From Verrucomicrobiota bacterium (GTDB lineage: Bacteria; Verrucomicrobiota; Verrucomicrobiia; Limisphaerales; UBA9464), in NCBI GenBank assembly GCA_017309115.1, contig JAFLEF010000030.1, positions 25,575 through 89,574 of the forward strand: a DNA stretch of 64,000 bases, in the 5' to 3' direction. Under the pieces are notes generated by a model. That model ran no database searches and was not told where the DNA came from. It saw only the letters and a list, made by a program, of their open reading frames with translations. Positions 1-64,000 of the stretch are shown here, one piece after another (position 1 is the stretch's first letter; every line of letters begins with the position of its first letter). The position numbers and the translations under genes are program-made.

Positions 1-3000
1 CACTTCATAAACCGCCATCTTGGACTCGTTGTCCTGCCGATCGAAGTACTGCACCAGCACGTACGGGTCCGAGGTATAATCCTGGGCTGTAAAGCGATTG
101 GGCAGCGCCGTGATCAGGGCCTCGGACTGATTGAGATCATTGCGCAGCGCAAAGGCGGCGGGGGCGTCCGTGCCGCCCGAGTTGCCCAGGAATGAGGGAA
201 GAATTCGGGCGTGTTCCTCGTTGGGGTTGTAGCCCGGCAGGCGGTCATCGGGTTGCTGGTACACCTCCACCCGTTCGTAGCGGTCGGGAGAGAAGATCAG
301 CTGGGCGTTGCCCGCGGCATCCAGACCTTCACTGCCGATCCGGCTGGCGATGACGATTCGTTTGCGGGCGCCTTCCGGCGGGTTGGGTCCACTGGGGGGA
401 GCCGGCCAATGGAAGGTGTCGTATTGAACCGGCTGGGTGGGCCAGAGAATGCCGTCCCGCCGTTCGTACCAGACGACGATCAGTTGGTTTTGTGGCGAGG
501 GTTCGCGGAGCAGGCGGTTGACCGGGATGATCGGACCCCGGACGGCCGCGCGGTCGTGCAGGGAGGCGTTGTAGTTGGCGTTGGGGTGAATCAGGTAACC
601 GGTGTGCCGGTTCGCTTGGTCGTATCCGCTGCTCACGCGGGTGCCGATGATGGCTTCCCGATAGCGGCGACGGTCCCCGGCGTTCAGGAGGATTTGCGCC
701 GGTCCTTGGCTGCCGGAGCCAACGAGGTTGGGCAATTCGCTGCCGCCCAGGCTGCCCAGAGCGACCGGTCCGGCAAGGGAGACCGGCAGGTTCTGGTCTT
801 GCGCAGCGGGAAAGAGATCCGGCCCGGCGGCATTGACCCACACTTTGGGTCCCACCGTGGAATCACCGGAGAAGGCCAGGACCAGGTCCTGATCGCCATC
901 GGCATCGAGGTCCGCCGACCGAAGCTGCAGGGTCGAGAAGTAACCTAGGAGAGTACGAGCCCCGTTGGGAGCACCGAAGGGAGTGGTTCCGCCGCCGTTG
1001 AAATGCCAGTGCGTGGTGACTTGGGTCCGGAAGCCGTTGGCAATCCCGGCGCTTTGGCTGGTGGTACGGATCAGATCCAGGCGGCCGTCGCCGTTGAGAT
1101 CCGCCAACAGCAGGGCGGGCGGGAGCAGGCTGGGTTCCCCGAATTGGGCCGCGGCCGCGGCGTAGGGAAGGGCGGTCTGACCGGTGTGTAGAAAGACCGC
1201 CACGGACGCGGTCACGCCGAATCCGGATTGCCGGCCCACCACCAGATCGGGCCAACCGTCGCCGTTGAGATCTCCGACGGTGAGTCGGCTGACGCTGGTG
1301 CCCGTGCCGGCACCGGCCGGAACGAAACTGACATCGGGAGTGGTTCCGAAGGGTGTGGTGGTTCCCTGGTTGAGGTAGATCTCCACCACGTTGTCGAGGT
1401 GGCGGCCCACCAACAGATCCGCCCGGCCGTCGCGATTGACATCGGCGAGGGCAACGGCCTGGGCACCCTGGCTTGGGCCGACTTCCAGTACCGTACCGTA
1501 CAGCGGAGTTTCACCCTGGTTGAGGTAGAGCAGGCACCGTCCGCTGGTCTGGGCTTCCACGACGTCGAGACGGTTGTCGGCATTGACGTCGCCGAAAGTG
1601 GCGTGGGTGATGTTCGCCCGAGTTCCCTGGCCGAAGTCGAAGGGAACCGCCGCCGCGAACGGATTTTCCTCGCCGGTGTTCAAATAGACCCGGTTTGCGT
1701 TGGCGGTCAGTCGTTGGAAAAGGTCTGGCCGGCCGTCCTGATTGAAGTCGGCGAGTTCCACGGCGGAGGCCGTCACCGGGCCGCCAAACGGCTTCAGGGT
1801 TCCCCCGGAAAGGCCGCTGGGCGGTACGGGATCCGTGGGCAGGCCGAGGGCCGTCTGCCAGTCGCGGGTTTCCACCACGCGGACCCGGAGTGACTCCACG
1901 GTCAGATCTCCCACCGCCGGTCGGGTGGCGTCGGTTGAGGCGCTGAACAGCAGAACGGCCCGACCGGGACCCGTGGCGGTATATTCGCCGTTCACCACTT
2001 GGGACTGGCCGGTCTGATACTTCAGCTCCTGGAAGAACAAGGCGTCAGAAGGATCCGGATCGAGATCCACTGCGGGGGTTACTTCGGGGGTGGTGTCCGA
2101 GATATGACCGTAATGGCTCGATCCGGGAAAGTTGGCGGGCGGGTTCGATTGAGGAATGGGGTCACCGGGGAATCCGGTAAACACCTGAGTGACGGTCTTC
2201 CCTCCGGTGCCGTTGTCCCAATCCAGAAAGTAGATTCCCGGCCGAACAGGATAGGAGAGATCGGCCACGTCATCCCAAACCTGCGCGTCGGTGCTCAGGG
2301 TGCCGGGCGGAGCCTCCACGACTCGGATCGCCGTCGGGGCCTTGCCGGGGACCACGGGAAGTCCGCCCAGCGGCACAGGATTTCCCAGGGCCACATTGAC
2401 CTGATAGACGAGATCACCGAAGTCCCAGGTCAGACGTAGCGGCTGGTCCAGTGCCGCAATGGTCTTCACCCAGTAGTCGCGGTTGGCGATCGACTCCAGG
2501 GTCAGGTGCGCCGCCAGTTGTTGGACGTCATTGGTGGCGTCATCCGGGGCGATGAACTCGATACTGGGAAACAGCCCCGGAACCGGATCGGCGTTGCGCC
2601 AGCCCTTGAGTGCCTTGCCCAGGCTGGAATCCGAGACGGGAACGGTCAGGCGGACTCGGCTTCCGGAGTCGAACCAGAACTCACCGCTACCAGCGGCCAC
2701 CGGGCCTGGCGGTTGGACCTGTTCGGTGCGGGGGAGGCTGTAGGTGTTGTCGCTGGTGGTGCTGACCAGAACCCGGTGTTGACGTTTCCAGTGGTAGGCA
2801 ATCGTCGCGGGGGCGGTCATGAGGAACTGGGGAATCTGCTGGCGCGCCTCGACAGACCCGAAGGTGCGCGACGGTAGGGCCGGACCGGTGGCAGTGAATC
2901 CGGTGACGACATAGCGGGTGCCGAACAGACCGGTGTCCACTGGCAGGAGGTAGCCGTCGATGAAGGCGGTGACCAAGGTGCCATTGGCAATCCAGTGGGA

Positions 3001-5025
3001 GCCGAACGCGGGCTCCGCTGAGCCGGCCGCGGCGGTGTCGCTGACCCCGGCGCTGGCGTGGTCGCTGGTCACGGTGAGCCGGTGTTCGGTCTGCCAGGAG
3101 AACGTGAGTTCCGAATCGTCTTCGAGGGTGAACGTATGTTCGGCGGCGTCACCGGAACCGACGGTACCGTTGATTCGAAATCCAGTGCAGCGATGTCGGG
3201 TGTCGGTCGAAGGACTGACCAACGCGGGTACTTCCACGTGGAGTTGGGCGCCCCGCAGGAAGAGACCGTCGTACGTTAGCCCGGGCTGAACGGCGTCGTT
3301 GATGGTGATGGGTCCGTATTGGGATCGGATCGCCAGGGCGACCTGCTCCCGGTACTGGCCGTCGGGTTGGAACGCGGCCAGGAAACCCCAGGTGGCGGGA
3401 GTATTGCTGGCGGACTTGGCTGGACCCAGGCGACCGATGTTGGGTTCGTCACCGAGGAAGAGTTGAACCTCCGGCCGGGTTCCTTGACCAAAGGAGCCGC
3501 TCCAATAGACGAGGTTGTTGACGTCGTCGTAGGCGACCGAGGTGGACCGTAGATTGGGGACGGGTTCGTCATTGGCGCGGGCGGTGGTCCGAGCCCACTG
3601 GACGAACAATTCCCGATCAAAGCCGGCCACGAATTCATTGGCGTCGATGCTGGTGATTTCCTTTTCCACCGGCCCCACGTCGGTGTTGTTGTTGTTGCCC
3701 TGGGTGTAGATGCGCAGCGTTGATCCCATTTTGCCACTGACGAAAATACGGTTGGCCCGGCCTCGAATGGTTCGGGGGATCGTGTCGGCCGTCGTGGAGG
3801 CTTTGAAGTAGACCGCCGGGCCGTCGGGTTGGAGGGAGTCGGCGGCGAGGCGGATCAGGAACCCCTCCCGCTGAGAGGTCGGATTGCCGACTTGGATGCC
3901 GACACTGTAGTAGTAGCCCAGAACGTAGACCTTCCCTTCGGACAGCAGGAGGTCATTGGCGGGATAATCCACCCGATAACCGATGGTGGTCTTGAGCGCG
4001 GCGCCGAGGTCCGTATCGAGGGGATTGGACAACTGCCAGTTTCCGTCGCTGCCGATCCGGCCGGCCGTGGCCACGGTCCCGCCGAAACAAAGTATGCCGG
4101 ACGGATCGCAGGTGGTGGCGATGGGCCCGCTGAATAATCCGTTGTCCCCATCGAGAAGCCGGTACCCAGCGCCGGCCGGACCGCCGACATTCATCACCAG
4201 ATAGAGGCGATCAAGAGCGTCCACGGCCACCGTCTTGGTCTCTTCGATTCCTTGTTTGACCAAGAGGGACCCGGTGCCCCCGCCACGGGCGGTCCAGCGG
4301 TAGGCTCCCGTGGGAGTCAGGCTCATGACAAAGGCGTCGTAATCGTTGACGAGGGGATCCAGGGCGAACGACGCCTTCATGACCGATTGAACCTGGGCCA
4401 ATTGCGTGCTGCCTTCCCGCACGACGAGCGGTGTCCGACTGACGCCGGTGATGAACGTGGAGAAGCCGCCGCCGACATAGACGTTGCCCTGTTGATCGGC
4501 GTCGACGGAGTTGACCACGACGTCGGCGGCGTAGAAGTAGCGGATCCAAACTTGGGTGCCGCTCTTGGTGAATTTGGAGACGAAGCTACCCCGGCGGTGG
4601 GCCCCTTCGAAATAGTTGGCGGTTCCCGTGACGTACACGGCGTCGGACTTCACTTTCACCGACGTCACCGCGAGGGAGATGTTCCCCACGAAGAAGTCGT
4701 CGTTGGCCTTCTTCGCCCACACCCAGCTACCGTTGGCGTCCTGGCGGGCCAGAAAGCCATTCTCAAAGGAGGTGTTGTCGGTGAGTAGCACGGTGGGCGA
4801 GAATTCCACGGAACCCCGGTTGTGCCCGGCGACGTAGAGGGTGCCGTCGGTATCGACATCCATGGCATCCACCGTGGCGGTGGTGCCCAGGGCCTTGATG
4901 GGTTTGGCGAAAGGTTGCGCGGCGTGCAGTCCGGGGAGCCCGAATCCGAGCGCGAGCAGCAAGAGCAGTCCAGCGAGGCCACGGATCAGACGGCGGGCTC
5001 CGCGGTGGAGGAGATTAACGTTCAT
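1..5025 (-). CDS. Giant secreted SBBP/FG-GAP repeat protein (3' end beyond window)
   Basis: The reading frame is open from the ATG at 5025 to the window edge (1675 codons), so the C-terminus is missing. Residues 1-36 form a signal peptide (basic start, then LAGLLLLLALGFGLPGLHA). Residues about 40-520 hold SBBP-type beta-propeller strands such as DTDGTLYVAGHN and QGNVYVGGGFS. Residues about 1090-1385 hold at least six FG-GAP/VCBS calcium loops: DFNQDGRPD, DVNADNRLD, DVNRDGRAD, DLNGDGWPD, DLNGDGRLD and DLDADGDQD. The middle part has no domain I recognise. It is probably a surface or secreted propeller protein; no enzyme motif is visible. It is the last gene of a minus-strand run, only 14 bases after the gene at 5040. 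Function is unknown. Confidence 0.85.
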   Translation of the reverse strand, partial: MNVNLLHRGARRLIRGLAGLLLLLALGFGLPGLHAAQPFAKPIKALGTTATVDAMDVDTDGTLYVAGHNRGSVEFSPTVLLTDNTSFENGFLARQDANGSWVWAKKANDDFFVGNISLAVTSVKVKSDAVYVTGTANYFEGAHRRGSFVSKFTKSGTQVWIRYFYAADVVVNSVDADQQGNVYVGGGFSTFITGVSRTPLVVREGSTQLAQVQSVMKASFALDPLVNDYDAFVMSLTPTGAYRWTARGGGTGSLLVKQGIEETKTVAVDALDRLYLVMNVGGPAGAGYRLLDGDNGLFSGPIATTCDPSGILCFGGTVATAGRIGSDGNWQLSNPLDTDLGAALKTTIGYRVDYPANDLLLSEGKVYVLGYYYSVGIQVGNPTSQREGFLIRLAADSLQPDGPAVYFKASTTADTIPRTIRGRANRIFVSGKMGSTLRIYTQGNNNNTDVGPVEKEITSIDANEFVAGFDRELFVQWARTTARANDEPVPNLRSTSVAYDDVNNLVYWSGSFGQGTRPEVQLFLGDEPNIGRLGPAKSASNTPATWGFLAAFQPDGQYREQVALAIRSQYGPITINDAVQPGLTYDGLFLRGAQLHVEVPALVSPSTDTRHRCTGFRINGTVGSGDAAEHTFTLEDDSELTFSWQTEHRLTVTSDHASAGVSDTAAAGSAEPAFGSHWIANGTLVTAFIDGYLLPVDTGLFGTRYVVTGFTATGPALPSRTFGSVEARQQIPQFLMTAPATIAYHWKRQHRVLVSTTSDNTYSLPRTEQVQPPGPVAAGSGEFWFDSGSRVRLTVPVSDSSLGKALKGWRNADPVPGLFPSIEFIAPDDATNDVQQLAAHLTLESIANRDYWVKTIAALDQPLRLTWDFGDLVYQVNVALGNPVPLGGLPVVPGKAPTAIRVVEAPPGTLSTDAQVWDDVADLSYPVRPGIYFLDWDNGTGGKTVTQVFTGFPGDPIPQSNPPANFPGSSHYGHISDTTPEVTPAVDLDPDPSDALFFQELKYQTGQSQVVNGEYTATGPGRAVLLFSASTDATRPAVGDLTVESLRVRVVETRDWQTALGLPTDPVPPSGLSGGTLKPFGGPVTASAVELADFNQDGRPDLFQRLTANANRVYLNTGEENPFAAAVPFDFGQGTRANITHATFGDVNADNRLDVVEAQTSGRCLLYLNQGETPLYGTVLEVGPSQGAQAVALADVNRDGRADLLVGRHLDNVVEIYLNQGTTTPFGTTPDVSFVPAGAGTGTSVSRLTVGDLNGDGWPDLVVGRQSGFGVTASVAVFLHTGQTALPYAAAAAQFGEPSLLPPALLLADLNGDGRLDLIRTTSQSAGIANGFRTQVTTHWHFNGGGTTPFGAPNGARTLLGYFSTLQLRSADLDADGDQDLVLAFSGDSTVGPKVWVNAAGPDLFPAAQDQNLPVSLAGPVALGSLGGSELPNLVGSGSQGPAQILLNAGDRRRYREAIIGTRVSSGYDQANRHTGYLIHPNANYNASLHDRAAVRGPIIPVNRLLREPSPQNQLIVVWYERRDGILWPTQPVQYDTFHWPAPPSGPNPPEGARKRIVIASRIGSEGLDAAGNAQLIFSPDRYERVEVYQQPDDRLPGYNPNEEHARILPSFLGNSGGTDAPAAFALRNDLNQSEALITALPNRFTAQDYTSDPYVLVQYFDRQDNESKMAVYEV

Positions 5026-5039
5026 GGAAAAAAGGGGGA

Positions 5040-5801
5040 TCACTGGTTGAGGACGGACACCGGGCTGAGGCGGACCAGGGTGACGGTTCCCCGGACGGTC
5101 AGGGGCGTCTTGTGGAGTCCGCTGATGGTCTCCTGATAGGAGCCGCTGAGTTGGTCGAGTCCGTTGATCTGATTGAGGGAATTGTTCACGGTGAGGGAGA
5201 AGGCCCGGGTGATCTCTGGCGCGGCGGTGTGATCCGGATGAAAGGCGTGCCGGAACGGATGCGTGAGCGCGTCGGGAGCGAGCACGTTGGTGCCGGCGCA
5301 GCGGAAGTTGGTGCCCAGACCGCCGGCGAGGGGGAGTTCGCGCACGCCATCTGGGAGGTCGTATCCGGCGGTGGCGAGGCGTTGTCCCCGGACCTTGCCG
5401 TCCACCCGGACCACATTCGTCAGCCCCGGCAGGAGAGAGAGATCGGTCAGCAGCATCACCGTGGCGGTGGGGGACGGGGTGCTTGTGGGAACCGGAAGCG
5501 CGCCCGGTCCGGTGGGCGCTGTCGGCAGCGAAACCGTCTTGCGCAGGAGTGTCACTTCCTTGAGCAGCTTCACCGACCCATTGGCCCCAACGTGGAGCAA
5601 CAGCCGGAATTGGGCGGAGTCCGCCACGGGTTGGGTGGGGCTGCCGCCGGCGGCGTAGGTGACTTCGCTCAGGGTGACGTCGCCGACCCACAGGCCGGCA
5701 CTGGCCGGATTGGGGAGGAATTGTTGGGCGTGCAAGCTTAGCCCCATCAGACTGAACAGACCGATCCGGAAACTGCATTCCAAGGCGCGGGAAAGATTCA
5801 T
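5040..5801 (-). CDS. Secreted protein of unknown function, 253 aa
   Basis: I chose the ATG at 5801, which gives MNLSRALECSFRIGLFSLMG, a typical signal peptide ending near LHAQQ. An upstream in-frame start would overlap the preceding gene. The mature part starts with SAGLWVGDVTLSEVTYAAGG and continues with beta-rich segments such as FRLLLHVGANGSVKLLKEVT and, near the end, GSYQETISGL and TVRGTVTLVRLSPV. I recall similar GLWVGDV proteins next to large repeat proteins in Verrucomicrobiota, but I know no assigned function. It lies 20 bases after the gene at 5822 and 14 bases before the giant FG-GAP gene, so all three are probably co-transcribed. Confidence 0.75.
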   Translation of the reverse strand: MNLSRALECSFRIGLFSLMGLSLHAQQFLPNPASAGLWVGDVTLSEVTYAAGGSPTQPVADSAQFRLLLHVGANGSVKLLKEVTLLRKTVSLPTAPTGPGALPVPTSTPSPTATVMLLTDLSLLPGLTNVVRVDGKVRGQRLATAGYDLPDGVRELPLAGGLGTNFRCAGTNVLAPDALTHPFRHAFHPDHTAAPEITRAFSLTVNNSLNQINGLDQLSGSYQETISGLHKTPLTVRGTVTLVRLSPVSVLNQ

Positions 5802-5821
5802 ACGCAGGCAAATCAAGGGAG

Positions 5822-6865
5822 TTAAGGAACGAGGGCGGTGCTGACGGCACGACGAGCACGAATCGGCAACCACAGTTGGGTGCCACGGCCGTCCGTGAGC
5901 CGCAGGAGAGTCTCGGCGGTTTCGGTGGAGAGCGCGTCGCGGGCCGGCTCAAGCCGGAGGGTGGCGCGACCGCCCGCGGCCAGCTCGGGCAGAGACACCC
6001 GGGCGGGCAAAAGATTTCGCTCGGTCAGGGTACTTCCGGCCAGCCGCAGGGGTCGGCGTAACGGGAGGGATTCTGTTCCTAGGACCGTCTCGATTTGGAT
6101 CTGCGCGGGGGTGCTCGAGAGGTTCTCGAAATCCAAGTTTTGGCCGGGGGAATGGACGTCGAAATCCAGTTCGCCAGTGGCAGGTAGATTCACCGCGAGC
6201 GGACCCGGCCAGGTGGATGGGCCATCGGATTGAATCCAGTAGGCTTCACCGCTCCGGATGAGGGTCGCGGCTGGATTCGCCACGCGTTTCCACTGGCCGG
6301 CTTGCAGTTGAAAGATGCGCAGGCGTTCGTGGGCGGAACTGCCGCGGAAGAATTCGGCGAACGTGGGCGGCGCCGCGGGATCTACCGGCAGTCCGGTGAA
6401 AGTGCAGGAATCCGGATGCCAGTTGAGCCGTTGCGCCCGGGGACGTCCGGTGACCGTCCACAGGGCGTCGGCCGTGGCGAGAATCAGATACGCCCGCTGG
6501 GACTGGATGGTGAATAGATTCGCCGCAAAGGCTTCCGGACGCGACGGCGCATACCAGACCGCCCAACCTTCCTCCCGCCAGGAAGCTCCTCCGGGAGGCC
6601 GCAGCAGGCCGGCTTCCTGACTGCCCGGGTAAAAACAGGCGACGGTTTCCACCGGGAGTCCCTCAAAAGCCCGATCCGGTCGAGTCTCCGCGGGTTGGAC
6701 TTCCAGAAACACTGCATTCCAGCCTGCCCGTAGCGGAATTTGCTGGGTCCTGACCGCCTCGGCCCACGTGGTCAGGAGCAGAGCCCAAGCCAGCGTTGCG
6801 GCGAGCGGAATCCGGAATCGCCCGACTCCGGTAAGCGTGGGCGAGGAAAATGGCGCGGTGTTCAT
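5822..6865 (-). CDS. Secreted protein of unknown function, 347 aa
   Basis: The ATG at 6865 opens MNTAPFSSPTLTGVGRFRIP followed by a hydrophobic stretch (LAATLAWALLLTTWAEA), a signal peptide. Just after it comes the block RAGWNAVFLEVQP, which I associate with hypothetical exported proteins of Verrucomicrobiota. Later parts look like beta-sandwich material (SPGQNLDFENLSSTPAQIQI; GGRATLRLEP). No catalytic motif is seen. It is the first gene of the three-gene minus-strand run that continues with the 253-aa protein and the giant FG-GAP protein. The longer reading from 6919 has no advantage, since it adds 18 polar residues before the signal peptide. Confidence 0.7.
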   Translation of the reverse strand: MNTAPFSSPTLTGVGRFRIPLAATLAWALLLTTWAEAVRTQQIPLRAGWNAVFLEVQPAETRPDRAFEGLPVETVACFYPGSQEAGLLRPPGGASWREEGWAVWYAPSRPEAFAANLFTIQSQRAYLILATADALWTVTGRPRAQRLNWHPDSCTFTGLPVDPAAPPTFAEFFRGSSAHERLRIFQLQAGQWKRVANPAATLIRSGEAYWIQSDGPSTWPGPLAVNLPATGELDFDVHSPGQNLDFENLSSTPAQIQIETVLGTESLPLRRPLRLAGSTLTERNLLPARVSLPELAAGGRATLRLEPARDALSTETAETLLRLTDGRGTQLWLPIRARRAVSTALVP

Positions 6866-6957
6866 GAGCAAATGGACGGAGCAACCGCCACCTTCCAGTG
6901 GCTGGGTTGACCGCTCCATCTGTCACTACAGGGAAATTCGCCGGAGGTAACAGACCG

Positions 6958-9900
6958 CTACGGAGAACCCGTCCAGAGCTTACGCCAGGCGTCCGGACTG
7001 AGGGTTTCGGGGCCGGAAGCGCCGGACCGTTGGACCGTCAATCGCTCCGCCATTTGCTCCAGTTCAGCCATCGACCGGGTCGTTGGCGAAACATCCCAGC
7101 AACCAATGGTACCATCGGCACTCACGGTTAGAACTTCCCGTCCGTCGGGACGAAAGCCGACCCAGTTCAGGGCCCGATCCTCCCGCCGGTCGGAAACGAT
7201 CAGATCCCCCGTGCTCACTTCCCAAACGGCGAAGGTGCCATCCCGACTGGCGGAGGCGAGCAAACGGCTATCCGGGCTGAACGCCAAACTGCGGACCTTG
7301 TTGCGATGGACCAAGGGAACTCCCTGGGGATGGCCGGTGCGGGAATCCCAAATCCGGACAGTGTTGTCTTCTCCACCAGTGGCAATCCAGCGCCCGTCTG
7401 GACTATAGCGCGCCAACCGGACCCCATCCCGATGGCCGGCCAGTTCCAGGACGGCCTTGCGGTTGATCACGTCAATGATCCAAGCCGAGCGTGGGTCAAA
7501 GGTGCCGTCGATGGCGGCCGCAACGAGTTGGGTGCCGTCGGGACTGAATTGTCCATCGCCCACGGGATAACCAATCGATAACGGTTGGCCCCGCGGCGCG
7601 CCGTGATCGGTCTCAAAGAACCGGATGAACCCGTCTTCGCAACCGGTGAACAGAAGGCGTCCATCGGGCGACAGTCCGGCGACGGTGATCAACTGGGGGT
7701 GCTCCAGCGGCGGCGAAAGCGCCTCGCCGGTCCGGGCATCCCAGAGTCGGGCGGCATGGCCATCGCTACCGCTGGCCGATAGCGTCAGCAGACGGTCGCC
7801 GGACTGACTGAACTCCACGAACCGTACCTGGCCCCGAACCTTCAACGGAGGATGCAGTAGTTCCCCGGTGTCTGCGTTCCGAAGTTGAACCTGGGCGCCT
7901 TGGGTGCCCAGGGCGATCTGTTGGCCGCGGGGATCAAAGGCGGCGGAAAGCACGCCAGCGCCGATCTCCCAGGCCTCGCCCTGGCGTTGGCCTGTGTGGG
8001 CGTCCCAGAGTTCCGCTGGTTGACCCGTTCCAAATGTCAGGAACCGGCGGCCATCCGAGCTGGGCGCAATTCCGCGAAGTCCCGGGCCCACGGCAACCTG
8101 ATACTTCGCCGGGTTGGAGTTCCATTTCCAGATTCGGACGGCGCCATCCTGACTGGCTGTCAGAATCGAACGGTCGTCGGGACTGAACTCGGCGTACTGA
8201 ACGACGCCCCCATGGTGGAGCGCCGGGCCGGTGGGATCGCCATGGCGGAAGTCCAGGGTCTGGGCCAGACCGGCGAAGGTGTTGGCGATGATCTGGGTTC
8301 CGGAACGGCTGAATTGAACGGTCGTCAGGTTGCCATCACGTTCGAGGCGCGGCCACGCGGTTTGGCCGGTGTCGGAGTTCCAGAACTGAATCTGGCTGTC
8401 GAAGCCCAGCGTGAGAAACATCGGATCCACCGGACTGAATGCCCCGAGCACCAGCGAATCCCGGGACGAGTGCCGTACGGGGCCGCCAATTAGTCGGCCA
8501 GAGGCGACATCCCAAAGATAGGCCGACCGGAGATCATCGAGGATGAGCACCCGGTTTCCCTCGGGATTGAACTCACCGCTTTGCAAGGCGCGATCATGAG
8601 CCCATGGCTGGGATATTGGCCGACCCGTTTCGGCATCCCAAATCCAGGCCAGACCATCCCCACTCACTCCCAGGACGCGGGAACCATCCGGATGGTAGCG
8701 AATCTGATTGATTCGAGCCGCAGCGACGAACGCTGGGCCCACGGGAGTGCCAGTGAGGATATCCCAAGCCTGGGCCACTTGATTCGAGTTGGAAATGAAA
8801 CGGTGGCCGCGGGGGTGAAACGGGACTCCCGACATGGTCGGTCGCTTGGCGTTTCGCTCATTCTGTGGGACGGCGGGACCTTGTTGCCGACCCGTCCGGG
8901 AGTCCCAGATGCGAGCGAAGCCATCGGCACAGGTGGTGGCCACCCAGCGACCATCCGGACTGAAGCCAGCTGTGGCCACCCCGGCGGGATGGACCAGTGG
9001 TGGAATCACGGACTGTCCCTGGTCGACACTCCAGACTCGGGCGGTCCGATCGTCGCTGGCGCTGACGACCCAGCGGCCATCGGGACTGAAGTGAGCGACA
9101 TTGACGGCGCCTTCATGAAACCAGACCCGTTCCAGTTGCGGGACCCGCTGCAGCAGCGCGCCGAGTCGGCGACGATGAACGTCAGCCCGTTCGGCAACCC
9201 CCGCGTCGAGGCGGAATGCTTCCAGATAGGGCAGCAGGGCGGCGGCCGGATCGTGCTCATTCACCAGATGTTGACCGACCTCCATGTGCAGGCGCTTGGC
9301 TGCCTGAGTTCGCTGGTCGACTTCCTGGGCCAGCGACTGTCGGGCTTTGGAGATGCGGACGCCGAGTACGGAAGAAATGATCGAAATGGCGAGCAAACCG
9401 CCAAAGATAGCCGTGACCAGCAGTGCTTCTAAGGGATGTCGCCGGCCCCATTTGGTCAGCCGCTCAAAGGAACCGGAGGGTCGAACCTCCAGCGGTTCGT
9501 GCCGTTGCCAGCGGTCCAATTCCTCGGCCAAGGCTACCGCCGAGCCGTAGCGCCGGCTGGGATCCTTTTCCAAACATTTGAGGCAGATGGCTTCCAGATC
9601 GCGGTCCAGTCCGGGAACCCATTGGCAGGGTCGCTTGGGTTCCTGATCCAGCACCAGGCGCAGGATGGCCACCGGCGTGCCCGCGCTGAAGGGGGGATGC
9701 CCTGTCAGCAATTCGTAGAACACGGCGCCGAGTCCGTAGACATCCGTGGCGGTGGTCAGGAACTGGGAACGTCCTCCGGCCTGCTCCGGAGACATGTAGG
9801 TGGGGGTGCCGACGACGGCGAGGGTTCGAGTCAGGCTGCCGTCGCCATCGAGCAACTTGGCCAGCCCAAAGTCGGTCAAATGCAGCTGCCCCTCGCCGTC

Positions 9901-10476
9901 GACTAGAATATTGGAGGGCTTGAGGTCCCGATGTAGGACGCCGCGCTGATGGGCATGGTGGACGGCTCGGGCGAGCTGGGCGATCCACTGAGCGGCCAAA
10001 GCCGGGGAGGGACGCCGGGCTGGATCCGCAACGATCTGGGCCAGCGACTGTCCCTCGATGCAGGCCATCGTGAAGTAGTGCTGACCCTCGTATTCTCCGA
10101 CTTCGAAGATCGGCACGATATTGGGGTGATCGAGGGCGGCGGCCGCGCGGGCTTCAGCCTCGAAACGGCGGACCAAGTCCGGCGTGGCAAGGGCGCCGGT
10201 GCCAATCACCTTGAGGGCGACTGTTCGTCCCAGGGATTGCTGCCGGGCCCGGAACACCACGCCCATCCCGCCGCGGGCGATTTCGGAAAGCAGACTGTAA
10301 TCGCCAAACGGCCGGGGAAACACCTGGGCGACAGGTAGGCGGGCCGGGGAGGTAACGGACAGCGCGGCCGCCAACAGGCACCGAGGACAGCGACCTTGTT
10401 GGGAAAACCGGAGCAACCGGGTGCCGCACCGCGTGCAGTGGCCAAACTCGGGAACAGGGGGAGCCGGTGCGGACAT
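6958..10476 (-). CDS. Membrane Ser/Thr protein kinase with 16 WD40 repeats
   Basis: This 1172-aa protein probably phosphorylates Ser/Thr residues at the membrane. It begins with a zinc-ribbon-like motif (C14xxC17 ... C30xxC33). The kinase domain, about residues 57-330, has the glycine loop IARGGMGVVF, the VALKVI lysine, HRDLKPSN and DFGLAK, so it should be active. One membrane helix follows near residue 355 (LLVTAIFGGLLAISIISSVL). From about residue 450 I count 16 WD-type repeats (for example FSPDGRWVVSASDDRTARVW), enough for two beta-propellers, probably on the periplasmic side. The ECF sigma gene lies 34 bases upstream on the same strand, a pairing known from Planctomycetota and Verrucomicrobiota. 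Ligand and targets are unknown. Confidence 0.92.
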   Translation of the reverse strand: MSAPAPPVPEFGHCTRCGTRLLRFSQQGRCPRCLLAAALSVTSPARLPVAQVFPRPFGDYSLLSEIARGGMGVVFRARQQSLGRTVALKVIGTGALATPDLVRRFEAEARAAAALDHPNIVPIFEVGEYEGQHYFTMACIEGQSLAQIVADPARRPSPALAAQWIAQLARAVHHAHQRGVLHRDLKPSNILVDGEGQLHLTDFGLAKLLDGDGSLTRTLAVVGTPTYMSPEQAGGRSQFLTTATDVYGLGAVFYELLTGHPPFSAGTPVAILRLVLDQEPKRPCQWVPGLDRDLEAICLKCLEKDPSRRYGSAVALAEELDRWQRHEPLEVRPSGSFERLTKWGRRHPLEALLVTAIFGGLLAISIISSVLGVRISKARQSLAQEVDQRTQAAKRLHMEVGQHLVNEHDPAAALLPYLEAFRLDAGVAERADVHRRRLGALLQRVPQLERVWFHEGAVNVAHFSPDGRWVVSASDDRTARVWSVDQGQSVIPPLVHPAGVATAGFSPDGRWVATTCADGFARIWDSRTGRQQGPAVPQNERNAKRPTMSGVPFHPRGHRFISNSNQVAQAWDILTGTPVGPAFVAAARINQIRYHPDGSRVLGVSGDGLAWIWDAETGRPISQPWAHDRALQSGEFNPEGNRVLILDDLRSAYLWDVASGRLIGGPVRHSSRDSLVLGAFSPVDPMFLTLGFDSQIQFWNSDTGQTAWPRLERDGNLTTVQFSRSGTQIIANTFAGLAQTLDFRHGDPTGPALHHGGVVQYAEFSPDDRSILTASQDGAVRIWKWNSNPAKYQVAVGPGLRGIAPSSDGRRFLTFGTGQPAELWDAHTGQRQGEAWEIGAGVLSAAFDPRGQQIALGTQGAQVQLRNADTGELLHPPLKVRGQVRFVEFSQSGDRLLTLSASGSDGHAARLWDARTGEALSPPLEHPQLITVAGLSPDGRLLFTGCEDGFIRFFETDHGAPRGQPLSIGYPVGDGQFSPDGTQLVAAAIDGTFDPRSAWIIDVINRKAVLELAGHRDGVRLARYSPDGRWIATGGEDNTVRIWDSRTGHPQGVPLVHRNKVRSLAFSPDSRLLASASRDGTFAVWEVSTGDLIVSDRREDRALNWVGFRPDGREVLTVSADGTIGCWDVSPTTRSMAELEQMAERLTVQRSGASGPETLSPDAWRKLWTGSP

Positions 10477-10510
10477 CGTAATCCGGGTGGAAACCTTGCC
10501 GTCTCTGTCG

Positions 10511-11248
10511 CTATTGGCTGAAGACGTCCATCAAATGCCGGATCTCATCATCAATCTCGTCCGGCGTGGCCACGGTCTGGGCGATATCTTCGCGCAAGAT
10601 TTCGCGGAACCGTCGGCGCAGGCGGAGTGCGGCCATCTTGACGGCGGCTTCGGTGGTGCCGAGTTGCGCGGCGAGTTCCGTATAGGGCAGGGCTTCCTCA
10701 TCCCCCCACAAGTGGGGTTGAAGTCGATCGAACAGATCCTGTCTGCCGGTTTCGGCGAACTCCCGTTCGAGCCGGCGAAAGACCCCCTCGAGCAACACGC
10801 TGGCCCAGCGCTTTTCGAAGGCTTGGGCGGGACTCTCTTCGGTCAGGGCGGACTCTTGGAATCCCAGTTCCGCCGCCTCGGCGTCGAGACACACCAAGGC
10901 GGCGCCACCCCCTCGTTTCTGGGTGTTGGTCCGCGCGTGTTCGTTGTGAAGGTAGTTCTCGACCGAGGAGACCAATAGCGAACGAAATCGCCCGCGACTC
11001 TGATCGGCGCGGTTCAGATATTCCTTCTCCAGAAAACGGGTAAAGAATCCCTGCGTGAGGTCTTGGGCTCGGCTGCCATCGTAACCTCGACGGCGAATGA
11101 AGGCGTACACGGACGGCCAATAGGTGCGACACAGAGCCTCCAGCGCTGCGGCGGCTTCGACTGAAGACTCCCCGGTGGCCCGCAGTACTCCGCTCCAGTG
11201 GGTGGCGGGAAAGGCGGGTGGAGCCAGCGAATCAGGTGGAGTATTCAT
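10511..11248 (-). CDS. ECF-type RNA polymerase sigma factor (kinase-linked)
   Basis: This is a sigma-70 family protein of 245 aa from the ATG at 11248. Region 2 includes YAFIRRRGYDGSRAQDLTQG and FFTRFLEK. Region 4 at the C-terminus has the helix-turn-helix YTELAAQLGTTEAAVKMAAL followed by RLRRRFREIL. The start THWSGVLRA and the C-terminal tail DEIRHLMDVFSQ are typical of sigma factors encoded beside Ser/Thr kinases. It lies 34 bases upstream of the WD40 kinase and is probably co-transcribed with it, which suggests that kinase activity controls it. No anti-sigma gene is adjacent. Confidence 0.9.
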   Translation of the reverse strand: MNTPPDSLAPPAFPATHWSGVLRATGESSVEAAAALEALCRTYWPSVYAFIRRRGYDGSRAQDLTQGFFTRFLEKEYLNRADQSRGRFRSLLVSSVENYLHNEHARTNTQKRGGGAALVCLDAEAAELGFQESALTEESPAQAFEKRWASVLLEGVFRRLEREFAETGRQDLFDRLQPHLWGDEEALPYTELAAQLGTTEAAVKMAALRLRRRFREILREDIAQTVATPDEIDDEIRHLMDVFSQ

Positions 11249-11472
11249 GATGATGGTTGGCTGGGTACGCCTCCGCCGGAGCACTCTCCCAGCGCCGTGC
11301 AGACATACGTGAGTCCCAACCGTTCTTCAATCCCGTTCCCGGAGCGGCCAATCTGGGGGGCTGGGAAGGATGCTGGGACCTCCAAACCCAACCCGAACCC
11401 TGGCAAACTCCCGCCGGGTTCCTGCACTTCCCGCTTGCTGAGGGGCTGGCGATTCTGAGACTCGCGGCCTGC

Positions 11473-12216
11473 ATGTCCGCAACCGCCACCAAACCCGAGC
11501 CACCAGGACCCGACTGGTTGACCTTGCCGGAAGGATCCCGCGTTCTGCCCTTCCTGGTGTTCATGGTCTTCACGTCGCTGCCCTCCTCCTGGTATCCCGG
11601 CGCCGAGTTTTGGAACTATGCGATCAAGATCTTTGCGGCGGCCGCGTTGCTGATGTGGTTGCGTCCGTGGTTGCCGGAGATGAAGTGGGCGGTCAGCTGG
11701 GAAGCCATCGCGGTGGGTTTGGGGATCGCCGTTCTTTGGTTGGCCTGCGACTACTGGATTCCCACGAGTTCCCAGATCTGGGGTTGGTTTGAGAGCGGCA
11801 TGGCCCGTATGCCCAAGATCAAGCCGGCCGATGCCTGGAATCCGGTCGGATTCTTTGCCGAAGCACCGGCGATCGGCTGGGGGTTGGTGGCGGTTCGGGT
11901 GATCGGGCGCTCGGTGATCGTGCCCATGGTCGAAGAAGTGTTCTACCGGTCGTTCATCTACCGGATGTTTGTGGACGCCGCGAAGTTCAATCAGGTGGAA
12001 TTCTCGACCTACAAGCCTCTGGCGTTTTACGGCACCAGCGTTCTGTTCGGATTGGCCCACGGTGACCTGTGGATTCCGGGCATTATTTGCGGCATGGCTT
12101 ACCAATGGTTGGCCCTGCGGAAGAATCGACTGGGCGACGCCATGACGGCGCACGGCGTCACCAACCTCGTGATCAGCCTCTGGACCATCTACCGCGGCGA
12201 CTGGCGCTTTACGTGA
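11473..12216 (+). CDS. CAAX prenyl protease-related membrane protein (CPBP family)
   Basis: The protein is 247 aa from the ATG at 11473 (MSATATKPEPPG). The longer frame upstream runs through the region shared with the divergent sigma gene and is poor in coding character. Several membrane helices are present (VLPFLVFMVFTSL; IAVGLGIAVLWLACDYW; PLAFYGTSVLFGLAHG). The CPBP/Abi catalytic motifs are visible: EEVFYRSFIYR (EExxxR), FGLAHGD and AHGVTNL. The arrangement fits the CAAX protease-related family that often accompanies PEP-CTERM/exosortase systems. A PEP-CTERM protein is encoded at 53819, but no exosortase is in this window. Confidence 0.85.
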   Translation: MSATATKPEPPGPDWLTLPEGSRVLPFLVFMVFTSLPSSWYPGAEFWNYAIKIFAAAALLMWLRPWLPEMKWAVSWEAIAVGLGIAVLWLACDYWIPTSSQIWGWFESGMARMPKIKPADAWNPVGFFAEAPAIGWGLVAVRVIGRSVIVPMVEEVFYRSFIYRMFVDAAKFNQVEFSTYKPLAFYGTSVLFGLAHGDLWIPGIICGMAYQWLALRKNRLGDAMTAHGVTNLVISLWTIYRGDWRFT

Positions 12217-12220
12217 CGGG

Positions 12221-12406
12221 GTAAGCGGTAAGCGGTAAGCGGCGGGCCTTTCGTCTCTCACGGTCTCCCTGGGCCAATCCGGAGAAATAACGCCCGACTC
12301 GTTCATCCGCCTTAGAGCCCCTCCGAAAAAATCTGCGAGAATCTGCGTCCGATCTGCGGTTACCCCCCCTCTACGGCTTAATCCCCGCTTACCGCTTACC
12401 GCTTAC
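12221..12406. repeat. TAAGCGG array forming a perfect 22-base inverted repeat
   Basis: Three copies of a TAAGCGG unit at 12221-12242 are matched by an exact reverse complement at 12385-12406. Between them lies AT-richer sequence including GAATCTGCG/AATCTGCG stretches like those at 50855-51002. The same TAAGCGG or GGGAAGC units recur near 25060, 25530, 47405, 58475 and 63600. It lies just after the CAAX protease stop codon, so transcripts could form a long hairpin here. Confidence 0.8.
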
Positions 12407-12411
12407 CCCCG

Positions 12412-12501
12412 GGTGGGGCGAAGCTCCGTCCCAACCGTGTGTGTCCCGGGTGACGCGTGGGCAGTCCACAAACGAACGGCTCCGCGGAACGTCGCCCCAC
12501 C
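12412..12501. repeat. 90-bp palindromic element, ends GGTGGGGCGA/TCGCCCCACC
   Basis: The ends are a perfect 10-base inverted repeat. The right half contains the core GGCTCCGCGGAACG. This is one copy of the dispersed element seen complete at 45587-45678, 45731-45822, 63630-63722 and 63806-63900. It lies between the CAAX protease gene and htpG and contains no gene. Confidence 0.8.
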
Positions 12502-12584
12502 GTTTGACCCGACAGTAACAGTAACAATCTTTCCACGCCGCCCTCTTGACGGCGGCGCCGGATGTTTCATAGGGATCAGGATTC

Positions 12585-14447
12585 ATGAGCACGAACAACG
12601 AACCTCCAGTGGAGAAGCACCACTTTCAGGCTGAAATCCAGCAGTTGCTGAACATTGTCATTCACTCCCTCTACACGGATCGGGAGATCTTTGTTCGGGA
12701 GTTGATTTCGAACGCCGCCGACGCCTGCGAAAAGCTGCGCTTTGTTCAGGCGTCCGGGACGGCGGTGTTTCAACCCGACGTGGCGGCGGGCATCAGTCTC
12801 ACCACCGACGAAGCCGCCGGCACGCTCACCATCACCGACACCGGCGTCGGCATGAGTCACGGCGAACTCGTGGAGAATCTGGGCACCATCGCCCATTCCG
12901 GCACCAAGGCGTTTCTCAAACAGTTGGCGGAGGATCGGAAGCCGGACGCCACGTTGATCGGTCAGTTCGGCGTCGGGTTCTATTCGGCGTTCATGGCGGC
13001 CCATAAGGTGACGGTTTTCAGCCGCTCCCGGGACGTGGACGGCGCAGGCTGGCAATGGACCAGTGAAGGCGTGGGCGGGTACGAGATCGTGCCGGCGGGC
13101 GAGTTGCCGCGCGGGACGAAAATCGTCGTGGAGCTGAAGGAGGACGCGAAGGACTTCGCCAAGCCGGACACGCTGGAACGGTTGATCAAGCGCTACTCGA
13201 GTTTCGTGCCGTTCCCAATCGAGCTGAACGGCAAGCGGCTCAACACCGTTCAGGCCCTGTGGGCGCGCAGCAAATCGGAGATCAAGGACGAGGAGTACAA
13301 CGAGTTCTACCAATTCATCGGGCACGACCATACGGCTCCGTTGCTGCGGCTGCATTTCAATGCCGATGCCCCGCTGGCCATTCAATCGCTGCTGTTTGTG
13401 CCGGCGCGGAACTTCGAGACGATGGGCATGGGCCGCATCGAATCGGAAGTAAACCTGTACTGTCGCAAGGTGCTGATTCAGGCGAAGGCCAAGGGGCTGT
13501 TTCCTGAGTGGCTGCGCTTCCTCAAGGGCGTCGTCGACAGCGAGGATCTGCCGCTGAACATCTCGCGCGAGACCATGCAGGACACCACGCTCCTGCAGAA
13601 ACTCAACAAGGTGCTCACCGGACGGTTCCTCAAGTTCCTGTCCGAACAGGCGGATCTACATCCGGAGACGTACGAGAAATTCTACGCGGAGTATCAGAAG
13701 TTCCTGAAGGAAGGCATCGTTACCGACTTCACGCATCGGGAGGCGCTGGCCAAGCTGATTCGTTACGAGTCCTCCTCCACGGATCCCGGCAAGCAGGCCT
13801 CGCTCACCGACTACGTGAAGCGCATGCCGGAGGATCAGAAGGAGATTTATTTCCTGATGGTGCCGAATCGGGCGGCGGCCGAAAGCAGCCCGTACTTTGA
13901 AGTGTTCCGCGAGCGGAAGTACGAAGTGCTGTTCCTGCAGGATCCCTGGGACGAGTTTGTCATGGAGCATCTCCACGAATTCGAGGGCAAACCCCTCAAG
14001 TCGGCGGAGAAGGCCGAACTCAACCTGGGTGATGCCACCAAGAAAGAAGGCGCCCTGAGCGAGGACTCGGCCAAGACTCTGGCGCAATGGATCAAGGAAT
14101 CCCTCGGTGATCGGGTTGGCGACGTGCGCGTCTCGCAACGGCTGGTGGACAGTCCGGCGGTGGTGGTCGAGGCGGACAAATACATGACCTCGAGCATGCG
14201 TCGGATTCTGAAGTCGATGCGGAAGGAAGGCGAAGCGGCGCCGCCGGAGAAGCAGGATCTGGAGATCAACCCGGCCCATCCGATCATGACCCGATTGGAC
14301 GCCATGCGGCAGAAGGACGGCGAACTGGCGGCGGAAGTGGCCGCGCAGGTCTTCGACAACGCGCGCGTGGCGGCCGGCATCTTGGAAGATCCGCGGACCA
14401 TGCTGAACCGGTTGAATCAGCTCCTGGAAAAGGTGCTGACGAAATAG
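12585..14447 (+). CDS. htpG: Molecular chaperone HtpG (Hsp90)
   Basis: The 620-aa protein has the normal length for bacterial Hsp90. The N-terminal GHKL ATPase carries FVRELISNAADACEKLR, DTGVGMSHGELVENLGTIAHSG and LIGQFGVGFYSAF. The middle domain has LKGVVDSEDLPLNISRE, including the conserved arginine that contacts ATP. The C-terminal dimerisation domain ends LNRLNQLLEKVLTK. It is a cytosolic ATP-dependent chaperone for stress-damaged and client proteins. The gene stands alone with a strong terminator 35 bases after the stop codon. Confidence 0.97.
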   Translation: MSTNNEPPVEKHHFQAEIQQLLNIVIHSLYTDREIFVRELISNAADACEKLRFVQASGTAVFQPDVAAGISLTTDEAAGTLTITDTGVGMSHGELVENLGTIAHSGTKAFLKQLAEDRKPDATLIGQFGVGFYSAFMAAHKVTVFSRSRDVDGAGWQWTSEGVGGYEIVPAGELPRGTKIVVELKEDAKDFAKPDTLERLIKRYSSFVPFPIELNGKRLNTVQALWARSKSEIKDEEYNEFYQFIGHDHTAPLLRLHFNADAPLAIQSLLFVPARNFETMGMGRIESEVNLYCRKVLIQAKAKGLFPEWLRFLKGVVDSEDLPLNISRETMQDTTLLQKLNKVLTGRFLKFLSEQADLHPETYEKFYAEYQKFLKEGIVTDFTHREALAKLIRYESSSTDPGKQASLTDYVKRMPEDQKEIYFLMVPNRAAAESSPYFEVFRERKYEVLFLQDPWDEFVMEHLHEFEGKPLKSAEKAELNLGDATKKEGALSEDSAKTLAQWIKESLGDRVGDVRVSQRLVDSPAVVVEADKYMTSSMRRILKSMRKEGEAAPPEKQDLEINPAHPIMTRLDAMRQKDGELAAEVAAQVFDNARVAAGILEDPRTMLNRLNQLLEKVLTK

Positions 14448-14481
14448 TCGGCGCCGTTCCGAGAATTCGACCCGCAGCAAC

Positions 14482-14516
14482 ACCGGGCGTGCCCTCAGCG
14501 CGCCCGGTCTTTTTTT
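14482..14516 (+). terminator. Rho-independent terminator after htpG
   Basis: An 8-bp stem ACCGGGCG (14482-14489) pairs with CGCCCGGT (14501-14508) around an 11-base loop and is followed directly by a run of eight T. Confidence 0.9.
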
Positions 14517-14522
14517 CAGTTC

Positions 14523-15167
14523 ATGGTCTCCCCAATTCCAGTCGTTCCGGCTCCTACCTCGCCGCCCGGCCGGAATTTGTCCGGGTCGAAGACGCGCCGC
14601 GCGCCGCGCGTTGGGGACCATCTCAGGTTCCAGATCGGAAAGAGCGTTCACCACCTCGAGGACCCAACCGGGGACTCGGCCTGCGTCTCGGTGCAGGCCT
14701 CGATTGGAACCGTGGCTGTACCGCTCTTCGTCGGGCCGGTCGCCGGTCGCGAGGCCGAAGTGGTCACGGTGTTCCGCCTCGGTGGCAGTGACGTGGTTGG
14801 ATACTCCCCGCGTTCAAGCGGCCGGAACCATTCAAATGGCCAACCCGGTGGCCACTCCCTGGGTTGGGTTCTATGACGCCCGCCCCGACGTGGTCCTCAC
14901 CTGTTCCTCGGCGGGCTCAGAGCTTCGCTACAGCGTGGTGGCCCTGGGAGCGGAACCGGGGACCTACTCGGTATTTTCGGCGCCCATCAGCCTGCCGCTC
15001 AATCGCTCAATCGCACCCTCTACGCGTATGCCATTGACGTCGTGGGTAGTGCCCAATCGTCCGAGGTGGTGCGGCACGACTACCGCCGGCTGCCGTACGC
15101 CGAGAGCGGCTACCAAAAGGCATTTTCGACTTTCAATATACGAACCGGCAGGCGTATATCGAGTTGA
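14523..15167 (+). pseudogene. Frameshifted remnant of a secreted-protein gene
   Basis: Coding-like sequence runs through three frames. From 14523 one frame reads VSVQASIGTVAVPLFVGPVA. Near 14,800 the sense passes to another frame with WVGFYDARPDVVLTCSSAG and GTYSVFSAPISLPL. At 14998-15013 the octamer CTCAATCG occurs twice in tandem. Removing one copy joins SLPLNRS to the third frame, giving NRTLYAYAIDVVGSAQSSEV and a stop at 15165. The joined segment resembles the chitobiase/Fn3-like C-terminal domains of secreted proteins, but the family is uncertain. No intact start or signal peptide is visible, so it is probably a decayed fragment. Confidence 0.6.
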
Positions 15168-15250
15168 GACTCAGTTCAGCATGAACACCTTACGAACAGG
15201 AGGATCGCCGGATCTGGCGAACGCGATATACGAACCGGGAGAGCGTCCCC

Positions 15251-15358
15251 CCAACGACAGGTGTCCTGATGGCGAACACCGAACACCTTGCAGCGGACCC
15301 AATGACACCCCTCCCAAATCTTGATATACGACTGGCAGTCGTAGATTAAACGTTGGGC
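15251..15358 (+). other. Possible degenerate attC-like site (left edge of cassette array)
   Basis: The 3' box GTTGGGC at 15352-15358 matches the integron R' consensus GTTRRRY exactly. A candidate 5' box CCCCAAC lies at 15251-15257, and the surroundings CCNCCCAACG pair 9 of 10. The inner arms do not pair convincingly, unlike the sites further right; a separate palindrome (TACGACT/AGTCGTA, 15327-15343) lies inside. It is 12 bases before the first cassette-like gene. Confidence 0.35.
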
Positions 15359-15369
15359 GGAATCGTGCC

Positions 15370-15765
15370 ATGCAACTCAATCCGTTCATTAAGTATTTCA
15401 GGTGGCGCGTAGAGGGTGACGACTACGTTGACAGGCCCGCCAGTTGGGGACGGTCGGCTATTTACATGGAGACATCTGAGGAGGGATTTGTTGGCCGACA
15501 GATTCAGCTATTCGAGTCGGGTGTGGTTCTGGCATACGATGACGAGCACTACCATGATGATTACGGCTGGCGGTATCCCAACCCGGTTTACACAGACCCG
15601 CCGCGGACAGTTCCCATCACGAGCAAGGAGTTTCACCGAGTTTGGATACGGCACACCGATGCAAAGAACAGAGAATACACAAAGACCGCACAACAAGCCG
15701 GCTGCACCGAACGCCGGGATCGAGTCTCGCTTGACAATCGAACGCCATTGGCCCGGCGCCGGTGA
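15370..15765 (+). CDS. DUF6881-like small protein (possible immunity protein)
   Basis: The frame encodes 131 aa. Residues 1-95 look like a genuine small domain: FIKYFRWRVEGDDYVDRPA at the start, EEGFVGRQIQLFESGVVLAY in the middle and ITSKEFHRVW near the end. This pattern (beta strand, E/Q-x-F/E-x-G, then I-x-K-x-E-F-x-x-W) resembles DUF6881 proteins, which I associate with toxin-immunity loci. The last 30-odd residues run into the following attC-like palindrome and are probably just read-through. It is the first gene of the cassette-like array, with base composition clearly less GC-rich than neighbouring chromosomal genes. The family assignment is by eye and modest in confidence. Confidence 0.6.
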   Translation: MQLNPFIKYFRWRVEGDDYVDRPASWGRSAIYMETSEEGFVGRQIQLFESGVVLAYDDEHYHDDYGWRYPNPVYTDPPRTVPITSKEFHRVWIRHTDAKNREYTKTAQQAGCTERRDRVSLDNRTPLARRR

Positions 15766-15780
15766 GCCGGAGCGTTAGCC
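15688..15780 (+). other. attC-like recombination site 1
   Basis: The 5' box is GCACAAC (15688-15694) and the 3' box GTTAGCC (15774-15780). Next to the boxes, the 5' arm GGCTgCACCGaaCGCCGG pairs with the 3' arm CCGGCGCCGGTGAGCC; lower-case bases are unpaired or mismatched. Unpaired single bases on one arm are the hallmark of integron attC sites, where they set the strand used by the integrase. The length of 93 bases is within the attC range. It overlaps the 3' end of the gene at 15370. Confidence 0.7.
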
Positions 15781-15789
15781 CCACAGACC

Positions 15790-16335
15790 ATGATCGACCG
15801 CCACGCACGTAAGCGGCTTGCCGAGCGGCTCAGACATCTTGCCACTGGCCAGATGACGAACGATTCCTTCGAGGACACGGCCGTCCGGACGAATGATATG
15901 GCGGTGCGCGAGATTGAGTGGCGGCTTGCTTGGCCTCACTACGACGACATGCACGAACACACGTTGACAGCGGAGTTCACACTGACAGATGGGATCAGGC
16001 GCGATTTTGCGAGGGCCATCCTGTTTTTGCAGACGGACCTCGAATACGAGTGGAAGCACCGGGTGGGGCTGCGTGGATTTCTGAACTCCTCGTTCCACCT
16101 TCGGCCGTTCAGACGCACGCCACCGATCAAAACGCAAGGTGGAGAGCTACGATACTGGCCATTTTTCCGACGTTCTGATTACAGTACCGCGAGGAAGGTT
16201 CCAGCCTATTTGTGTGGCAGGAGGGGCCAACAATTCGCTGCACACGAACCGCCGCCGCCCGACCCGAGTTCCGGCGCCGCGACTCCTCGGACGCTGGGTT
16301 CGCCGCCGGCGCCTGTTCCCGGCGGCGGTCGGTGA
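15790..16335 (+). CDS. Conserved hypothetical protein, cassette gene 2
   Basis: The start MIDRHARKRLAERLRHLATG follows the attC-like site by 9 bases. The protein is soluble, charged and mostly helical: TNDSFEDTA near residue 25, a Trp-rich stretch WRLAWPHYDDMHEHTL, then ARAILFLQTDLEYEW and YWPFFRRSDY. I recall similar orphan proteins (LxHLxxGQxTNDxFED ... FLxTDxEYEW) in Verrucomicrobiota and Planctomycetota, without a known role. About 35 residues at the C-terminus, Pro- and Gly-rich, are encoded by the attC-like palindrome that follows, so the working domain probably ends near residue 145. It lies alone between two attC-like sites on the plus strand. Confidence 0.65.
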   Translation: MIDRHARKRLAERLRHLATGQMTNDSFEDTAVRTNDMAVREIEWRLAWPHYDDMHEHTLTAEFTLTDGIRRDFARAILFLQTDLEYEWKHRVGLRGFLNSSFHLRPFRRTPPIKTQGGELRYWPFFRRSDYSTARKVPAYLCGRRGQQFAAHEPPPPDPSSGAATPRTLGSPPAPVPGGGR

Positions 16336-16351
16336 GCTCTTAACGTTGTCG
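16225..16351 (+). other. attC-like recombination site 2
   Basis: The 5' box is GGCCAAC (16225-16231) and the 3' box GTTGTCG (16345-16351). The 5' arm GCTgCACaCGAaCCGCCG pairs perfectly over 15 bp with the 3' arm CGGCGGTCGGTGAGC once three single bases (lower case) are left out. The 3' box is imperfect because the sequence beyond GTT belongs to a transposase fragment. The site overlaps the end of the gene at 15790. Confidence 0.7.
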
Positions 16352-16488
16352 AGGGCGGCGGTATGGGCCGGAATGTTCCCGTAAGAACGGGGTTCACCGG
16401 AGGAATCGGCGAGGGCCACAGCGATGGTTTCCGCGTGGACATCGAGTCCGACGTACTTAATGGTTTTCTTCGTGGGTGACGAGTTCAT
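16342..16488 (-). pseudogene. IS110-family transposase, N-terminal fragment
   Basis: On the minus strand the ATG at 16488 opens MNSSPTKKTIKYVGLDVHAE and continues TIAVALADSSGEPRSYGNIP. YVGLDVHAETIAVA is the first part of the DEDD (RuvC-like) catalytic domain of IS110/IS1111 transposases. After about 49 residues (AALDNV) homology stops exactly at the GTT of attC-like site 2; the remaining 270-odd residues, including the C-terminal Tnp domain, are missing. No IS ends can be defined. It is a dead remnant, pointing opposite to the surrounding genes. Confidence 0.8.
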
Positions 16489-16568
16489 AGGGCATTCTTT
16501 GTTGTTCGATCGGCGGAGTGATTCGTTGGTCCACAACCTTCTGGCTCTGGACCCCGCTTCGGCGGAGT

Positions 16569-16628
16569 TTAACCCACGCTGCACCGGCTCGTCACCCACA
16601 CTAGACCGCACACCGTCGAGCCATAGGG
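16569..16628 (+). other. Possible attC arm remnant plus small hairpin
   Basis: The stretch 16489-16633 holds no gene. TTTAACCCACGCTGCACCGG resembles the 5' arm of the neighbouring attC-like sites (box ...AAC then CGCTGCAC), but no matching 3' arm follows. A 7-bp inverted repeat CTAGACC/GGTCTAG surrounds 16610-16632 just before the next gene. The attC site upstream of the SUKH gene appears to have decayed or been cut by a deletion. Confidence 0.3.
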
Positions 16629-16633
16629 TCTAG

Positions 16634-17188
16634 GTGCATATGCGGTCGCTTGACACAGTCGTGGAGCTTTTTGGCCTCGTAACGCAAGACATGAAGTGGG
16701 GTGCAGCGCCTCCTACCAAGCGTAGCCTCAAGAGAATCCACGAGCTTTTGGGCGTTCGTATTCCTCAGGTATATGCGAAAGTTGCCAGCGCATGTCCGAA
16801 TTACGGAGCGTATTTGAACGGCATAGGAGAGGACTACGATCACGATGTCCACATGCTTCGGCTTACGCAGTGGTTTCGTGGTGCATCTGAGCCGCCCCTG
16901 CCGACCCACTATGTCTTGCTCAGTCATGGTCATGATGGGGACTGTGACTGCTGGGATACACGTGAGGTGGCAGCGTCTGGCGAGCATCCCATTGTGCATG
17001 TGAGCCTGGAAAGTGGATATGGCGATGAGCCGCCTCGGGTTCAAATCACAAACATCCGGTATGCGAGTTTTGCTCACTATTTGCGATGCATCACGGTCTA
17101 TTACGCGGAAGCTTCCCGAAGTTCGGCTAGTCAGGCTCGGGTGGAGAAGTTGATTGAGATTTTGAAGAGAGAAAATGAATGCAACTAA
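16634..17188 (+). CDS. SMI1/KNR4 (SUKH) family protein, likely immunity protein
   Basis: The 184-aa protein has the SUKH layout: an N-terminal helix (KRSLKRIHELLGVRIP), the characteristic PQVYAKVASACPNYGAYLNG, a loop YDHDVHMLRLTQWFR, then LPTHYVLLSHGHDGDCDCWD and PIVHVSLESG. SUKH proteins commonly neutralise polymorphic toxins, although many are orphans. No toxin gene is adjacent. It lies in the cassette-like array, on the same strand as the other small genes and less GC-rich than the flanking chromosome. The next frame overlaps its last 10 bases. Start choice between codons 1 and 3 (both ATG) is open. Confidence 0.75.
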   Translation: MHMRSLDTVVELFGLVTQDMKWGAAPPTKRSLKRIHELLGVRIPQVYAKVASACPNYGAYLNGIGEDYDHDVHMLRLTQWFRGASEPPLPTHYVLLSHGHDGDCDCWDTREVAASGEHPIVHVSLESGYGDEPPRVQITNIRYASFAHYLRCITVYYAEASRSSASQARVEKLIEILKRENECN

Positions 17189-17451
17189 CAAGGCTGCTGT
17201 ACTCAACGCAGAAGCTCTGCGACTCGAAGGACACACGGCGTCACATCGACACAATCCTTACGGCACTTGAAGGAAAGACTGAATCGGTCCAGAAGATTCA
17301 GCGCCGAAGCTGCGAGATCGACATCACTTCATTTTGGGTATCGACAGGACAAGGAAGTCCATGCTTGAAGCCAGAGCAGATGCTCAAGCTCGGGACGTTG
17401 GGGATCTCTGTTTGGTGGGATATTTGTTTCTCTGATGAAGACAAGACATAA
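17179..17451 (+). CDS. DUF4279-like protein, N-terminally truncated
   Basis: The 90-aa frame carries what I recognise as the C-terminal half of DUF4279: a helix (HIDTILTALEGKTESVQKIQ) followed by CEIDITSFWVSTGQGSPCLK and LKLGTLGISVWWDICF. Full proteins of this family are about 130 aa and have an extra N-terminal beta-alpha part, missing here. A TGA codon lies directly before the ATG. It is therefore either a short variant or a remnant fused behind the SUKH gene. Its stop codon TAA lies inside the 5' box of attC-like site 3, as is usual for gene cassettes. Confidence 0.55.
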   Translation: MQLTRLLYSTQKLCDSKDTRRHIDTILTALEGKTESVQKIQRRSCEIDITSFWVSTGQGSPCLKPEQMLKLGTLGISVWWDICFSDEDKT

Positions 17452-17564
17452 CAGACGCTGGAGACGAACCGCCGCCCCGCTTCTCCGCTCCACACCGTGC
17501 AGCATTTCACACACGCGCCAGCCGCGCCGCCACTGTCGGCGGTGGTCTCTCACCTCTGTCGGCG
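17446..17564 (+). other. attC-like recombination site 3 (degenerate 3' box)
   Basis: The 5' box is ACATAAC (17446-17452), containing the stop codon of the DUF4279-like gene. The 3' box is GTCGGCG (17558-17564), two changes from GTTRRRY. The 5' arm ACAGAcGCTGGAGACGAACC and the CCGCCG after it pair with CGGCGGTGGTCTCTCACCTC and the TGT after it, with several bulges. Confidence 0.55.
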
Positions 17565-17594
17565 ATTTCTCGCGCCTCCCGTAATCGAATCCTT

Positions 17595-18059
17595 ATGAGA
17601 CCGCTTTCAGAAATCACATTCAGTCCCGAGCAGGTCGATGCTCTCTCCCTCCGCGTTTTGTGGTCATGGCGTGTTCCCGAGAGTTACAGGCCGCTTCTTT
17701 TGTCCCTGTTTGGCGACTGGTTCTTTGCTGACTCGCACGACCGCGTCCACATGCTCGACTTGGTTTCCGGCCAACTCCGACCAATTGCCGACACCGAGGT
17801 TGAGTTCTTCGTCATGCTCGACGCCGAGGAGCAGCGGCACGAGTGGCTCATGTCCCACCTCGTAGAGGCTGCTGAGCGGGCGGGCATTCAGCGGTCTGCT
17901 TCTCAGTGCTTCGCCTTCCGAACGCCACCGAGCCTAGGTGGCCCGCTTTCACCCGCTAACCTTGTGCCGTGGGATCTCGCGGCTTACCAGACCGGCACCA
18001 GCAAGCTTCTCCAACAGGTCGCCGACCTTCCGATTGGCACGCAGGTCATCGCCACATGA
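17595..18059 (+). CDS. DUF1851/Tdi1-like protein, possible T6SS immunity protein
   Basis: The 154-aa protein matches the pattern I know from the DUF1851/Tdi1 C-terminal domain: SLFGDWFFADSHDRVHMLDL, then GQLRPIADTEVEFFVML, HEWLMSHLVEAAERAGI, SQCFAFRTPPSLGGPLSPAN and finally LLQQVADLPIGTQVI. The order GDWFF, VHxLD, EWLM, PPxLGG and QxxxLPxGT is characteristic. Tdi1 proteins protect against a type VI secretion effector in Agrobacterium; most relatives are uncharacterised. It stands alone between two attC-like sites and has no partner toxin in view. Confidence 0.7.
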   Translation: MRPLSEITFSPEQVDALSLRVLWSWRVPESYRPLLLSLFGDWFFADSHDRVHMLDLVSGQLRPIADTEVEFFVMLDAEEQRHEWLMSHLVEAAERAGIQRSASQCFAFRTPPSLGGPLSPANLVPWDLAAYQTGTSKLLQQVADLPIGTQVIAT

Positions 18060-18072
18060 ATCGACCGGAATC

Positions 18073-18170
18073 GCCGAACCAGACGGTGCAGCGAACGGGA
18101 GCCAACCGATTCGCCTGGGAACAAATCCGACGCCATCGCCGGCTGTCGTCGCTGGCCTTTCTCGTTAGCC
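18073..18170 (+). other. attC-like recombination site 4
   Basis: The 5' box is GCCGAAC (18073-18079) and the 3' box GTTAGCC (18164-18170), followed by CC exactly as at site 1. The 5' arm CAGCGAaCGggAGCC pairs with GGCTGTCGTCGCTG. It begins 13 bases after the stop codon of the DUF1851-like gene, typical spacing for a cassette. Confidence 0.65.
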
Positions 18171-18183
18171 CCAAACTACGCGC

Positions 18184-18489
18184 ATGGACATGCTTCTTTT
18201 GATTGCGATTTGCTTTCTGCTCGCCGGTGGAGTCGTTGGTTTTCTGTGGCGCTGGGGCTGTCGATGTCTGGCACTCGCAGCATTCGGCTTGGGCAATGTC
18301 TTATTCGTCGCGTTTCGAGGGTGGTCAGACCTCGATTTTGCGGCGGTGATTCGGAACAGCTCTGCGATCATGTCATGGCTCGTGATGCTGCCGCTTGAGG
18401 CAGTGTGGGTCGTCGTCCCCGTTGTTGTCGGAGCGCTGACTGGTTGGCACATCCGTAGGAGCTTTTGCACGCGTGCCACGAGGGGCTAA
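18184..18489 (+). CDS. Small membrane protein, cassette gene
   Basis: The 101-aa protein starts 13 bases after attC-like site 4. Three hydrophobic segments are visible: MDMLLLIAICFLLAGGVVGF, a central one with LALAAFGLGNVLFVAF, and LVMLPLEAVWVVVPVVVGAL. The end is basic (IRRSFCTRATRG). No family is recognised. Its stop codon overlaps the 5' box of attC-like site 5. Confidence 0.6.
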   Translation: MDMLLLIAICFLLAGGVVGFLWRWGCRCLALAAFGLGNVLFVAFRGWSDLDFAAVIRNSSAIMSWLVMLPLEAVWVVVPVVVGALTGWHIRRSFCTRATRG

Positions 18490-18612
18490 AACCAAATCGC
18501 TCCACACGAACCGCCGCTCGCCGTTTCGATTTCGACCGTGGTGGTTCATGCGAGGCTGGATTCGCTGCCAGCGCCCATCCCCAGCGGCGGCCGGTGAGCT
18601 CGAGCGTTGATA
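18486..18612 (+). other. attC-like recombination site 5
   Basis: The 5' box is CTAAAAC (18486-18492) and the 3' box GTTGATA (18606-18612). The 5' arm GCTcCACaCGAaCCGCCGC pairs with GCGGCGGCCGGTGAGC with one mismatch; the three unpaired bases are at the same positions as in site 2. The two sites have nearly identical arms but different loops. Confidence 0.7.
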
Positions 18613-18632
18613 TTGCGACTTTCGTACGTCTC

Positions 18633-18965
18633 ATGTCAGATCCATCGCCAAATCATCGGAGTCGATTCGTTTTCATGCCTTGGGCTCTATTCGTAGTTGG
18701 TTTGGTTTCAGTACCGTGCATCTTTATCGCTGCCAGCAAAGCGAGTCGGCCAGCGTGGGACTGGGACACATCTACCTTCGGTCACGTTTTCGCGTGGCCG
18801 TTACTGGCTCTATCACTGTGCTGCTGTTTGGCAGCGCCCTTGTTTGGCCACCAATCCCTCGGTGAGAGACTGGCGCTTTCCGCCTGCGCCCTGATTGCAT
18901 TCGGTGTGGTGCTTCTTGCGACTCTGGCTTTCTGTGCACTTAATTTTGGCATACCTATTAGCTGA
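18633..18965 (+). CDS. Small membrane protein, last cassette gene
   Basis: From the ATG at 18633 the protein is 110 aa (MSDPSPNHRSRFVFMPWALF). A longer upstream frame would read through the attC-like palindrome, so I reject that start. Three membrane helices: FMPWALFVVGLVSVPCIFIA, VFAWPLLALSLCCCLAAPLF and LSACALIAFGVVLLATLAFC. No family is recognised. It begins 21 bases after the 3' box of site 5. No clear attC-like site follows it, so the array seems to end here. Confidence 0.55.
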   Translation: MSDPSPNHRSRFVFMPWALFVVGLVSVPCIFIAASKASRPAWDWDTSTFGHVFAWPLLALSLCCCLAAPLFGHQSLGERLALSACALIAFGVVLLATLAFCALNFGIPIS

Positions 18966-19499
18966 TTATGAAACGAACCTAGACGAAGCAGTCTACTGCA
19001 GTGAACGCGCCGATTGCGCCAGGGTTCCAATTTGGACTTCTTTGGCGGCGCGTCACTAAGTAGCGACGCTCGGCCGCTGCTACCCTTCGTGGGGACTTCC
19101 ATGCGCACCCATAGACTTCGCAAAGTAGGCGCCGGAGCATGAAAGTCTGCCCGCATTCCATAGGCTCCCCCTCTCCCACTCCCACCTTCTCCCCCTGTCT
19201 TTCCTGCGTTCATGTTTTCCAGATTCCTCCCCCTCCGCGAGCTCCGCGCCCTCCGCGGGAGATTCTCGATTCTCGGATGTTTTTCGGCGCGTTGAGACGT
19301 TGAGACGGGGAGGTGTGGAGTGATTCGATGCGTCACTCGCCGGGACGAAAAGCGGTTGCGTCACTGCGTGGCGCGACGCAGTCCAAACGCTTCGCGCGCA
19401 GCCGACTCGGAGTGAAGTACTCGGGCGAACGGCAGGGTGACGCGTGGGGAGAGAGGAGAGAGATGGCGCCTTCTGCCGTCGGCGGCTACGGATCGGTCG
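18966..19499. other. Gene-free repeat-rich stretch
   Basis: I see no gene. The stretch holds pieces of the dispersed repeats: GGTAGC-type CGACGCT sequence near 19060, a CCTCCGCGGGAG-rich segment near 19230-19260, a short GTTGAGAC tandem near 19295, and CGCCGGGACGAAAAGCGGT near 19335, which recurs at 25195 and 25405. It separates the cassette-like array from the AraC regulator. Confidence 0.6.
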
Positions 19500-20378
19500 T
19501 TACCCGATGAATTCACCTGGGGTGATGCCGAGCACTCGCTTGAAGTGGCGGGCGAGATGACTTTGGTCGCTGAAGCCGACTTCCTGGGCGACGGCGGCCA
19601 TATTCCAACTTCGACCGTGCTGACGGAGGAGTTCTTGCGCGCGGTCCACGCGAAGCCGGATCAGATATTCGTGCGGCGGATGACCGGTGGCCGTTTTGAA
19701 CTGACGCGCGAAGTGGAAGGGGCTCAGACCGGCCGCGGCGGCGAGTTGTTCCAAGCTCAGCGGTTCCGCCAAGCGCCGACGCATCAGGGTCACGGCTCGC
19801 AGCACGGCGGCAGGCGGGGCGGCAGGTTCGGATTTGACCGGAGGCAAGTTCTGGAAACGCCGAAGCAGGAGCACGGCTATGGCCCGGGCGAGGCCGTCGG
19901 CGACCAGTGAGGATCCCGGGCCGGCCTCCAATTCGAGCGCCAACTGACGGACCAGTGTGGACGCCGGATGATCGGCGGGCAGGGTGGCGGTGTTGACCTC
20001 GGTGGACAAGGCAACCGGGCAGCCGAGTTCGGCGGCGACCCGTTCGAAGAACCAACCTTCGAACCCGAGCATCAGCACGTGAACATCCCCATGCCATCGG
20101 AACGCTACGGGCTGACCGGCCGGCGTGAAGCGAGCTTCGCCGGCGGCATAGTGCATGGAATGGCTGCCCCGCTCGGTTTCCAATTCGCCATCCAAGGGAC
20201 GAAGCCACAGATACAGCAGGTGCTGACGAAGTCCGGCGGGATAGTGGACCGCGCCGGACTTGCCCCGCCGCTCCTGGAGGAACAAACCCGGCCAGCCGCG
20301 CGAGCGCCGGACCACCGTAATGGCGGCGGGAACGTAACTCTCCAAGTCGACGGGAGGGATTTTGACGGGTTCCGTCAC
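19500..20378 (-). CDS. AraC-family transcriptional regulator
   Basis: This 292-aa DNA-binding protein starts with GTG at 20378. The N-terminal part (residues 1-170) is a cupin-like sensing domain (HYAAGEARFTPAGQPVAF). The C-terminal 100 residues contain two helix-turn-helix motifs: PLSLEQLAAAAGLSPFHFAR and AAVAQEVGFSDQSHLARHFK, with the family signature FKRVLGITPGEF at the end. It is divergent from the secreted WD40 gene at 20466 with 87 bases between them, so it may control that gene or itself. The effector is unknown. Confidence 0.9.
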   Translation of the reverse strand: MTEPVKIPPVDLESYVPAAITVVRRSRGWPGLFLQERRGKSGAVHYPAGLRQHLLYLWLRPLDGELETERGSHSMHYAAGEARFTPAGQPVAFRWHGDVHVLMLGFEGWFFERVAAELGCPVALSTEVNTATLPADHPASTLVRQLALELEAGPGSSLVADGLARAIAVLLLRRFQNLPPVKSEPAAPPAAVLRAVTLMRRRLAEPLSLEQLAAAAGLSPFHFARQFKTATGHPPHEYLIRLRVDRAQELLRQHGRSWNMAAVAQEVGFSDQSHLARHFKRVLGITPGEFIG

Positions 20379-20465
20379 CGGAGAAGGAAATCAGATCCGG
20401 GAGACGTTGGGTAGCCGCTGCCCTTCACCAGGCCGGGCCTTTCGGAGTATTGCGAGGCCTGAAGG

Positions 20466-22517
20466 ATGCGACACGGTGCCGAAATGCGGTCAATGAGCCG
20501 AAGTTTGCGGTGGATTGGGAGCCTGCTGTTCTTGGCGGGAGGTTGGATTCTACGGGGACAGGACGTCGTGACCCAGCCGGTCGCCACTTTCGGCTTGGGC
20601 GGGGTCGATACGGTGGCCGTTTCAGCGGATGGACGACAGTTGGCCACGGCGGGTCCGGCTGGGGTCTTCTGTTGGGATGCGGCTTCGGGCTCCCGTCGTT
20701 TCTGGAAACAGGATCACGGCACCCGCGTGTCGGTCGTGGCCTTTTCTCCGGATTCGAAAGTTCTGGCCTCGGCGGGACGGGACCAGGTCGTTCGGGTTTG
20801 GGAGGTGGATTCGGGTCGGTTGCTACAGACCTTTGGACCCCTGCCGGCGGAGCGGGACGGGGTGGCCTTTTCGCCGAACAATCGGAGGCTGGCAGCCTTT
20901 GGATTCGATGGGCGGATCCAGATCTGGCGGCTGGATTCCGGGGAACTCGAACAAACGCTGGAGTTCCCGCAGACGCTGTTCAATCGGGTGACGTTCACTC
21001 CCGATAGCGAGCATCTCATCGTGGCCGAAGGGACGTCGCCGTTCCGCGTTCGTCGCTGGAACCTCGCCACCCGGGAAGCGGTCACCACCTATGCGGGGCA
21101 TCAGCGGTCGGCGACGGCGCTCGGATTCCTCCCCAGCGGCCAGTTGGTCTCCGGCGGAGATGATCAACGCGTGCTCGTCTGGAACACTGACACGGGCGAG
21201 GTGGAGGTGACTCTGATGGGGCAGACCAATACCGTAGCCTGGGTTTCGGCGGCGCCAGAGGGAGGCCTTTTGGCTGTGGGATTTGAAGGTCAGGTCACCA
21301 CGTGGAATCTGGCGGAGCGGTCGGTGCGCCATGACTTCACCACCGCACGGCTATCCGGAGCGGCCTTGTGGCCTGATCAGTTCAACGTGGTCCTCGCCCT
21401 GACCGACAACCAAGTTCAGCGAGTCGATTCCCGAACCGGCGAGGTGCAGCAGGAGTATCCCGGTCACAGCACCAGTACCACGTTGGCGGTGGGGTATTCT
21501 CCGGACAGCGCGCGGCTGATTTCCGCCGGAACCGAGGTGGCCATTCGCCTGTGGGATCGTCCGGGTCGGCACGCAGTGCGAAGCCTCCCTGGGGGCGGCA
21601 GTGGTTCCTCCGTGGCGCTGTTCACGCCGGACGGTGCGCGGGTTTTGACCGCTCGATCGTTTCCGCAGTCTGTCGCCCAACTGTGGGATCCGCAGGCGGG
21701 AATCGTCGTGCGCGAATTCGTGGGCCACTCCCAATGGATCATGACGGCGGCGTTCTCGCGGGATGGCAGTCGCCTCGCCACTGGTAGTTATCTTCCGGAG
21801 AACCGGATCCGACTCTGGGACGTGGCGACCGGACAAACGGTTCGGGTTCTGACCGGACACCAACACGCGGTTCGTTCGGTGGCGTTTGATCCGACCGGAA
21901 CCTGGCTGGCCAGTGGCAGTGACGACACCACCGTTCGGCTCTGGCGGGTGGATACTGGGGTGCCGGGAATGGTGCTCGAAGGCCATGCCACCGTGGTCAA
22001 GACCGTCGCGTTTTCTCCCGACGGCGAGGAATTGCTGAGCTTGGCGGAGGACGGGGAAGTCCGGATCTGGGAGGCCGAGACCGGGAAGCTGCGTCGATCC
22101 TGGACCGTGCCGGGTGGCTTTGTGAACGCCGCCGCCTGGTCACCGGACGGTCGCGGCGTGGTCACGGGCGAAGGCTGGCCATTCTTTGTGGCCCGCTTGT
22201 GGGACGCGGCGACTGGGCAGCCGATCCGGATTTTCGCCGGGAACCTCTCTTCTGTGGAGTCGGTGGCGTTCAGTCCGGATGGACGGTCGATCCTCACGGG
22301 CAGCGAGGTGGTCCGACTTTGGAGCGTGGCGGATTGGGCCGGACGACTGGCCGTGCGTCGGGCTGACGTCGGCTGGGAACTGCACTGGGCGCAGGGAACC
22401 TTGGAGCATTCCGAACAACCCGGAGGTCCTTGGAAATCCGTGACGGCGTCCAGCCCGTGGTTGTTGCCAGCGGATGGATCCCAGGGATGGTTTCGGGTTC
22501 AGGTGCCCGAGCCCTGA
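20466..22517 (+). CDS. Secreted WD40 repeat protein, 14 repeats
   Basis: The protein is up to 683 aa; ATG codons at 20466, 20484 and 20493 are all possible, the last giving MSRSLRWIGSLLFLAGGWIL, a good signal peptide. I count 14 WD repeats (for example VRSVAFDPTGTWLASGSDDT followed by TVRLWRVDTG), enough for two seven-bladed propellers. The last 60 residues (GWELHWAQGTLEHSEQPGGP) look like the beta-sandwich tail found on many exported Verrucomicrobiota proteins. It is probably a periplasmic binding scaffold; unlike the protein at 6958 it has no kinase domain. Confidence 0.85.
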   Translation: MRHGAEMRSMSRSLRWIGSLLFLAGGWILRGQDVVTQPVATFGLGGVDTVAVSADGRQLATAGPAGVFCWDAASGSRRFWKQDHGTRVSVVAFSPDSKVLASAGRDQVVRVWEVDSGRLLQTFGPLPAERDGVAFSPNNRRLAAFGFDGRIQIWRLDSGELEQTLEFPQTLFNRVTFTPDSEHLIVAEGTSPFRVRRWNLATREAVTTYAGHQRSATALGFLPSGQLVSGGDDQRVLVWNTDTGEVEVTLMGQTNTVAWVSAAPEGGLLAVGFEGQVTTWNLAERSVRHDFTTARLSGAALWPDQFNVVLALTDNQVQRVDSRTGEVQQEYPGHSTSTTLAVGYSPDSARLISAGTEVAIRLWDRPGRHAVRSLPGGGSGSSVALFTPDGARVLTARSFPQSVAQLWDPQAGIVVREFVGHSQWIMTAAFSRDGSRLATGSYLPENRIRLWDVATGQTVRVLTGHQHAVRSVAFDPTGTWLASGSDDTTVRLWRVDTGVPGMVLEGHATVVKTVAFSPDGEELLSLAEDGEVRIWEAETGKLRRSWTVPGGFVNAAAWSPDGRGVVTGEGWPFFVARLWDAATGQPIRIFAGNLSSVESVAFSPDGRSILTGSEVVRLWSVADWAGRLAVRRADVGWELHWAQGTLEHSEQPGGPWKSVTASSPWLLPADGSQGWFRVQVPEP

Positions 22518-22530
22518 GCGATTGGGATGG

Positions 22531-22554
22531 AACCGCGAATCAACGCGAATTCAC
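22531..22554. repeat. 24-base dispersed repeat, copy 1
   Basis: A 24-base sequence starting AACCGCGAATCAACGCG is identical to 50351-50374. Both copies lie between genes. It contains the direct repeat CGCGAAT/ACGCGAAT. Confidence 0.7.
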
Positions 22555-22660
22555 CCGAATGGCAGGGAGCGGAATCGAAATCAGGAAGGCGGCGCCCACC
22601 CCGTGTCGCTGCCAGGCCATTCGCGGTGGATTTGCACGGTTCCGGCTGCAGCCCTTGGGT

Positions 22661-23695
22661 TCACAGGCCCAGCGAGAGAAACACCCGGTAGTAGAGGTCG
22701 TGCCCAAAATCGTTGGGGTGATTGATGTTGTTCCCCAACAGATCCTCGGGCTTTTTCCGGACGGAGAAGGCCTGCCAGTTGGTGAAGACGTCGGCGTAGG
22801 CGCAGCCGGTCTCGGTGGCTACTTGAGCGGTGGCCGCGGCGTAGTCCTCCATGTGATGACTGCCGTAGGTCCATTCCGGATTGGGCGGGAACGCAGAGAA
22901 GAGAACGATCTCGGCCGGCGTGCTGGCTCGGATGCGTTGGATCATCAGCTTTAGGTTTTCGGCAAACTGAGGCACGGGCACGCCGCCGCGATTGTGGTCG
23001 TTCATGCCGAAGCCGATCAGCACCAGATCTGGTTTCTCCCGCAGCACTTTTTCTTCGAGTCGTTGCAAGCCCTGCACGGTGCTGTCGCCTCCGGTGGCGC
23101 CATTGATCGCGGTGATCTGCGCTTTCGGATATGTCTGCTGCAGGTGGTCGGCCCAACGTTTCCAAAAGATCAGGTCCGGGGACGTGGCGTCGCCGCCCGC
23201 AGTAATGCTGTCGCCGAATGCCACCACCTTGAGGGGACCGCCCTGGTTCAGACGCGCCTGGGTTCGTGGCAGGTGGGCCGTTTGATTGGGCTGGACTGGC
23301 CACGGCGCGCCGGGAGCGTGAGCGTAGTCGACGAACGCGAAGAAGGCGGTATTGCCGAATCCGGGGTACTTCGAGTGGTTGAAGTTGGTTGCTCCGTACA
23401 GGACGTTGGTGCGGAAGTCGGGCATGCGGGATTGGGAGGTGCGGCCCAAGGTGCCTTGCGTGGGATTGACCCAGTAGTCCACGCCTTCGATGTAAATGAC
23501 GGTGTTGCTGCCGGGGCGGAAGGTGCTGCGAACTTCGAGGGGACCAATCGGCAGCGCGGCCAGGTGGGCAGGTTCCTCCCCGATCAGGATCACGGATTCA
23601 CCAGTTTGGCGGACCTGTGGTGAGTGGACGCAGCCGGATCCGGCAAGGAGCAGTAGGGCGCCCCAGGCGAACAGCGAAGGTAACGGGAGTTTCAC
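22661..23695 (-). CDS. SGNH/GDSL hydrolase lipoprotein
   Basis: I favour the GTG at 23695 (VKLPLPSLFAWGALLLLAGS), which puts a lipobox LAGSGC right after the signal sequence and avoids overlap with the divergent gene at 23805. The SGNH motifs are present: block I VVAFGDSITAGGDATSPD (Ser), block II INGATGGDS (Gly), block III LVLIGFGMNDHN (Asn) and block V NHPNDFGHDLYYR (Asp/His). It is probably an esterase that removes acetyl or other ester groups from polysaccharide, anchored to a membrane facing the periplasm. The first 130 mature residues form an extra N-terminal domain (STFRPGSNTVIYIEGVDYWV). Substrate unknown. Confidence 0.85.
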   Translation of the reverse strand: MKLPLPSLFAWGALLLLAGSGCVHSPQVRQTGESVILIGEEPAHLAALPIGPLEVRSTFRPGSNTVIYIEGVDYWVNPTQGTLGRTSQSRMPDFRTNVLYGATNFNHSKYPGFGNTAFFAFVDYAHAPGAPWPVQPNQTAHLPRTQARLNQGGPLKVVAFGDSITAGGDATSPDLIFWKRWADHLQQTYPKAQITAINGATGGDSTVQGLQRLEEKVLREKPDLVLIGFGMNDHNRGGVPVPQFAENLKLMIQRIRASTPAEIVLFSAFPPNPEWTYGSHHMEDYAAATAQVATETGCAYADVFTNWQAFSVRKKPEDLLGNNINHPNDFGHDLYYRVFLSLGL

Positions 23696-23804
23696 GGAGG
23701 CGCAGTCTGCGGAAGCGTTGGCTGGGGAACAAGTGGTGGTCTTCGCCGGATACGAACGACGTTTTGACGCTGACCGGTTTGGACGGCGGCGGTATGCCAG
23801 AGCC

Positions 23805-24260
23805 ATGCCGATGCCGCCGCCACCGATCACGCCCGTTTACACGCCGGAGCAACTTCGCGAACTCGCCCAGACCGTCATCCGGGCCGCCCGGTTTCCCCAA
23901 CTGGCCACACTGGATGGCGATCAAGCCCGGGTCCGGCCGGTATCGCCAGTGCGGGTGGATGGGTTCACCCTCTACGTGGCGAACCTGCGGATGTACCACA
24001 AAACGCAGGAACTGGCGGCGAATCCGCGCTGCGAACTCTGCTATCTCGACGCCGATCACAATCAGGTGCGGATCACTGGAGTGGCCGAAGTGCTCACCGA
24101 CCGGGTGCTGTTGCAGGAGATTTGGGATACCAATCCGTTGCTCCGGTCGTATCTGGGGACGGTCGATAATCCGGCGCTGATCATCTATCGCATCGTTCCC
24201 AACCGGGTTCGGTACATGAAGGAGTGGGCGCTTCAGTACTACGAAGTGCCCTTGGTGTAG
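23805..24260 (+). CDS. Pyridoxamine 5'-phosphate oxidase family protein
   Basis: From the ATG at 23805 it is 151 aa (MPMPPPPITPVYTPEQLREL). The split-barrel flavin-binding fold is suggested by FPQLATLDGDQARVRPVSPV, YVANLRMYHKTQELAANPRC and ELCYLDADHNQVRITGVAEV. This matches small PNPOx-like proteins of the general-stress type, usually binding FMN or F420. It is too short and lacks the C-terminal part of true PdxH. The gene is divergent from the SGNH hydrolase, with 109 bases between starts. Confidence 0.85.
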   Translation: MPMPPPPITPVYTPEQLRELAQTVIRAARFPQLATLDGDQARVRPVSPVRVDGFTLYVANLRMYHKTQELAANPRCELCYLDADHNQVRITGVAEVLTDRVLLQEIWDTNPLLRSYLGTVDNPALIIYRIVPNRVRYMKEWALQYYEVPLV

Positions 24261-24315
24261 TGGATGTATCCGGAGATGGACGTGCGTCCGGCCGTTCGAC
24301 ATGCTGACCGCCACC

Positions 24316-25017
24316 ATGAATCTTTCCCGTTTCGCTCTCGGCTTGGGCGGTAGCTTGGCCCTGGGTTGGCTGGCCCTTAATGCTGCGGATCCGGCTCCCC
24401 CGGTGGTGACTCCGGGCCAGAATGGAAGTCCGCCGTCGGACGCGATCGTGCTGTTTGACGGGAAGGATCTGTCGGCTTGGAAGTCGTCGGAAGGCGGCGC
24501 GGCCACCTGGAAGGTTCAGGACGGCTATGCGGAGGTCGCCAAGGGCGGCATTCTCACGAAAGAAGAATTTGGTCCGGTCCAGCTCCACGTGGAATGGGCG
24601 GCGCCGGCGGAGGTGAAGGGCGAGGGACAGGGTCGGGGCAACAGCGGCATCTATCTGCAGGGCCGCTACGAAATCCAGGTTCTCGACAGCTATCAGAATC
24701 CCACGTACTCGAACGGTCAGGCTGGGTCGTTCTATGGCCATTCCGCTCCGCTGGTGAATGCCAGTCGGAAGCCGGGTGAGTGGCAGACCTACGACATTGT
24801 GTTTCATCCGCCGCAGTCGAGCGCCGATGGCAAGGTGACCCCGGGATCCTTCACTGTGTTTCACAACGGCGTGTTGGTTCAGGATCACGTTCCGGTTCCG
24901 GGCGATGCCACCACCGCCGCGCAGTTCAAGGGCGTGACTGCAAAAGGCCCGATCTTCCTGCAGGACCATGGGAACCCCGTTCGCTATCGGAACATTTGGG
25001 TCCGGAAGTTGAAGTGA
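24316..25017 (+). CDS. DUF1080 protein (3-keto-disaccharide hydrolase-like)
   Basis: Starting at the ATG at 24316 the protein is 233 aa with a signal peptide (MNLSRFALGLGGSLALGWLA). The DUF1080 fold, related to concanavalin-like lectins, is shown by VLFDGKDLSAWKSSEG, LHVEWAAP, GRGNSGIYLQGRYEIQVLDS and the C-terminal GPIFLQDHGNPVRYRNIWVR. Some DUF1080 proteins cleave 3-keto-glycosides; many exported ones are only presumed to act on sugars. An ATG at 24301 could add five residues. The repeat region begins directly after the stop codon. Confidence 0.9.
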   Translation: MNLSRFALGLGGSLALGWLALNAADPAPPVVTPGQNGSPPSDAIVLFDGKDLSAWKSSEGGAATWKVQDGYAEVAKGGILTKEEFGPVQLHVEWAAPAEVKGEGQGRGNSGIYLQGRYEIQVLDSYQNPTYSNGQAGSFYGHSAPLVNASRKPGEWQTYDIVFHPPQSSADGKVTPGSFTVFHNGVLVQDHVPVPGDATTAAQFKGVTAKGPIFLQDHGNPVRYRNIWVRKLK

Positions 25018-25572
25018 CAGCGGGAGAAGCTGAGAGCTGAGAGCTGAGAGCTGAGAGGGAAGCGGGAAGCGGGAAGCGGGAAGCGGTCGTTTCGGGTGAC
25101 GCTTTAGCTGTCCTATGGAGTTGGGAAGCCCTCTGCCGCTATGGGGCGGGTGGAGGGAAGGCGGGACGTTTGGGGTGACTCGACGTGTCACCCGCCGGGA
25201 CGAAAAGCGGTAGCTGCGCAGGCTTCGCTACCGCGCTCCAAGGTGCGGTGGGACTTCCGTTCGCGTCTCGGAGAGATGGCGCGTGGGGAGTCCACGAACG
25301 TACGGCTCCGCAGAGCGTCGCCCTACCGGGTGGAAGTTGAGAGTTGAGAGTTGAGAGTTGAGAGACGGAAGCGCGAAGCGATTGGGGTGACTCGACCTGT
25401 CACCCGCCGGGACGAAAAGCGGTGGCTGCGCAGGTTTCGCTACCGCGCTCCAAGGTGCGGTGGGACTTCCGTTCGCGTCTCGGAGATATTATGGCGCGTG
25501 GGGAGTCCACCAGCGTACGGCTTACCGCTTACCGCTTTTCTCTCAGCTCTCAGCTCTCAGCTCTCAGCTTCT
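25018..25572. repeat. Composite intergenic repeat block
   Basis: No gene is seen. Contents in order: GCTGAGA heptamer array (25028-25056), GGGAAGC array (about 25058-25086), a direct repeat of about 125 bp present twice (25172-25295 and 25384-25510, nearly identical), the right end of the palindromic element (TCGCCCTACC, 25318-25327), a GTTGAGA array (about 25334-25362), and an inverted heptamer array (TCTCAGC) at about 25540-25570. Confidence 0.8.
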
Positions 25573-25980
25573 TCAATACCCTCCCGTGCCGGTCCAGTTA
25601 CCCCACGCGTTGTCCCAGGTGCCGGAGCTGTCAGTCCGGGCTTCGCGCAGGGATTCCTGAGCGGCAGCGTTGTCCGCCGCGGCGTTCCGCTCAATGTCGA
25701 GTCGGGTGAGGAAGTCCTGATATTGCTGCGGCGTTCCAATGAAGAGCTGCTTTTGGGTGGAATCAGGGAAGATGTAGAAGGTCTTTCCGTTGCGATTCAC
25801 CTTGGTGACGGTGTTCGGCGGCAGGGTTTGCACCTGCTGAAGTTGCTCCGGAGTCGTCGCTGGGACGACCTGGAATCCTACAGCGGCAAGCAGACTCTCG
25901 GTGTGGGCGGCAGTGGGTTTGGAGGCGCAGCCGGCCACCAGGAGCACGAGGACTGCGGCGAGGGTAGAGAGGGTCTTCAT
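25573..25980 (-). CDS. Small lipoprotein, paralogue A
   Basis: The ATG at 25980 gives a 135-aa lipoprotein: MKTLSTLAAVLVLLVAGCAS with lipobox VAGC at residues 16-19. The core reads TESLLAAVGFQVVPATTPEQ, then RNGKTFYIFPDSTQKQLFIG. The C-terminus is Gly/Trp-rich (WDNAWGNWTGTGGY). The next gene is a clear paralogue with the same core and a different tail. No function is known. It lies 28 bases downstream of paralogue B and probably shares its transcript. Confidence 0.8.
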   Translation of the reverse strand: MKTLSTLAAVLVLLVAGCASKPTAAHTESLLAAVGFQVVPATTPEQLQQVQTLPPNTVTKVNRNGKTFYIFPDSTQKQLFIGTPQQYQDFLTRLDIERNAAADNAAAQESLREARTDSSGTWDNAWGNWTGTGGY

Positions 25981-26008
25981 GAAAATGGGTGTGAAGAGTG
26001 AGTGCGAA

Positions 26009-26452
26009 TCAGGGATAGATCGGACCCCAGACACCAAACACGCCCCAGGGATCGTAGGCACCCCAAGGTTCGGAGCTGATGATGTTGGCTTCGGCGTTCA
26101 GGGCTTCGGCGTTGCTGGAAGCTTGGGAAGCGGCCAGTGATTCCTGCATCGCCTGACGGTTCAGGAGCAGATTCTGGTACGCGTCATACTGGGCATTTTG
26201 CCCGACATAGAGCTGCTTTTGATTTTGATCGGGATAGACGAAGTACACTTTTCCCTGCCGTTTAATCACCGAGATTTTACCCGCGGGCAGCGTGTTTAGC
26301 TGCTGCTGTTGGGCGGGAGTCGTGACGGGAATGACCTTGAATCCGGAAGCGGCCAGCATGCTTTCGGTTTGGTGTTTGGGAGTGGCGCAGCCGGAACCAA
26401 GGAGGACGAGCGCCAGGCCGAGCAGGCCACCAAGCAAATTGAGGGGTTTCAT
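26009..26452 (-). CDS. Small lipoprotein, paralogue B
   Basis: The ATG at 26452 gives 147 aa with signal MKPLNLLGGLLGLALVLLGS and lipobox GSGC. The core TESMLAASGFKVIPVTTPAQ and RQGKVYFVYPDQNQKQLYVG is shared with paralogue A, so the pair arose by tandem duplication. The tail differs (WGAYDPWGVFGVWGPIYP). It is divergent from the Ig-like protein gene at 26680. Confidence 0.8.
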   Translation of the reverse strand: MKPLNLLGGLLGLALVLLGSGCATPKHQTESMLAASGFKVIPVTTPAQQQQLNTLPAGKISVIKRQGKVYFVYPDQNQKQLYVGQNAQYDAYQNLLLNRQAMQESLAASQASSNAEALNAEANIISSEPWGAYDPWGVFGVWGPIYP

Positions 26453-26679
26453 GAACAAATCAGCGAACAACGCCCGGAAGGCTACAGAGTGCGGCTGATC
26501 CGTCCAGCGGCATCCCGAGATGAACGCTGCCATCCCAACTCCGGAACTTCCCTATTTTCCTGACCTGCGTCTTGACGGCTCGGGGTTGGACATCGTTTCT
26601 AGCGGTCTCTCCGTTCAGCCGATGCCGTGGTCTAAGGCCGTGCTCTGCTGACGTGGATTCATCATCAACCAAACACATC

Positions 26680-29031
26680 ATGATCAAGACGTCATTGAGC
26701 CGCTGGACCCGTCTGGCCGGGCTGGTAGGACTCCTGGCCGGGTCGGCTTGGGGTGCCCCGATTCCCAAACTCTTTAACACCGGAGTGGACGACACCGGAG
26801 CCCTCTTGGGCGCTAGTCAGGTGGATTCGCACTATCAATTGGTGGAAAGTGCCGATGCCGAGTTTCCGGGTCCCAACACCTTCACTTTGGAACCGGGCTT
26901 TCCCGTGGGTCCGTGGCTCGCCGAAGGCCCCAACTCGCGGTGGATCGCTCCTCGCGCGCGTCAGAGCGTGGGAAATGCGCCCGGTAATTACATCTATCGA
27001 ACGACCTTCGATCTTACCGGATTCGATCCCACCAAGGCGCGGATCAACGGCAAATGGACTTCGGACAACGGCGGCCAGGACATCGTGCTCAATGGCGTCT
27101 CCCTCGGGCTCAGTCAGGGAGGCAACTTTGGGGCCTTCTCGGACTTCCTGATTGAGTCTGGCTTCGCGGACGGAACCAACATCCTGGAGTTCGTGGTCAA
27201 CAACGCCGGCGAGGCGGTAAATCCCGGGGGCTTGCGGGTGGAGATGATTGGTACGGTGGAGTTGGCGGGCGAGCCTCCGCGGGTGATCACCCAACCGGTG
27301 GGAGCCACGGTGTTGGTTGGTGATTCGCTGACGCTGACCGTCGTGGCGGATGGAACTCCGCCGCTGACCTATCAATGGAAGCGCAACACGGTGGATGTTC
27401 CGGGTGCGACCGAACCAACACTCCCGCTCGAGGCCATCACGCTGGCTCAGGACGGTGACTACATGGTGGTAGTCTCAAACGGATCGGGTCAGACCAACAG
27501 CGCGGTGGCGAAGGTGTCGGTGCTCGATCGACTTCCCGGATTGTTTGACACGGGGGTGGGTGCAGAAGGAGTTCTGTTGGACGATGGCGCGGCCGATTCC
27601 CACTACGTCTTGGTGACAAATCCGGACGATCCGTCCGTGACCGAGCCGCTTGTGCAGGATTCGACGGTGTTTCCGATTGTTGCCGGACCGTGGCGCGCCA
27701 ATTCCGAGGTGTCGAAATGGATTGGGCCTCGGTTCGAGACGTCGGCGGCCGCGGGGGGCGACTATGTTTACGAGCTGACGGTGGATCTCACCGGATTTGA
27801 TCCGACCACGGCCTTCATCACCGGAACCTGGGCGTCCGACAATGGGGCGACTGTGCTCGTGAATGGCATCGCGACCTCGGTGGTGAACGCCGGCAATTTC
27901 GACACATTGTCACCCTTCCGGTTGGAGGGCGTGTTCTTGAGTGGCGTTAATCGGCTTGGGTTCCGGGTGAACAACGCTGCCGCGGGCTACACCGGTCTGC
28001 GGGTGGAGGGAATTCGCGGTGGGGCCAAGAAGGGCAGTGCGGGCGAGGCCCCGCGGTTGCTGACCCAACCCGTGGGTGGCGTCCTCCTGACCGGCGAGAC
28101 CTTGGTGCTTGCTGTCCTGGCCGATGGAGCCGCGCCGCTGACCTACCAATGGCGCAAAGATGCGGTGAACTTGCCGGGAGCCACGACAAACACCTGGTCG
28201 GTCGGCCCGGCGTCGGCGGCCTTGGTGGGCAGTTACACGGTGGTGGTGGCCAACGGGGCAGGTTCCATCACGAGCGCACCAGTCTCCATCTCCGTGCTCG
28301 ACCGCGTTCCGGGAGTCTTCAGTACGGGCGTGGACGCGAGCGGAGTGGTCCTCGCGGATGCTTCAGTGGATCCGCACTACCAGTTGGTGGTGAATCCGAC
28401 CAACCCGGAATCGACGGAAGCCGTGGTGCACGATTCGACCGTCTTCCCCATTGTAACCGGGCCGTGGTTGGCCAATACCGAAGCTTCCAAGTGGATTGCT
28501 CCTCTGCCGGACTCCTTGGGGTCGTCCGGAGGCGATTACGCGTACCGGACCACGTTTGACCTGACGGGTTTCGATCCGGCCACGGCAATGGTTCTCGGGG
28601 GCTGGGCCACCGACAACACCGGCACGGATATCCTGTTGAATGAGGTCAGCACCGGTCTTCTGAACACAGCGGGTTTTGGTGGGCTGACTCAGTTCACCAT
28701 TTCATCCGGTTTGCGGGCCGGGGTGAACACCTTGGAATTCCGGGTGAACAACGCGGATGCCGTGACGGGCTACACCGGTCTGCGGGTGGAGAATCTGCGG
28801 GTCGGCGCTCGCGCGGGAACAACGGCGCCGCCGGTCTTGGCCATTCAGCTCGGTGCGGGCGAGGTGACCCTCTCCTGGCCGGCGAGTGCGACGGGCTTCA
28901 AGCTCTATTCGGCGGGTACCCTGAATGCGGCGTCGTGGACGGACCTGGGAACAGGAACCGTGGAAGGGGATCGGCGGGTGGTGAAACAGCCAACCACGAC
29001 AGCGGGCCAGTTCTATCAACTGAAACCGTAA
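26680..29031 (+). CDS. Secreted Ig-like/repeat-module protein, 783 aa
   Basis: The ATG at 26680 opens MIKTSLSRWTRLAGLVGLLA, a signal peptide. The protein alternates two unit types: three copies of a roughly 150-residue module (FNTGVDDTGALL, later FDLTGFDP, DNxG, VNNA and GLRVE) and two Ig-like units (VTQPVGATVLVGDSLTLTV with PPLTYQWKR; LTQPVGGVLLTGETLVLAV). The module looks like a carbohydrate- or surface-binding beta-sandwich. The C-terminal 75 residues (GEVTLSWPASATGFKLYSAG) form another beta-sandwich. No catalytic site is seen. The same module begins the giant protein encoded next. A good terminator follows the stop codon. Confidence 0.85.
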   Translation: MIKTSLSRWTRLAGLVGLLAGSAWGAPIPKLFNTGVDDTGALLGASQVDSHYQLVESADAEFPGPNTFTLEPGFPVGPWLAEGPNSRWIAPRARQSVGNAPGNYIYRTTFDLTGFDPTKARINGKWTSDNGGQDIVLNGVSLGLSQGGNFGAFSDFLIESGFADGTNILEFVVNNAGEAVNPGGLRVEMIGTVELAGEPPRVITQPVGATVLVGDSLTLTVVADGTPPLTYQWKRNTVDVPGATEPTLPLEAITLAQDGDYMVVVSNGSGQTNSAVAKVSVLDRLPGLFDTGVGAEGVLLDDGAADSHYVLVTNPDDPSVTEPLVQDSTVFPIVAGPWRANSEVSKWIGPRFETSAAAGGDYVYELTVDLTGFDPTTAFITGTWASDNGATVLVNGIATSVVNAGNFDTLSPFRLEGVFLSGVNRLGFRVNNAAAGYTGLRVEGIRGGAKKGSAGEAPRLLTQPVGGVLLTGETLVLAVLADGAAPLTYQWRKDAVNLPGATTNTWSVGPASAALVGSYTVVVANGAGSITSAPVSISVLDRVPGVFSTGVDASGVVLADASVDPHYQLVVNPTNPESTEAVVHDSTVFPIVTGPWLANTEASKWIAPLPDSLGSSGGDYAYRTTFDLTGFDPATAMVLGGWATDNTGTDILLNEVSTGLLNTAGFGGLTQFTISSGLRAGVNTLEFRVNNADAVTGYTGLRVENLRVGARAGTTAPPVLAIQLGAGEVTLSWPASATGFKLYSAGTLNAASWTDLGTGTVEGDRRVVKQPTTTAGQFYQLKP

Positions 29032-29052
29032 CTTCGCCCGTGCGATGCTCGG

Positions 29053-29090
29053 CGGCCGGTGGTGGGGTCACCACCGGCCGTTTCGCGTTT
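29053..29090 (+). terminator. Terminator hairpin after the Ig-like protein gene
   Basis: A perfect 12-bp stem, CGGCCGGTGGTG (29053-29064) with CACCACCGGCCG (29069-29080), has a GGGT loop and is followed by TTTCGCGTTT. The T run is interrupted, so termination may be partial. Confidence 0.7.
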
Positions 29091-29160
29091 GCGAGGTGGC
29101 CCGCATCGAGGAAAGCATGGAAAAATCCGCGCTGACTGCGATGGTTCGCCAATTCATCTG

Positions 29161-32100
29161 ATGTGGTTCAAACCGGCGAAGGAGAGACGGGCGGTGACGA
29201 GGTCAGCTCGGCCCGCCTGGCGCAGGCGACTGGCGACGATCGGCCTGTTTTTGGTCGTCGGTTTGTCCGGTTTAGCGGACTCCGTGCCGAGCGTTTTTTC
29301 GACGGGAGTGGATGCCGCTGGAGAGGGGCTGCCCGCCGGAGCCGTGGATCCACATTGGAAACTGGTGCAGAGCCCGGATGGTTCGGCGCCGGGTCCGAAT
29401 ACCTACGTGGTGCAGGAAGGATTTCCGATTCCCCCCTGGCTGGCCAATGACGGCGACTCCAAATGGATTGCCCCCAAGGCCGATCAAGGAGGCGGCAATT
29501 CCCCCGGGGACTATCACTATCGGCTCGAGTTTGATCTGAGCGGATTTGATCCGGCAACGGCCCGCGTCACGGGAGTTTGGTCGTCCGACAACTCCGGGAT
29601 TGAAGTGCGGCTGAATGGCGTGGCCACCGGGCTGAGTTTCAATGGCGACTTCGCGGGTTGGTCCCCGACGTTCACCCTTTCCACGGGCTTTGTGGAGGGT
29701 CTCAACGCGTTGGAGTTTGTGGTCAACAACGCGGGCGATGGGATTAATCCGACCGGATTTCGCGCGCGGCTGACGGGTACAGCGGAGCGCGTGGCCGTGA
29801 ACAGTCCCCCGCGGATCGTGCAGGATCCCCGGGCGTTGACGGTGGCGTTCAAGGAGTCCGCCACCTGGGTTGTCTCGGCGACGGGATCGCGACCGCTGGA
29901 GTATCAATGGCGGCGGAATGGCCAGCCGGTTTCGGAAGGCACGACGGCGACTTGGGTGATTCCGTTCGTGGGTGCGGCGGATGCCGGAGTGTATGACGTG
30001 ATCGTTCGCAATGCGTTTGGTTCGGTGACGAGTGCTCCCGCGACCCTGACAGTGACTTTTCCCGGGACGGCGAGCGAACAAAGTGAACCTCCGGGTCCGT
30101 CCTCCCGGCGCACCGGATTGGCCATCACGGAAATCATGTACCAACCGGCAGCTCGAGCCGATGGAGCGAATCTGGAGTTCATCGAACTGTATAATTCCAA
30201 TCCGTTCGGGGAGGAGTTGGGCGGATGGCGGCTCGCGGGCGAAGTGGAGTTCACGTTTCCCGTTGGCACGGTGATTGGGGGAAAACAATACCTCGTGGTG
30301 GCGGCGGACCCGACGCGGTTCCAGCAGCACTCGGGATTGACGGGGGTCCTGGGTGGGTGGTCCGGACGGTTGGCGAATGAAGGAGGTCGGTTGCAACTAC
30401 GGAAGGCGTCGGGAGCGGTGGTGCTGGAGTTGGAGTATCGGCCGGAACCGCCCTGGCCACTGGCGGCCGCGGGCGCCGGCCATTCCCTGGTATTGCGACG
30501 TCCGAGTTTGGGGGAGGCCGCGCCCGGGGCGTGGAGTGCCAGTTCTCGTGTCAATGGCTCCCCGGGTCGCGAGGATGCCGTGTCAGTGGATCCGCTGGCT
30601 TCGGTGCGGATTCAGGAAGTATTGGCCAATCCGAGCCCCGGGGAATCGGCTTGGGTCGAGGTGTTCAATCCCACGCCTCAGACGTTGGATTTGTCCGGTT
30701 GTCATTTGAGTCCCGGGCTGGGACTTCCCGGGGTGACCCTTCCTGCGGGGACGCTGCTGGTGCCGGGAGCATCGGTTCATTGGGATCAGACCCTGCTGAA
30801 CTGGCCGGGAGAGCCGGCCGGGGGCGTTTGGTATTTGTGGAATCCGGACCAGACGGCCGTGCTGGATGCCGTTCGTTTTGGAGCCAGCCTGCCGGGTGTG
30901 AGTCAGGGCGCAACGGCGTCCAGTCGGGGAAGTCTGCGAGCACTGCTCCGGCCCACTCCGGGAGTTTCGAATACCGGAGTTCGGCTGGGAGACGTGCAGT
31001 TTTCCGAGATTCTGTTCCATCCGCTGACCGACGATGACGGCGACGAGTTTGTCGAACTGGTGAATCGCGGCGAGGAGGCGGCGGATCTCTCCGGTTGGCG
31101 AATCTCCGGTGACGTGGAGTTTGAGTTTCCCGACGGAGCGGTCCTGGCCCCGGGTGGATACGCCGTGGTGGTTCGGGATCGGGCGCACTTTGGGGAGCGG
31201 CATCCGCAACTTTCCGTCGGCTCGATCTGGGGCAACTACCGGGGCGTGCTGAGCAATCGGGAAGGGGAGTTGACGCTGGAACGACGGGTTCGGGATCCGC
31301 AGGGAACCCGCTTGTTTTGGGTGCCGGAATCCGGGGCGCGGTTTCGGGACGGGAACCGGGTTAATCGCTGGGCCGATGGCGGGGGGAGCAGTCTGGAGCG
31401 GGTCGATTTCCGGTCGGATCCGCTGCTCCCGGACTCGTGGGCTGACAGCGAGGAATCCGATCGCGCCGACTGGACGCTGGTGGAGACGACCGGGTTGGTG
31501 AATCAGGTTCATCCGGGAGTTCCCAATGCGGACCAGTTGCAGATCATCCTGCTTGGTGCGGGCGAGGCCCTGGTGGACGCAGTGGAAGTTCGGGTGGGTA
31601 CCGGGGCCAATCGCGTGGCCAACGGAACGTTTGAAGCCAACACCACGGGCTGGACGTTTCAAGGCACTCATCGGCCGAGCCGCCGGGAGACTGGGGTGGG
31701 CTTCGAAAGTTCCGGGGCGTTGCGCGTCGTGGCCACCGACCGGGGGGATCATGTCGCGAATCGGGTGCGTGGAACGCTGACCCAAGCGATCCCGGCGGGT
31801 TCGACAGTGACCCTGCGGGCCCGGGTGCGTTGGTTGACGGGGCATCCGGAGATTCTGTTGCGGCTCCGCGGCGGCGGGATCGAAGCCGTGGGACGCTTGT
31901 CCACGCCCTTGGTCTCCGGAACACCTGCGGCCGCCAATCGCCGAACGCTGACCAACGCCGGTCCCATCCTCACCGAAGTGCAACCAAGCCCGGTATTGCC
32001 GGCGGGTGGCGAGCCGGTGCGAATTCGGGCGCGGGTGGAGGATCCTGATGGTCTCAGTCGGGTGTTCCTGCGCTATCGCCGGGATCCGAGTTCAACCTTC

Positions 32101-34404
32101 TTCGAGGCGCCCATGACAGATAACGGTACCGGGCCGGATGAACGGGCCGGCGACGGGGTCTATTCGGGCCTGATTCCGGGTCAGCCCGCCGGAACTTTGG
32201 TCGCCTTTACGGTTCAGGCGGAGGACGCCGCGCCCGTGCCCGTTCGGCAGTCGTTTCCGCCGGGTCCCCTGGCGCGCGAGGCCTTGGTGCGCTTTGGTGA
32301 AACTCCGGTGGCGAGTGGGTTCGGGGCCTATCGGATTTGGCTGACCTCCGCCGCGCGGTCCACCTGGGCCGCCCGGGAAAAAATGAGCAATGAAGATGTC
32401 GACGCCACATTTGTGTACGGGGACCACCGGGTCATTTATGCCGCGGGAGCCCACTACAGCGGCAGTTCCTACACCTCTCCCGGATACGACTCACCGACGG
32501 GAAATCTGTGCGGCTACAACGTGAACTTCCCTCCGGATGATCGCTTGCTGGGGGATAATCGACTGACCCTGGACTGGCCGATTCGGGACAACACAAATCA
32601 ACGCGAACAGTTGATGTACTGGTTCCTGGATCAGTTTGCTCTGCCCAACATGTATCGGCGGTACGTGCACCTGTACGTCAATGGACTGCGTCGAGGGGTG
32701 ATTTACGACGACATCCAGCAACCGGACGGCGACACGGTGAACGAGTGGTTTGCCGACGACGATGAGGGGTCCCTGTGGAAGACGGATTGCTGGAACGAGT
32801 TCGATAACGGCGGCAACCGGATCGATCCGTGCGTGCTGAATACCCTGGAGCGATTCCCAGCCAGTGGACCGTTGAAGGTTTCCCGATATCGCTGGAACTG
32901 GCGGCCCCGGGCGGTCCGGGGATCGGCCAACGACTTCACTGACCTGTTTCAGTTGGTCGAAACCATGAACCGGACCTCGGATTATGTGAATCAGGTCGAG
33001 TCGCTGGTGGATGTGGATCACTGGATGCGCACCTTTGCGATGAATGATCTCGCCTCCTTTTGGGATGCCTTCGGGAATTCCAATGGGAAGAACACCTTTC
33101 TCTACAAGCCGGAGCGGTCGGGGTGGAAGTTGATGAGTTGGGATTTTGATGTGGGTCTGGGTGTCTTCAATGATCCGCCCAATCTTCCACTGTTTGAAGT
33201 CAACGATCCGGTGGTGGCCCGGATGTACCAAACTCCGGCATTTGTCCGGCGATACTGGGCGGCCTTGGAGGAGGCACTGACCGGGTTCTTCCGTACGGGC
33301 GCCGGCACAGCGGTGGATCGGCGGTTGGATGCCCGCTACGCTGCGTTTCAGGCGGAGGGTTTGGGGTTGGAGGGGCCGGCGGGGATCAAGTCCTGGATCA
33401 ATCAACGGCGGAGTTTTCTGGCGGGCCAGTTGAATTCGGTTCGCTCGTCGTTTGCCGTCAGCACCCAGGGTGGCGCCGATTTTGCCACGAATGCCAATCC
33501 GGTGATTTTGCGCGGCACCGCGCCGGTGGCGGTCGCGACGGTGCGGGTCAACGGAGTGGAGTATCCGTTGCGGTGGACCTCGGTGACGGCTTGGGAACTC
33601 ACCCTCCCACTCGCCGCGGGAACCAACGTGCTGGCCATCACGGGAGTCGACCGCGGAGGTCGGGTGGTGGCGGGTGCCGAGAAGTCTTTGTCGGTGACGT
33701 TCACCGGGGAACCGCCGCCGCTGGCAGACGTGCGCATCAATGAGTGGATGGCGGCAAACACGTCGGCAGTGATGGATCCTGTGGATGGCGAATTCGCCGA
33801 CTGGCTCGAACTGTACAATCCGGGAGCGGCACCGGTGTCGCTCACCGGGTGGTCGTTGACCGATGACCTGGAGGATCCTCGGCGATCGATTGTGCCGGCT
33901 GGTTTTGCCGTGCCTCCGGGTGGGCATTTGGTGGTCTGGGCCGACCGTCAGCCGGAACAGACCCAGGCCGGAGTCTCCCTGCACGTGAACTTCCGCCTCG
34001 GACAAGCCGGTGAGGAAGTGGGCTTGTTCGACAGCTTTGGCCGTTTGGTGGATCGGGTGGAGTTCGGTCCGCAGGTGGACGATGTCAGCGAGGGCCGCTG
34101 GCCGGATGGATTGCCGGAACCGTTTTTTCCCTTGGTTCGACCTTCGCCCGGAACAGCAAACGCGGTGGCATCGGACGTCGGGGTCGTGCGCGTGCTAGCG
34201 CTGGAGGTGCGGTCAACCGGCACCGTGGACCTTACCTGGGCAAGCCTGCCCGGGCGAAGCTACCGGGTGCGCGTCTGGACGGGATTGAACGGCCCCGAGC
34301 TCACGGGCGGCGAGGTCGTGGTGGCCGAGGGGTTGACCACCACCGTCATCGATACCGCGCCGGGATCGGGCGAACGGTTCTATCAGGTGATGCTGGTAGA
34401 GTGA
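29161..34404 (+). CDS. Giant secreted CotH-kinase/lamin-tail protein, 1747 aa
   Basis: I chose the ATG at 29161 (MWFKPAKERRAVTRSARPAW), followed by a hydrophobic helix ATIGLFLVVGLSGLADS. Order of domains: one copy of the module shared with the preceding protein (about residues 40-210), an Ig-like unit (210-300), lamin-tail-like domains near 320-430, 475-590 and 600-720, a beta-rich stretch, and a CotH-type domain about 1060-1400 (YRIWLTSAARSTWAAREKMS; YVHLYVNGLRRGVIYDDIQQ; GWKLMSWDFDVGLGVF). A further lamin-tail unit lies near 1520-1640. CotH proteins are atypical protein kinases; whether this one is active cannot be judged by eye. It is probably exported or surface-attached. Confidence 0.88.
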   Translation: MWFKPAKERRAVTRSARPAWRRRLATIGLFLVVGLSGLADSVPSVFSTGVDAAGEGLPAGAVDPHWKLVQSPDGSAPGPNTYVVQEGFPIPPWLANDGDSKWIAPKADQGGGNSPGDYHYRLEFDLSGFDPATARVTGVWSSDNSGIEVRLNGVATGLSFNGDFAGWSPTFTLSTGFVEGLNALEFVVNNAGDGINPTGFRARLTGTAERVAVNSPPRIVQDPRALTVAFKESATWVVSATGSRPLEYQWRRNGQPVSEGTTATWVIPFVGAADAGVYDVIVRNAFGSVTSAPATLTVTFPGTASEQSEPPGPSSRRTGLAITEIMYQPAARADGANLEFIELYNSNPFGEELGGWRLAGEVEFTFPVGTVIGGKQYLVVAADPTRFQQHSGLTGVLGGWSGRLANEGGRLQLRKASGAVVLELEYRPEPPWPLAAAGAGHSLVLRRPSLGEAAPGAWSASSRVNGSPGREDAVSVDPLASVRIQEVLANPSPGESAWVEVFNPTPQTLDLSGCHLSPGLGLPGVTLPAGTLLVPGASVHWDQTLLNWPGEPAGGVWYLWNPDQTAVLDAVRFGASLPGVSQGATASSRGSLRALLRPTPGVSNTGVRLGDVQFSEILFHPLTDDDGDEFVELVNRGEEAADLSGWRISGDVEFEFPDGAVLAPGGYAVVVRDRAHFGERHPQLSVGSIWGNYRGVLSNREGELTLERRVRDPQGTRLFWVPESGARFRDGNRVNRWADGGGSSLERVDFRSDPLLPDSWADSEESDRADWTLVETTGLVNQVHPGVPNADQLQIILLGAGEALVDAVEVRVGTGANRVANGTFEANTTGWTFQGTHRPSRRETGVGFESSGALRVVATDRGDHVANRVRGTLTQAIPAGSTVTLRARVRWLTGHPEILLRLRGGGIEAVGRLSTPLVSGTPAAANRRTLTNAGPILTEVQPSPVLPAGGEPVRIRARVEDPDGLSRVFLRYRRDPSSTFFEAPMTDNGTGPDERAGDGVYSGLIPGQPAGTLVAFTVQAEDAAPVPVRQSFPPGPLAREALVRFGETPVASGFGAYRIWLTSAARSTWAAREKMSNEDVDATFVYGDHRVIYAAGAHYSGSSYTSPGYDSPTGNLCGYNVNFPPDDRLLGDNRLTLDWPIRDNTNQREQLMYWFLDQFALPNMYRRYVHLYVNGLRRGVIYDDIQQPDGDTVNEWFADDDEGSLWKTDCWNEFDNGGNRIDPCVLNTLERFPASGPLKVSRYRWNWRPRAVRGSANDFTDLFQLVETMNRTSDYVNQVESLVDVDHWMRTFAMNDLASFWDAFGNSNGKNTFLYKPERSGWKLMSWDFDVGLGVFNDPPNLPLFEVNDPVVARMYQTPAFVRRYWAALEEALTGFFRTGAGTAVDRRLDARYAAFQAEGLGLEGPAGIKSWINQRRSFLAGQLNSVRSSFAVSTQGGADFATNANPVILRGTAPVAVATVRVNGVEYPLRWTSVTAWELTLPLAAGTNVLAITGVDRGGRVVAGAEKSLSVTFTGEPPPLADVRINEWMAANTSAVMDPVDGEFADWLELYNPGAAPVSLTGWSLTDDLEDPRRSIVPAGFAVPPGGHLVVWADRQPEQTQAGVSLHVNFRLGQAGEEVGLFDSFGRLVDRVEFGPQVDDVSEGRWPDGLPEPFFPLVRPSPGTANAVASDVGVVRVLALEVRSTGTVDLTWASLPGRSYRVRVWTGLNGPELTGGEVVVAEGLTTTVIDTAPGSGERFYQVMLVE

Positions 34405-34469
34405 GGTCGACGGCCTGGGCTTGGGGAGCAGACTTGGTTTTTCCCGGACGTCTTCGGTAGGCTGAACCC

Positions 34470-35375
34470 ATGCCCAAGGCAATTGAGCTGCGCGACGGAG
34501 ATTCGGCCCTGGCGGTGGTGTACCCCGAGTTGGGGGGGTGGTTGACCCGCTATGCCCGGAATCTGCCGGGAAAAGGTTGGGTGGACGTCCTTCACCACGA
34601 AGACGCCGTGGTGGCCCGGTATCCCCAGAAAATGTGGGCGGGCAATCCGGTGCTCTTCCCGCACGTGAGTTACAACGTCACTGAGGGCAAGGAAGGCGAG
34701 TACGTGCTCAACGGAACGACCTATGCATCGCCGCAGCACGGATTCGCCCGACGCGTGCCGTGGTCGGTGGTCGAGCAAAGCGATAACCAAGTGACGCTGG
34801 AGTTGGTCGATTCGGAGCTGACCCGACCGAGTTATCCCTTCGCGTTTCGGCATCGGTTGACTTACCGACTCGTTCAGGGGCGGTTGGAGTGGGAACAGGT
34901 GGTGGAAAACCGGGATCAGCAGCCGCTGCCCTTTAGTACGGGATTTCATCCGTACTTCCGTGTGCCCCTGACCGGTACCGACCGGAATGCCTGTCGGGTT
35001 CGTTTGCCGCGGTCGCGTCGATGGTATCCGGTGGATCAGGCCAATGCGTTCTTCGACGAGCCGTTTCCGGCGCAGGATCTCCCTGTGGCGGCAGATGTCA
35101 GCAGCACTTTGTTTCTGGGTGACTTGGCGGCGCAAAAGGTGGCGCTACGGGATGAACCGGGTGGTGTTGAAGTGGTGTTGGATCTCTCCGGCAATCCCGC
35201 CTACCGCTTCCTCATCCTGTGGGCTCCGGATGCAGCCGTGCCGTTTTATTGCCTGGAACCTTGGACCGCGCTGCCCAATTCGTTTGGTCGCAGCGATGGG
35301 GAAGTGATCACACTGTTGCCGGGCGAGTCCTTCCGGGCCGTGATGTCAGCCGATGTGCGGGTGCTGGGCCAGTAG
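34470..35375 (+). CDS. Aldose 1-epimerase (galactose mutarotase) family protein
   Basis: This 301-aa protein has the mutarotase beta-sandwich pattern: PELGGWLTRYARN, AGNPVLFPHVSYN (substrate Arg/Asn region replaced by NPVLFP), the motif SPQHGFARRVPW with the first catalytic His, FSTGFHPYFRVP with the second His, and FYCLEPWTALPNS with the Glu. These fit aldose-1-epimerases or hexose-6-phosphate mutarotases, which interconvert alpha and beta sugar anomers. No signal peptide, so cytosolic. It follows the CotH gene by 65 bases, but co-transcription is uncertain. Confidence 0.9.
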   Translation: MPKAIELRDGDSALAVVYPELGGWLTRYARNLPGKGWVDVLHHEDAVVARYPQKMWAGNPVLFPHVSYNVTEGKEGEYVLNGTTYASPQHGFARRVPWSVVEQSDNQVTLELVDSELTRPSYPFAFRHRLTYRLVQGRLEWEQVVENRDQQPLPFSTGFHPYFRVPLTGTDRNACRVRLPRSRRWYPVDQANAFFDEPFPAQDLPVAADVSSTLFLGDLAAQKVALRDEPGGVEVVLDLSGNPAYRFLILWAPDAAVPFYCLEPWTALPNSFGRSDGEVITLLPGESFRAVMSADVRVLGQ

Positions 35376-35464
35376 CGAGAGGCGCGGCGCGGGATCGCTA
35401 AACCGATCGGATCAACCTCCCGGAAAAGGAGCGATCCGTGGCATTGCAACCGCCTGGAATCGGC

Positions 35465-36211
35465 TCAGGGCTTGCGGGGCGCGACCGGATGACGGCGGAG
35501 ACCGTGTTCGAGCCAGAGTTTCCAAACCATCCACCACGCTTCGCGGACAATCTCCTTCGACATCTTCGAGGTGCCCTGGAAGCGGTCAGTGAAGATGATC
35601 GGAACTTCCTCAATCTTCATTCCACGGCGCCAGACCCGGTGCGTGAGCTCGATTTGGAAGCTGTAGCCATTCGACTGCACGGTTCCGAGGTCGATGGCGG
35701 CGAGGGCGCGGGCGCGGAAACATTTGAACCCACCGGTCGGGTCGGTGATCGGCATGCCCGTGATAATCTGCACGTACTTCGCGGCGGAAATGCTGAGGAG
35801 CAGCCGATCCAGCGGCCAGTTGATCACCCGGATGCCGTGACTGTAACGGGATCCCAGGACTAGGTCGGCTTCATGTTGCCGGGCCGCTTCGACCAAGCGG
35901 GGGACATCGGCCGGGTTGTGGGAGAAGTCAGCATCCATCTCCAAAATGAACTCGTAACCCCGCGAGAGAGCCCAGTCGAAGCCGGCGAGGTAAGCTCGAC
36001 CCAAGCCGTTCTTCTGCTGCCGGTGCAGGACGTGGACGTGGGGATTGGCGGCCGCCAACTCGTCCGCCACGACTCCGGTGCCGTCGGGAGAGTTGTCGTC
36101 CACGACCAACACATCCAACACCACCGGTTGGGCCATGAGCCGACGAATGAGCTCGGGAAGGTTTTCCCGTTCATTGTAGGTCGGAATGATGATCAGGGTA
36201 TCAGCCCCCAT
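35465..36211 (-). CDS. Polyprenol-phosphate mannosyltransferase-like GT2
   Basis: The 248-aa protein is a soluble family 2 glycosyltransferase of the DPM1 type: IIIPTYNERENLPELIRRL, VLVVDDNSPDGTG, LGRAYLAGFDWAL, the DxD-type EMDADFSHNP and TDPTGGFKCFRARAL, with VPIIFTDRFQGTSKMSKEIV at the end. It should transfer a sugar (mannose or similar) from a nucleotide sugar to a polyprenyl phosphate on the inner side of the membrane. It lacks the C-terminal membrane helices of some relatives. A second DPM-like enzyme is at 48748. Confidence 0.92.
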   Translation of the reverse strand: MGADTLIIIPTYNERENLPELIRRLMAQPVVLDVLVVDDNSPDGTGVVADELAAANPHVHVLHRQQKNGLGRAYLAGFDWALSRGYEFILEMDADFSHNPADVPRLVEAARQHEADLVLGSRYSHGIRVINWPLDRLLLSISAAKYVQIITGMPITDPTGGFKCFRARALAAIDLGTVQSNGYSFQIELTHRVWRRGMKIEEVPIIFTDRFQGTSKMSKEIVREAWWMVWKLWLEHGLRRHPVAPRKP

Positions 36212-36470
36212 GCCCGTTCAAGGTGCGAGTCGGAAGGCGTCCCCACAAGGGATTTGGTGTGGCGGTGGCTACCAGTTGAGAGTTGAGAGCTGAGAGCTGA
36301 GAGGTAAATCCGGGGAATCAGGGCCTGGGAAGAGCAGGCGGGTTTGTGGACGCCACGCGCCCCTGTCTTTGGGCTTTCGTTTCTCTCAACTCTCAACTTT
36401 CAACTCTCAACTGCTTTGCGACGGCTCGGACGAAGCCTCGCCCTACCCCCTCGCCCCCCTCGCCCAGACT
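36212..36470. repeat. Heptamer arrays and element end
   Basis: A GTTGAGA/GCTGAGA array lies at about 36275-36304 and its mirror (TCTCAAC) at about 36382-36413, giving a long potential hairpin. After it, GACGGCTCGGACGAAGCCTC followed by GCCCTACC is the right end of the palindromic element. No gene is seen between the GT2 and ppdK. Confidence 0.7.
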
Positions 36471-36582
36471 AGGCACTTCTCCCCGTTGACGGTTGGGCCA
36501 CGCTTGGTAGCGTCCCGCTTCCGTTTTTCCGGCCGGCGCTCCCGTCGGTCGCTGAATCACCACTGACAGACACCACGCAGTT

Positions 36583-39330
36583 ATGCCTAAAGCACCGAAA
36601 TACGTTTATACTTGGGGAAACAAAAAAGCCGACGGCGACGGCTCCATGAAAGCCCTCCTGGGCGGCAAGGGCGCCAACCTGGCCGAAATGACCCGCATCG
36701 GCCTGCCCGTTCCTCCGGGCTTCACCATCACCACCGAGGTCTGCACCTACTTCTACGCCCACAAGAAGACGTATCCGAAGGAACTCCAGGGCCAGATGGA
36801 GGACGGCATCCGCAACATGGAGAAGATCATGGGCTGCAAGTTCGGCGATGCGAAGGGCATGCCGCTGCTGGTGGCCGTCCGCTCCGGCGCCCGGGATTCG
36901 ATGCCCGGCATGATGGACACGATTCTGAACCTCGGCCTGAACGACGAGACCGTGCTCGCCCTGGCCGCCGCGACTAAGAACGAACGCTTCGCCTGGGACT
37001 GCTACCGCCGCTTCATCCAGATGTACGGTGACGTCGTTCTCGGCGTGCAAAAGCGCGAAGGCGAAGACCACGAACCCTTCGAAACCGTCATTCATCAGTT
37101 CAAGCATGAGGTCTACCACAAGGACATCGTCGACAGTGAACTGACTGCGGCCGACCAACAGGAGCTCGTGAAGCGCTTCAAGGCCTTGGTCAAGGAACGC
37201 ACCGGCAAGGTGTTTCCGAACAGCCCCTGGGATCAGCTCCGTGGCGCCGCTGGTGCCGTCTTCGGCTCTTGGATGAACGACCGCGCGATCGTCTATCGCC
37301 GCAAGTACAACATTCCCTCCGAATGGGGAACTGCCGTCAACGTGCAGGCGATGGTGTACGGCAACACCGGTGAAACCTCCGGTTCCGGCGTCGCCTTCAC
37401 CCGCAATCCGGCCAACGGCATCAATGAATTCTACGGTGAGTTCCTGATCAACGCCCAGGGCGAAGACGTCGTCGCCGGCGTTCGCACCCCCGAGCCGGTG
37501 ATCAAGCTCAAGGACCAGATGCCGAAGTCCTATGCCGAGCTGCTCACGGTCCGCAAGACGCTCGAGAAGCACTTCAAGGACGTTCAGGACATCGAGTTCA
37601 CCATCCAGGAAGGCAAGCTGTTCATGCTGCAGACCCGGAATGGCAAGCGCACCGCCGCGGCCGCGCTGAAGTTCTCCATCGACATGGTCAAGGAGAAGCT
37701 CATCGACGCCGAGACCGCCGTGTTGCGCAATCCGGCTGACCAGCTCGACCAATTGCTGGCGCCGATCTTCGATCTCGCCGAGGTCAAGAAGGCCACGGCC
37801 ATCGCCACCGGTCTGCCGGCCGGCCCCGGAGCCGCCTCGGGCAAGATCTACCTGAACGCCGATCGCGCGGTGTCCGCCGCCGACAAGGGCGAGAAGGTTC
37901 TGCTCGTGCGCGTGGAAACCTCGCCGGAAGATCTTCGCGGCATGATCGCGGCCGAAGGCATTCTGACCGCTCGCGGTGGCGTCAGCTCGCACGCCGCGCT
38001 GGTGGCCCGTCAGATGGGCAAGGTCTGTATCTGCGGCGCCTCGGCGCTGGAGATCGACTACGACAAGAAGTCGGTCACGGTCAACGGTACGGTCTACCAC
38101 GAGGGAGACTTCCTCTCCATCGACGGCACGGCGGGCACGGTTTACGCCGGCCAGCTCAAGACCGCTCCTTCGGAGATCATCGCGGGCCTCATCAACGACG
38201 ACAAGGCCGCTCAGAAGACCGAGAAGTTCAAGAGCTTCACCCAGCTGATGAAGTGGTGCTCGCAGTACACCCGGTTGCAGGTTCGGACCAACGCCGACAA
38301 TCCGGAGCAGACCGCCAACGCCTTGGCGTTCGGCGCGACGGGTATCGGTCTCACCCGCACCGAACACATGTTCTTCGAAGGCGATCGCATTGATGCGATG
38401 CGCGAGATGATCCTGGCCGACTCGCTGGAAGCCCGGAAGGCGGCCTTGGCGAAATTGCTGCCGTATCAGCGCGAAGACTTCTTCGGCATCTTCAAGGAGC
38501 TGAAGGGCTATCCCGCCACCATCCGGTTCCTCGATCCGCCGCTGCACGAGTTCCTCCCGCACAGCAAGGAACAGCAGATGGATCTCTCCCGGAAGCTCAA
38601 CATCCCGGTCGAGAAGATCATGGCCCGCGTGCACGAACTGCATGAGTTCAACCCGATGCTTGGATTCCGCGGCTGCCGCCTCGGCATCAAGTATCCGGAA
38701 ATCACCGCCATGCAGGCCCGCGCGGTGTTCGAAGCGGCCGCCGACGCCACCAAGAAGGGCTACAAGGCCAAGCCCGAGATCATGATTCCGCTGGTCGGAT
38801 TCAAGAAGGAGCTCGATCTGCAAACCGAACTCGTCCACCAGGTGGCCGCGGAAGTGCAGAAGGAGAAGAAGGTCAAGATCAGCTACACCGTCGGCACGAT
38901 GATCGAAGTGCCCCGTGGCGCGCTGACCGCTGACGAAATCGCCCAGACCGCTGAGTTCTTCAGCTTCGGCACCAACGACCTCACCCAGACGACTCTGGGC
39001 ATGAGCCGCGACGACTCCGGCAGCTTCCTGCCGCCGTACGCCGAAGCGGAAATCGTGAAGAAGAATCCGTTCGCGACGATTGATCAGACGGGCGTGGGCT
39101 CGCTGATGCAGATCGCGATCGCCAAGGGCCGTCAGACCCGCCCCGACATCAAGTTGGGCATCTGCGGCGAACACGGTGGCGATCCGGATTCCGTGAAGTT
39201 CTGCCACAAGATTGGTCTGACCTACGTCAGCTGCTCGCCGTTCCGCGTGCCGGTGGCCCGCCTCGCGGCGGCCCAGGCGGCGATCGAGGAGAAGCGCAAG
39301 GCCGCGGCCGCGACCAAGAAGAAGAAGTAA
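36583..39330 (+). CDS. ppdK: Pyruvate, phosphate dikinase
   Basis: At 915 aa this has the usual length. It interconverts pyruvate + ATP + Pi and PEP + AMP + PPi. N-terminal ATP-grasp domain: [20 protein letters not shown] and [20 protein letters not shown]. The phosphohistidine swivel domain contains [19 protein letters not shown] with the catalytic His at residue 470. The C-terminal PEP-binding barrel has [14 protein letters not shown] and ends with [20 protein letters not shown], with the catalytic Cys at residue 884. The codon usage is unusually rich in C/G-ending codons, suggesting high expression. A strong terminator follows. It probably supports gluconeogenesis or PPi-linked glycolysis. 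Confidence 0.97.
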
Positions 39331-39361
39331 GGATTCGCGACTCCGGTCGCTCCTGAACATC

Positions 39362-39393
39362 AGCCGCTCCGGGTGACCGGAGCGGCTTTTTTT
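39362..39393 (+). terminator. Rho-independent terminator after ppdK
   Basis: An 11-bp perfect stem AGCCGCTCCGG (39362-39372)/CCGGAGCGGCT (39377-39387) with loop GTGA is followed by seven T. Confidence 0.95.
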
Positions 39394-39500
39394 GTGCTGG
39401 GGAGGGATCTCCGGGCCCATTTTTCTTGCAGATTAACCCAGGAAACGGGAACGAAGACGGACGCTGAATCTCAGATCCTACCAACCCCGTCACACCGGTC

Positions 39501-40892
39501 ATGTCCGATTCCACCACTCGTCGCCGTCGGATTCTTTATGCGCTTGCGGCGCTGATCCTCGTTCTGGCGGGTAGCTACGAGCTGAGTCGTCGACCTGCGG
39601 TACTCCGCTGGAAGGATCAACCGGCGTCTTATTGGATCGGTCGCTTCAGTTTCCTGGACCGATCGGACGGGCAGTCCTCCGCGGAAGAGTTTCTCTATGC
39701 GGCGGGGCCGGAAGTGATCCCGCATTTGGTTTGGGGACTTCACTTGAAGGACAGCTGGCTCCATGACCGATGGTACGATCTTTACTTCAAACGACCGATC
39801 TTGCGGCGGTACTTCTCGCTTCCGTGCCGGCGGTCTTCTTACCGGACAAGCTGTGCGAAGGGCCTGGGACTACTCGGTCCGGCGGCGGCGGCGGCGGTGC
39901 CGGATCTGTTGCGGGCCCTGGACGATCGACATCGCGAGGTTCGTTCGGCTGCCGCCTTGGCTTTAGTTCGCGTGGGAGCCCCAAAGTCTCAGTTTATCCC
40001 TCGCCTGGGGGCGGATCTCGCCCTCAAGGATCCCAATGAACGGTTGGGTTGTATTGTCGCTCTCGTAAGATCCATGCCGGATCCTACGGCCGCGGGGACG
40101 TTGAGAACGCTGCTCCAGGATCCAGATCCGAACATTCGAAGTTGGGCGGTCATGGGCTTGGGACGGGATGAGTCCGAGCCCGAGCTCACTGTTCAACAAT
40201 TGGGCGAGGCCTTGAAGGACGGTCAGCTATCGGTGCGGATGAATGCCGCCCGGGAGTTGGGACGGCTGGCTCCTCGGTCCCCAAATTCCGTCGCCTACCT
40301 GACCTCGGCTCTGGAGGTGGAACAGGATGCGATCGTGCAGGGCCGACTGATCGATTCGTTGCGCGGCCTGGGACCGAAGGGAGCATCGGCGATTCCGGCC
40401 CTGGCGCGGATCACGGATCGCACCAACGAAGTTTCAATGTTCGCACTGGTAGCACTGGCCAGTATCGATCCCGAGAACGCCGAGTATCGTCGCCGCCTGA
40501 TCGATTGCCTCGATCAGCCAGGTGGCTGGTGGGCGGCCATGGAATTGGGTCGGCACGGCGAAAAGGCTCAAGAGGCCATTCCACATCTTCAGCGGATGGA
40601 GCAATCCGCCGACCGTTGGTCCGCGCGAGCGATTGCCGCCCTCGCGGCGTGGCGCATCGACTCTTCTCAGCCCAACCCCTTTCCGCGCCTCGCTGAGGAA
40701 CTCCTGCTGGAGACCCGAATGCCCTATGAGGTGCTTCAATACCTGGGGGAAATGGGTCCGGCAGCCCGCCCGGCGGTTCCGGCCTTGCGCCAGTTGAAAG
40801 CCACTCGCGGTTCGATTCACTACGAACGGTTGAATGACGCCCTCGGGAAGATTGCGCCGGAGTATCTTCAGGACCCATGGCGTCCAAACTGA
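39501..40892 (+). CDS. Membrane-anchored HEAT-repeat protein
   Basis: This 463-aa protein has a single N-terminal membrane helix (RRILYALAALILVLAGSYEL) with a basic start. The rest is built of PBS-lyase/HEAT-like helical repeats, for example AVPDLLRALDDRHREVRSAA, IRSWAVMGLGRDESEPELTV, SVRMNAARELGRLAPRSPNS and AIPALARITDRTNEVSMFAL. Such repeats bind proteins. No enzyme motif is visible. Its last codons overlap the longest version of the next gene. Confidence 0.8.
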   Translation: MSDSTTRRRRILYALAALILVLAGSYELSRRPAVLRWKDQPASYWIGRFSFLDRSDGQSSAEEFLYAAGPEVIPHLVWGLHLKDSWLHDRWYDLYFKRPILRRYFSLPCRRSSYRTSCAKGLGLLGPAAAAAVPDLLRALDDRHREVRSAAALALVRVGAPKSQFIPRLGADLALKDPNERLGCIVALVRSMPDPTAAGTLRTLLQDPDPNIRSWAVMGLGRDESEPELTVQQLGEALKDGQLSVRMNAARELGRLAPRSPNSVAYLTSALEVEQDAIVQGRLIDSLRGLGPKGASAIPALARITDRTNEVSMFALVALASIDPENAEYRRRLIDCLDQPGGWWAAMELGRHGEKAQEAIPHLQRMEQSADRWSARAIAALAAWRIDSSQPNPFPRLAEELLLETRMPYEVLQYLGEMGPAARPAVPALRQLKATRGSIHYERLNDALGKIAPEYLQDPWRPN

Positions 40893-41482
40893 GTTTGGCC
40901 GCCCTTCTTCGGGTTCAATCATTGACCGTGGAAAAGCGGCCTGCTGGGGTTTCCCACGTGATCCGGTATTATCGTGTGACACGGCTGGAATCTGAGACGC
41001 TGGGAGGCTTGAATCGATTGCTGATCGACGTGGTGACCGGCGGGGCCTCGATCGGGTTTCTCGCTCCGCTGACCGACGAGCGAGCGGGACGGTATTGGGA
41101 AGGAGTTCAGGCCCGGCTGGGGCAGGGACAGTTCCTTTGGGTGGCGGAGCAGGCCGGTCAGATCGTGGGTTCGGTTCAGTTGGAGTTTTGCCCAAAGGAG
41201 AATGGCCGGCATCGGGCCGAGGTGCAGAAGTTGATGGTCCTTCGATCCCATCGGGGCCGGGGATTGGCCACGGCGCTGCTCATGGAAGCCGAGGAATGGG
41301 CCCGGCGCGAGGGTCGGACGTTGTTGGTGCTGGATACCGAGGCTGGATCAACGGCAGACCGGTTGTATCTGCATTTGGGCTGGACGCGGATTGGCGAGAC
41401 TCCGGACTACGCGGCCTCGCCGGACGGTCAGCTCCGGGCCAATGCCTACTACTTCAAACGACTGGCACGCTCGGCAGGTTGA
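40877..41482 (+). CDS. GNAT-family N-acetyltransferase
   Basis: The acetyl-CoA binding core is clear: LWVAEQAGQIVGSVQLEFC, then VQKLMVLRSHRGRGLATALL with the pyrophosphate loop RSHRGRGLA, and LYLHLGWTRIGETPDYAASP. The ATG at 40877 overlaps the HEAT gene by 16 bases. A GTG at 40958, preceded by GGGG, gives a start (VIRYYRV) that matches the usual N-terminus of the family better, and I consider it equally likely. It acetylates an unknown small molecule or protein in the cytosol. Confidence 0.85.
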   Translation: MASKLSLAALLRVQSLTVEKRPAGVSHVIRYYRVTRLESETLGGLNRLLIDVVTGGASIGFLAPLTDERAGRYWEGVQARLGQGQFLWVAEQAGQIVGSVQLEFCPKENGRHRAEVQKLMVLRSHRGRGLATALLMEAEEWARREGRTLLVLDTEAGSTADRLYLHLGWTRIGETPDYAASPDGQLRANAYYFKRLARSAG

Positions 41483-41574
41483 ATCGGGACCGCTGCCAGG
41501 TTCGTGAAAATGGGGCGCGACCCGGGACACATTTTCCGTAACCTCACCGGACGTTTGCCTCAGGAACCGGTGAC

Positions 41575-44500
41575 ATGAACACCGACTCTGTCTCTTCCCC
41601 TTGTCCGCGCTGCGGCGTGCCCATCCCGCCGGAGGCGCCGGGCGGACTCTGCCCCCGCTGCGTGCTGCAAGGCGCCGCCACGCCCACCGAGGGCGGCAGT
41701 CCGGCGCGCCGGCTGGAAGCGCCGGCCTTTGACCGCGTCCGGGCAGCCTTTCCGCAATTGGAGATCCTCGAACTGGTGGGTCACGGCGGCATGGGGTTTG
41801 TCTATTCGGCTCGGCAGCGGCATTTGGACCGGATTGTGGCGCTGAAGTTACTGCCCCTGGCGACGGGCAGCGACCCGACCTTCGCCGAACGGTTCACTCG
41901 GGAAGGGCGTTTGTTGGCCCGTCTGAACCATCCGAACATTGTGGCGGTTTATGACTTCGGTCAGACCGAAGGGTTCTGCTTCCTGGTCATGGAGTTCGTG
42001 GACGGGGTGAATCTGCGGCAGGCCATGCGCTCCGGTCGGTTCTCTCCTCGGGAGGCCCTCGCAATCGTGCCGCACATCTGCGAGGCGCTGCAGTACGCGC
42101 ATGAACAGGGCGTGCTCCATCGGGACATCAAACCGGAGAATATTCTGTTGGATGCCCGGGGTCGGGTGAAGATCGCTGACTTCGGCATTGCCAAGCTGGT
42201 GGGTGACCAGGCGACGGACTTCACGCTCACCGCGAGTGGGGCGCGGTTGGGCACGCCGCATTACATGGCGCCGGAACAGATTGAATCACCGGGCGAAGTG
42301 GATCACCGCGCGGACATTTATTCCCTCGGGGTGGTGTTCTACGAACTGCTCACCGGTGAGCTGCCTCTGGGTCGCTTCGCGGTACCCTCGGCCAAGGCGG
42401 ACTTGGATGCGCGGGTGGATGAGATTGTTCTGCGTGCGCTGGCCAAGGAGCGCGAGTTGCGGCAGCAAACGGCGGGCGAAGTGAAGACCCAGGTGGAAGC
42501 GGTGACAGAGGATCACCCGGGGAGCGCCGAATCGCCGCGACCGTCCACGTCCTCCCCTTCGGCCGCGCCGAAGGAGACCCAAGTGGTGGCGACTCCGGGG
42601 TGGCGCTGGAAGCCGGAGCATCAGCCCTTCGTGATGTTGGCGATCGTCGCGTTGCTGGTGCTGCTCGCCGTGGATTTGGTGCCGATGCTGGGTGGCTATG
42701 CGATCGTGGCGCGGTCGTTGGTCGGGTTGGGTCCGCTCGGGGTGGCCGCCGCGGTGGCTTTGTTGGGCGGAGGTGTCTGGTTGGTCCGGAAGGCCTGGGA
42801 GACCCGGGAACGTTTGCTCGAACCCTTGGGACTGACAAACGCGGGTGAGCGCTCCGCCAAGACTCTGTTCCAAGCGGGGACGGCACTGCTGATGGTTCTG
42901 GTGCTGCGGTTGGTGTTCCAAGGAATGGTCGTGGGGAGTGCCCTGGTGACTCAGATTGCCGAGATGGTCCGTTCGAGCGGAGTGCTCTTGATTATCGTGT
43001 TGCTGGGTCTGGTCGCATTCTGGCTGAAGTTCAAGGATGCCTGGAAACCGGCGGGCACGACACTGCCGGTGCCAGTGAGTCCGCCGGGTGTGCGGCGTGT
43101 TGGGTGGTGGTTTCTGGCGTTCGGATTGGTTTCGTTCATCCCGACGATCTTGTCCTGGGGTTCGTCGGTGCGGGTCTGGCACCCGGGTTCCCTGTTGGCG
43201 GTGGTGGGCTTGGCGGTTCTGACGCAAAGTCGGCTCTGGCGGTCGATTGCCCTGGTCGTGTGCAGTGTCCTGGCGGTCGCGGGATTGTGGGGCCTGGCGA
43301 ACATCCCCATGCTGATCGCCAGTGTGCACGCCCCGGATTTGCGCCGGGGACTGAATGCGGCGGTTTCTCCGGCTGAGGTGCTGGTGGCGGCGGGTCAATG
43401 GCTGGCGTTCGTCGGGGGACTTTTCTTTCTGAATCGGAAGGACGTTCGTGCCACCTTTGGATTGGAGGCCACCGCCGCGCAGGAGTTGACACCCAACCCG
43501 TGGCCGCATCGGCTGTTTTGGGTGATCCTGGGTCCGGTGCTGCTGGTGGGATCGGCCTTGATCGCCGGGTTGCTGGCTCCGGCTTTGCAGATGTCGAACG
43601 GCCCGGTGTCCGGAGCGGCCGCCGGCCTGATTCCCTTGGCGACCGGGGCGATGGTGGCGTGGTTGTTTTGGCGGACGCGTCCGACGCCCGAGCGGGCCCA
43701 GCCGCGGTCGCAGTGGAACCCGTGGCCGCAGCGGATCTTTTGGGCGGTGGTGAGTGTTCTGCTTGTGCCGGCGTTTCTGCTGCTGGTGGGCTTGGCGGTG
43801 CCCCGGATGTTGGCGCGGGTGTCCCCGCCCTCACTTCAACCCGCGTTGGTTAACTTCCATGGAATTGAGCCCGCCGCTCCCCCGGTTCCGGTTTTGGAAG
43901 GTCCTGTTGCGGGACCAACGGTCTCGCCCCAGCCCGAGGCGCTGTTGCCGGAGGCGGCGCCGGTTTGGGTCCGCTTGGAACGAGCCGAGCGCGTGGGTGA
44001 TCCGGAGCGGATGACCTTGGTGTGGATCGTTCAGTCCGATGAGCCGGGACGGGTGAAGGTCGGCTTTCGCGGACGTCAGCCCGAGGTGGAGTTGTCCCGG
44101 ACTTCCGACCAAAACCTGTTCACGGCGCGGTTTTCGCTGATGGTTGAGGCCAACATTCCCCGAGGAAGTTTGGGTAATGTTCGATTGCGGGTGGGCGACC
44201 GGCCCTGGGATTTTGATGCGCCCCTAAAGAGCACCGATCTGGACCAAGTGCTGGCCCAGGCGGAGAGCGAAGCGGTGCGGAAGCTGGGAGCGGACCGTTC
44301 CGCGGTCCTGACGCGGGTCGCGGGAGAAACGTTGACCCTGGAATTTTTGGAGATGTCGGCTGACTTCTCGCCGGCGAGCGACATCTTTGTCTCACCGACG
44401 TTGGTTCATTTGGAACAAAGCGAACGGGGAGCGGATCCGGAGTCCGCCCGTTCAGTTTGGAGGGTTCAGTCCGATCAACCCGGCCGAGTGACGGTTCGCT

Positions 44501-44814
44501 TCCGAGATTCCCAAGCCGAGGTGGAGCTCGCTCGACTTTCCGAAGGGGTACGCTTTGGGGCGCGAATCTCCTTCGCGGCTATAGCAAGGTCGCCCAGCGA
44601 GGCCTTGGTCGCCGTGCAGCTTGTGGCGGGGGACCAGCAAGGCCGGTTCGACGTCCCTCTCAACAACTCAGTGCCCTTGGATCTCGATCAGGTTCTGACG
44701 TACACCCAATTGAATGAGCGTCTGCCCTTGTTGGATTCGCGGCCAGTAGCTCTGACCCAAGCTGCCGGTGACTCATTGATCGTGGAGTTCGAGCACCTCC
44801 TGTCTCAACCTTGA
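41575..44814 (+). CDS. Ser/Thr protein kinase with about ten membrane helices
   Basis: The 1079-aa protein begins with a zinc-ribbon-like motif (C10xxC13 ... C26xxC29), like the kinase at 6958. The kinase domain spans about residues 63-310: VGHGGMGFVYSA, IVALKLLP, HRDIKPENIL and DFGIAK are all intact. From about residue 340 to 750 come roughly ten hydrophobic helices (FVMLAIVALLVLLAVDLVPM; VLLIIVLLGLVAFWLKF; LFWVILGPVLLVGSALIAGL). The last 330 residues are soluble and contain two similar units (EPGRVKVGFRGRQPEVELSR and QPGRVTVRFRDSQAEVELAR), so the tail arose by duplication. The ECF sigma gene follows after two bases, so translation of the two is probably coupled. Confidence 0.92.
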   Translation: MNTDSVSSPCPRCGVPIPPEAPGGLCPRCVLQGAATPTEGGSPARRLEAPAFDRVRAAFPQLEILELVGHGGMGFVYSARQRHLDRIVALKLLPLATGSDPTFAERFTREGRLLARLNHPNIVAVYDFGQTEGFCFLVMEFVDGVNLRQAMRSGRFSPREALAIVPHICEALQYAHEQGVLHRDIKPENILLDARGRVKIADFGIAKLVGDQATDFTLTASGARLGTPHYMAPEQIESPGEVDHRADIYSLGVVFYELLTGELPLGRFAVPSAKADLDARVDEIVLRALAKERELRQQTAGEVKTQVEAVTEDHPGSAESPRPSTSSPSAAPKETQVVATPGWRWKPEHQPFVMLAIVALLVLLAVDLVPMLGGYAIVARSLVGLGPLGVAAAVALLGGGVWLVRKAWETRERLLEPLGLTNAGERSAKTLFQAGTALLMVLVLRLVFQGMVVGSALVTQIAEMVRSSGVLLIIVLLGLVAFWLKFKDAWKPAGTTLPVPVSPPGVRRVGWWFLAFGLVSFIPTILSWGSSVRVWHPGSLLAVVGLAVLTQSRLWRSIALVVCSVLAVAGLWGLANIPMLIASVHAPDLRRGLNAAVSPAEVLVAAGQWLAFVGGLFFLNRKDVRATFGLEATAAQELTPNPWPHRLFWVILGPVLLVGSALIAGLLAPALQMSNGPVSGAAAGLIPLATGAMVAWLFWRTRPTPERAQPRSQWNPWPQRIFWAVVSVLLVPAFLLLVGLAVPRMLARVSPPSLQPALVNFHGIEPAAPPVPVLEGPVAGPTVSPQPEALLPEAAPVWVRLERAERVGDPERMTLVWIVQSDEPGRVKVGFRGRQPEVELSRTSDQNLFTARFSLMVEANIPRGSLGNVRLRVGDRPWDFDAPLKSTDLDQVLAQAESEAVRKLGADRSAVLTRVAGETLTLEFLEMSADFSPASDIFVSPTLVHLEQSERGADPESARSVWRVQSDQPGRVTVRFRDSQAEVELARLSEGVRFGARISFAAIARSPSEALVAVQLVAGDQQGRFDVPLNNSVPLDLDQVLTYTQLNERLPLLDSRPVALTQAAGDSLIVEFEHLLSQP

Positions 44815-44816
44815 TC

Positions 44817-45560
44817 ATGTCATCACCGACCCAAACTCACTTCCTTCCCACCCGCTGGACATTGGTCTTGGCGGCGCGGGGTGACACGCCGGAAGGTCGG
44901 GCGGCGTTGGGGGAGTTGTGCGAGTCGTATTGGCAGCCGGTGTTCCGGTTTCTGCGACGGGACGGGCGGGACGAAGAAGCAGCGCGGGAACTGACCCAAG
45001 AATTCTTTGCCCGCGTGTTGGCCCGAGGCGGGCTCGGGGCGGCAGATCCGGCTCGGGGTCGGTTTCGGTCGTATTTGCTGGGGGCGTTGAAGCACTTCCT
45101 GGCGGATCAGCGAAGTCAGGCGGAAGCGGCCAAGCGGGGCGGCGGCGTGGTTCCCGAGTCTTGGGACGGTTCGTCGGAGACTGACGCCGGGGTGGTGGCA
45201 GTTAAAGGTTCCACCGAGGTTCCGGATACCTTCTTCGATCGGCACTGGGCGTACGCGATCATGGAGCGGGCCTTGCGGGCGGTGGAGCGGGAGTTTCACA
45301 CGGCGGGACGGGAGGATCAGTTCGCGGTGCTGAAGCCTTGGTTGGTAGGGGACACGTCGGCATTGTCGCAGTCGGAGGCGGCGCGTCAGTTAGGCTTGAG
45401 CGAAGGTGCGGTAAAGGTGGCGGTGCATCGACTGCGCCGGAGGTTTCGCGAGTGGATCCGCGCCGAGGTTGCTCAGACGGTGGATGCCGGGCAGTCGGTG
45501 GATGAGGAGTTGCGGTACCTGGTTGAGGTTCTTTCCACGGAGGGGAAAGCTGAGAGCTGA
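44817..45560 (+). CDS. ECF-type sigma factor paired with the second kinase
   Basis: I chose the ATG at 44817, two bases after the kinase stop codon; 247 aa. Sigma region 2 is LCESYWQPVFRFLRRDGRDE with AARELTQEFFARVLARGGLG. Region 4 is LSQSEAARQLGLSEGAVKVA followed by VHRLRRRFREWI. It is related to the sigma at 10511, sharing the start THF/THW and the tail DEELRYLVEVLS. The natural tail seems to end at VLS; five extra codons (TEGKAES) run into the GCTGAGA heptamer array, which provides the stop codon. Confidence 0.9.
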   Translation: MSSPTQTHFLPTRWTLVLAARGDTPEGRAALGELCESYWQPVFRFLRRDGRDEEAARELTQEFFARVLARGGLGAADPARGRFRSYLLGALKHFLADQRSQAEAAKRGGGVVPESWDGSSETDAGVVAVKGSTEVPDTFFDRHWAYAIMERALRAVEREFHTAGREDQFAVLKPWLVGDTSALSQSEAARQLGLSEGAVKVAVHRLRRRFREWIRAEVAQTVDAGQSVDEELRYLVEVLSTEGKAES

Positions 45561-45845
45561 GAGCTGAGAGGTCGGCAGTGGGAATTGGTAGGGCGAGGTT
45601 CCACCGAGCCGTTCGCGTCTCGGCGGGTGACGCGTGGGGAGGCCACGAACGCACGGCTCCGCGGAGCGTCGCCCCACCGGGGAAAGCTGAAAGCTGAGAG
45701 CTGAGAGCTGAGAGGTCGGCAGCCGCAATTGGTAGGGCGAGGTTCCACCGAGCCGTTCGCGTCTCGGCGGGTGATGCGTGGGGAGGCCACGAACGCACGG
45801 CTCCGCGGAGCGTCGCCCCACCGGGGAAAGCTGAGAGCTTCGTTT
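45545..45845. repeat. Two palindromic elements separated by GCTGAGA arrays
   Basis: Two complete 92-bp copies of the dispersed element lie at 45587-45678 and 45731-45822, in the same direction, with ends GGTAGGGCGA/TCGCCCCACC and nearly identical interiors. GCTGAGA arrays lie before (45548-45571), between (about 45686-45715) and after (45830-45838) them, so the whole is a tandem duplication with a period of 144 bp. No other gene is present before the aldehyde dehydrogenase. Confidence 0.9.
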
Positions 45846-45898
45846 CTTCCAAGGATTTCAGTTGGCACTACTACGCAGACGTACCATTTTTGGACGTC

Positions 45899-47338
45899 AT
45901 GTCGGACCCGCTTCCTCATTTGCCGGCCCTGCGCTTGGGTCGTTCGTATGCCTCCCTCGACAAGATCGAGGTCAAAGATCACCGCAGCGGCGAAACGCTG
46001 GCGGTGGTGTCGCAAGTCAACGGGGGCATTCTGAAACGGGATCTGGCCAAACTCGGACCGTCCCGGGCGGCTCTGAAGAAGTTTACGGTGGCGGAGCTGA
46101 TCGAACTGTCGGCCAAGGCGGGCGAGTTGTTCCTCAACGGCACCTTGCCGCTGGGCGATCTGGGCCACACGCAGTCGGCCGCGCAGTACATCGAGACGCT
46201 CAGCCTCACGAGCGGCCTGCCGCACGTGATGGTGAAGCGGAACATGGCGAAGATTCACTACGCCCTGACGCACATGCCGGTCGTGCTCAACGGACTTTCG
46301 CGGGGACTCGACTTCACGATTCTGGATCGAGGCTTCGGCGAGCAGTTTGGCACGAAACTGAGTTTCTTCCCGACGTGTCAGGCGCTCGGTTTGGTCATGC
46401 CCAGCAATTCTCCGGCGGTGAATTCCCTGTGGCTGCCGGCGATCGCGCTCAAGACTCCGGTCATCATTAAGCCCGGCCGGGAAGAGCCCTGGACCCCATT
46501 CCGCTTGATCCAGGCTTTCATCGCGGCGGGTGTTCCAGCCGAGGCCTTCGGATTCTATCCGACCGACCACGAAGGAGCCGCCACCATTCTCAATACCTGC
46601 GGCCGGGCGCTGATCTTCGGCGACAAGTCCACGACCCAGCAGTATGCCAACAATCCGGCCATCCAGATTCACGGACCCGGCTGGAGCAAGTTCCTGATTG
46701 GCGAGGACCAGATCGAGAATTGGCCCGACTACATCGACGTCATAGCGGGCGCCATTTCGGACAACGGTGGACGCTCGTGCATCAATGCCAGTGCGGTCGT
46801 TGTGCCCCGGTACGGTGCCGAAATTGCCGATGCCCTCGCGCAGAAGTTGGGGCCGATCCAGCCGTCCCGGCCGGACGACGCGGACGCCCGGCTTTCCGGA
46901 TTCGCCAATCCCAAGATGGCCGACTTCATCGAAGGTCAGTTGGAGGAAGGCTTGAAGACCCCGGGTGCCGAAGATGTGACGGCCAAGTACCGTCAGGGTC
47001 CGCGCAAACTGGTGTTCGAAGGCGGCACCTATTTGCGGCCCACGATTGTGCGCTGCGATTCGTTCAGTCATCCGCTGGCGAACCGGGAATTCCTCTGTCC
47101 GTACGCTAGTGTCGTGACCTGTCCGCAGTCGGAGATGCTCGCGAACATTGGCTACACGCTGGCGTGCACCGCGATCACCAAGGATCCGGCGTTCATCGCG
47201 GACCTGGAGTCGTATGCGCACATCGAGCGGTTGAACATCGGGCCGGTGTCGACCATGAAGATCTCCTGGGATCAGCCGCACGAGGGCAACATGTTCGAGT
47301 TCCTCTGGCAGCGTCGGTCGATTGAGCGGGCGTGGTGA
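45899..47338 (+). CDS. Aldehyde dehydrogenase family protein, atypical active site
   Basis: The ATG at 45899 (MSDPLPHLPALRLGRSYASL) gives 479 aa; an ATG at 45890 is also possible. The fold is shown by FPTCQALGLVMPSNSPAVNS, ALKTPVIIKPGREEPWTPFR and the catalytic motif DNGGRSCINASAVVVP with Cys294. At the place where most ALDHs have LELGGKSP, including the general-base Glu, this protein reads QIHGPGWSKFLIG, so that Glu is missing. This is a feature of CoA-acylating relatives and other divergent members. It should bind NAD(P), but the substrate cannot be named. Confidence 0.85.
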   Translation: MSDPLPHLPALRLGRSYASLDKIEVKDHRSGETLAVVSQVNGGILKRDLAKLGPSRAALKKFTVAELIELSAKAGELFLNGTLPLGDLGHTQSAAQYIETLSLTSGLPHVMVKRNMAKIHYALTHMPVVLNGLSRGLDFTILDRGFGEQFGTKLSFFPTCQALGLVMPSNSPAVNSLWLPAIALKTPVIIKPGREEPWTPFRLIQAFIAAGVPAEAFGFYPTDHEGAATILNTCGRALIFGDKSTTQQYANNPAIQIHGPGWSKFLIGEDQIENWPDYIDVIAGAISDNGGRSCINASAVVVPRYGAEIADALAQKLGPIQPSRPDDADARLSGFANPKMADFIEGQLEEGLKTPGAEDVTAKYRQGPRKLVFEGGTYLRPTIVRCDSFSHPLANREFLCPYASVVTCPQSEMLANIGYTLACTAITKDPAFIADLESYAHIERLNIGPVSTMKISWDQPHEGNMFEFLWQRRSIERAW

Positions 47339-47344
47339 GGCCAG

Positions 47345-47660
47345 GAGGCCAGCTGAGAGCTGAGAGCTGAGAGCTGAGAGCTGAGAGCTGAGAGGCAAAA
47401 CTGGTAAGCGCGAAGCGGTAAGCGGTAAGGACGGTAGGGCGACGCTCCGCGGAGTTGTCTGGGAGCGCTGGCGTCTCGCCGGCGTGTTTCTTACGACCCT
47501 TCCCTTCTTCATGCACGGGCCGGCGAGACGCCGGCGCTCCCAGGCGAGTGTCCCGTTCGGGCGAAGCGTCCGCGGAAACCGACACGCCACCAGTCCACAC
47601 GCGTACGGCTCCGCGGAGCGTCGCCCCAACTTGGAGAAAGCTGAGAGCTGAGAGCTGAGA
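47345..47660. repeat. Palindromic element split by a second inverted repeat, with heptamer arrays
   Basis: A GCTGAGA array (about 47352-47395) and TAAGCGG units precede an element whose ends are GGTAGGGCGA (47433-47442) and TCGCCCCAAC (47621-47630). It is about 100 bp longer than other copies because a separate inverted repeat sits inside: CTGGGAGCGC (47459-47468) to GCGCTCCCAG (47534-47543), whose arms pair over 20-odd bases with one mismatch. A second GCTGAGA array follows (47639-47667). Confidence 0.85.
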
Positions 47661-47686
47661 GCTGAGTGGCCGGAATGATTCAGTTA

Positions 47687-48205
47687 CTACTGGTCCGGGA
47701 GAGCCACAGCGCCGCCAGCTTCGATGGTCACTTGCGGCGTCTCGAGACGGGACGGAACGGTCGCCGTCGGCGGGGTGCCCACATTGTTGATGTTGTAGGT
47801 CTCACCCATGACCGAGGTTGGGAATTTTCCGTTGGAAAAGTAGGGAGCAAGATCGGCTGCCGACGGTGTGTCGTTGTCGCCCTTTCTCCAAGTCGCCGCC
47901 CACAACTGCTTCTGATTGTTGATCACCCGCAAGTTGTTTATGATCTCGCCGTAGGTCGAAGTGGGCCGAGAACCGGTTTGGGGAATCGCAAAGAGGCCGA
48001 AAATTCCCAAGGCAAGGACGGCAATTAAGAACCCAATCGCGAAGCGCCAGTCCAGACCGGTATGACTCCGCAGAGCGTCACCCCATTTTTTGAAAAAGCT
48101 GAATGCTGAGTGCTGAGAGGTAAGAAGGGGCGCGAAGCGTTTGGAGTGCGGCAGCCCTCTGCCGCTTTGGGACGCTTCTCGGCGAATGACGCGAAAGAAG
48201 TCCAC
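47687..48205 (-). pseudogene. Pilin-like paralogue without a prepilin signal
   Basis: The last 105 residues match the pilin at 48262 almost residue for residue (INNLRVINNQKQLWAATWRK; ADLAPYFSNGKFPTSVMGET; YNINNVGTPPTATVPSRLET). Instead of the GFTLIE prepilin region, the frame has an unrelated hydrophobic segment (AIGFLIAVLALGIFGLFAIP), and the 45 residues before it are translated repeat DNA, including a reversed heptamer array. The open frame from 48205 may be accidental; no good start is seen near the hydrophobic segment. It is either a decayed duplicate or a membrane-anchored variant. Confidence 0.6.
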
Positions 48206-48245
48206 ACGCGCACGGCTCCGCGGAGCGTCGCCCCACCGGGGTAGG
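48060..48245. repeat. Intergenic repeat pieces between the pilin paralogues
   Basis: The stretch contains two half-copies of the palindromic element: CTCCGCAGAGCGTCACCCCA near 48067, and GGCTCCGCGGAGCGTCGCCC with CACC ending near 48238. A GCTGAGT/GCTGAGA piece lies near 48102-48120. These overlap the upstream part of the degenerate pilin frame. Confidence 0.7.
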
Positions 48246-48261
48246 TCTGCGACGACCCGAC

Positions 48262-48672
48262 TTACTTGTCCGGGAGAGCCACGGTGCCGCCAGCTTCGAT
48301 GGTCATCTTCGGCATCTTCAAGCGGGACGGAATGGTCGCGGTGGGTTGGGTGCCGACGTTGTTGATGTTGTAGGTCTCACCCATGACCGAGGTCGGGAAA
48401 CGGCCATTGGAGAAGTAGGGCGCGAGATCGGCTTCCGACGGGGTGTCGTTGTCGCCCTTCTTCTGATCGGCCGCCCACAGCTGCTTCTGATTATCGATCA
48501 CCCGGAGGTTGTTGATGATCGCCCCGTAACGGCTAGTGGCGAGCGACCCGTTGATGTTCGGAATCGCGATCATGGCCAGGAGGCCGATGATCATCACCAC
48601 GATCATGATCTCGATCAGGGTGAAGCCCGCCTGGAGACGGGCCGGACGGCGGAGCGTGGGAGTCAGTTTCAT
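48262..48672 (-). CDS. Type IV pilin/type II secretion pseudopilin
   Basis: The ATG at 48672 gives 136 aa. After a basic leader (MKLTPTLRRPARLQA) comes the prepilin cleavage and methylation site GFTLIEIMIVVMIIGLLAMI, with Glu at position 5 of the mature protein. The head (INNLRVIDNQKQLWAADQKK; ADLAPYFSNGRFPTSVMGET) is of the short GspG-like sort common in Verrucomicrobiota. It would be processed by a prepilin peptidase and assembled into a pilus or pseudopilus. None of the assembly genes is in the window. A degenerate copy follows downstream. Confidence 0.9.
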   Translation of the reverse strand: MKLTPTLRRPARLQAGFTLIEIMIVVMIIGLLAMIAIPNINGSLATSRYGAIINNLRVIDNQKQLWAADQKKGDNDTPSEADLAPYFSNGRFPTSVMGETYNINNVGTQPTATIPSRLKMPKMTIEAGGTVALPDK

Positions 48673-48747
48673 GGGCAAAAAATCCGGTTTTCTAGGTCAG
48701 GGTCAACACCGACCTCAGGAAAAGGTTTCTGTTCGGGCGCTTTAAGG

Positions 48748-49473
48748 TCACTTCGGTTCTCGGCGGGAGTCTTCAATGGTGACGTGGGCAATTCGACGGC
48801 GTTGATACCACGCCACGCCGATCAGGTCATGAATTCCCCGGCCCAGACGGTTCCAAACCCCGTATTTGGAGACGCCGGCGACCCGCGGCCGGTGGTTCAC
48901 CGGGACTTCCCGGCAAACGAAGCCACCGCCGGCCACCAGGATCGGAAGAAACCGGTGAAGTCCGTTGAAGGGAAACAGCCCGCGCAGGCACTCCCGCTTG
49001 AAGGCTCGCAGGGCGCAGCCGGTGTCGGCGAAATCGGCGCGCAAGGCGGCCTTGCGGGCGGCCCGGGCGATTCGGGAGGAAACTTTGCGCACCAGGGAAT
49101 CTTGGCGCTGGACGCGATGACCGCAGACGAAATCCACGGCGCTCAACATGCCGAGCATCTTGGGCAATTCCGCCGGATCGTTCTGCAAATCGCCATCTAG
49201 CGTGCAGAGGAAGGGGGCTTCACTACCGGCGATGCCGGTCCAGACAGCGGCACTTTGCCCGCGGTTCTGCGCGTGGCGCAGACCTCGGACTCGGGAGTCG
49301 GCGGATTGGGCGGCCAGGATTTCCGGCCAAGTACGGTCCTGACTGGCGTCATCCACGAGCACGATCTCCCAGGAACGCGTCTCGGCGGCAAAGACGCGGC
49401 GGAGTTCGTCCACCAGCGGCTTCACGTTCTCGGCCTCATTGAAGAGGGGGACGACGATCGCAATGTCGGGCAC
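48748..49473 (-). CDS. GT2 glycosyltransferase, DPM-like
   Basis: The protein is 241 aa with a GTG start at 49473. Motifs: IAIVVPLFNEAENVKPLVDE, WEIVLVDDASQDRTWPEIL, the metal site CTLDGDLQNDPAELPKML, and DTGCALRAFKRECLRGLFPF. The end (RVAGVSKYGVWNRLGRGIHD) is typical of DPM/ArnC-like enzymes that charge undecaprenyl phosphate with a sugar. It has no clear C-terminal membrane helices, unlike ArnC. It lies 44 bases after the acyltransferase gene on the same strand, suggesting an envelope-related operon. Confidence 0.9.
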   Translation of the reverse strand: MPDIAIVVPLFNEAENVKPLVDELRRVFAAETRSWEIVLVDDASQDRTWPEILAAQSADSRVRGLRHAQNRGQSAAVWTGIAGSEAPFLCTLDGDLQNDPAELPKMLGMLSAVDFVCGHRVQRQDSLVRKVSSRIARAARKAALRADFADTGCALRAFKRECLRGLFPFNGLHRFLPILVAGGGFVCREVPVNHRPRVAGVSKYGVWNRLGRGIHDLIGVAWYQRRRIAHVTIEDSRREPK

Positions 49474-49517
49474 CGAAGGATCCTAGAAGGTTGACGGTTG
49501 GGAGTTAAGGACGGAAA

Positions 49518-50291
49518 TCAGGCCGGGGATTGCGGGATGCCCGTCCGAGGACGGCGCAGTTGGACCACGCGTTCCCGAAGTTCCCGGGCCAGGACTTTCC
49601 GGTCTTCCCCGGGATCCTGGGCGGGGCCGAACGAGATACGGGCGCGAATCCAGTCCTGGGACAGCAGTTTGAGGAAGTGAGGGAAGAACGTGTCATCCCG
49701 CCAGTAGGCAATGTCGTCGCTCACGCGTCCGGAACTGACCTCGTAATCGACCCCCACCGGCGCGACGGACCAGCGTTCGGCGATGGCCGGAGCGAGTAAG
49801 GCCGGGCGGAAGGGCAGGACGTCGTCGCCGCCACTGCTAGTGCCTTCGAGGAACACGGCGAGCGGGACGCCCGAGCGGATGACTGGTCCAAACTGTTGGG
49901 CGACATCCTTGAGTTCCCCTTTGCGTTCGCGTTGCAGGAACAGCGAGCCACCGCACTCGGCGAGCTTTCCCAGGATGGGCCAGCCGCGCACCTCGGCTTT
50001 GGACACGAAGACCACGGGTGTCGACGCGCCGAGCGTGACGATATCCAGATAGCCCAGATGATTGGCGCCGTAGAGTGCGGCGGTGGGCGGGGTGCCGACG
50101 ACCTCGACCGTGCAATTGAGGATTCGGCACAGCCGTTTCGCATGCCGATGCGTCCACTCCGCCCGTCGCCGAACATCAACGCCTCCGTTTTCGTGGGGCC
50201 GGACGGTTTTCTGAAAATCCCGGACACTCGTGGCGCTAAAGAGGAGGAACTCCAGAAAGCGACGAGCGGTGCGGAAAGGATGGCGAACCAT
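49518..50291 (-). CDS. PlsC-type 1-acylglycerol-3-phosphate acyltransferase
   Basis: The ATG at 50291 (MVRHPFRTARRFLEFLLFSA) gives 257 aa. The longer frame to 50501 contains repeat DNA and is rejected. Acyltransferase motifs: the catalytic NHLGYLD (NHxxxxD), FVSKAEVRGWPILGKLAECG, LFLQRERKGE and VFLEGTSSGGDDVLPF (the usual FPEGT is FLEGT here). It should acylate lysophosphatidate or a similar lipid at the inner membrane. Its neighbours are the Dabb gene upstream and the GT2 downstream. Confidence 0.88.
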   Translation of the reverse strand: MVRHPFRTARRFLEFLLFSATSVRDFQKTVRPHENGGVDVRRRAEWTHRHAKRLCRILNCTVEVVGTPPTAALYGANHLGYLDIVTLGASTPVVFVSKAEVRGWPILGKLAECGGSLFLQRERKGELKDVAQQFGPVIRSGVPLAVFLEGTSSGGDDVLPFRPALLAPAIAERWSVAPVGVDYEVSSGRVSDDIAYWRDDTFFPHFLKLLSQDWIRARISFGPAQDPGEDRKVLARELRERVVQLRRPRTGIPQSPA

Positions 50292-50350
50292 GGTGGACGG
50301 CTGCTTGTAGTCGGGCGCCTGCCTGCTGACAACGCGGGAAGGGACGCGGG

Positions 50351-50374
50351 AACCGCGAATCAACGCGAATTCAC
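50351..50374. repeat. 24-base dispersed repeat, copy 2
   Basis: It is identical to 22531-22554 and lies in the 164-base gap between the acyltransferase and Dabb genes. Confidence 0.7.
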
Positions 50375-50455
50375 GCGAAGGGCCGGAGCCGGAGGGATGG
50401 TTGGGCCCGGCTTCCTTGGTGGGCTGGGTCGGCGGAGGGGCAAACGAAGGCCCGC

Positions 50456-50752
50456 TCACTCGAAGTCGTACACGACCACTTTGGTCCACAGCGAACGGCA
50501 CTGTTCGATGAACTTCAGGTGCTCGGGGTGGACCTGGTAGTCGTCCTGGGCCTGCTTGCTGGGGAAGATCAGGTTGAGGGCAACCTGATAGGACTGATCG
50601 ACCACTGGCCGATGGCTGCCGACCATCTTGCCCATATGGAACTGGATCACTCCGGGAATCGGCTTCAAATACTTCTCACCGCCGGCGATCAGGGCGTCAG
50701 GGGCCTGGGGATTGGCGGGATCGGTCCAGAAAATCACGACGTGCGAAAACAT
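50456..50752 (-). CDS. Dabb (stress-responsive A/B barrel) family protein
   Basis: This 98-aa protein has the ferredoxin-like dimeric alpha/beta barrel pattern: FSHVVIFWTDP at the start, IPGVIQFHMGKMVGSHRPVV, a tyrosine-containing strand YQVALNLIFPSKQAQDDYQV, then HPEHLKFIEQC and VVVYDFE. The family has diverse or unknown small-molecule roles. It is upstream of the acyltransferase on the same strand, but separated by 164 bases including a repeat. Confidence 0.85.
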   Translation of the reverse strand: MFSHVVIFWTDPANPQAPDALIAGGEKYLKPIPGVIQFHMGKMVGSHRPVVDQSYQVALNLIFPSKQAQDDYQVHPEHLKFIEQCRSLWTKVVVYDFE

Positions 50753-50854
50753 GTCTGGGGAGACTAGGCGGGGCCCTGCGAGAAAGCCAAGCGCCGGATG
50801 AATCCGGCCGGGGAACCGCAGTTGCCTAGGGAAGCGGCGGAGGGGAGGGGATAT

Positions 50855-51002
50855 CCGCAGATTGAACGCAGATTAACGCAGATTTTCGGAGGGAGGGACG
50901 TTTGGAAGGGGACGGGCGTTTTCTGGTTCTGCGGCAGGACCCAGGTGCATTTGATTTCTGCTTCCCCAAAAGAATCTGCGAAAATCTGTGCTTAATCTGC
51001 GG
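50855..51002. repeat. CGCAGATT inverted repeat
   Basis: Three CGCAGATT-type units at 50855-50887 face three AATCTGCG-type units at 50973-51002, giving an imperfect hairpin of about 30 bp per arm. Shorter relatives lie near 12325-12358. The right arm ends directly at the stop codon of the fusion gene at 51003. Confidence 0.8.
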
Positions 51003-53702
51003 TTAAATCTGCCCCGGTTCCTTCGGCGGAGTGGCTGCGTCGCGCTCGCGGTAGAGGTCGGGACGAATGACGGAGATCATCTGGTCGCGGTGGGGCAGAC
51101 GGTCGGCTCCGACGAAGGTCACCAGACGTTCCAGCGTTTCCGCGGGAGATGACATCAGATCCCGATACGCAACCTCCAGCACGGGCAGCCCCGCCTGGCG
51201 GAGCAATTCCCGGGTGCCCGCCAGGTGTTTCTCCAGCAGCGGAACGACCTGGGAATCCAACTCGGCGGACGGGGCGACGTCGCCAAACCGCATCCGGTGT
51301 TGCGAACGGGCCACCTCCCGCAACGGGCGCACCACCAGGATCACCCGGTAGCGATGGCCCCGAGGCAGGTGGGGCAGCAACGCGGCGATGACCTTTACCG
51401 CTTGGTCCGCCGCCTTTTCGATTAACTGGGGATGCCGGCGAAGTTTGCGGGCCTCTTCCCATTCGAAATAGCCCTCGGGATTGTGGCCATCCGAGGTGCG
51501 GACTCCATCCGTCAAAATGGGATAGCCACCCCGATGCAGGAGTTGCATCAGCAGGGAAGTTCCCGACCGGGGCAGTCCAGTCACGATAAGAATATCCCGG
51601 GGAACGCTGGGACCCGGGGGCAAGGGCGGGATGGATTCCGGGGCGGGAGAAGAAATTTGGGCGCGTTTCTTGGCCCGTTCCAGGGACGCCGAGCGCAGAT
51701 TCCAGAGCGAAGCGTAGCGATCCGGCCGCGCTTCAATCAGCCGGCGACGTTCGTTGGTGTGGAACTCGGCCTGGAGTTGTTGGCCCTTTCGCCGATACAA
51801 CCGGCTAAGAAAGGCGTGGGACGCGGGCCAGTGAGGGGCCATGCGCGCACACACCTTCCAGGCTTGTTCGGCGCGGTCCAAGTTCTGGAGATTCCACTGG
51901 CTCAAACCGAGGATGAAGTGGGCCCGGATCAGGGTGAAATCGAGGTTGATTGCTTCCAGCGCGGCTTCGGCGGCTTCCTCCGGCGAATCCAAGCGGAGTC
52001 GGGCCATGGCGGTCATCAACCAGGCCGACGCGTCATCGGGACGAACGGAAATGACCTTCGCCGCGGCGGACTCGACCTCGCGCCATTGGCGCAGTCCCAG
52101 CCAGGTCCGGGCGTACATCAGCCAAAAATCCGGGCTCTCTTGGGAACCTTCCCGCGCTTGTTCCAGGAGGTTCGCGGCTTGCTGATACTCCTCGTCATCC
52201 AGAGCCATCTGCGCCTGAAGCAACCGGGCCATCTGTGAGTTCTGGTAGGTCGTGACCAGTTGATTCGTGATGGCCCGGGCTTCTTCGCGCAGTCCCAGTT
52301 GGATCTGACACCGGATCAGGTGAATCGCGAAGTCCGTTCGATCCGGGCTTTCGGCGTGCAGTTGCTCCAGGAGCGGCAAGGCATCGGCGGGCCGGTTCCC
52401 GTCGAGATACGCTCGGGCGAGGGTCCAGCGATTCTCCTGATCGGTGACGCGAGCGGCTTCGGAGGCGTTGTCTCCCAGCGGTTCGAGGTAACCCAGAGCC
52501 ACAAACTGATCGAGTAACGCCCGGCTCTCGGCTTCGGAAAGTTGGAGGGAAGTTCGGGCAATCGTCCCCGTGGTTTCCCAGGACGGGCAGGTCTGGATCG
52601 GCGGCGGCTCCGCAAAGGCGGTGGCCAGGACTTTGCCTTCCATATCCTCCCCCACGGGGAGACCGAACATCGTCAGGATCGTGGGCGTGACATCCAGCAG
52701 GCTGGCGCCGAACACGAGTTCATCCCGGCGGAACTGCGGTCCGGCAGCGGCCAGAATTCCGTGGGGCCGGTGCCAGACGGTAATTCCTGCGGGGACCCGG
52801 GGAACAAAGCGGGGCCGCAACGCGCCGCTGTAGAATCCGTGATCGGAGACCACGATCACATGGGTGTCTGGACCGGCCAGTGCCACCAGCTGGGCCAGCA
52901 TCAGGTCGTGATACCGGTAGGTGCTGTTGATGACGTGCTGATACAGACCAAACAATTCGTCCGGAATGCCCGCCACCTGCGGCGGATGGAAGGGCATGAA
53001 GTGGTGGCTGATTTCGTCAATGGCGCGGAAGTAAACGGCCAGGAAATCCCACTCCTCGTGTTCCATCATCCACGTGGTGGCGGCCTGAACGGACAGAGAT
53101 TCCGCCAAGTGGATCCGCAGGTGTCCGAGCCGATGATCCTTCTCGGTGTCCACCCGGTGGAATTCAGGAACGAACAGACCCAGAATCGAGCCATCAATTT
53201 CCTCGGGGCTGACCCGAAACTCATTGAGCGAATCGCCGAGGGATTCGGGCCAGAACGTTCCCCGCGGCGCCGGCGGCCAGACCTGTCCGGGCGGGGCGGT
53301 GGGGGCGGAGAAGAGATTGGAGACGGTGATTCCGTTGGGGCGCTGTTCGCCGTGGGTGGAGAACCAGCCGACCACATGGGCCTTGAGGCCTTGTTCGGAG
53401 AGAATATCCCAGAGCGTCTTGCAACGCCGGGTCGAAGCGGAGACGGGGCGGACGTTGCCGGTCAGGGAATCCACTTCGGTGAATCCGAGGACCCCGTGAT
53501 CGTAGGCGCGCTTGCCGGTGGCGATGCTGGTCCACAGCATCGGCGAGAGCATGGGACGCAGCGTGGAGAGATCGGCTTTAACCCCGGACTCGACCAGTTT
53601 TCGGAGTAGGGGCAGTTCGCCCCGGTCCATCAGCGGATTGATGACCTGCCAGTCGGCGGAATCCCACCCGACCAAGAGCACCCGGGGCTTGGGGTTGGGC
53701 AT
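51003..53702 (-). CDS. Phosphodiesterase-TPR-sulfotransferase fusion protein
   Basis: This 899-aa protein combines three parts. Residues 1-395: type I phosphodiesterase/alkaline phosphatase-like domain, with VLLVGWDSADWQVINPLMDR, LSPMLWTSIATGKRAYDHGV (metal-site Thr/Ser region) and HVIVVSDHGFYSG (Asp-His). Residues about 420-670: tetratricopeptide repeats (AHFILGLSQWNLQNLDRAEQ). Residues about 695-890: sulfotransferase-like P-loop domain starting DILIVTGLPRSGTSLLMQLL with VRPLREVARSQHRMRF. The first two parts occur together elsewhere; the sulfotransferase addition is unusual. It has no signal peptide. Substrates are unknown. Confidence 0.88.
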   Translation of the reverse strand: MPNPKPRVLLVGWDSADWQVINPLMDRGELPLLRKLVESGVKADLSTLRPMLSPMLWTSIATGKRAYDHGVLGFTEVDSLTGNVRPVSASTRRCKTLWDILSEQGLKAHVVGWFSTHGEQRPNGITVSNLFSAPTAPPGQVWPPAPRGTFWPESLGDSLNEFRVSPEEIDGSILGLFVPEFHRVDTEKDHRLGHLRIHLAESLSVQAATTWMMEHEEWDFLAVYFRAIDEISHHFMPFHPPQVAGIPDELFGLYQHVINSTYRYHDLMLAQLVALAGPDTHVIVVSDHGFYSGALRPRFVPRVPAGITVWHRPHGILAAAGPQFRRDELVFGASLLDVTPTILTMFGLPVGEDMEGKVLATAFAEPPPIQTCPSWETTGTIARTSLQLSEAESRALLDQFVALGYLEPLGDNASEAARVTDQENRWTLARAYLDGNRPADALPLLEQLHAESPDRTDFAIHLIRCQIQLGLREEARAITNQLVTTYQNSQMARLLQAQMALDDEEYQQAANLLEQAREGSQESPDFWLMYARTWLGLRQWREVESAAAKVISVRPDDASAWLMTAMARLRLDSPEEAAEAALEAINLDFTLIRAHFILGLSQWNLQNLDRAEQAWKVCARMAPHWPASHAFLSRLYRRKGQQLQAEFHTNERRRLIEARPDRYASLWNLRSASLERAKKRAQISSPAPESIPPLPPGPSVPRDILIVTGLPRSGTSLLMQLLHRGGYPILTDGVRTSDGHNPEGYFEWEEARKLRRHPQLIEKAADQAVKVIAALLPHLPRGHRYRVILVVRPLREVARSQHRMRFGDVAPSAELDSQVVPLLEKHLAGTRELLRQAGLPVLEVAYRDLMSSPAETLERLVTFVGADRLPHRDQMISVIRPDLYRERDAATPPKEPGQI

Positions 53703-53818
53703 TTCGAGGAGGCGGGCGACGGCAACGACAGGGGCCCAGACCTAAACAGGACACAGATTCAGTAGGCCACACCGCGCTGGTCCGATGCTTCCGTCATCGG
53801 TTGACCTGCCGGGCCGAA

Positions 53819-54556
53819 TCAGGCGGCGGTCGACTTGCGCTTCTGGCGCAGCTTTCGCCACGTGGCCAAGCCGCCGGCGCCCAGGGCGGCGAGCAGTCCG
53901 GTCTCGGCCGGTTCCGGAACGGCACCGGCGTTGATCGCGACGTTCTGGGTCGATTGGTAGGCGAAGTCGTGGAGGGTGACTGTTTGAGCGGTTTTGTCGT
54001 AGGTCATGCGCAGCCAGCCGTAATAATAATTGACGTTGCCCTCGCCGATGTTGTCCAGCCGAACACCTACATAGCCCGTGACGCTCCCTGAGTTCGGATT
54101 CCAAGGGAAACCAGGTTCATTGTTAAAGTTAGCGTAACTCGTAATCTCTGTGTTCCACCCGGCAGCACCTCCGCTGGCCCCGATGGACTGGCCTGAAGCG
54201 AATCGGCTGAGCTGTGCACCTTCAGTCGGCAAAAACGGAGGACCGGGCCGCCCGTCATAGGCCAGAGAATTCACCCCTCCTCCGGAGAACAATTGGATGT
54301 AGTTCGAGCCGAAGTAATCGACAATCAGGGCGCCTCCCGCGACGAAGTCTCCGTTAATGAAGTCAACTCCGATATTGTCACCGACTCCTAAAACGACATC
54401 GGTCGGGTTGGTATAGACAATGGCCGCCTGACTGCCGACGACCGAAGTCGTCAGGGCCAGAACCGTGGCGGAGTAGTGTCCAAAGCGATTGGAAGAAATG
54501 CTTCCAACGGAATCAGCAGCAGCAGCAGCAGCAGGAGCAGGAGCAAGCTTGGTCAT
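53819..54556 (-). CDS. PEP-CTERM sorting domain protein
   Basis: From the ATG at 54556 it is 245 aa; one at 54607 is possible. The N-terminus has a run of Ala (APAPAAAAAADSV) encoded by a GCT/GCA-type triplet repeat at about 54520-54545, then a hydrophobic stretch YSATVLALTTSVVGSQA serving as signal. The C-terminus is a textbook PEP-CTERM tag: VPEPAETGLLAALGAGGLAT followed by WRKLRQKRKS. Exosortase removes this tag and anchors or releases the protein at the surface. The body (TNPTDVVLGVGDNIGVDFIN; GWLRMTYDKTAQTVTLHDFA) is beta-rich without known function. No exosortase gene is in the window. Confidence 0.92.
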   Translation of the reverse strand: MTKLAPAPAAAAAADSVGSISSNRFGHYSATVLALTTSVVGSQAAIVYTNPTDVVLGVGDNIGVDFINGDFVAGGALIVDYFGSNYIQLFSGGGVNSLAYDGRPGPPFLPTEGAQLSRFASGQSIGASGGAAGWNTEITSYANFNNEPGFPWNPNSGSVTGYVGVRLDNIGEGNVNYYYGWLRMTYDKTAQTVTLHDFAYQSTQNVAINAGAVPEPAETGLLAALGAGGLATWRKLRQKRKSTAA

Positions 54557-54703
54557 ACGAGGAGGAGTGACTGGGTTTGGGGTCCAGCTTTTTGTGATTA
54601 GAATCACGGAATCATTCGGATGGCAAGTGGTTCAACGGGTTTGGAGGCCTTCGGGGGCCTTCGGGGCCTTGAAACCACAGTTTCGGACGGGGCGAAAAGG
54701 CCT

Positions 54704-55903
54704 TCACCGCGCTCCAGCTTGGGTGCGTCGAAACGATTCCAACAGCCGCTCCACGTACGCTGTCGGATGAAACTGGGCGTAGTGTTGCCGGGCGGCGGTG
54801 CCCATTTCCCGACAGCGCTCAGGAGCCGTCAGCAGGGTTCGCACGGCCGCCCCGAAGGCCGCCGGAGTTCGTTCCACCACTCCCAAGCCAGTCACGCCGG
54901 GGGTGAGCCATTCGTCCACGGCGCCGCCTTGAAAGGCCACAATCGGACGGCCATGGGCCATGGCTTCCACGCCGATCAGCCCGAAAGGTTCCCGGCGAAT
55001 CACCGGGAACAGAACCAGCTGTGCCCGGGCATACCAGCCATGCAATTCGGTCGGGCTAATTTCGCCCAGGAAGGTCACGCGGTCCGTCAGACCCAACGCG
55101 GCCGATTCGCGCTGCAGTTCGCCGCGCTGATTCCCATGACCGGCAATCACCAATTTCCACGGAACGTCCTTCAGCCCGGCCATAGCGCGCAGAGCCAGGT
55201 CCACACCCTTGCCCGGGGCTAAGCGTGACGGCAGGAGTAGAAGCCCGGGTTCAGTCTGGGCTGGGACGACCGGCGGATCGGCAAACAGAGGAACCAGGTC
55301 CACCCGGGAAGTCTGGTAGCCGTTCTCCTCCAGTCCCTGTTGCATGAAGCGGGAGGCTACCTGGAGCCGGACCCGATCCAGCGTCTTCAGCACGGAAAGA
55401 GCTTCCGTTCGTCGCCAGCGCTGCCAGTTGCCGACCGGATGTTTGCCGCCGCAACCTTGGGCGTAGTTCCAGAACAGGCACTGAGCCGAATGCGGTCGGT
55501 GACAGGGATTGAACCAGCGGTCCATGCGATCGCCGCTGGGGCAGAACCAGGTCTGATCGTGCAGAAACACGCAGGAGGGGCGCAGCGCCGCGGCTTCGGT
55601 CAACAGGCCCGGCCGGCGCACGTAATGAATCTGGATGACGTCAGGCTGGAAGGATTCGACTTGGGCGCGGAAAGCCTCGGGAGTGCCGCCTTCGGGGAGC
55701 GCGAAGGTGGGGCAGGTGACTTCGACGGGACCTTCGTCCTGATAGACCAGACCAACGGTGTGACCTGCGCGCGCGAGCCAATCGCAGGTCTCCACGACAA
55801 CGCGATTCATCCCGCCGTTGTGAGGTCGGGCGGAGTCGTTGATCAGCAGCACCCGCACCGCGGGACGATGCCGGCCCGGGTGCCGACAGGTCAACACTGC
55901 CAC
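54704..55903 (-). CDS. Glycosyltransferase family 4 (GT-B)
   Basis: The longest frame begins with GTG at 55903; a GTG at 55858 (VRVLLINDSARPHNGGMNRV) would fit the family N-terminus better. The GT-B fold is shown by LLINDSARPHNGGMNRVVVE, LLPSRLAPGKGVDLALRAMA, LVIAGHGNQRGELQRESAAL, and the nucleotide-sugar site FPVIRREPFGLIGVEAMAHG followed by RPIVAFQGGAVDEWL. It probably adds a sugar to an exopolysaccharide or other glycan. It lies upstream of the PEP-CTERM gene on the same strand, which fits surface-glycan work, but no wider cluster is visible. Confidence 0.9.
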   Translation of the reverse strand: MAVLTCRHPGRHRPAVRVLLINDSARPHNGGMNRVVVETCDWLARAGHTVGLVYQDEGPVEVTCPTFALPEGGTPEAFRAQVESFQPDVIQIHYVRRPGLLTEAAALRPSCVFLHDQTWFCPSGDRMDRWFNPCHRPHSAQCLFWNYAQGCGGKHPVGNWQRWRRTEALSVLKTLDRVRLQVASRFMQQGLEENGYQTSRVDLVPLFADPPVVPAQTEPGLLLLPSRLAPGKGVDLALRAMAGLKDVPWKLVIAGHGNQRGELQRESAALGLTDRVTFLGEISPTELHGWYARAQLVLFPVIRREPFGLIGVEAMAHGRPIVAFQGGAVDEWLTPGVTGLGVVERTPAAFGAAVRTLLTAPERCREMGTAARQHYAQFHPTAYVERLLESFRRTQAGAR

Positions 55904-56101
55904 AAGTGAGCTGAGAGCTGAGAGCTGAGAGGTCGGAAGGGTAGGGATGGAACGACGGGCCGTCCCCGGTTGGCCGGCGCAGCCGAGTGGAAAGCGGCGT
56001 AGCCGCCGACGGAAGGAGGCGCCATTCTGCCTCCCGACGGGTCCCGGGGAAACTGGTGCGTGGAGTCGTCTGGCGGAGTCAGCGCCTCGTCCCCTCGGCG
56101 G
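55904..56101. repeat. GCTGAGA array and one unit of the 193-bp repeat type
   Basis: A short GCTGAGA array (about 55909-55931) is followed by sequence starting GTAGCCGCCGACGGAAGGAG (56000) and ending GCGGCTACGG (56097-56106). This is a single diverged copy of the unit present four times in tandem at 60089-60850. It ends at the stop codon of the RluA-type gene. Confidence 0.75.
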
Positions 56102-56851
56102 CTACGGGGCCTGCCCTTCCGGTTCCCACGTGACCGGCTTTCCGGCGAGGAAATCGGCGAAGGGGGCTTCCGGTGCACTGGCGAACTCCCGTTCCTCACC
56201 CTGCCAGGGCAGCCAGAGCCGACTGGCGTGAAGGGCTTGCTGCGGGAGGAGGAGAATTCGGCATTGCTCCGGGGTGAGCTGCCGCTTCACGAAGGCCAGA
56301 TACAACAGTTCATCGGGACCATAGAGCTTGTCGCCCACCAAGGGATGACCGATCGCGGCCAGGTGCAGCCGGATCTGATGCTTGCGTCCGGTGTCCAACC
56401 GCACGCGCAGCAGGGAAAAAATCCCTTCGGGACGCTCGAACGTCCGCTCCCGCCACCAATGGGTCCGGGCGGAGGCTCCGTCGGGTCGAACACAGTCCTT
56501 GATGGCAATAATGCTGGCCTCGTCCTTGCCGAGCGGCAGTTCGATCAGGCCGGAAGGCGCGGAAACAGCTCCATGGACCAGGGCCAAATACTCCTTGGTG
56601 ACGAAGCCAGCCGCCCAGAGTTGGCGCAGTTCCACGGCGGCGTCCGGGGTTTTCGCGAAGATCATGACCCCGCTCGTCTCCCGATCGAGTCGATGCACCA
56701 TCTGGGGTTCGCCGTCGGTTCCCAGGTGCAGGCGGACCCGGCTGACCAGACTCGACCACGCGTCGCCCTTGGTGGGATGGCAGACCAATCCGGCGGGTTT
56801 ATGGAGCACCAGCAGGTCGGCGTCTTCGTGGATTACGGGGAAGAGATTCAC
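56102..56851 (-). CDS. RluA-family pseudouridine synthase
   Basis: The 249-aa protein starts with GTG at 56851 (VNLFPVIHEDADLLVLHKPA). The catalytic motif HRLDRETSGVMIFAKTP has the nucleophilic Asp; KHQIRLHLAAIGHPLVGDKL is the second RluA signature. There is no N-terminal S4 domain, so it is a short RluA/RluC-like enzyme that isomerises uridine in rRNA or tRNA. Which RNA is targeted cannot be told. It is divergent from the membrane protein at 56918. Confidence 0.92.
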   Translation of the reverse strand: MNLFPVIHEDADLLVLHKPAGLVCHPTKGDAWSSLVSRVRLHLGTDGEPQMVHRLDRETSGVMIFAKTPDAAVELRQLWAAGFVTKEYLALVHGAVSAPSGLIELPLGKDEASIIAIKDCVRPDGASARTHWWRERTFERPEGIFSLLRVRLDTGRKHQIRLHLAAIGHPLVGDKLYGPDELLYLAFVKRQLTPEQCRILLLPQQALHASRLWLPWQGEEREFASAPEAPFADFLAGKPVTWEPEGQAP

Positions 56852-56917
56852 CGGGGGCGAAGAGTGGGCACTTGGCCATTGGCATTTGGCAAGGCGCCGC
56901 TAGGGTCGCGCCCGTCG

Positions 56918-57553
56918 GTGAAGTTGCCTATTCGTTCCATTTTGCCTTGGGTGTTTGCGGGGGTGTTTGCCTTGAGCCGTTGGCCGGGACTCCTGCCTCC
57001 CAATTTCAGTGCGGCCTACGCACTGGTGTTTTGCGCGGGTGCCCTAATCCCAGGGCGCCTGGGCTGGGCCATGCCGCTCGGGACCCTGCTGGTCACCGAT
57101 CTGGCGCTCAACGTGTATTACCAAGTGAGCGGAGGCTGGGCGGTCTTCACGCCGTCGAATCTGTTGTTTCAGGCTACGAACTATCTGGGCTATGCCGTTC
57201 TTTTTGGGCTGGGTCGGGCGCTGGGACCGAAGGCGCGATGGTTGACTCTCCTCGGCGGTGGACTCCTGGGATCGATCCTGTTTTACCTCGTCACCAACAC
57301 GGCCGCTTGGTTGTTCAATCCCTTTCGCAATCCCGAGTATGTCCGCAATCTCGCCGGTTGGCTCATTGCACTCACCAAGGGTACGGGGGGCTTTCCGCAA
57401 ACGTGGGAATTCTTCCGGAACACGCTGCTCAGCGGAGGACTCTTCACCGCGTTGTTTGCCGGTTCCTGGGCCCTGGCGGCCAGTGAATCTCCGGCCGACA
57501 AGGGTGAGGAAGAGTCGGCGGAGGAACCCGAGCCGGAAGAGTCAAAGGGCTGA
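56918..57553 (+). CDS. DUF6580-like integral membrane protein
   Basis: The GTG at 56918 (VKLPIRSILPWVFAGVFALS) gives 211 aa and is preferred because upstream sequence is antisense to the RluA gene. About five membrane helices: WVFAGVFALSRWPGL, AAYALVFCAGALIPGRLGWA, LGTLLVTDLALNVYY, LLFQATNYLGYAVLFGLGRA, LTLLGGGLLGSILFYLVTNT and GGLFTALFAGSWALA. The pattern NFSAAYALVFCAGA ... TDLALNVYY resembles the DUF6580 group, which looks like the substrate-binding part of ECF-type vitamin transporters. The tail is acidic (EEESAEEPEPEESKG). Transport role is inferred only. Confidence 0.75.
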   Translation: MKLPIRSILPWVFAGVFALSRWPGLLPPNFSAAYALVFCAGALIPGRLGWAMPLGTLLVTDLALNVYYQVSGGWAVFTPSNLLFQATNYLGYAVLFGLGRALGPKARWLTLLGGGLLGSILFYLVTNTAAWLFNPFRNPEYVRNLAGWLIALTKGTGGFPQTWEFFRNTLLSGGLFTALFAGSWALAASESPADKGEEESAEEPEPEESKG

Positions 57554-57708
57554 GCGCTGAGAGACAGTCCGGGAAGCAGAGAGGAAAAATTCCCGGCTGG
57601 ATTGGATCGTTTCAGCTGATCCTTTCCGAGATTCGCTTGGAACCCGGTTGGGGGTTGATTCATGGTGAACCGCATCCGCGCGCTGAACATGTTCGCGGTC
57701 TTTTGCCC

Positions 57709-58446
57709 ATGAATCCGTCACTTCCTTCGGTCCTCCATAACGTCCACGGCGAGCGCCTTGAGTTCACGGTGCATTCCGGGGCCGCTCATCAGAAAACGCT
57801 GGTCCTCCTGGGGCATGGCGTCACGGGAAACAAGGATCGTCCGTTGCTGGTGGAATTGGCCCACCAGCTGGCGGCGGCGGGAGTTCACGTGCTGCGGTTC
57901 TCGTTTTCGGGCAACGGCGGCTCCGAGGGACGCTTCGTGGATTCGACGATTAGCAAAGAGGTTCAGGACCTCGGCTCGATCATCGACGCCCTGCCGGGGT
58001 GGACGCTGGGCTACGCCGGACACAGCATGGGCGGCGCGGTGGGGGTGCTGCGGGCGAGTCAGGATCCGCGTTTGAAGTTCCTGATTTCCCTGGCCGGCAT
58101 GGCCCACACGGCCGCGTTTGCCGACCGCGAGTTTGGCACTCTGATTCCCGGGGCGGCCCTGATGTGGGACAAGCCGGAGTGCCCGTTGTCGCAGGCCTGG
58201 GTCGACGATTTGAACCAAATCGGCAGCGTCCGCGAGGCCGCGGCGCGGGTGAAGGTTCCGTGGTTGTTGGTCCACGGCGTGGTGGATGACGTGGTGCCGG
58301 TTCAGGATTCCCGGGACCTGTTCGCTGTCGCCCACGAGCCGAAGCAACTCATTGAGTTTCCGGAGGCGGATCACGTCTTCTCGGATCAGCACGGCGTGGC
58401 CATGGCGAAAGCGGTGACGGGATGGGTGGTGGCGCGGAAAAGCTGA
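57709..58446 (+). CDS. Alpha/beta hydrolase
   Basis: The ATG at 57709 (MNPSLPSVLHNVHGERLEFT) gives 245 aa. The fold signs are LVLLGHGVTGNKDRPLLVEL (oxyanion region), the nucleophile elbow GYAGHSMGGAVGVL with Ser, LLVHGVVDDVVPVQDSRDLF with Asp, and EADHVFSD with His. It is a cytosolic serine hydrolase or esterase of unknown substrate. The stop codon TGA lies in the first GCTGAGA unit of the following array (AAAAGCTGA). Confidence 0.88.
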   Translation: MNPSLPSVLHNVHGERLEFTVHSGAAHQKTLVLLGHGVTGNKDRPLLVELAHQLAAAGVHVLRFSFSGNGGSEGRFVDSTISKEVQDLGSIIDALPGWTLGYAGHSMGGAVGVLRASQDPRLKFLISLAGMAHTAAFADREFGTLIPGAALMWDKPECPLSQAWVDDLNQIGSVREAAARVKVPWLLVHGVVDDVVPVQDSRDLFAVAHEPKQLIEFPEADHVFSDQHGVAMAKAVTGWVVARKS

Positions 58447-58722
58447 GAGCTGAGAGCTGAGAGGAAAGCAGGTAAGCGGGAAGCGGGAAGCCCGGTGGGG
58501 CGACGCTCTGCGGAGCCGTTCGTGGGTGGAGTGGTGACGCGAGTATTTGCCAGGACGCGGACGACTCAGGGGAAACCTGGCGCCCCCATTTCGAGATCTT
58601 CCGGTTCCACCTTCACGTCCTCCACGGGAAACCTCCCCGATCGATTGCGTCAGCAGAACTGGGAAAACTGGGAGGCAGCTGCGCCTGGATTTGGCTTTAC
58701 CTCTCAGCTCTCAGCTCTCAGC
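58440..58722. repeat. Heptamer arrays in both directions, element end
   Basis: A GCTGAGA array (58440-58462), GGGAAGC units (about 58472-58489) and the left end of a palindromic element (GGTGGGGCGA, 58494-58503) with a degenerate interior are present. An inverted array (CTCTCAGCTCTCAGC) lies at about 58702-58722 and touches the stop codon of the gene at 58723. No gene is seen. Confidence 0.7.
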
Positions 58723-59997
58723 TCACCGCTGCCCCACCCAGCGCGGGTGATCCACTCCGGCAGGACTCGTGGCGAGTTCGCGGGGGACGCGGGCTTGGGT
58801 GTCTTGGATCCACAGGGATGGGACGCCTCCGGTGTCGGCGCGGCAGAAGAGTGTCCACTGACCGTCCGCCGACTGACAACCTCGGAAGTCCCAACGCCCA
58901 GGAATGGCTGGGGTGAGAGACTGCTCTGCGAGGGTCTGGGGATGTATGGACGTCAGATGGGTTCCGCCCCGGGCCGCGTCCGGCTTGAAGTCGCGGTTGA
59001 AGTGGTCGGTGTCTGGCCGCTGGGCTTGATACTCCCAGGCCACCTTCGAATCCGGCAGCCGCTGGGGGATCAGAACTGCCCCGTCGCGCGTCCACGCCAC
59101 CACGTTGGAGCCTCCACCGCGATGCGCCGCGTCGCCGTAGGTGGCGGCAAACCACATGGACTGACCGCGGGTCAGTAAGCGGGGCTCCCGACCGTCGGGC
59201 CGGCAGACTTCCACGTCGCACCAGTCATGCCCGGGATCGTTGCGGAACAGGCAGTCCGAATACGCGAGCCACTCGGAGTCAGGCGACCATTGCGGTCCGA
59301 AGTACAAGTGTTCCGGATGAGCCCGCACCCGAACGCGTTCGCCGCCCTCGGGATTGCTGGTCCAGATTTCGTAGCCGTTCGGACCGGCCAGATGATAGGC
59401 CACCCGACGCCCATCCGGACTCAGGGAGAATCCGTACGGCAGACCTTCCCCGGCCCGGGTGAACTCCCGGGCATCGGATCCGTCGAGGTTCATGTTGTAG
59501 ACCTGACCGACCCGGTTCTTCACCACCTGCACGAGCAGTCGTCCGTTCGCCAGGAGCAGTTGCGGCGTATAGAACACCGCTATCCGATCCCGGGTCGCAA
59601 TCTCCTCCAGAGCGCCGGTGTCGAGGTTGTAAATCCACAGGTGGGTAGGGGTCTGGGTGTAATACTCCTCGAACGGTTTCCCGGGTCCGTCGCGGCGGGG
59701 TTCCATGCTCAACAGCAGAACCCGTTGACCGTCGGGGAAGAATCCGGCGGGCTGCCACGTCGCTTGATTCGGAACGCTCAATTCGAGCACGCGCCGCCCG
59801 GTGCCATCGGCATTCATCATCACCGTCTTGCCTTCCGACACGAAGAAGAAGCGGTCCGGAGTTTTGCTGGTGCTGGTCGGGAGGGTCGAAGTGGACCGGC
59901 AGGAAATCCCGGAGATCCCGGCGGGAACGGCCAAGGCCAGTCCCAGGAATCGACGACGGGTCCATCCGGAACCCGGGATCAGTGGCGCGGGAAGCAT
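58723..59997 (-). CDS. TAT-exported TolB-like beta-propeller protein
   Basis: From the ATG at 59997 it is 424 aa. The start contains a twin-arginine signal, TRRRFLGLALAVPAGISGIS, with a lipobox-like SGISC. The body has PD40/TolB-type repeats: GFSLSPDGRRVAYHLAGPNG, YEIWTSNPEGGERVRV, QWSPDSEWLAYSDCLFRND and GCQSADGQWTLFCRAD. The order resembles oligogalacturonate lyase-type propellers, which fold in the cytosol before export, but the catalytic residues cannot be confirmed. Function is unknown. Confidence 0.8.
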   Translation of the reverse strand: MLPAPLIPGSGWTRRRFLGLALAVPAGISGISCRSTSTLPTSTSKTPDRFFFVSEGKTVMMNADGTGRRVLELSVPNQATWQPAGFFPDGQRVLLLSMEPRRDGPGKPFEEYYTQTPTHLWIYNLDTGALEEIATRDRIAVFYTPQLLLANGRLLVQVVKNRVGQVYNMNLDGSDAREFTRAGEGLPYGFSLSPDGRRVAYHLAGPNGYEIWTSNPEGGERVRVRAHPEHLYFGPQWSPDSEWLAYSDCLFRNDPGHDWCDVEVCRPDGREPRLLTRGQSMWFAATYGDAAHRGGGSNVVAWTRDGAVLIPQRLPDSKVAWEYQAQRPDTDHFNRDFKPDAARGGTHLTSIHPQTLAEQSLTPAIPGRWDFRGCQSADGQWTLFCRADTGGVPSLWIQDTQARVPRELATSPAGVDHPRWVGQR

Positions 59998-60049
59998 CGC
60001 GCTATGGGGCGTCCGGAGCGGGTGGGGAGGCAAGGGGGAAGAGAAGCTG

Positions 60050-60850
60050 AGAGCTGAGAGCTGAGAGCTGAGAGGTCGGAAGGGTGGCGTAGCCGCCGAC
60101 GGAAGGAGGCGCCATTCATCCTCTGGACGCGTCCCGGGGAAACTGGTGCGTGGAGTTGTCTGGCAGAGTCTGTCAGCGCGTCGTCCCCTCCGCGGCTACG
60201 GAGGTGCGCGGTTCGGTGAAGCGTCATTCGCCGGGACGCGAACGGCTCGGTGGAACCTCGCCCTATCGGATGGAAAGCCGCGTAGCCGCCGACGGAAGGA
60301 TGCGCCATTCATCCTCTGGACGCGTCCCGGGGAAACTGGTGCGTGGAGTTGTCTGGCAGAGACAGTCAGCGCGTCGTCCCCTCCGCGGCTACGGAGGTGC
60401 GCGGTTGGGTGAAGCGTCATTCGCCGGGACGCGAACGGCTCGGTGGAACCTCGCCCTACCGGTTGGAAAGCGGTGTAGCCGCCGACGGAAGGAGGCGCCA
60501 TTCATCCTCTGGAGGCGTCCCGGGGAAACTGGTGCGTGGAGTTGTCTGGCAGAGTGAGTCAGCGCGTCGTCCCCTCCGCGGCTACGGAGGTGCGCGGTTG
60601 GGTGAAGCGTCATTCGCCGGAACGCGAACGGCTCGGTGGAACCTCGCCCTACCGGTTGGAAAGCGGTGTAGCCGCCGACAGAAGGAGGCGCCATTCCGCC
60701 TCCCGACGCGTCCCGGGGAAACTGGTGTGTGGAGTCGTCTGGCAGAGTCAGTCAGCGCGTCGTCCCCTCCGCGGCTACGAAGCTATACGGCTCCGCGGAG
60801 CATCGCCCTACCGCTTACCTCTCAGCTCTCAGCTCTCAGCTTCCCCAAAA
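60050..60850. repeat. Four tandem 193-bp repeat units flanked by heptamer arrays
   Basis: The marker GTAGCCGCCGAC begins at 60089, 60282, 60475 and 60668, exactly 193 bp apart each time. Each unit contains GTAGCCGC and its complement GCGGCTAC about 110 bp later, and the first three end with the palindromic-element end GGTGGAACCTCGCCCTAYC. The last unit is truncated and replaced by GGCTCCGCGGAGCATCGCCC. A GCTGAGA array lies before (60048-60074) and its mirror after (about 60822-60841). Open frames of about 100 aa on both strands here are only repeat translations. Confidence 0.95.
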
Positions 60851-63502
60851 TCACTCCGCGTTGAATTGGATCCAGTCGAGGTTCATTAGGCCGCCCTGCC
60901 CGGGATTGCGGAAGACAATGAAGACGTTGTCCCGGGTTCCCTTGGGAAGCGGGGCGGTGAGTTCCTTCCAGGTTTCCCAGCCGCCGGTGGGCTGGACTGC
61001 AAACTCAGCCACCACGGGGCCGGTCGCCGAGCCCTGTCGCACCTCGACCGCTCCGCCAGCACCTGCGCTGGCTACTCGGACGGTGACGCTCCGGGCGTCC
61101 GCCAGATTCAGCGAACCCAGCTCCACCACACCGCCATGCTCGATGGCCCCCAAGTAGCCGCCGAGAACTTTGGCGCCTCGGATTGCCCCGGCCTGCTCAG
61201 CTTCCAAGCGCCGCGGACGCAGTTGCAGGGTGGTTCGGCCGGCCAGGGATCCCGCCGGCGCGCGGCCCTGATCGGTATAGGCGGCCTCCAGCCAACCATT
61301 GGAGGCCCCTTCCTTGGGACCGCTGACACTCCCCCGGAGTCCGCGCGTGAAGTTGGCGCCCAGTTTCCCGGCTTCGAGGGCGTAGACCCAACGCACCATC
61401 AGTTGGGCCTGATCTGGCGTGAGGTTCGGATGCGGCAACATCGGGAGTTCGCCCCAAACTTTGCTGCTGCCCTGGAGCACGCGTTTGACGCTGGCGTCGA
61501 GGGCGCCGGGTTGTCCGCGGTAGCGATTGGCCACTTCGAGCAGGGGCGGACCGACAATCTTGGTTTCCAGGGCGTGGCAGTTGAAACAGTCGCTCTGCTT
61601 CATCAAGGCCAGTCCCGGCTCGTCCGCGGGTTCCCGTCCGTCGCCGCGGCCCCACTTGGCGCTGACGTACACCTGCGCCTCCATGATTTCCTCGGCGCTG
61701 TTGGAGTCGCCGTCCTCGAGATCCTGGACGCGCACCTCGTACTCCACCGGTTTGCCCGGAGTGAAGAAGTCGCCGGATTGGGGCGAGAGAAAGCGGACCA
61801 CCGGTAGGGAATTGCCCACGACGAGTGGAATTTGGGTGGTGCCTCGGGCGCCCGACGGATCGGTCACCCGCAGTTCCAGGACAAAATTGCCGGGTTCGGT
61901 GAGCGTCACTTGGGCCTCGGCGGTGGTGGCCAGCGAACGGTCACCGGGTTGCAGGCGCCAGTCATAGGTGAGGGCATCGCCGTCCCGGTCGATGGATCCG
62001 GCGGCGGAGAGCGTCAGGGTCAGAGGTTCGCGTCCGGCGGACGGCGTGACGGTGCCGCGGGCGACGGGCGCGAGATTACCGCGTTGATAGGAAATTTTGA
62101 TCAGCTTGGCGTCTGGGTTGACGCCCCAGGTCTCGCCGTAGTCGAGGAGATACAGGCAGCCGTCCGTTCCGAACTGGGAATCCACGACCCGGCGGATCAC
62201 AAACTCGCCGCGTTGTTCGGCGGCGGCGACCCGGCCGCGGTCATTGGCCAGGGTGACTCCCGGGAACGGCTCGATGCCGACCAGATCGGACTGCGGGTTG
62301 AGCCGGGCCCATTTCACAAAGGGGCGCTGCCAATCGTAGAAGAGCAGGCAGTTGTCGTAGTGTTCGGGAAAGCCTCCGGTCTGGGCGAATTCCGGCCGGT
62401 AATGAAACACCGGTCCGGCACAGGCAGTCCGACCGCCGCTGCCCAGCATGGGGAATTCCCTGGAATCACCATAGGGCCAGTAAATGAACGCGGGTTGGGC
62501 GGGAGGCAGAATCTTGGCGCCGGTGTTATTGCGACCCAGGTTTTCCGGACGGGCGGGATCGAACTTCGGTCCGAGGGTGCGGGTCGCGAAGTCGTAGCGC
62601 GCGTACGGGGCGTTGGGTCCGACGAAGTACGGCCAACCGAAATTGCCGGGGGCCTTGGCCTGATTGATCTCGTCGTAACCGCGGGATCCCCGGGGGCCGT
62701 CGCCGCCGGCATCGGGACCGACTTCGCCCCAGTAGATGTATCCCGTCCGCGAATCGACACTGAGGCGCCACGGATTCCGACAGCCCATCACGTAGATTTC
62801 GGGGCGTCCCTGTGAGCCATCTTTTGGGAAGAGATTGCCGTCGGGAATGGTGTAACCGCCGGCGGCAGTGGGTCGGATGCGCAGGATTTTTCCGCGGAGA
62901 TCAGCGGTGTTGGCCGGGGCATCCTGTGCGTCGTATTCTTCGCGACCGGGACGTTCGTCGATCGGCGCATAGCCGTCGGAGTCACCGGCGGGATGCGTGT
63001 TGTCGCCGGTGGAGATGAACAGATTTCCATCCGGAGCGAATTCGACCGAGCCGGCGTGATGGCAGCAGTCCTTGCGTTGTTCCGGAAACTCCAGGACGAC
63101 GGTCTCGCTGGTCGGAACCAGTCGGTCGCCGTCCATCACGAATCGGCTCAAGCGTTGGCCGGTGTGGTTGGTGGGCGAGTAGTAGAGGTAGATCCAGTGG
63201 TTTTGGGCGAACTGCGGATCGAGGGCGAATCCGAGGAACCCGTTTTCCTGGCCAGTGAACACGGGAACTTCGCCGGCCTCCACAATCTGGCTGGAGCCGG
63301 GCTTCCACACGCGCAGTTTTCCGCTGATCTCGTTGAAGAAGATTCGGCCATCCGGAGCCACCTCGAGTTCCATCGGTTGAACCAGTCCAGTCGCCAGTGT
63401 CTCGGGTTTGAAGCGGTAATCGGGTGGCGCGTCGGCGGCGGCGAGGGAGCCGACGGTCGCGAACGCCACGAAGGCGAATCGGAGGAGGGACGGGAAATTC
63501 AT
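60851..63502 (-). CDS. PQQ-sugar dehydrogenase fused to PKD, cytochrome c and CBM domains
   Basis: This 883-aa exported protein (signal MNFPSLLRFAFVAFATVGSL, ending AAA) starts with a soluble glucose/sorbosone dehydrogenase propeller (residues about 30-480): QPMELEVAPDGRIFFNEISG, GFLGFALDPQFAQNHWIYLY, CCHHAGSVEFAPDGNLFIST and MGCRNPWRLSVDSRTG. Then come a PKD-like domain (about 490-570), a class I cytochrome c with C639-F-N-C642-H643 and a later Met (LPMLPHP), and a C-terminal carbohydrate-binding-like domain (GWETWKELTAPLPKGTRDNV). It probably oxidises a sugar in the periplasm and passes electrons to its own heme. Confidence 0.92.
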   Translation of the reverse strand: MNFPSLLRFAFVAFATVGSLAAADAPPDYRFKPETLATGLVQPMELEVAPDGRIFFNEISGKLRVWKPGSSQIVEAGEVPVFTGQENGFLGFALDPQFAQNHWIYLYYSPTNHTGQRLSRFVMDGDRLVPTSETVVLEFPEQRKDCCHHAGSVEFAPDGNLFISTGDNTHPAGDSDGYAPIDERPGREEYDAQDAPANTADLRGKILRIRPTAAGGYTIPDGNLFPKDGSQGRPEIYVMGCRNPWRLSVDSRTGYIYWGEVGPDAGGDGPRGSRGYDEINQAKAPGNFGWPYFVGPNAPYARYDFATRTLGPKFDPARPENLGRNNTGAKILPPAQPAFIYWPYGDSREFPMLGSGGRTACAGPVFHYRPEFAQTGGFPEHYDNCLLFYDWQRPFVKWARLNPQSDLVGIEPFPGVTLANDRGRVAAAEQRGEFVIRRVVDSQFGTDGCLYLLDYGETWGVNPDAKLIKISYQRGNLAPVARGTVTPSAGREPLTLTLSAAGSIDRDGDALTYDWRLQPGDRSLATTAEAQVTLTEPGNFVLELRVTDPSGARGTTQIPLVVGNSLPVVRFLSPQSGDFFTPGKPVEYEVRVQDLEDGDSNSAEEIMEAQVYVSAKWGRGDGREPADEPGLALMKQSDCFNCHALETKIVGPPLLEVANRYRGQPGALDASVKRVLQGSSKVWGELPMLPHPNLTPDQAQLMVRWVYALEAGKLGANFTRGLRGSVSGPKEGASNGWLEAAYTDQGRAPAGSLAGRTTLQLRPRRLEAEQAGAIRGAKVLGGYLGAIEHGGVVELGSLNLADARSVTVRVASAGAGGAVEVRQGSATGPVVAEFAVQPTGGWETWKELTAPLPKGTRDNVFIVFRNPGQGGLMNLDWIQFNAE

Positions 63503-63599
63503 GGCGAAGACTGCTCTTCGGACGCAACCGCATTCAATCCGCGACTGGGAGAGGTTAATTTGGAAAACATGAAAACAGGAAGGGGAGCGGGGAGACGGG

Positions 63600-64000
63600 G
63601 CGGTAAGCGGTAGGCGGTAAGAGGCAAGCGGTGGGGCGACGCTCCGCGGAGCCGTACGTGTGTGGACGGGTAACGCGTGATTCGTCGGGACGTCGGCGGC
63701 TCGGGTGGAACCTCGCCCTACCGGGGGGTGGGGAAAGCTGAGAGCTGAGAGCTGAGAGCTGAGAGCTGAGAGCTGAGAGGTCGGAAGGGGAAGGGGTCGG
63801 CAAGCGGTGGGGCGACGCTCCGCGGAGCCGTACGTGTGTGGAGTCGTGACGCGTTGACTTCGTCGGGACGTCGACGGCTCGGGTGGAACCTCGCCCTACC
63901 GGGGGGTGGGGAAAGCTGAGAGCTGAGAGCTGAGAGCTGAGAGGTCGGAAGGGGAAGGGATCGGGAAGCGGTGGGGCGACGCTCGGCGGAGCCGTACGTG
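63600..64000. repeat. Palindromic elements and heptamer arrays in tandem (continues past window)
   Basis: Complete element copies lie at 63630-63722 and 63806-63900, with ends GGTGGGGCGA/TCGCCCTACC. A third begins at 63970 and runs off the window. Between them are GCTGAGA arrays of six units (63736-63779) and four units (63914-63943). The tandem period therefore changes from 176 to 164 bp. The stretch 63503-63599 holds nothing I can name. Confidence 0.9.

Follow-up and report, generated by a model that had tools for sequence, protein, structure and literature searches.

An integrase-less integron cassette array headed by a probable attI site in a Verrucomicrobiota genome

Introduction

Arrays of gene cassettes that lack an integrase form a known class, the CALINs, and integrons have already been listed for Verrucomicrobiota (both in the portion of PMC8618304 drawn on here). 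The first-pass annotation of the locus described below considered such arrays poorly described in genomes of this kind, a judgment that these two precedents qualify. CALINs carry on average almost six attC sites, and attI sites outside class 1 integrons are said to be poorly described (both from an excerpt of PMC9024848).

The window, the whole 64,000-nucleotide stretch of DNA that was analyzed, contains an array that falls within the CALINs in having at least two attC sites and no intI close by, and its six attC sites are near the CALIN mean (PMC9024848, excerpt). It differs from them in being headed by what we read as an attI, of a type with six copies in the genome. The genome as a whole resembles sedentary chromosomal integrons of the Vibrio cholerae type in its many similar attC sites, in an integrase whose closest PDB structure is from that species, and in the divergent intI - attI - array order of one integron, on contig C3; unlike them it has, in this draft assembly, attC sites on at least 25 contigs and 11 attI of two types, and just a single intact intI. 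We did not find this last combination described in the literature. The Xanthomonas CALINs outside ilvD are likewise arrays without an integrase beside the home platform, but attI sites stand at the loci here, whereas none is mentioned for them in the relevant section of PMC12444791.

Results

The attC sites and cassette genes

Two covariance models were applied to the window, R1, trained on 41 of 73 candidate attC sites, none of them from the window, and R2, from whose training the window was likewise excluded; their E-values, here and below, are rough. The features of the array and its leader are as follows.

14652-15118, + strand: 3' tail of a gene, no family assigned
15119-15354, + strand: attI-2, about 235 bp; core 15327-15354 (TACGACTGGCAGTCGTAGATTAAAC-GTT), crossover after the G at 15352
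15370-15765, + strand: cassette gene 1, no family assigned; one Pfam match, far under its cut-off
15686-15780, + strand: attC site 1 (R1 E 1e-4, R2 E 1e-13)
15790-16335, + strand: cassette gene 2, no family found; runs into its own attC
16222-16351, + strand: attC site 2 (R1 E 4e-32)
16352-16633, - strand: IS110-like remnant, directly adjoining attC site 2 at its 3' box; no Pfam family
16634-17188, + strand: cassette gene 3a, SUKH-like (PF09346, 16.2 bits, below the cut-off of 25.4)
17179-17451, + strand: cassette gene 3b, DUF4279 (PF14106, 33.3 bits, cut-off 25)
17442-17567, + strand: attC site 3 (R1 E 1e-11); GTT of the 3' box lost
17595-18059, + strand: cassette gene 4, Tdi1-type immunity protein (PF08906, 38.5 bits, cut-off 27.4)
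18070-18170, + strand: attC site 4 (R1 E 2e-7)
18184-18489, + strand: cassette gene 5, no family assigned; weak match to a 2TM effector (E 0.003), the one PADLOC match altogether
18484-18612, + strand: attC site 5 (R1 E 6e-32)
18633-18965, + strand: cassette gene 6, no family found
18980-19080, + strand: attC site 6 (R2 E 6e-23; R1 without filters E 0.005); 3' box GCT, not GTT

The annotation had proposed five attC sites, to be recognized by attC models, and the models do match them: R1 found all five with ends within 4 bases of those claimed, and over the 64 kb the next best match after these plus-strand sites had an E-value of 0.17. The five are real, but the count overlooked a sixth site at 18980-19080. 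Each feature expected of attC sites is present, namely an imperfect palindrome, extrahelical bases on one arm, a variable loop and the outer boxes, although the RYYYAAC and GTTRRRY boxes, rightly described for the array, are degenerate in sites 3 and 6. The structure of R1 itself consists of such paired arms, the 5' one having bases left unpaired. Arm pairing holds in 96.8% of 533 cells, a value reached by none of 500 shuffles, and five of 13 pairs have changed on both sides (reached by 8 of 500 shuffles). Folding did not add to this, as the whole-site energy was no better than that of shuffles in all five sites examined (z -1.65 to 0.01); the evidence for the attC sites is therefore a conserved helix rather than stability. 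Rfam at gathering scores gave no match in the window, and the arm pattern with three mismatches allowed was uninformative in the window alone (43 matches, 39 expected).

By blastn against the genome, attC site 1 has copies of 90-91% identity in arrays of contigs C68 and C75. Site 3 shares 76% identity with the attC nearest to attI in the C3 integron, and all 14 other matches to positions 18966-19140 are in array orientation, 13 of them covering site 6 itself.

The cassette genes follow the rule of one gene per attC in a single orientation, the exception being the unit with two overlapping ORFs and the IS remnant. The short gaps noted between an attC 3' box and the next ATG were confirmed (9 bases at site 1, 13 at site 4 and 20 at site 5). 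The remnant, termed IS110-like after the label given by the annotation, is 99% identical over 16507-16633 to the ends of contigs C92 and C75, and 16235-16634 is 80% like C54 (both blastn). Since attC sites 3 and 6 are without GTT and site 2 abuts the remnant, we regard the array as partly decayed. No second occurrence of any cassette from the window was found, and cassette gene 4 (17595-18056), the one gene of the array compared with 58 relatives, had no match among them at E 1e-5.

The leader of the array

The annotation also listed a weaker attC ending at 15358. This is not a decayed attC (attC model E 0.27) but the 3' end of attI-2. Exact matches to the attI-2 pattern number six in this genome and three in a congener (G004), and the reversed pattern has no match in 59 genomes; every one of the nine has a same-strand attC at most 1 kb away. 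Among the 15 pairs of the six own copies, the 40 bases preceding GTT are 78-97% alike (mean 88%), whereas bases 5-44 past GTT are 17-38% alike (mean 29%), which is chance level. The core palindrome is CGACT-AGTCG here and CGACC-GGTCG in the congener. Two further pattern matches, in G006 and G048, have three mismatches and no attC match nearby and were treated as chance.

Copies of attI-2 in two genomes have an integrase frame starting next to them, in the divergent arrangement that is canonical for integrons. On contig C46 about 245 bp separate the copy from where the frame of IntI-2 starts; of this protein an N-terminal remnant (C46, 126 kb) was all that was found in the assembly. A copy in the congener (C134) adjoins an IntI start of 53% identity (49 aa, E 2e-11). 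By sequence comparison the window array thus begins at an attI with its crossover at GTT, which makes it a platform rather than a bare attC cluster.

The gene tail at 14652-15118 also precedes attI-2, whole or in part, at about 43 kb of C46, on C80 and on C95 (blastn, 75-85%); the frame from which it comes (14611-15321) matched no Pfam family. It is therefore common to four of the six copies, something that loss of intI by itself would leave unexplained.

Integrases and the second attI type

The claim that the window holds no integrase was upheld. None of the 20 PF00589 and 20 TIGR02249 places in the genome is on its contig (C36), the window was not matched by any of 12 recombinase frames in tblastn, and the intI adjacent to attI that marks a complete integron is lacking there. 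The annotation had suggested looking for IntI elsewhere in the genome, and one integron integrase above the family cut-off is indeed present, on C3. This protein, IntI-1, is the only intact integron integrase found (417 bits, TIGR02249 cut-off 265); the PDB structure that it matches best is IntI of V. cholerae (2a3v, E 5e-86), with which its catalytic residues and integron-specific segment align. Beside it lies attI-1, distinct from attI-2 and present in five copies in the genome, whose 10 pairs are 75-100% alike before GTT and 17-33% behind it. The cores of the two types are alike, with a palindrome ending 5-11 bases before GTT in nine of 14 copies at the threshold used. As most of these copies (nine of attI-2, six here and three in the congener, and five of attI-1) have a different cassette behind them, they mark crossover and conserved core without an assay.

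Cassette sharing among other arrays

C46 and the C3 integron share one cassette (96% over 300 bp), which follows attI-2 in the former and an attC in the latter. Three further shared cassettes, found among 51 of the 73 candidate sites, have breaks at G-TT; the breaks are clean in two, and the third has upstream attC of one type (77% alike). Cassettes have therefore moved as units with G-TT breakpoints, in other arrays of this genome.

Discussion

As the annotation held, the locus is an array of integron cassettes that has no integrase of its own. We think it likely that it is an orphaned integron platform, consisting of attI-2 and six attC-terminated cassettes without intI, and that IntI-2 inserted the cassettes. 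This draws on the sites, their conservation, the crossover points, the cassette sharing between other arrays and the IntI remnants; past insertion by IntI-2, block copying and present excision in trans are inferred. The cassettes would have entered singly at attI-2 by attC x attI recombination catalyzed by the cognate IntI-2, and the platform would later have been separated from intI-2, most likely within a block of gene tail, attI-2 and cassettes copied to several loci. In this draft (7.5 Mb, 111 contigs) an intact IntI-2 may be absent from the assembly. Today the cassettes could be excised via their attC sites by IntI-1, and new insertion at attI-2 by this non-cognate enzyme is expected to be poor.

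A further idea, which we hold to be unlikely, is a distributed integron, in which one intact integrase serves many platforms in trans and cassettes are traded among eleven attI of two types. If that were true, finding the same cassettes behind both attI types would reflect this traffic. The system would also test whether a foreign attI can be served by one integrase, and would directly test the origin of integrase-less arrays, by intI loss with platform copying or by off-target insertion.

The latter is one of several proposed CALIN origins (in the portion of PMC8618304 drawn on here), and it would make the array an ordinary CALIN, for which IntI-1 put single cassettes into a secondary (attG) site behind htpG without the involvement of an attI. 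We consider this quite improbable. An intact IntI-1 is available, and for many attC clusters and several singletons elsewhere in the assembly neither attI type gives a match, but a conserved leader, which adjoins intI starts in two genomes, has its crossover exactly where this array begins, and this leader largely excludes such an origin here. A search for the empty site did not find it; htpG and the gene preceding it are syntenic in G001 (79 and 76%), where the araC-side gene is unmatched.

Instead of an attI, the leader might be an atypical cassette (of delta-attI type) or the end of a repeat (a MITE) that precedes arrays by chance, a reading to which we give very little credence. Cassettes of the delta-attI type are known from class 1 and 2 integrons (PMC12901181, excerpt), and two of the six attI-2 copies sit between attC sites in the 36.7-46.0 kb region of C46; the one at 40.5 kb resembles such cassettes in lying behind a 157-aa ORF with no attC match between. 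The window's copy differs in its length and in heading an array, and against this reading the leader adjoins IntI N-termini at the expected place in two genomes and its core resembles that of attI-1, the site next to the intact integrase.

That the attC sites are REP-like palindromes with no tie to integrons is scarcely credible, and in practice refuted by same-strand arrays and cassette sharing, for although such palindromes are numerous (at least 100 attC matches on at least 25 contigs) and their whole-site folding is unexceptional, the arm for which the annotation advised a search recurs genome-wide in arrays of one strand (72 of 72 neighboring pairs among the matches listed), with breakpoints at GTT and covariation of the arms, in a genome that has an IntI, and attC-positive genomes are commoner among IntI-positive ones (15 of 19) than among others (17 of 40, p 0.012).

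Shorter IntI-like recombinases, which are encoded close to arrays of C44 and C46 (115 kb) and occur in relatives as well, were considered as a second kind of integron integrase and rejected. The C44 copy is cut short, with no transposase seen behind it. On C46 and in the congener (C278) they are followed by IS91-type transposases (PF14319, PF04986; NF033538, 307 bits, in the congener), as they are, judged by inspection of ORFs alone, in G032, G034, G046, G016 and G052, and we take these recombinases for parts of IS91-type elements near attC sites.

attC sites of the window array

The window covers positions 25575-89574 of contig C36. We gathered 73 candidate attC from 20 stretches of the genome and trained a covariance model, R1, on an alignment of 41 of them; sites from the window, a single duplicate, and sites that were weaker or of odd length were left out. 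R1 matched all five attC sites claimed in the first-pass annotation and gave no other window match below E 0.17. A weaker attC had also been proposed at the head of the array, and this assignment did not hold, the element reaching only E 0.27 when scored as an attC. Covariation supports the pairing of the attC helix, and the folding energies of the window sites are ordinary. The segment 18966-19140, used as a query, had 14 matches in other array stretches; all 14 are in array orientation, and 13 cover the site. A second model, R2, trained on 11 of those 13 (two divergent sites excluded; two of the 11 from the congener G004, none from the window), matched 18980-19080 at E 6e-23 and site 1 at E 1e-13. 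Because R2 matches 18980-19080 besides the five R1 sites, the window array has six attC sites.

Integrase and arrays in the genome

The genome (7.53 Mb, 111 contigs; 95.3% complete, 3.69% contamination) was found to encode one integron integrase above the cut-off of the TIGR02249 profile, on contig C3. Its closest PDB entry is V. cholerae IntI, and its nearest named relatives (67, 65 and 64% identity) are in metagenome genomes labelled Verrucomicrobia, which makes Verrucomicrobiota the probable phylum of the host. The C3 layout is canonical, with intI on the plus strand and attI and array on the minus strand. Genome-wide, R1 gave at least 100 attC matches at E 0.01 on at least 25 contigs (two on C16 overlap), and 58 under stricter filters. 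Under a 4-kb rule, the matches listed form 18 clusters of two or more sites and 10 singletons, and among them neighbouring attC share a strand in 72 of 72 cases. Near the start of C29 (416-655) is a fragment of a further IntI-like gene (71.8 bits to TIGR02249).

Two attI types

The sequence ahead of the window array (15119-15352), attI-2, recurs ahead of attC sites on C46 (three copies), C80 and C95. Similarity among the six copies is 78-97% in the 40 bases preceding GTT and 17-38% in bases 5-44 past it. One copy, at 126 kb of C46, is flanked on one side by an array and on the other by the start of a truncated, 153-aa integrase (TIGR02249, 45 bits over profile positions 2-78; PF13495, 44 bits). 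G004 has the attI-2 core in three copies, whose changes keep the palindrome; one adjoins an integrase start near a contig end. Same-strand attC follow 9/9 attI-2 copies in the stretches examined.

The intact integrase has a different attI, attI-1, with five copies (C3, C81, C108, C10 and C86); those on C10 and C86 have 3 mismatches to the pattern, and that on C108 adjoins an intI-1 remnant. Same-strand attC follow 4/5 in the stretches examined, the exception being C10. A search of 59 genomes found attI-1 in the subject genome only. At the threshold used, a palindrome lies just before the crossover in 9/14 attI copies of both types and a second near -200 in 6/14; a shuffled control gave 0.1-0.3 per copy.

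Cassettes are common to different arrays of the genome, with breakpoints at G-TT. One occurs both in the array of C108, which has attI-1, and in an array of C46 that has attI-2; another occurs on C3 (attI-1) and directly behind attI-2 on C46.

Origin of the window array

The standard route, in which cassettes enter at attI and leave through attC, accounts for the window array. Its presumed cognate enzyme, IntI-2, is present in the assembly as a remnant. The array might instead be active in trans; however, recombination between an attI and a non-cognate IntI is described as generally inefficient (PMC8946536), and our main reading is therefore that the array is probably an orphaned platform, with attI and cassettes but no intI. 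In the open-licence PMC literature, we found no account of a genome with several attI platforms belonging to one integron type.

The attI-2 platforms may have spread as a block, as is suggested by the fact that four of the six copies follow the same gene tail, whole or in part. The tail, whose family is unknown, is found ahead of attI-2 in four arrays (window 14652-15118; L055 559-837 and 7333-7858; L270 802-934). At 36 kb of C46, the sequence following the tail looks on visual inspection like a decayed attI-1; blastn at 1e-4 gave no match for it. The layout at C46 39.8-40.5 kb (L055 4280-5046) is that of a delta-attI-type cassette: attI-2 follows a 157-aa ORF, and no attC match separates the two.

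Relatives

IntI exceeded the cut-off in 19/59 genomes and R1 attC were found in 32/59, namely in 15 of the 19 IntI-positive genomes vs 17 of the 40 others (p 0.012), a rough comparison given that R1 is tuned to the subject genome and the filters are strict. None of the four congeners has an IntI above the cut-off; R1 attC number 18 in G004, four in G003 and none in G001 or G002. The Tdi1-type cassette gene had no match in 58 relatives and has distant homologues (28-33% identity) on five plasmids.

Mobile elements beside attC sites

An IS110-like remnant (window 16352-16633) abuts the 3' box of attC 2 and resembles the IS1111-attC group in this. A similar arrangement occurs on C54 (L057 5393-5767), and 127 bp of the remnant are 99% identical to the ends of C92 and C75. 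The target tetramer of IS91-type elements, GTTC/GAAC, would match the attC core. In this bacterial order, putative IS91-type elements with an accessory tyrosine recombinase occur no more than a few kb from an attC match or integron integrase:

G000 (subject genome), C46, 115.0-117.2 kb (L241): putative IS91-type element
G000, C44, 74.2-75.1 kb (L242): cut-short recombinase alone of a putative IS91-type element
G004, C278 (L245); G032, C41 (L246); G052, C115 (L247): putative IS91-type elements
G016, C53 (L248): putative IS91-type element adjoining intI
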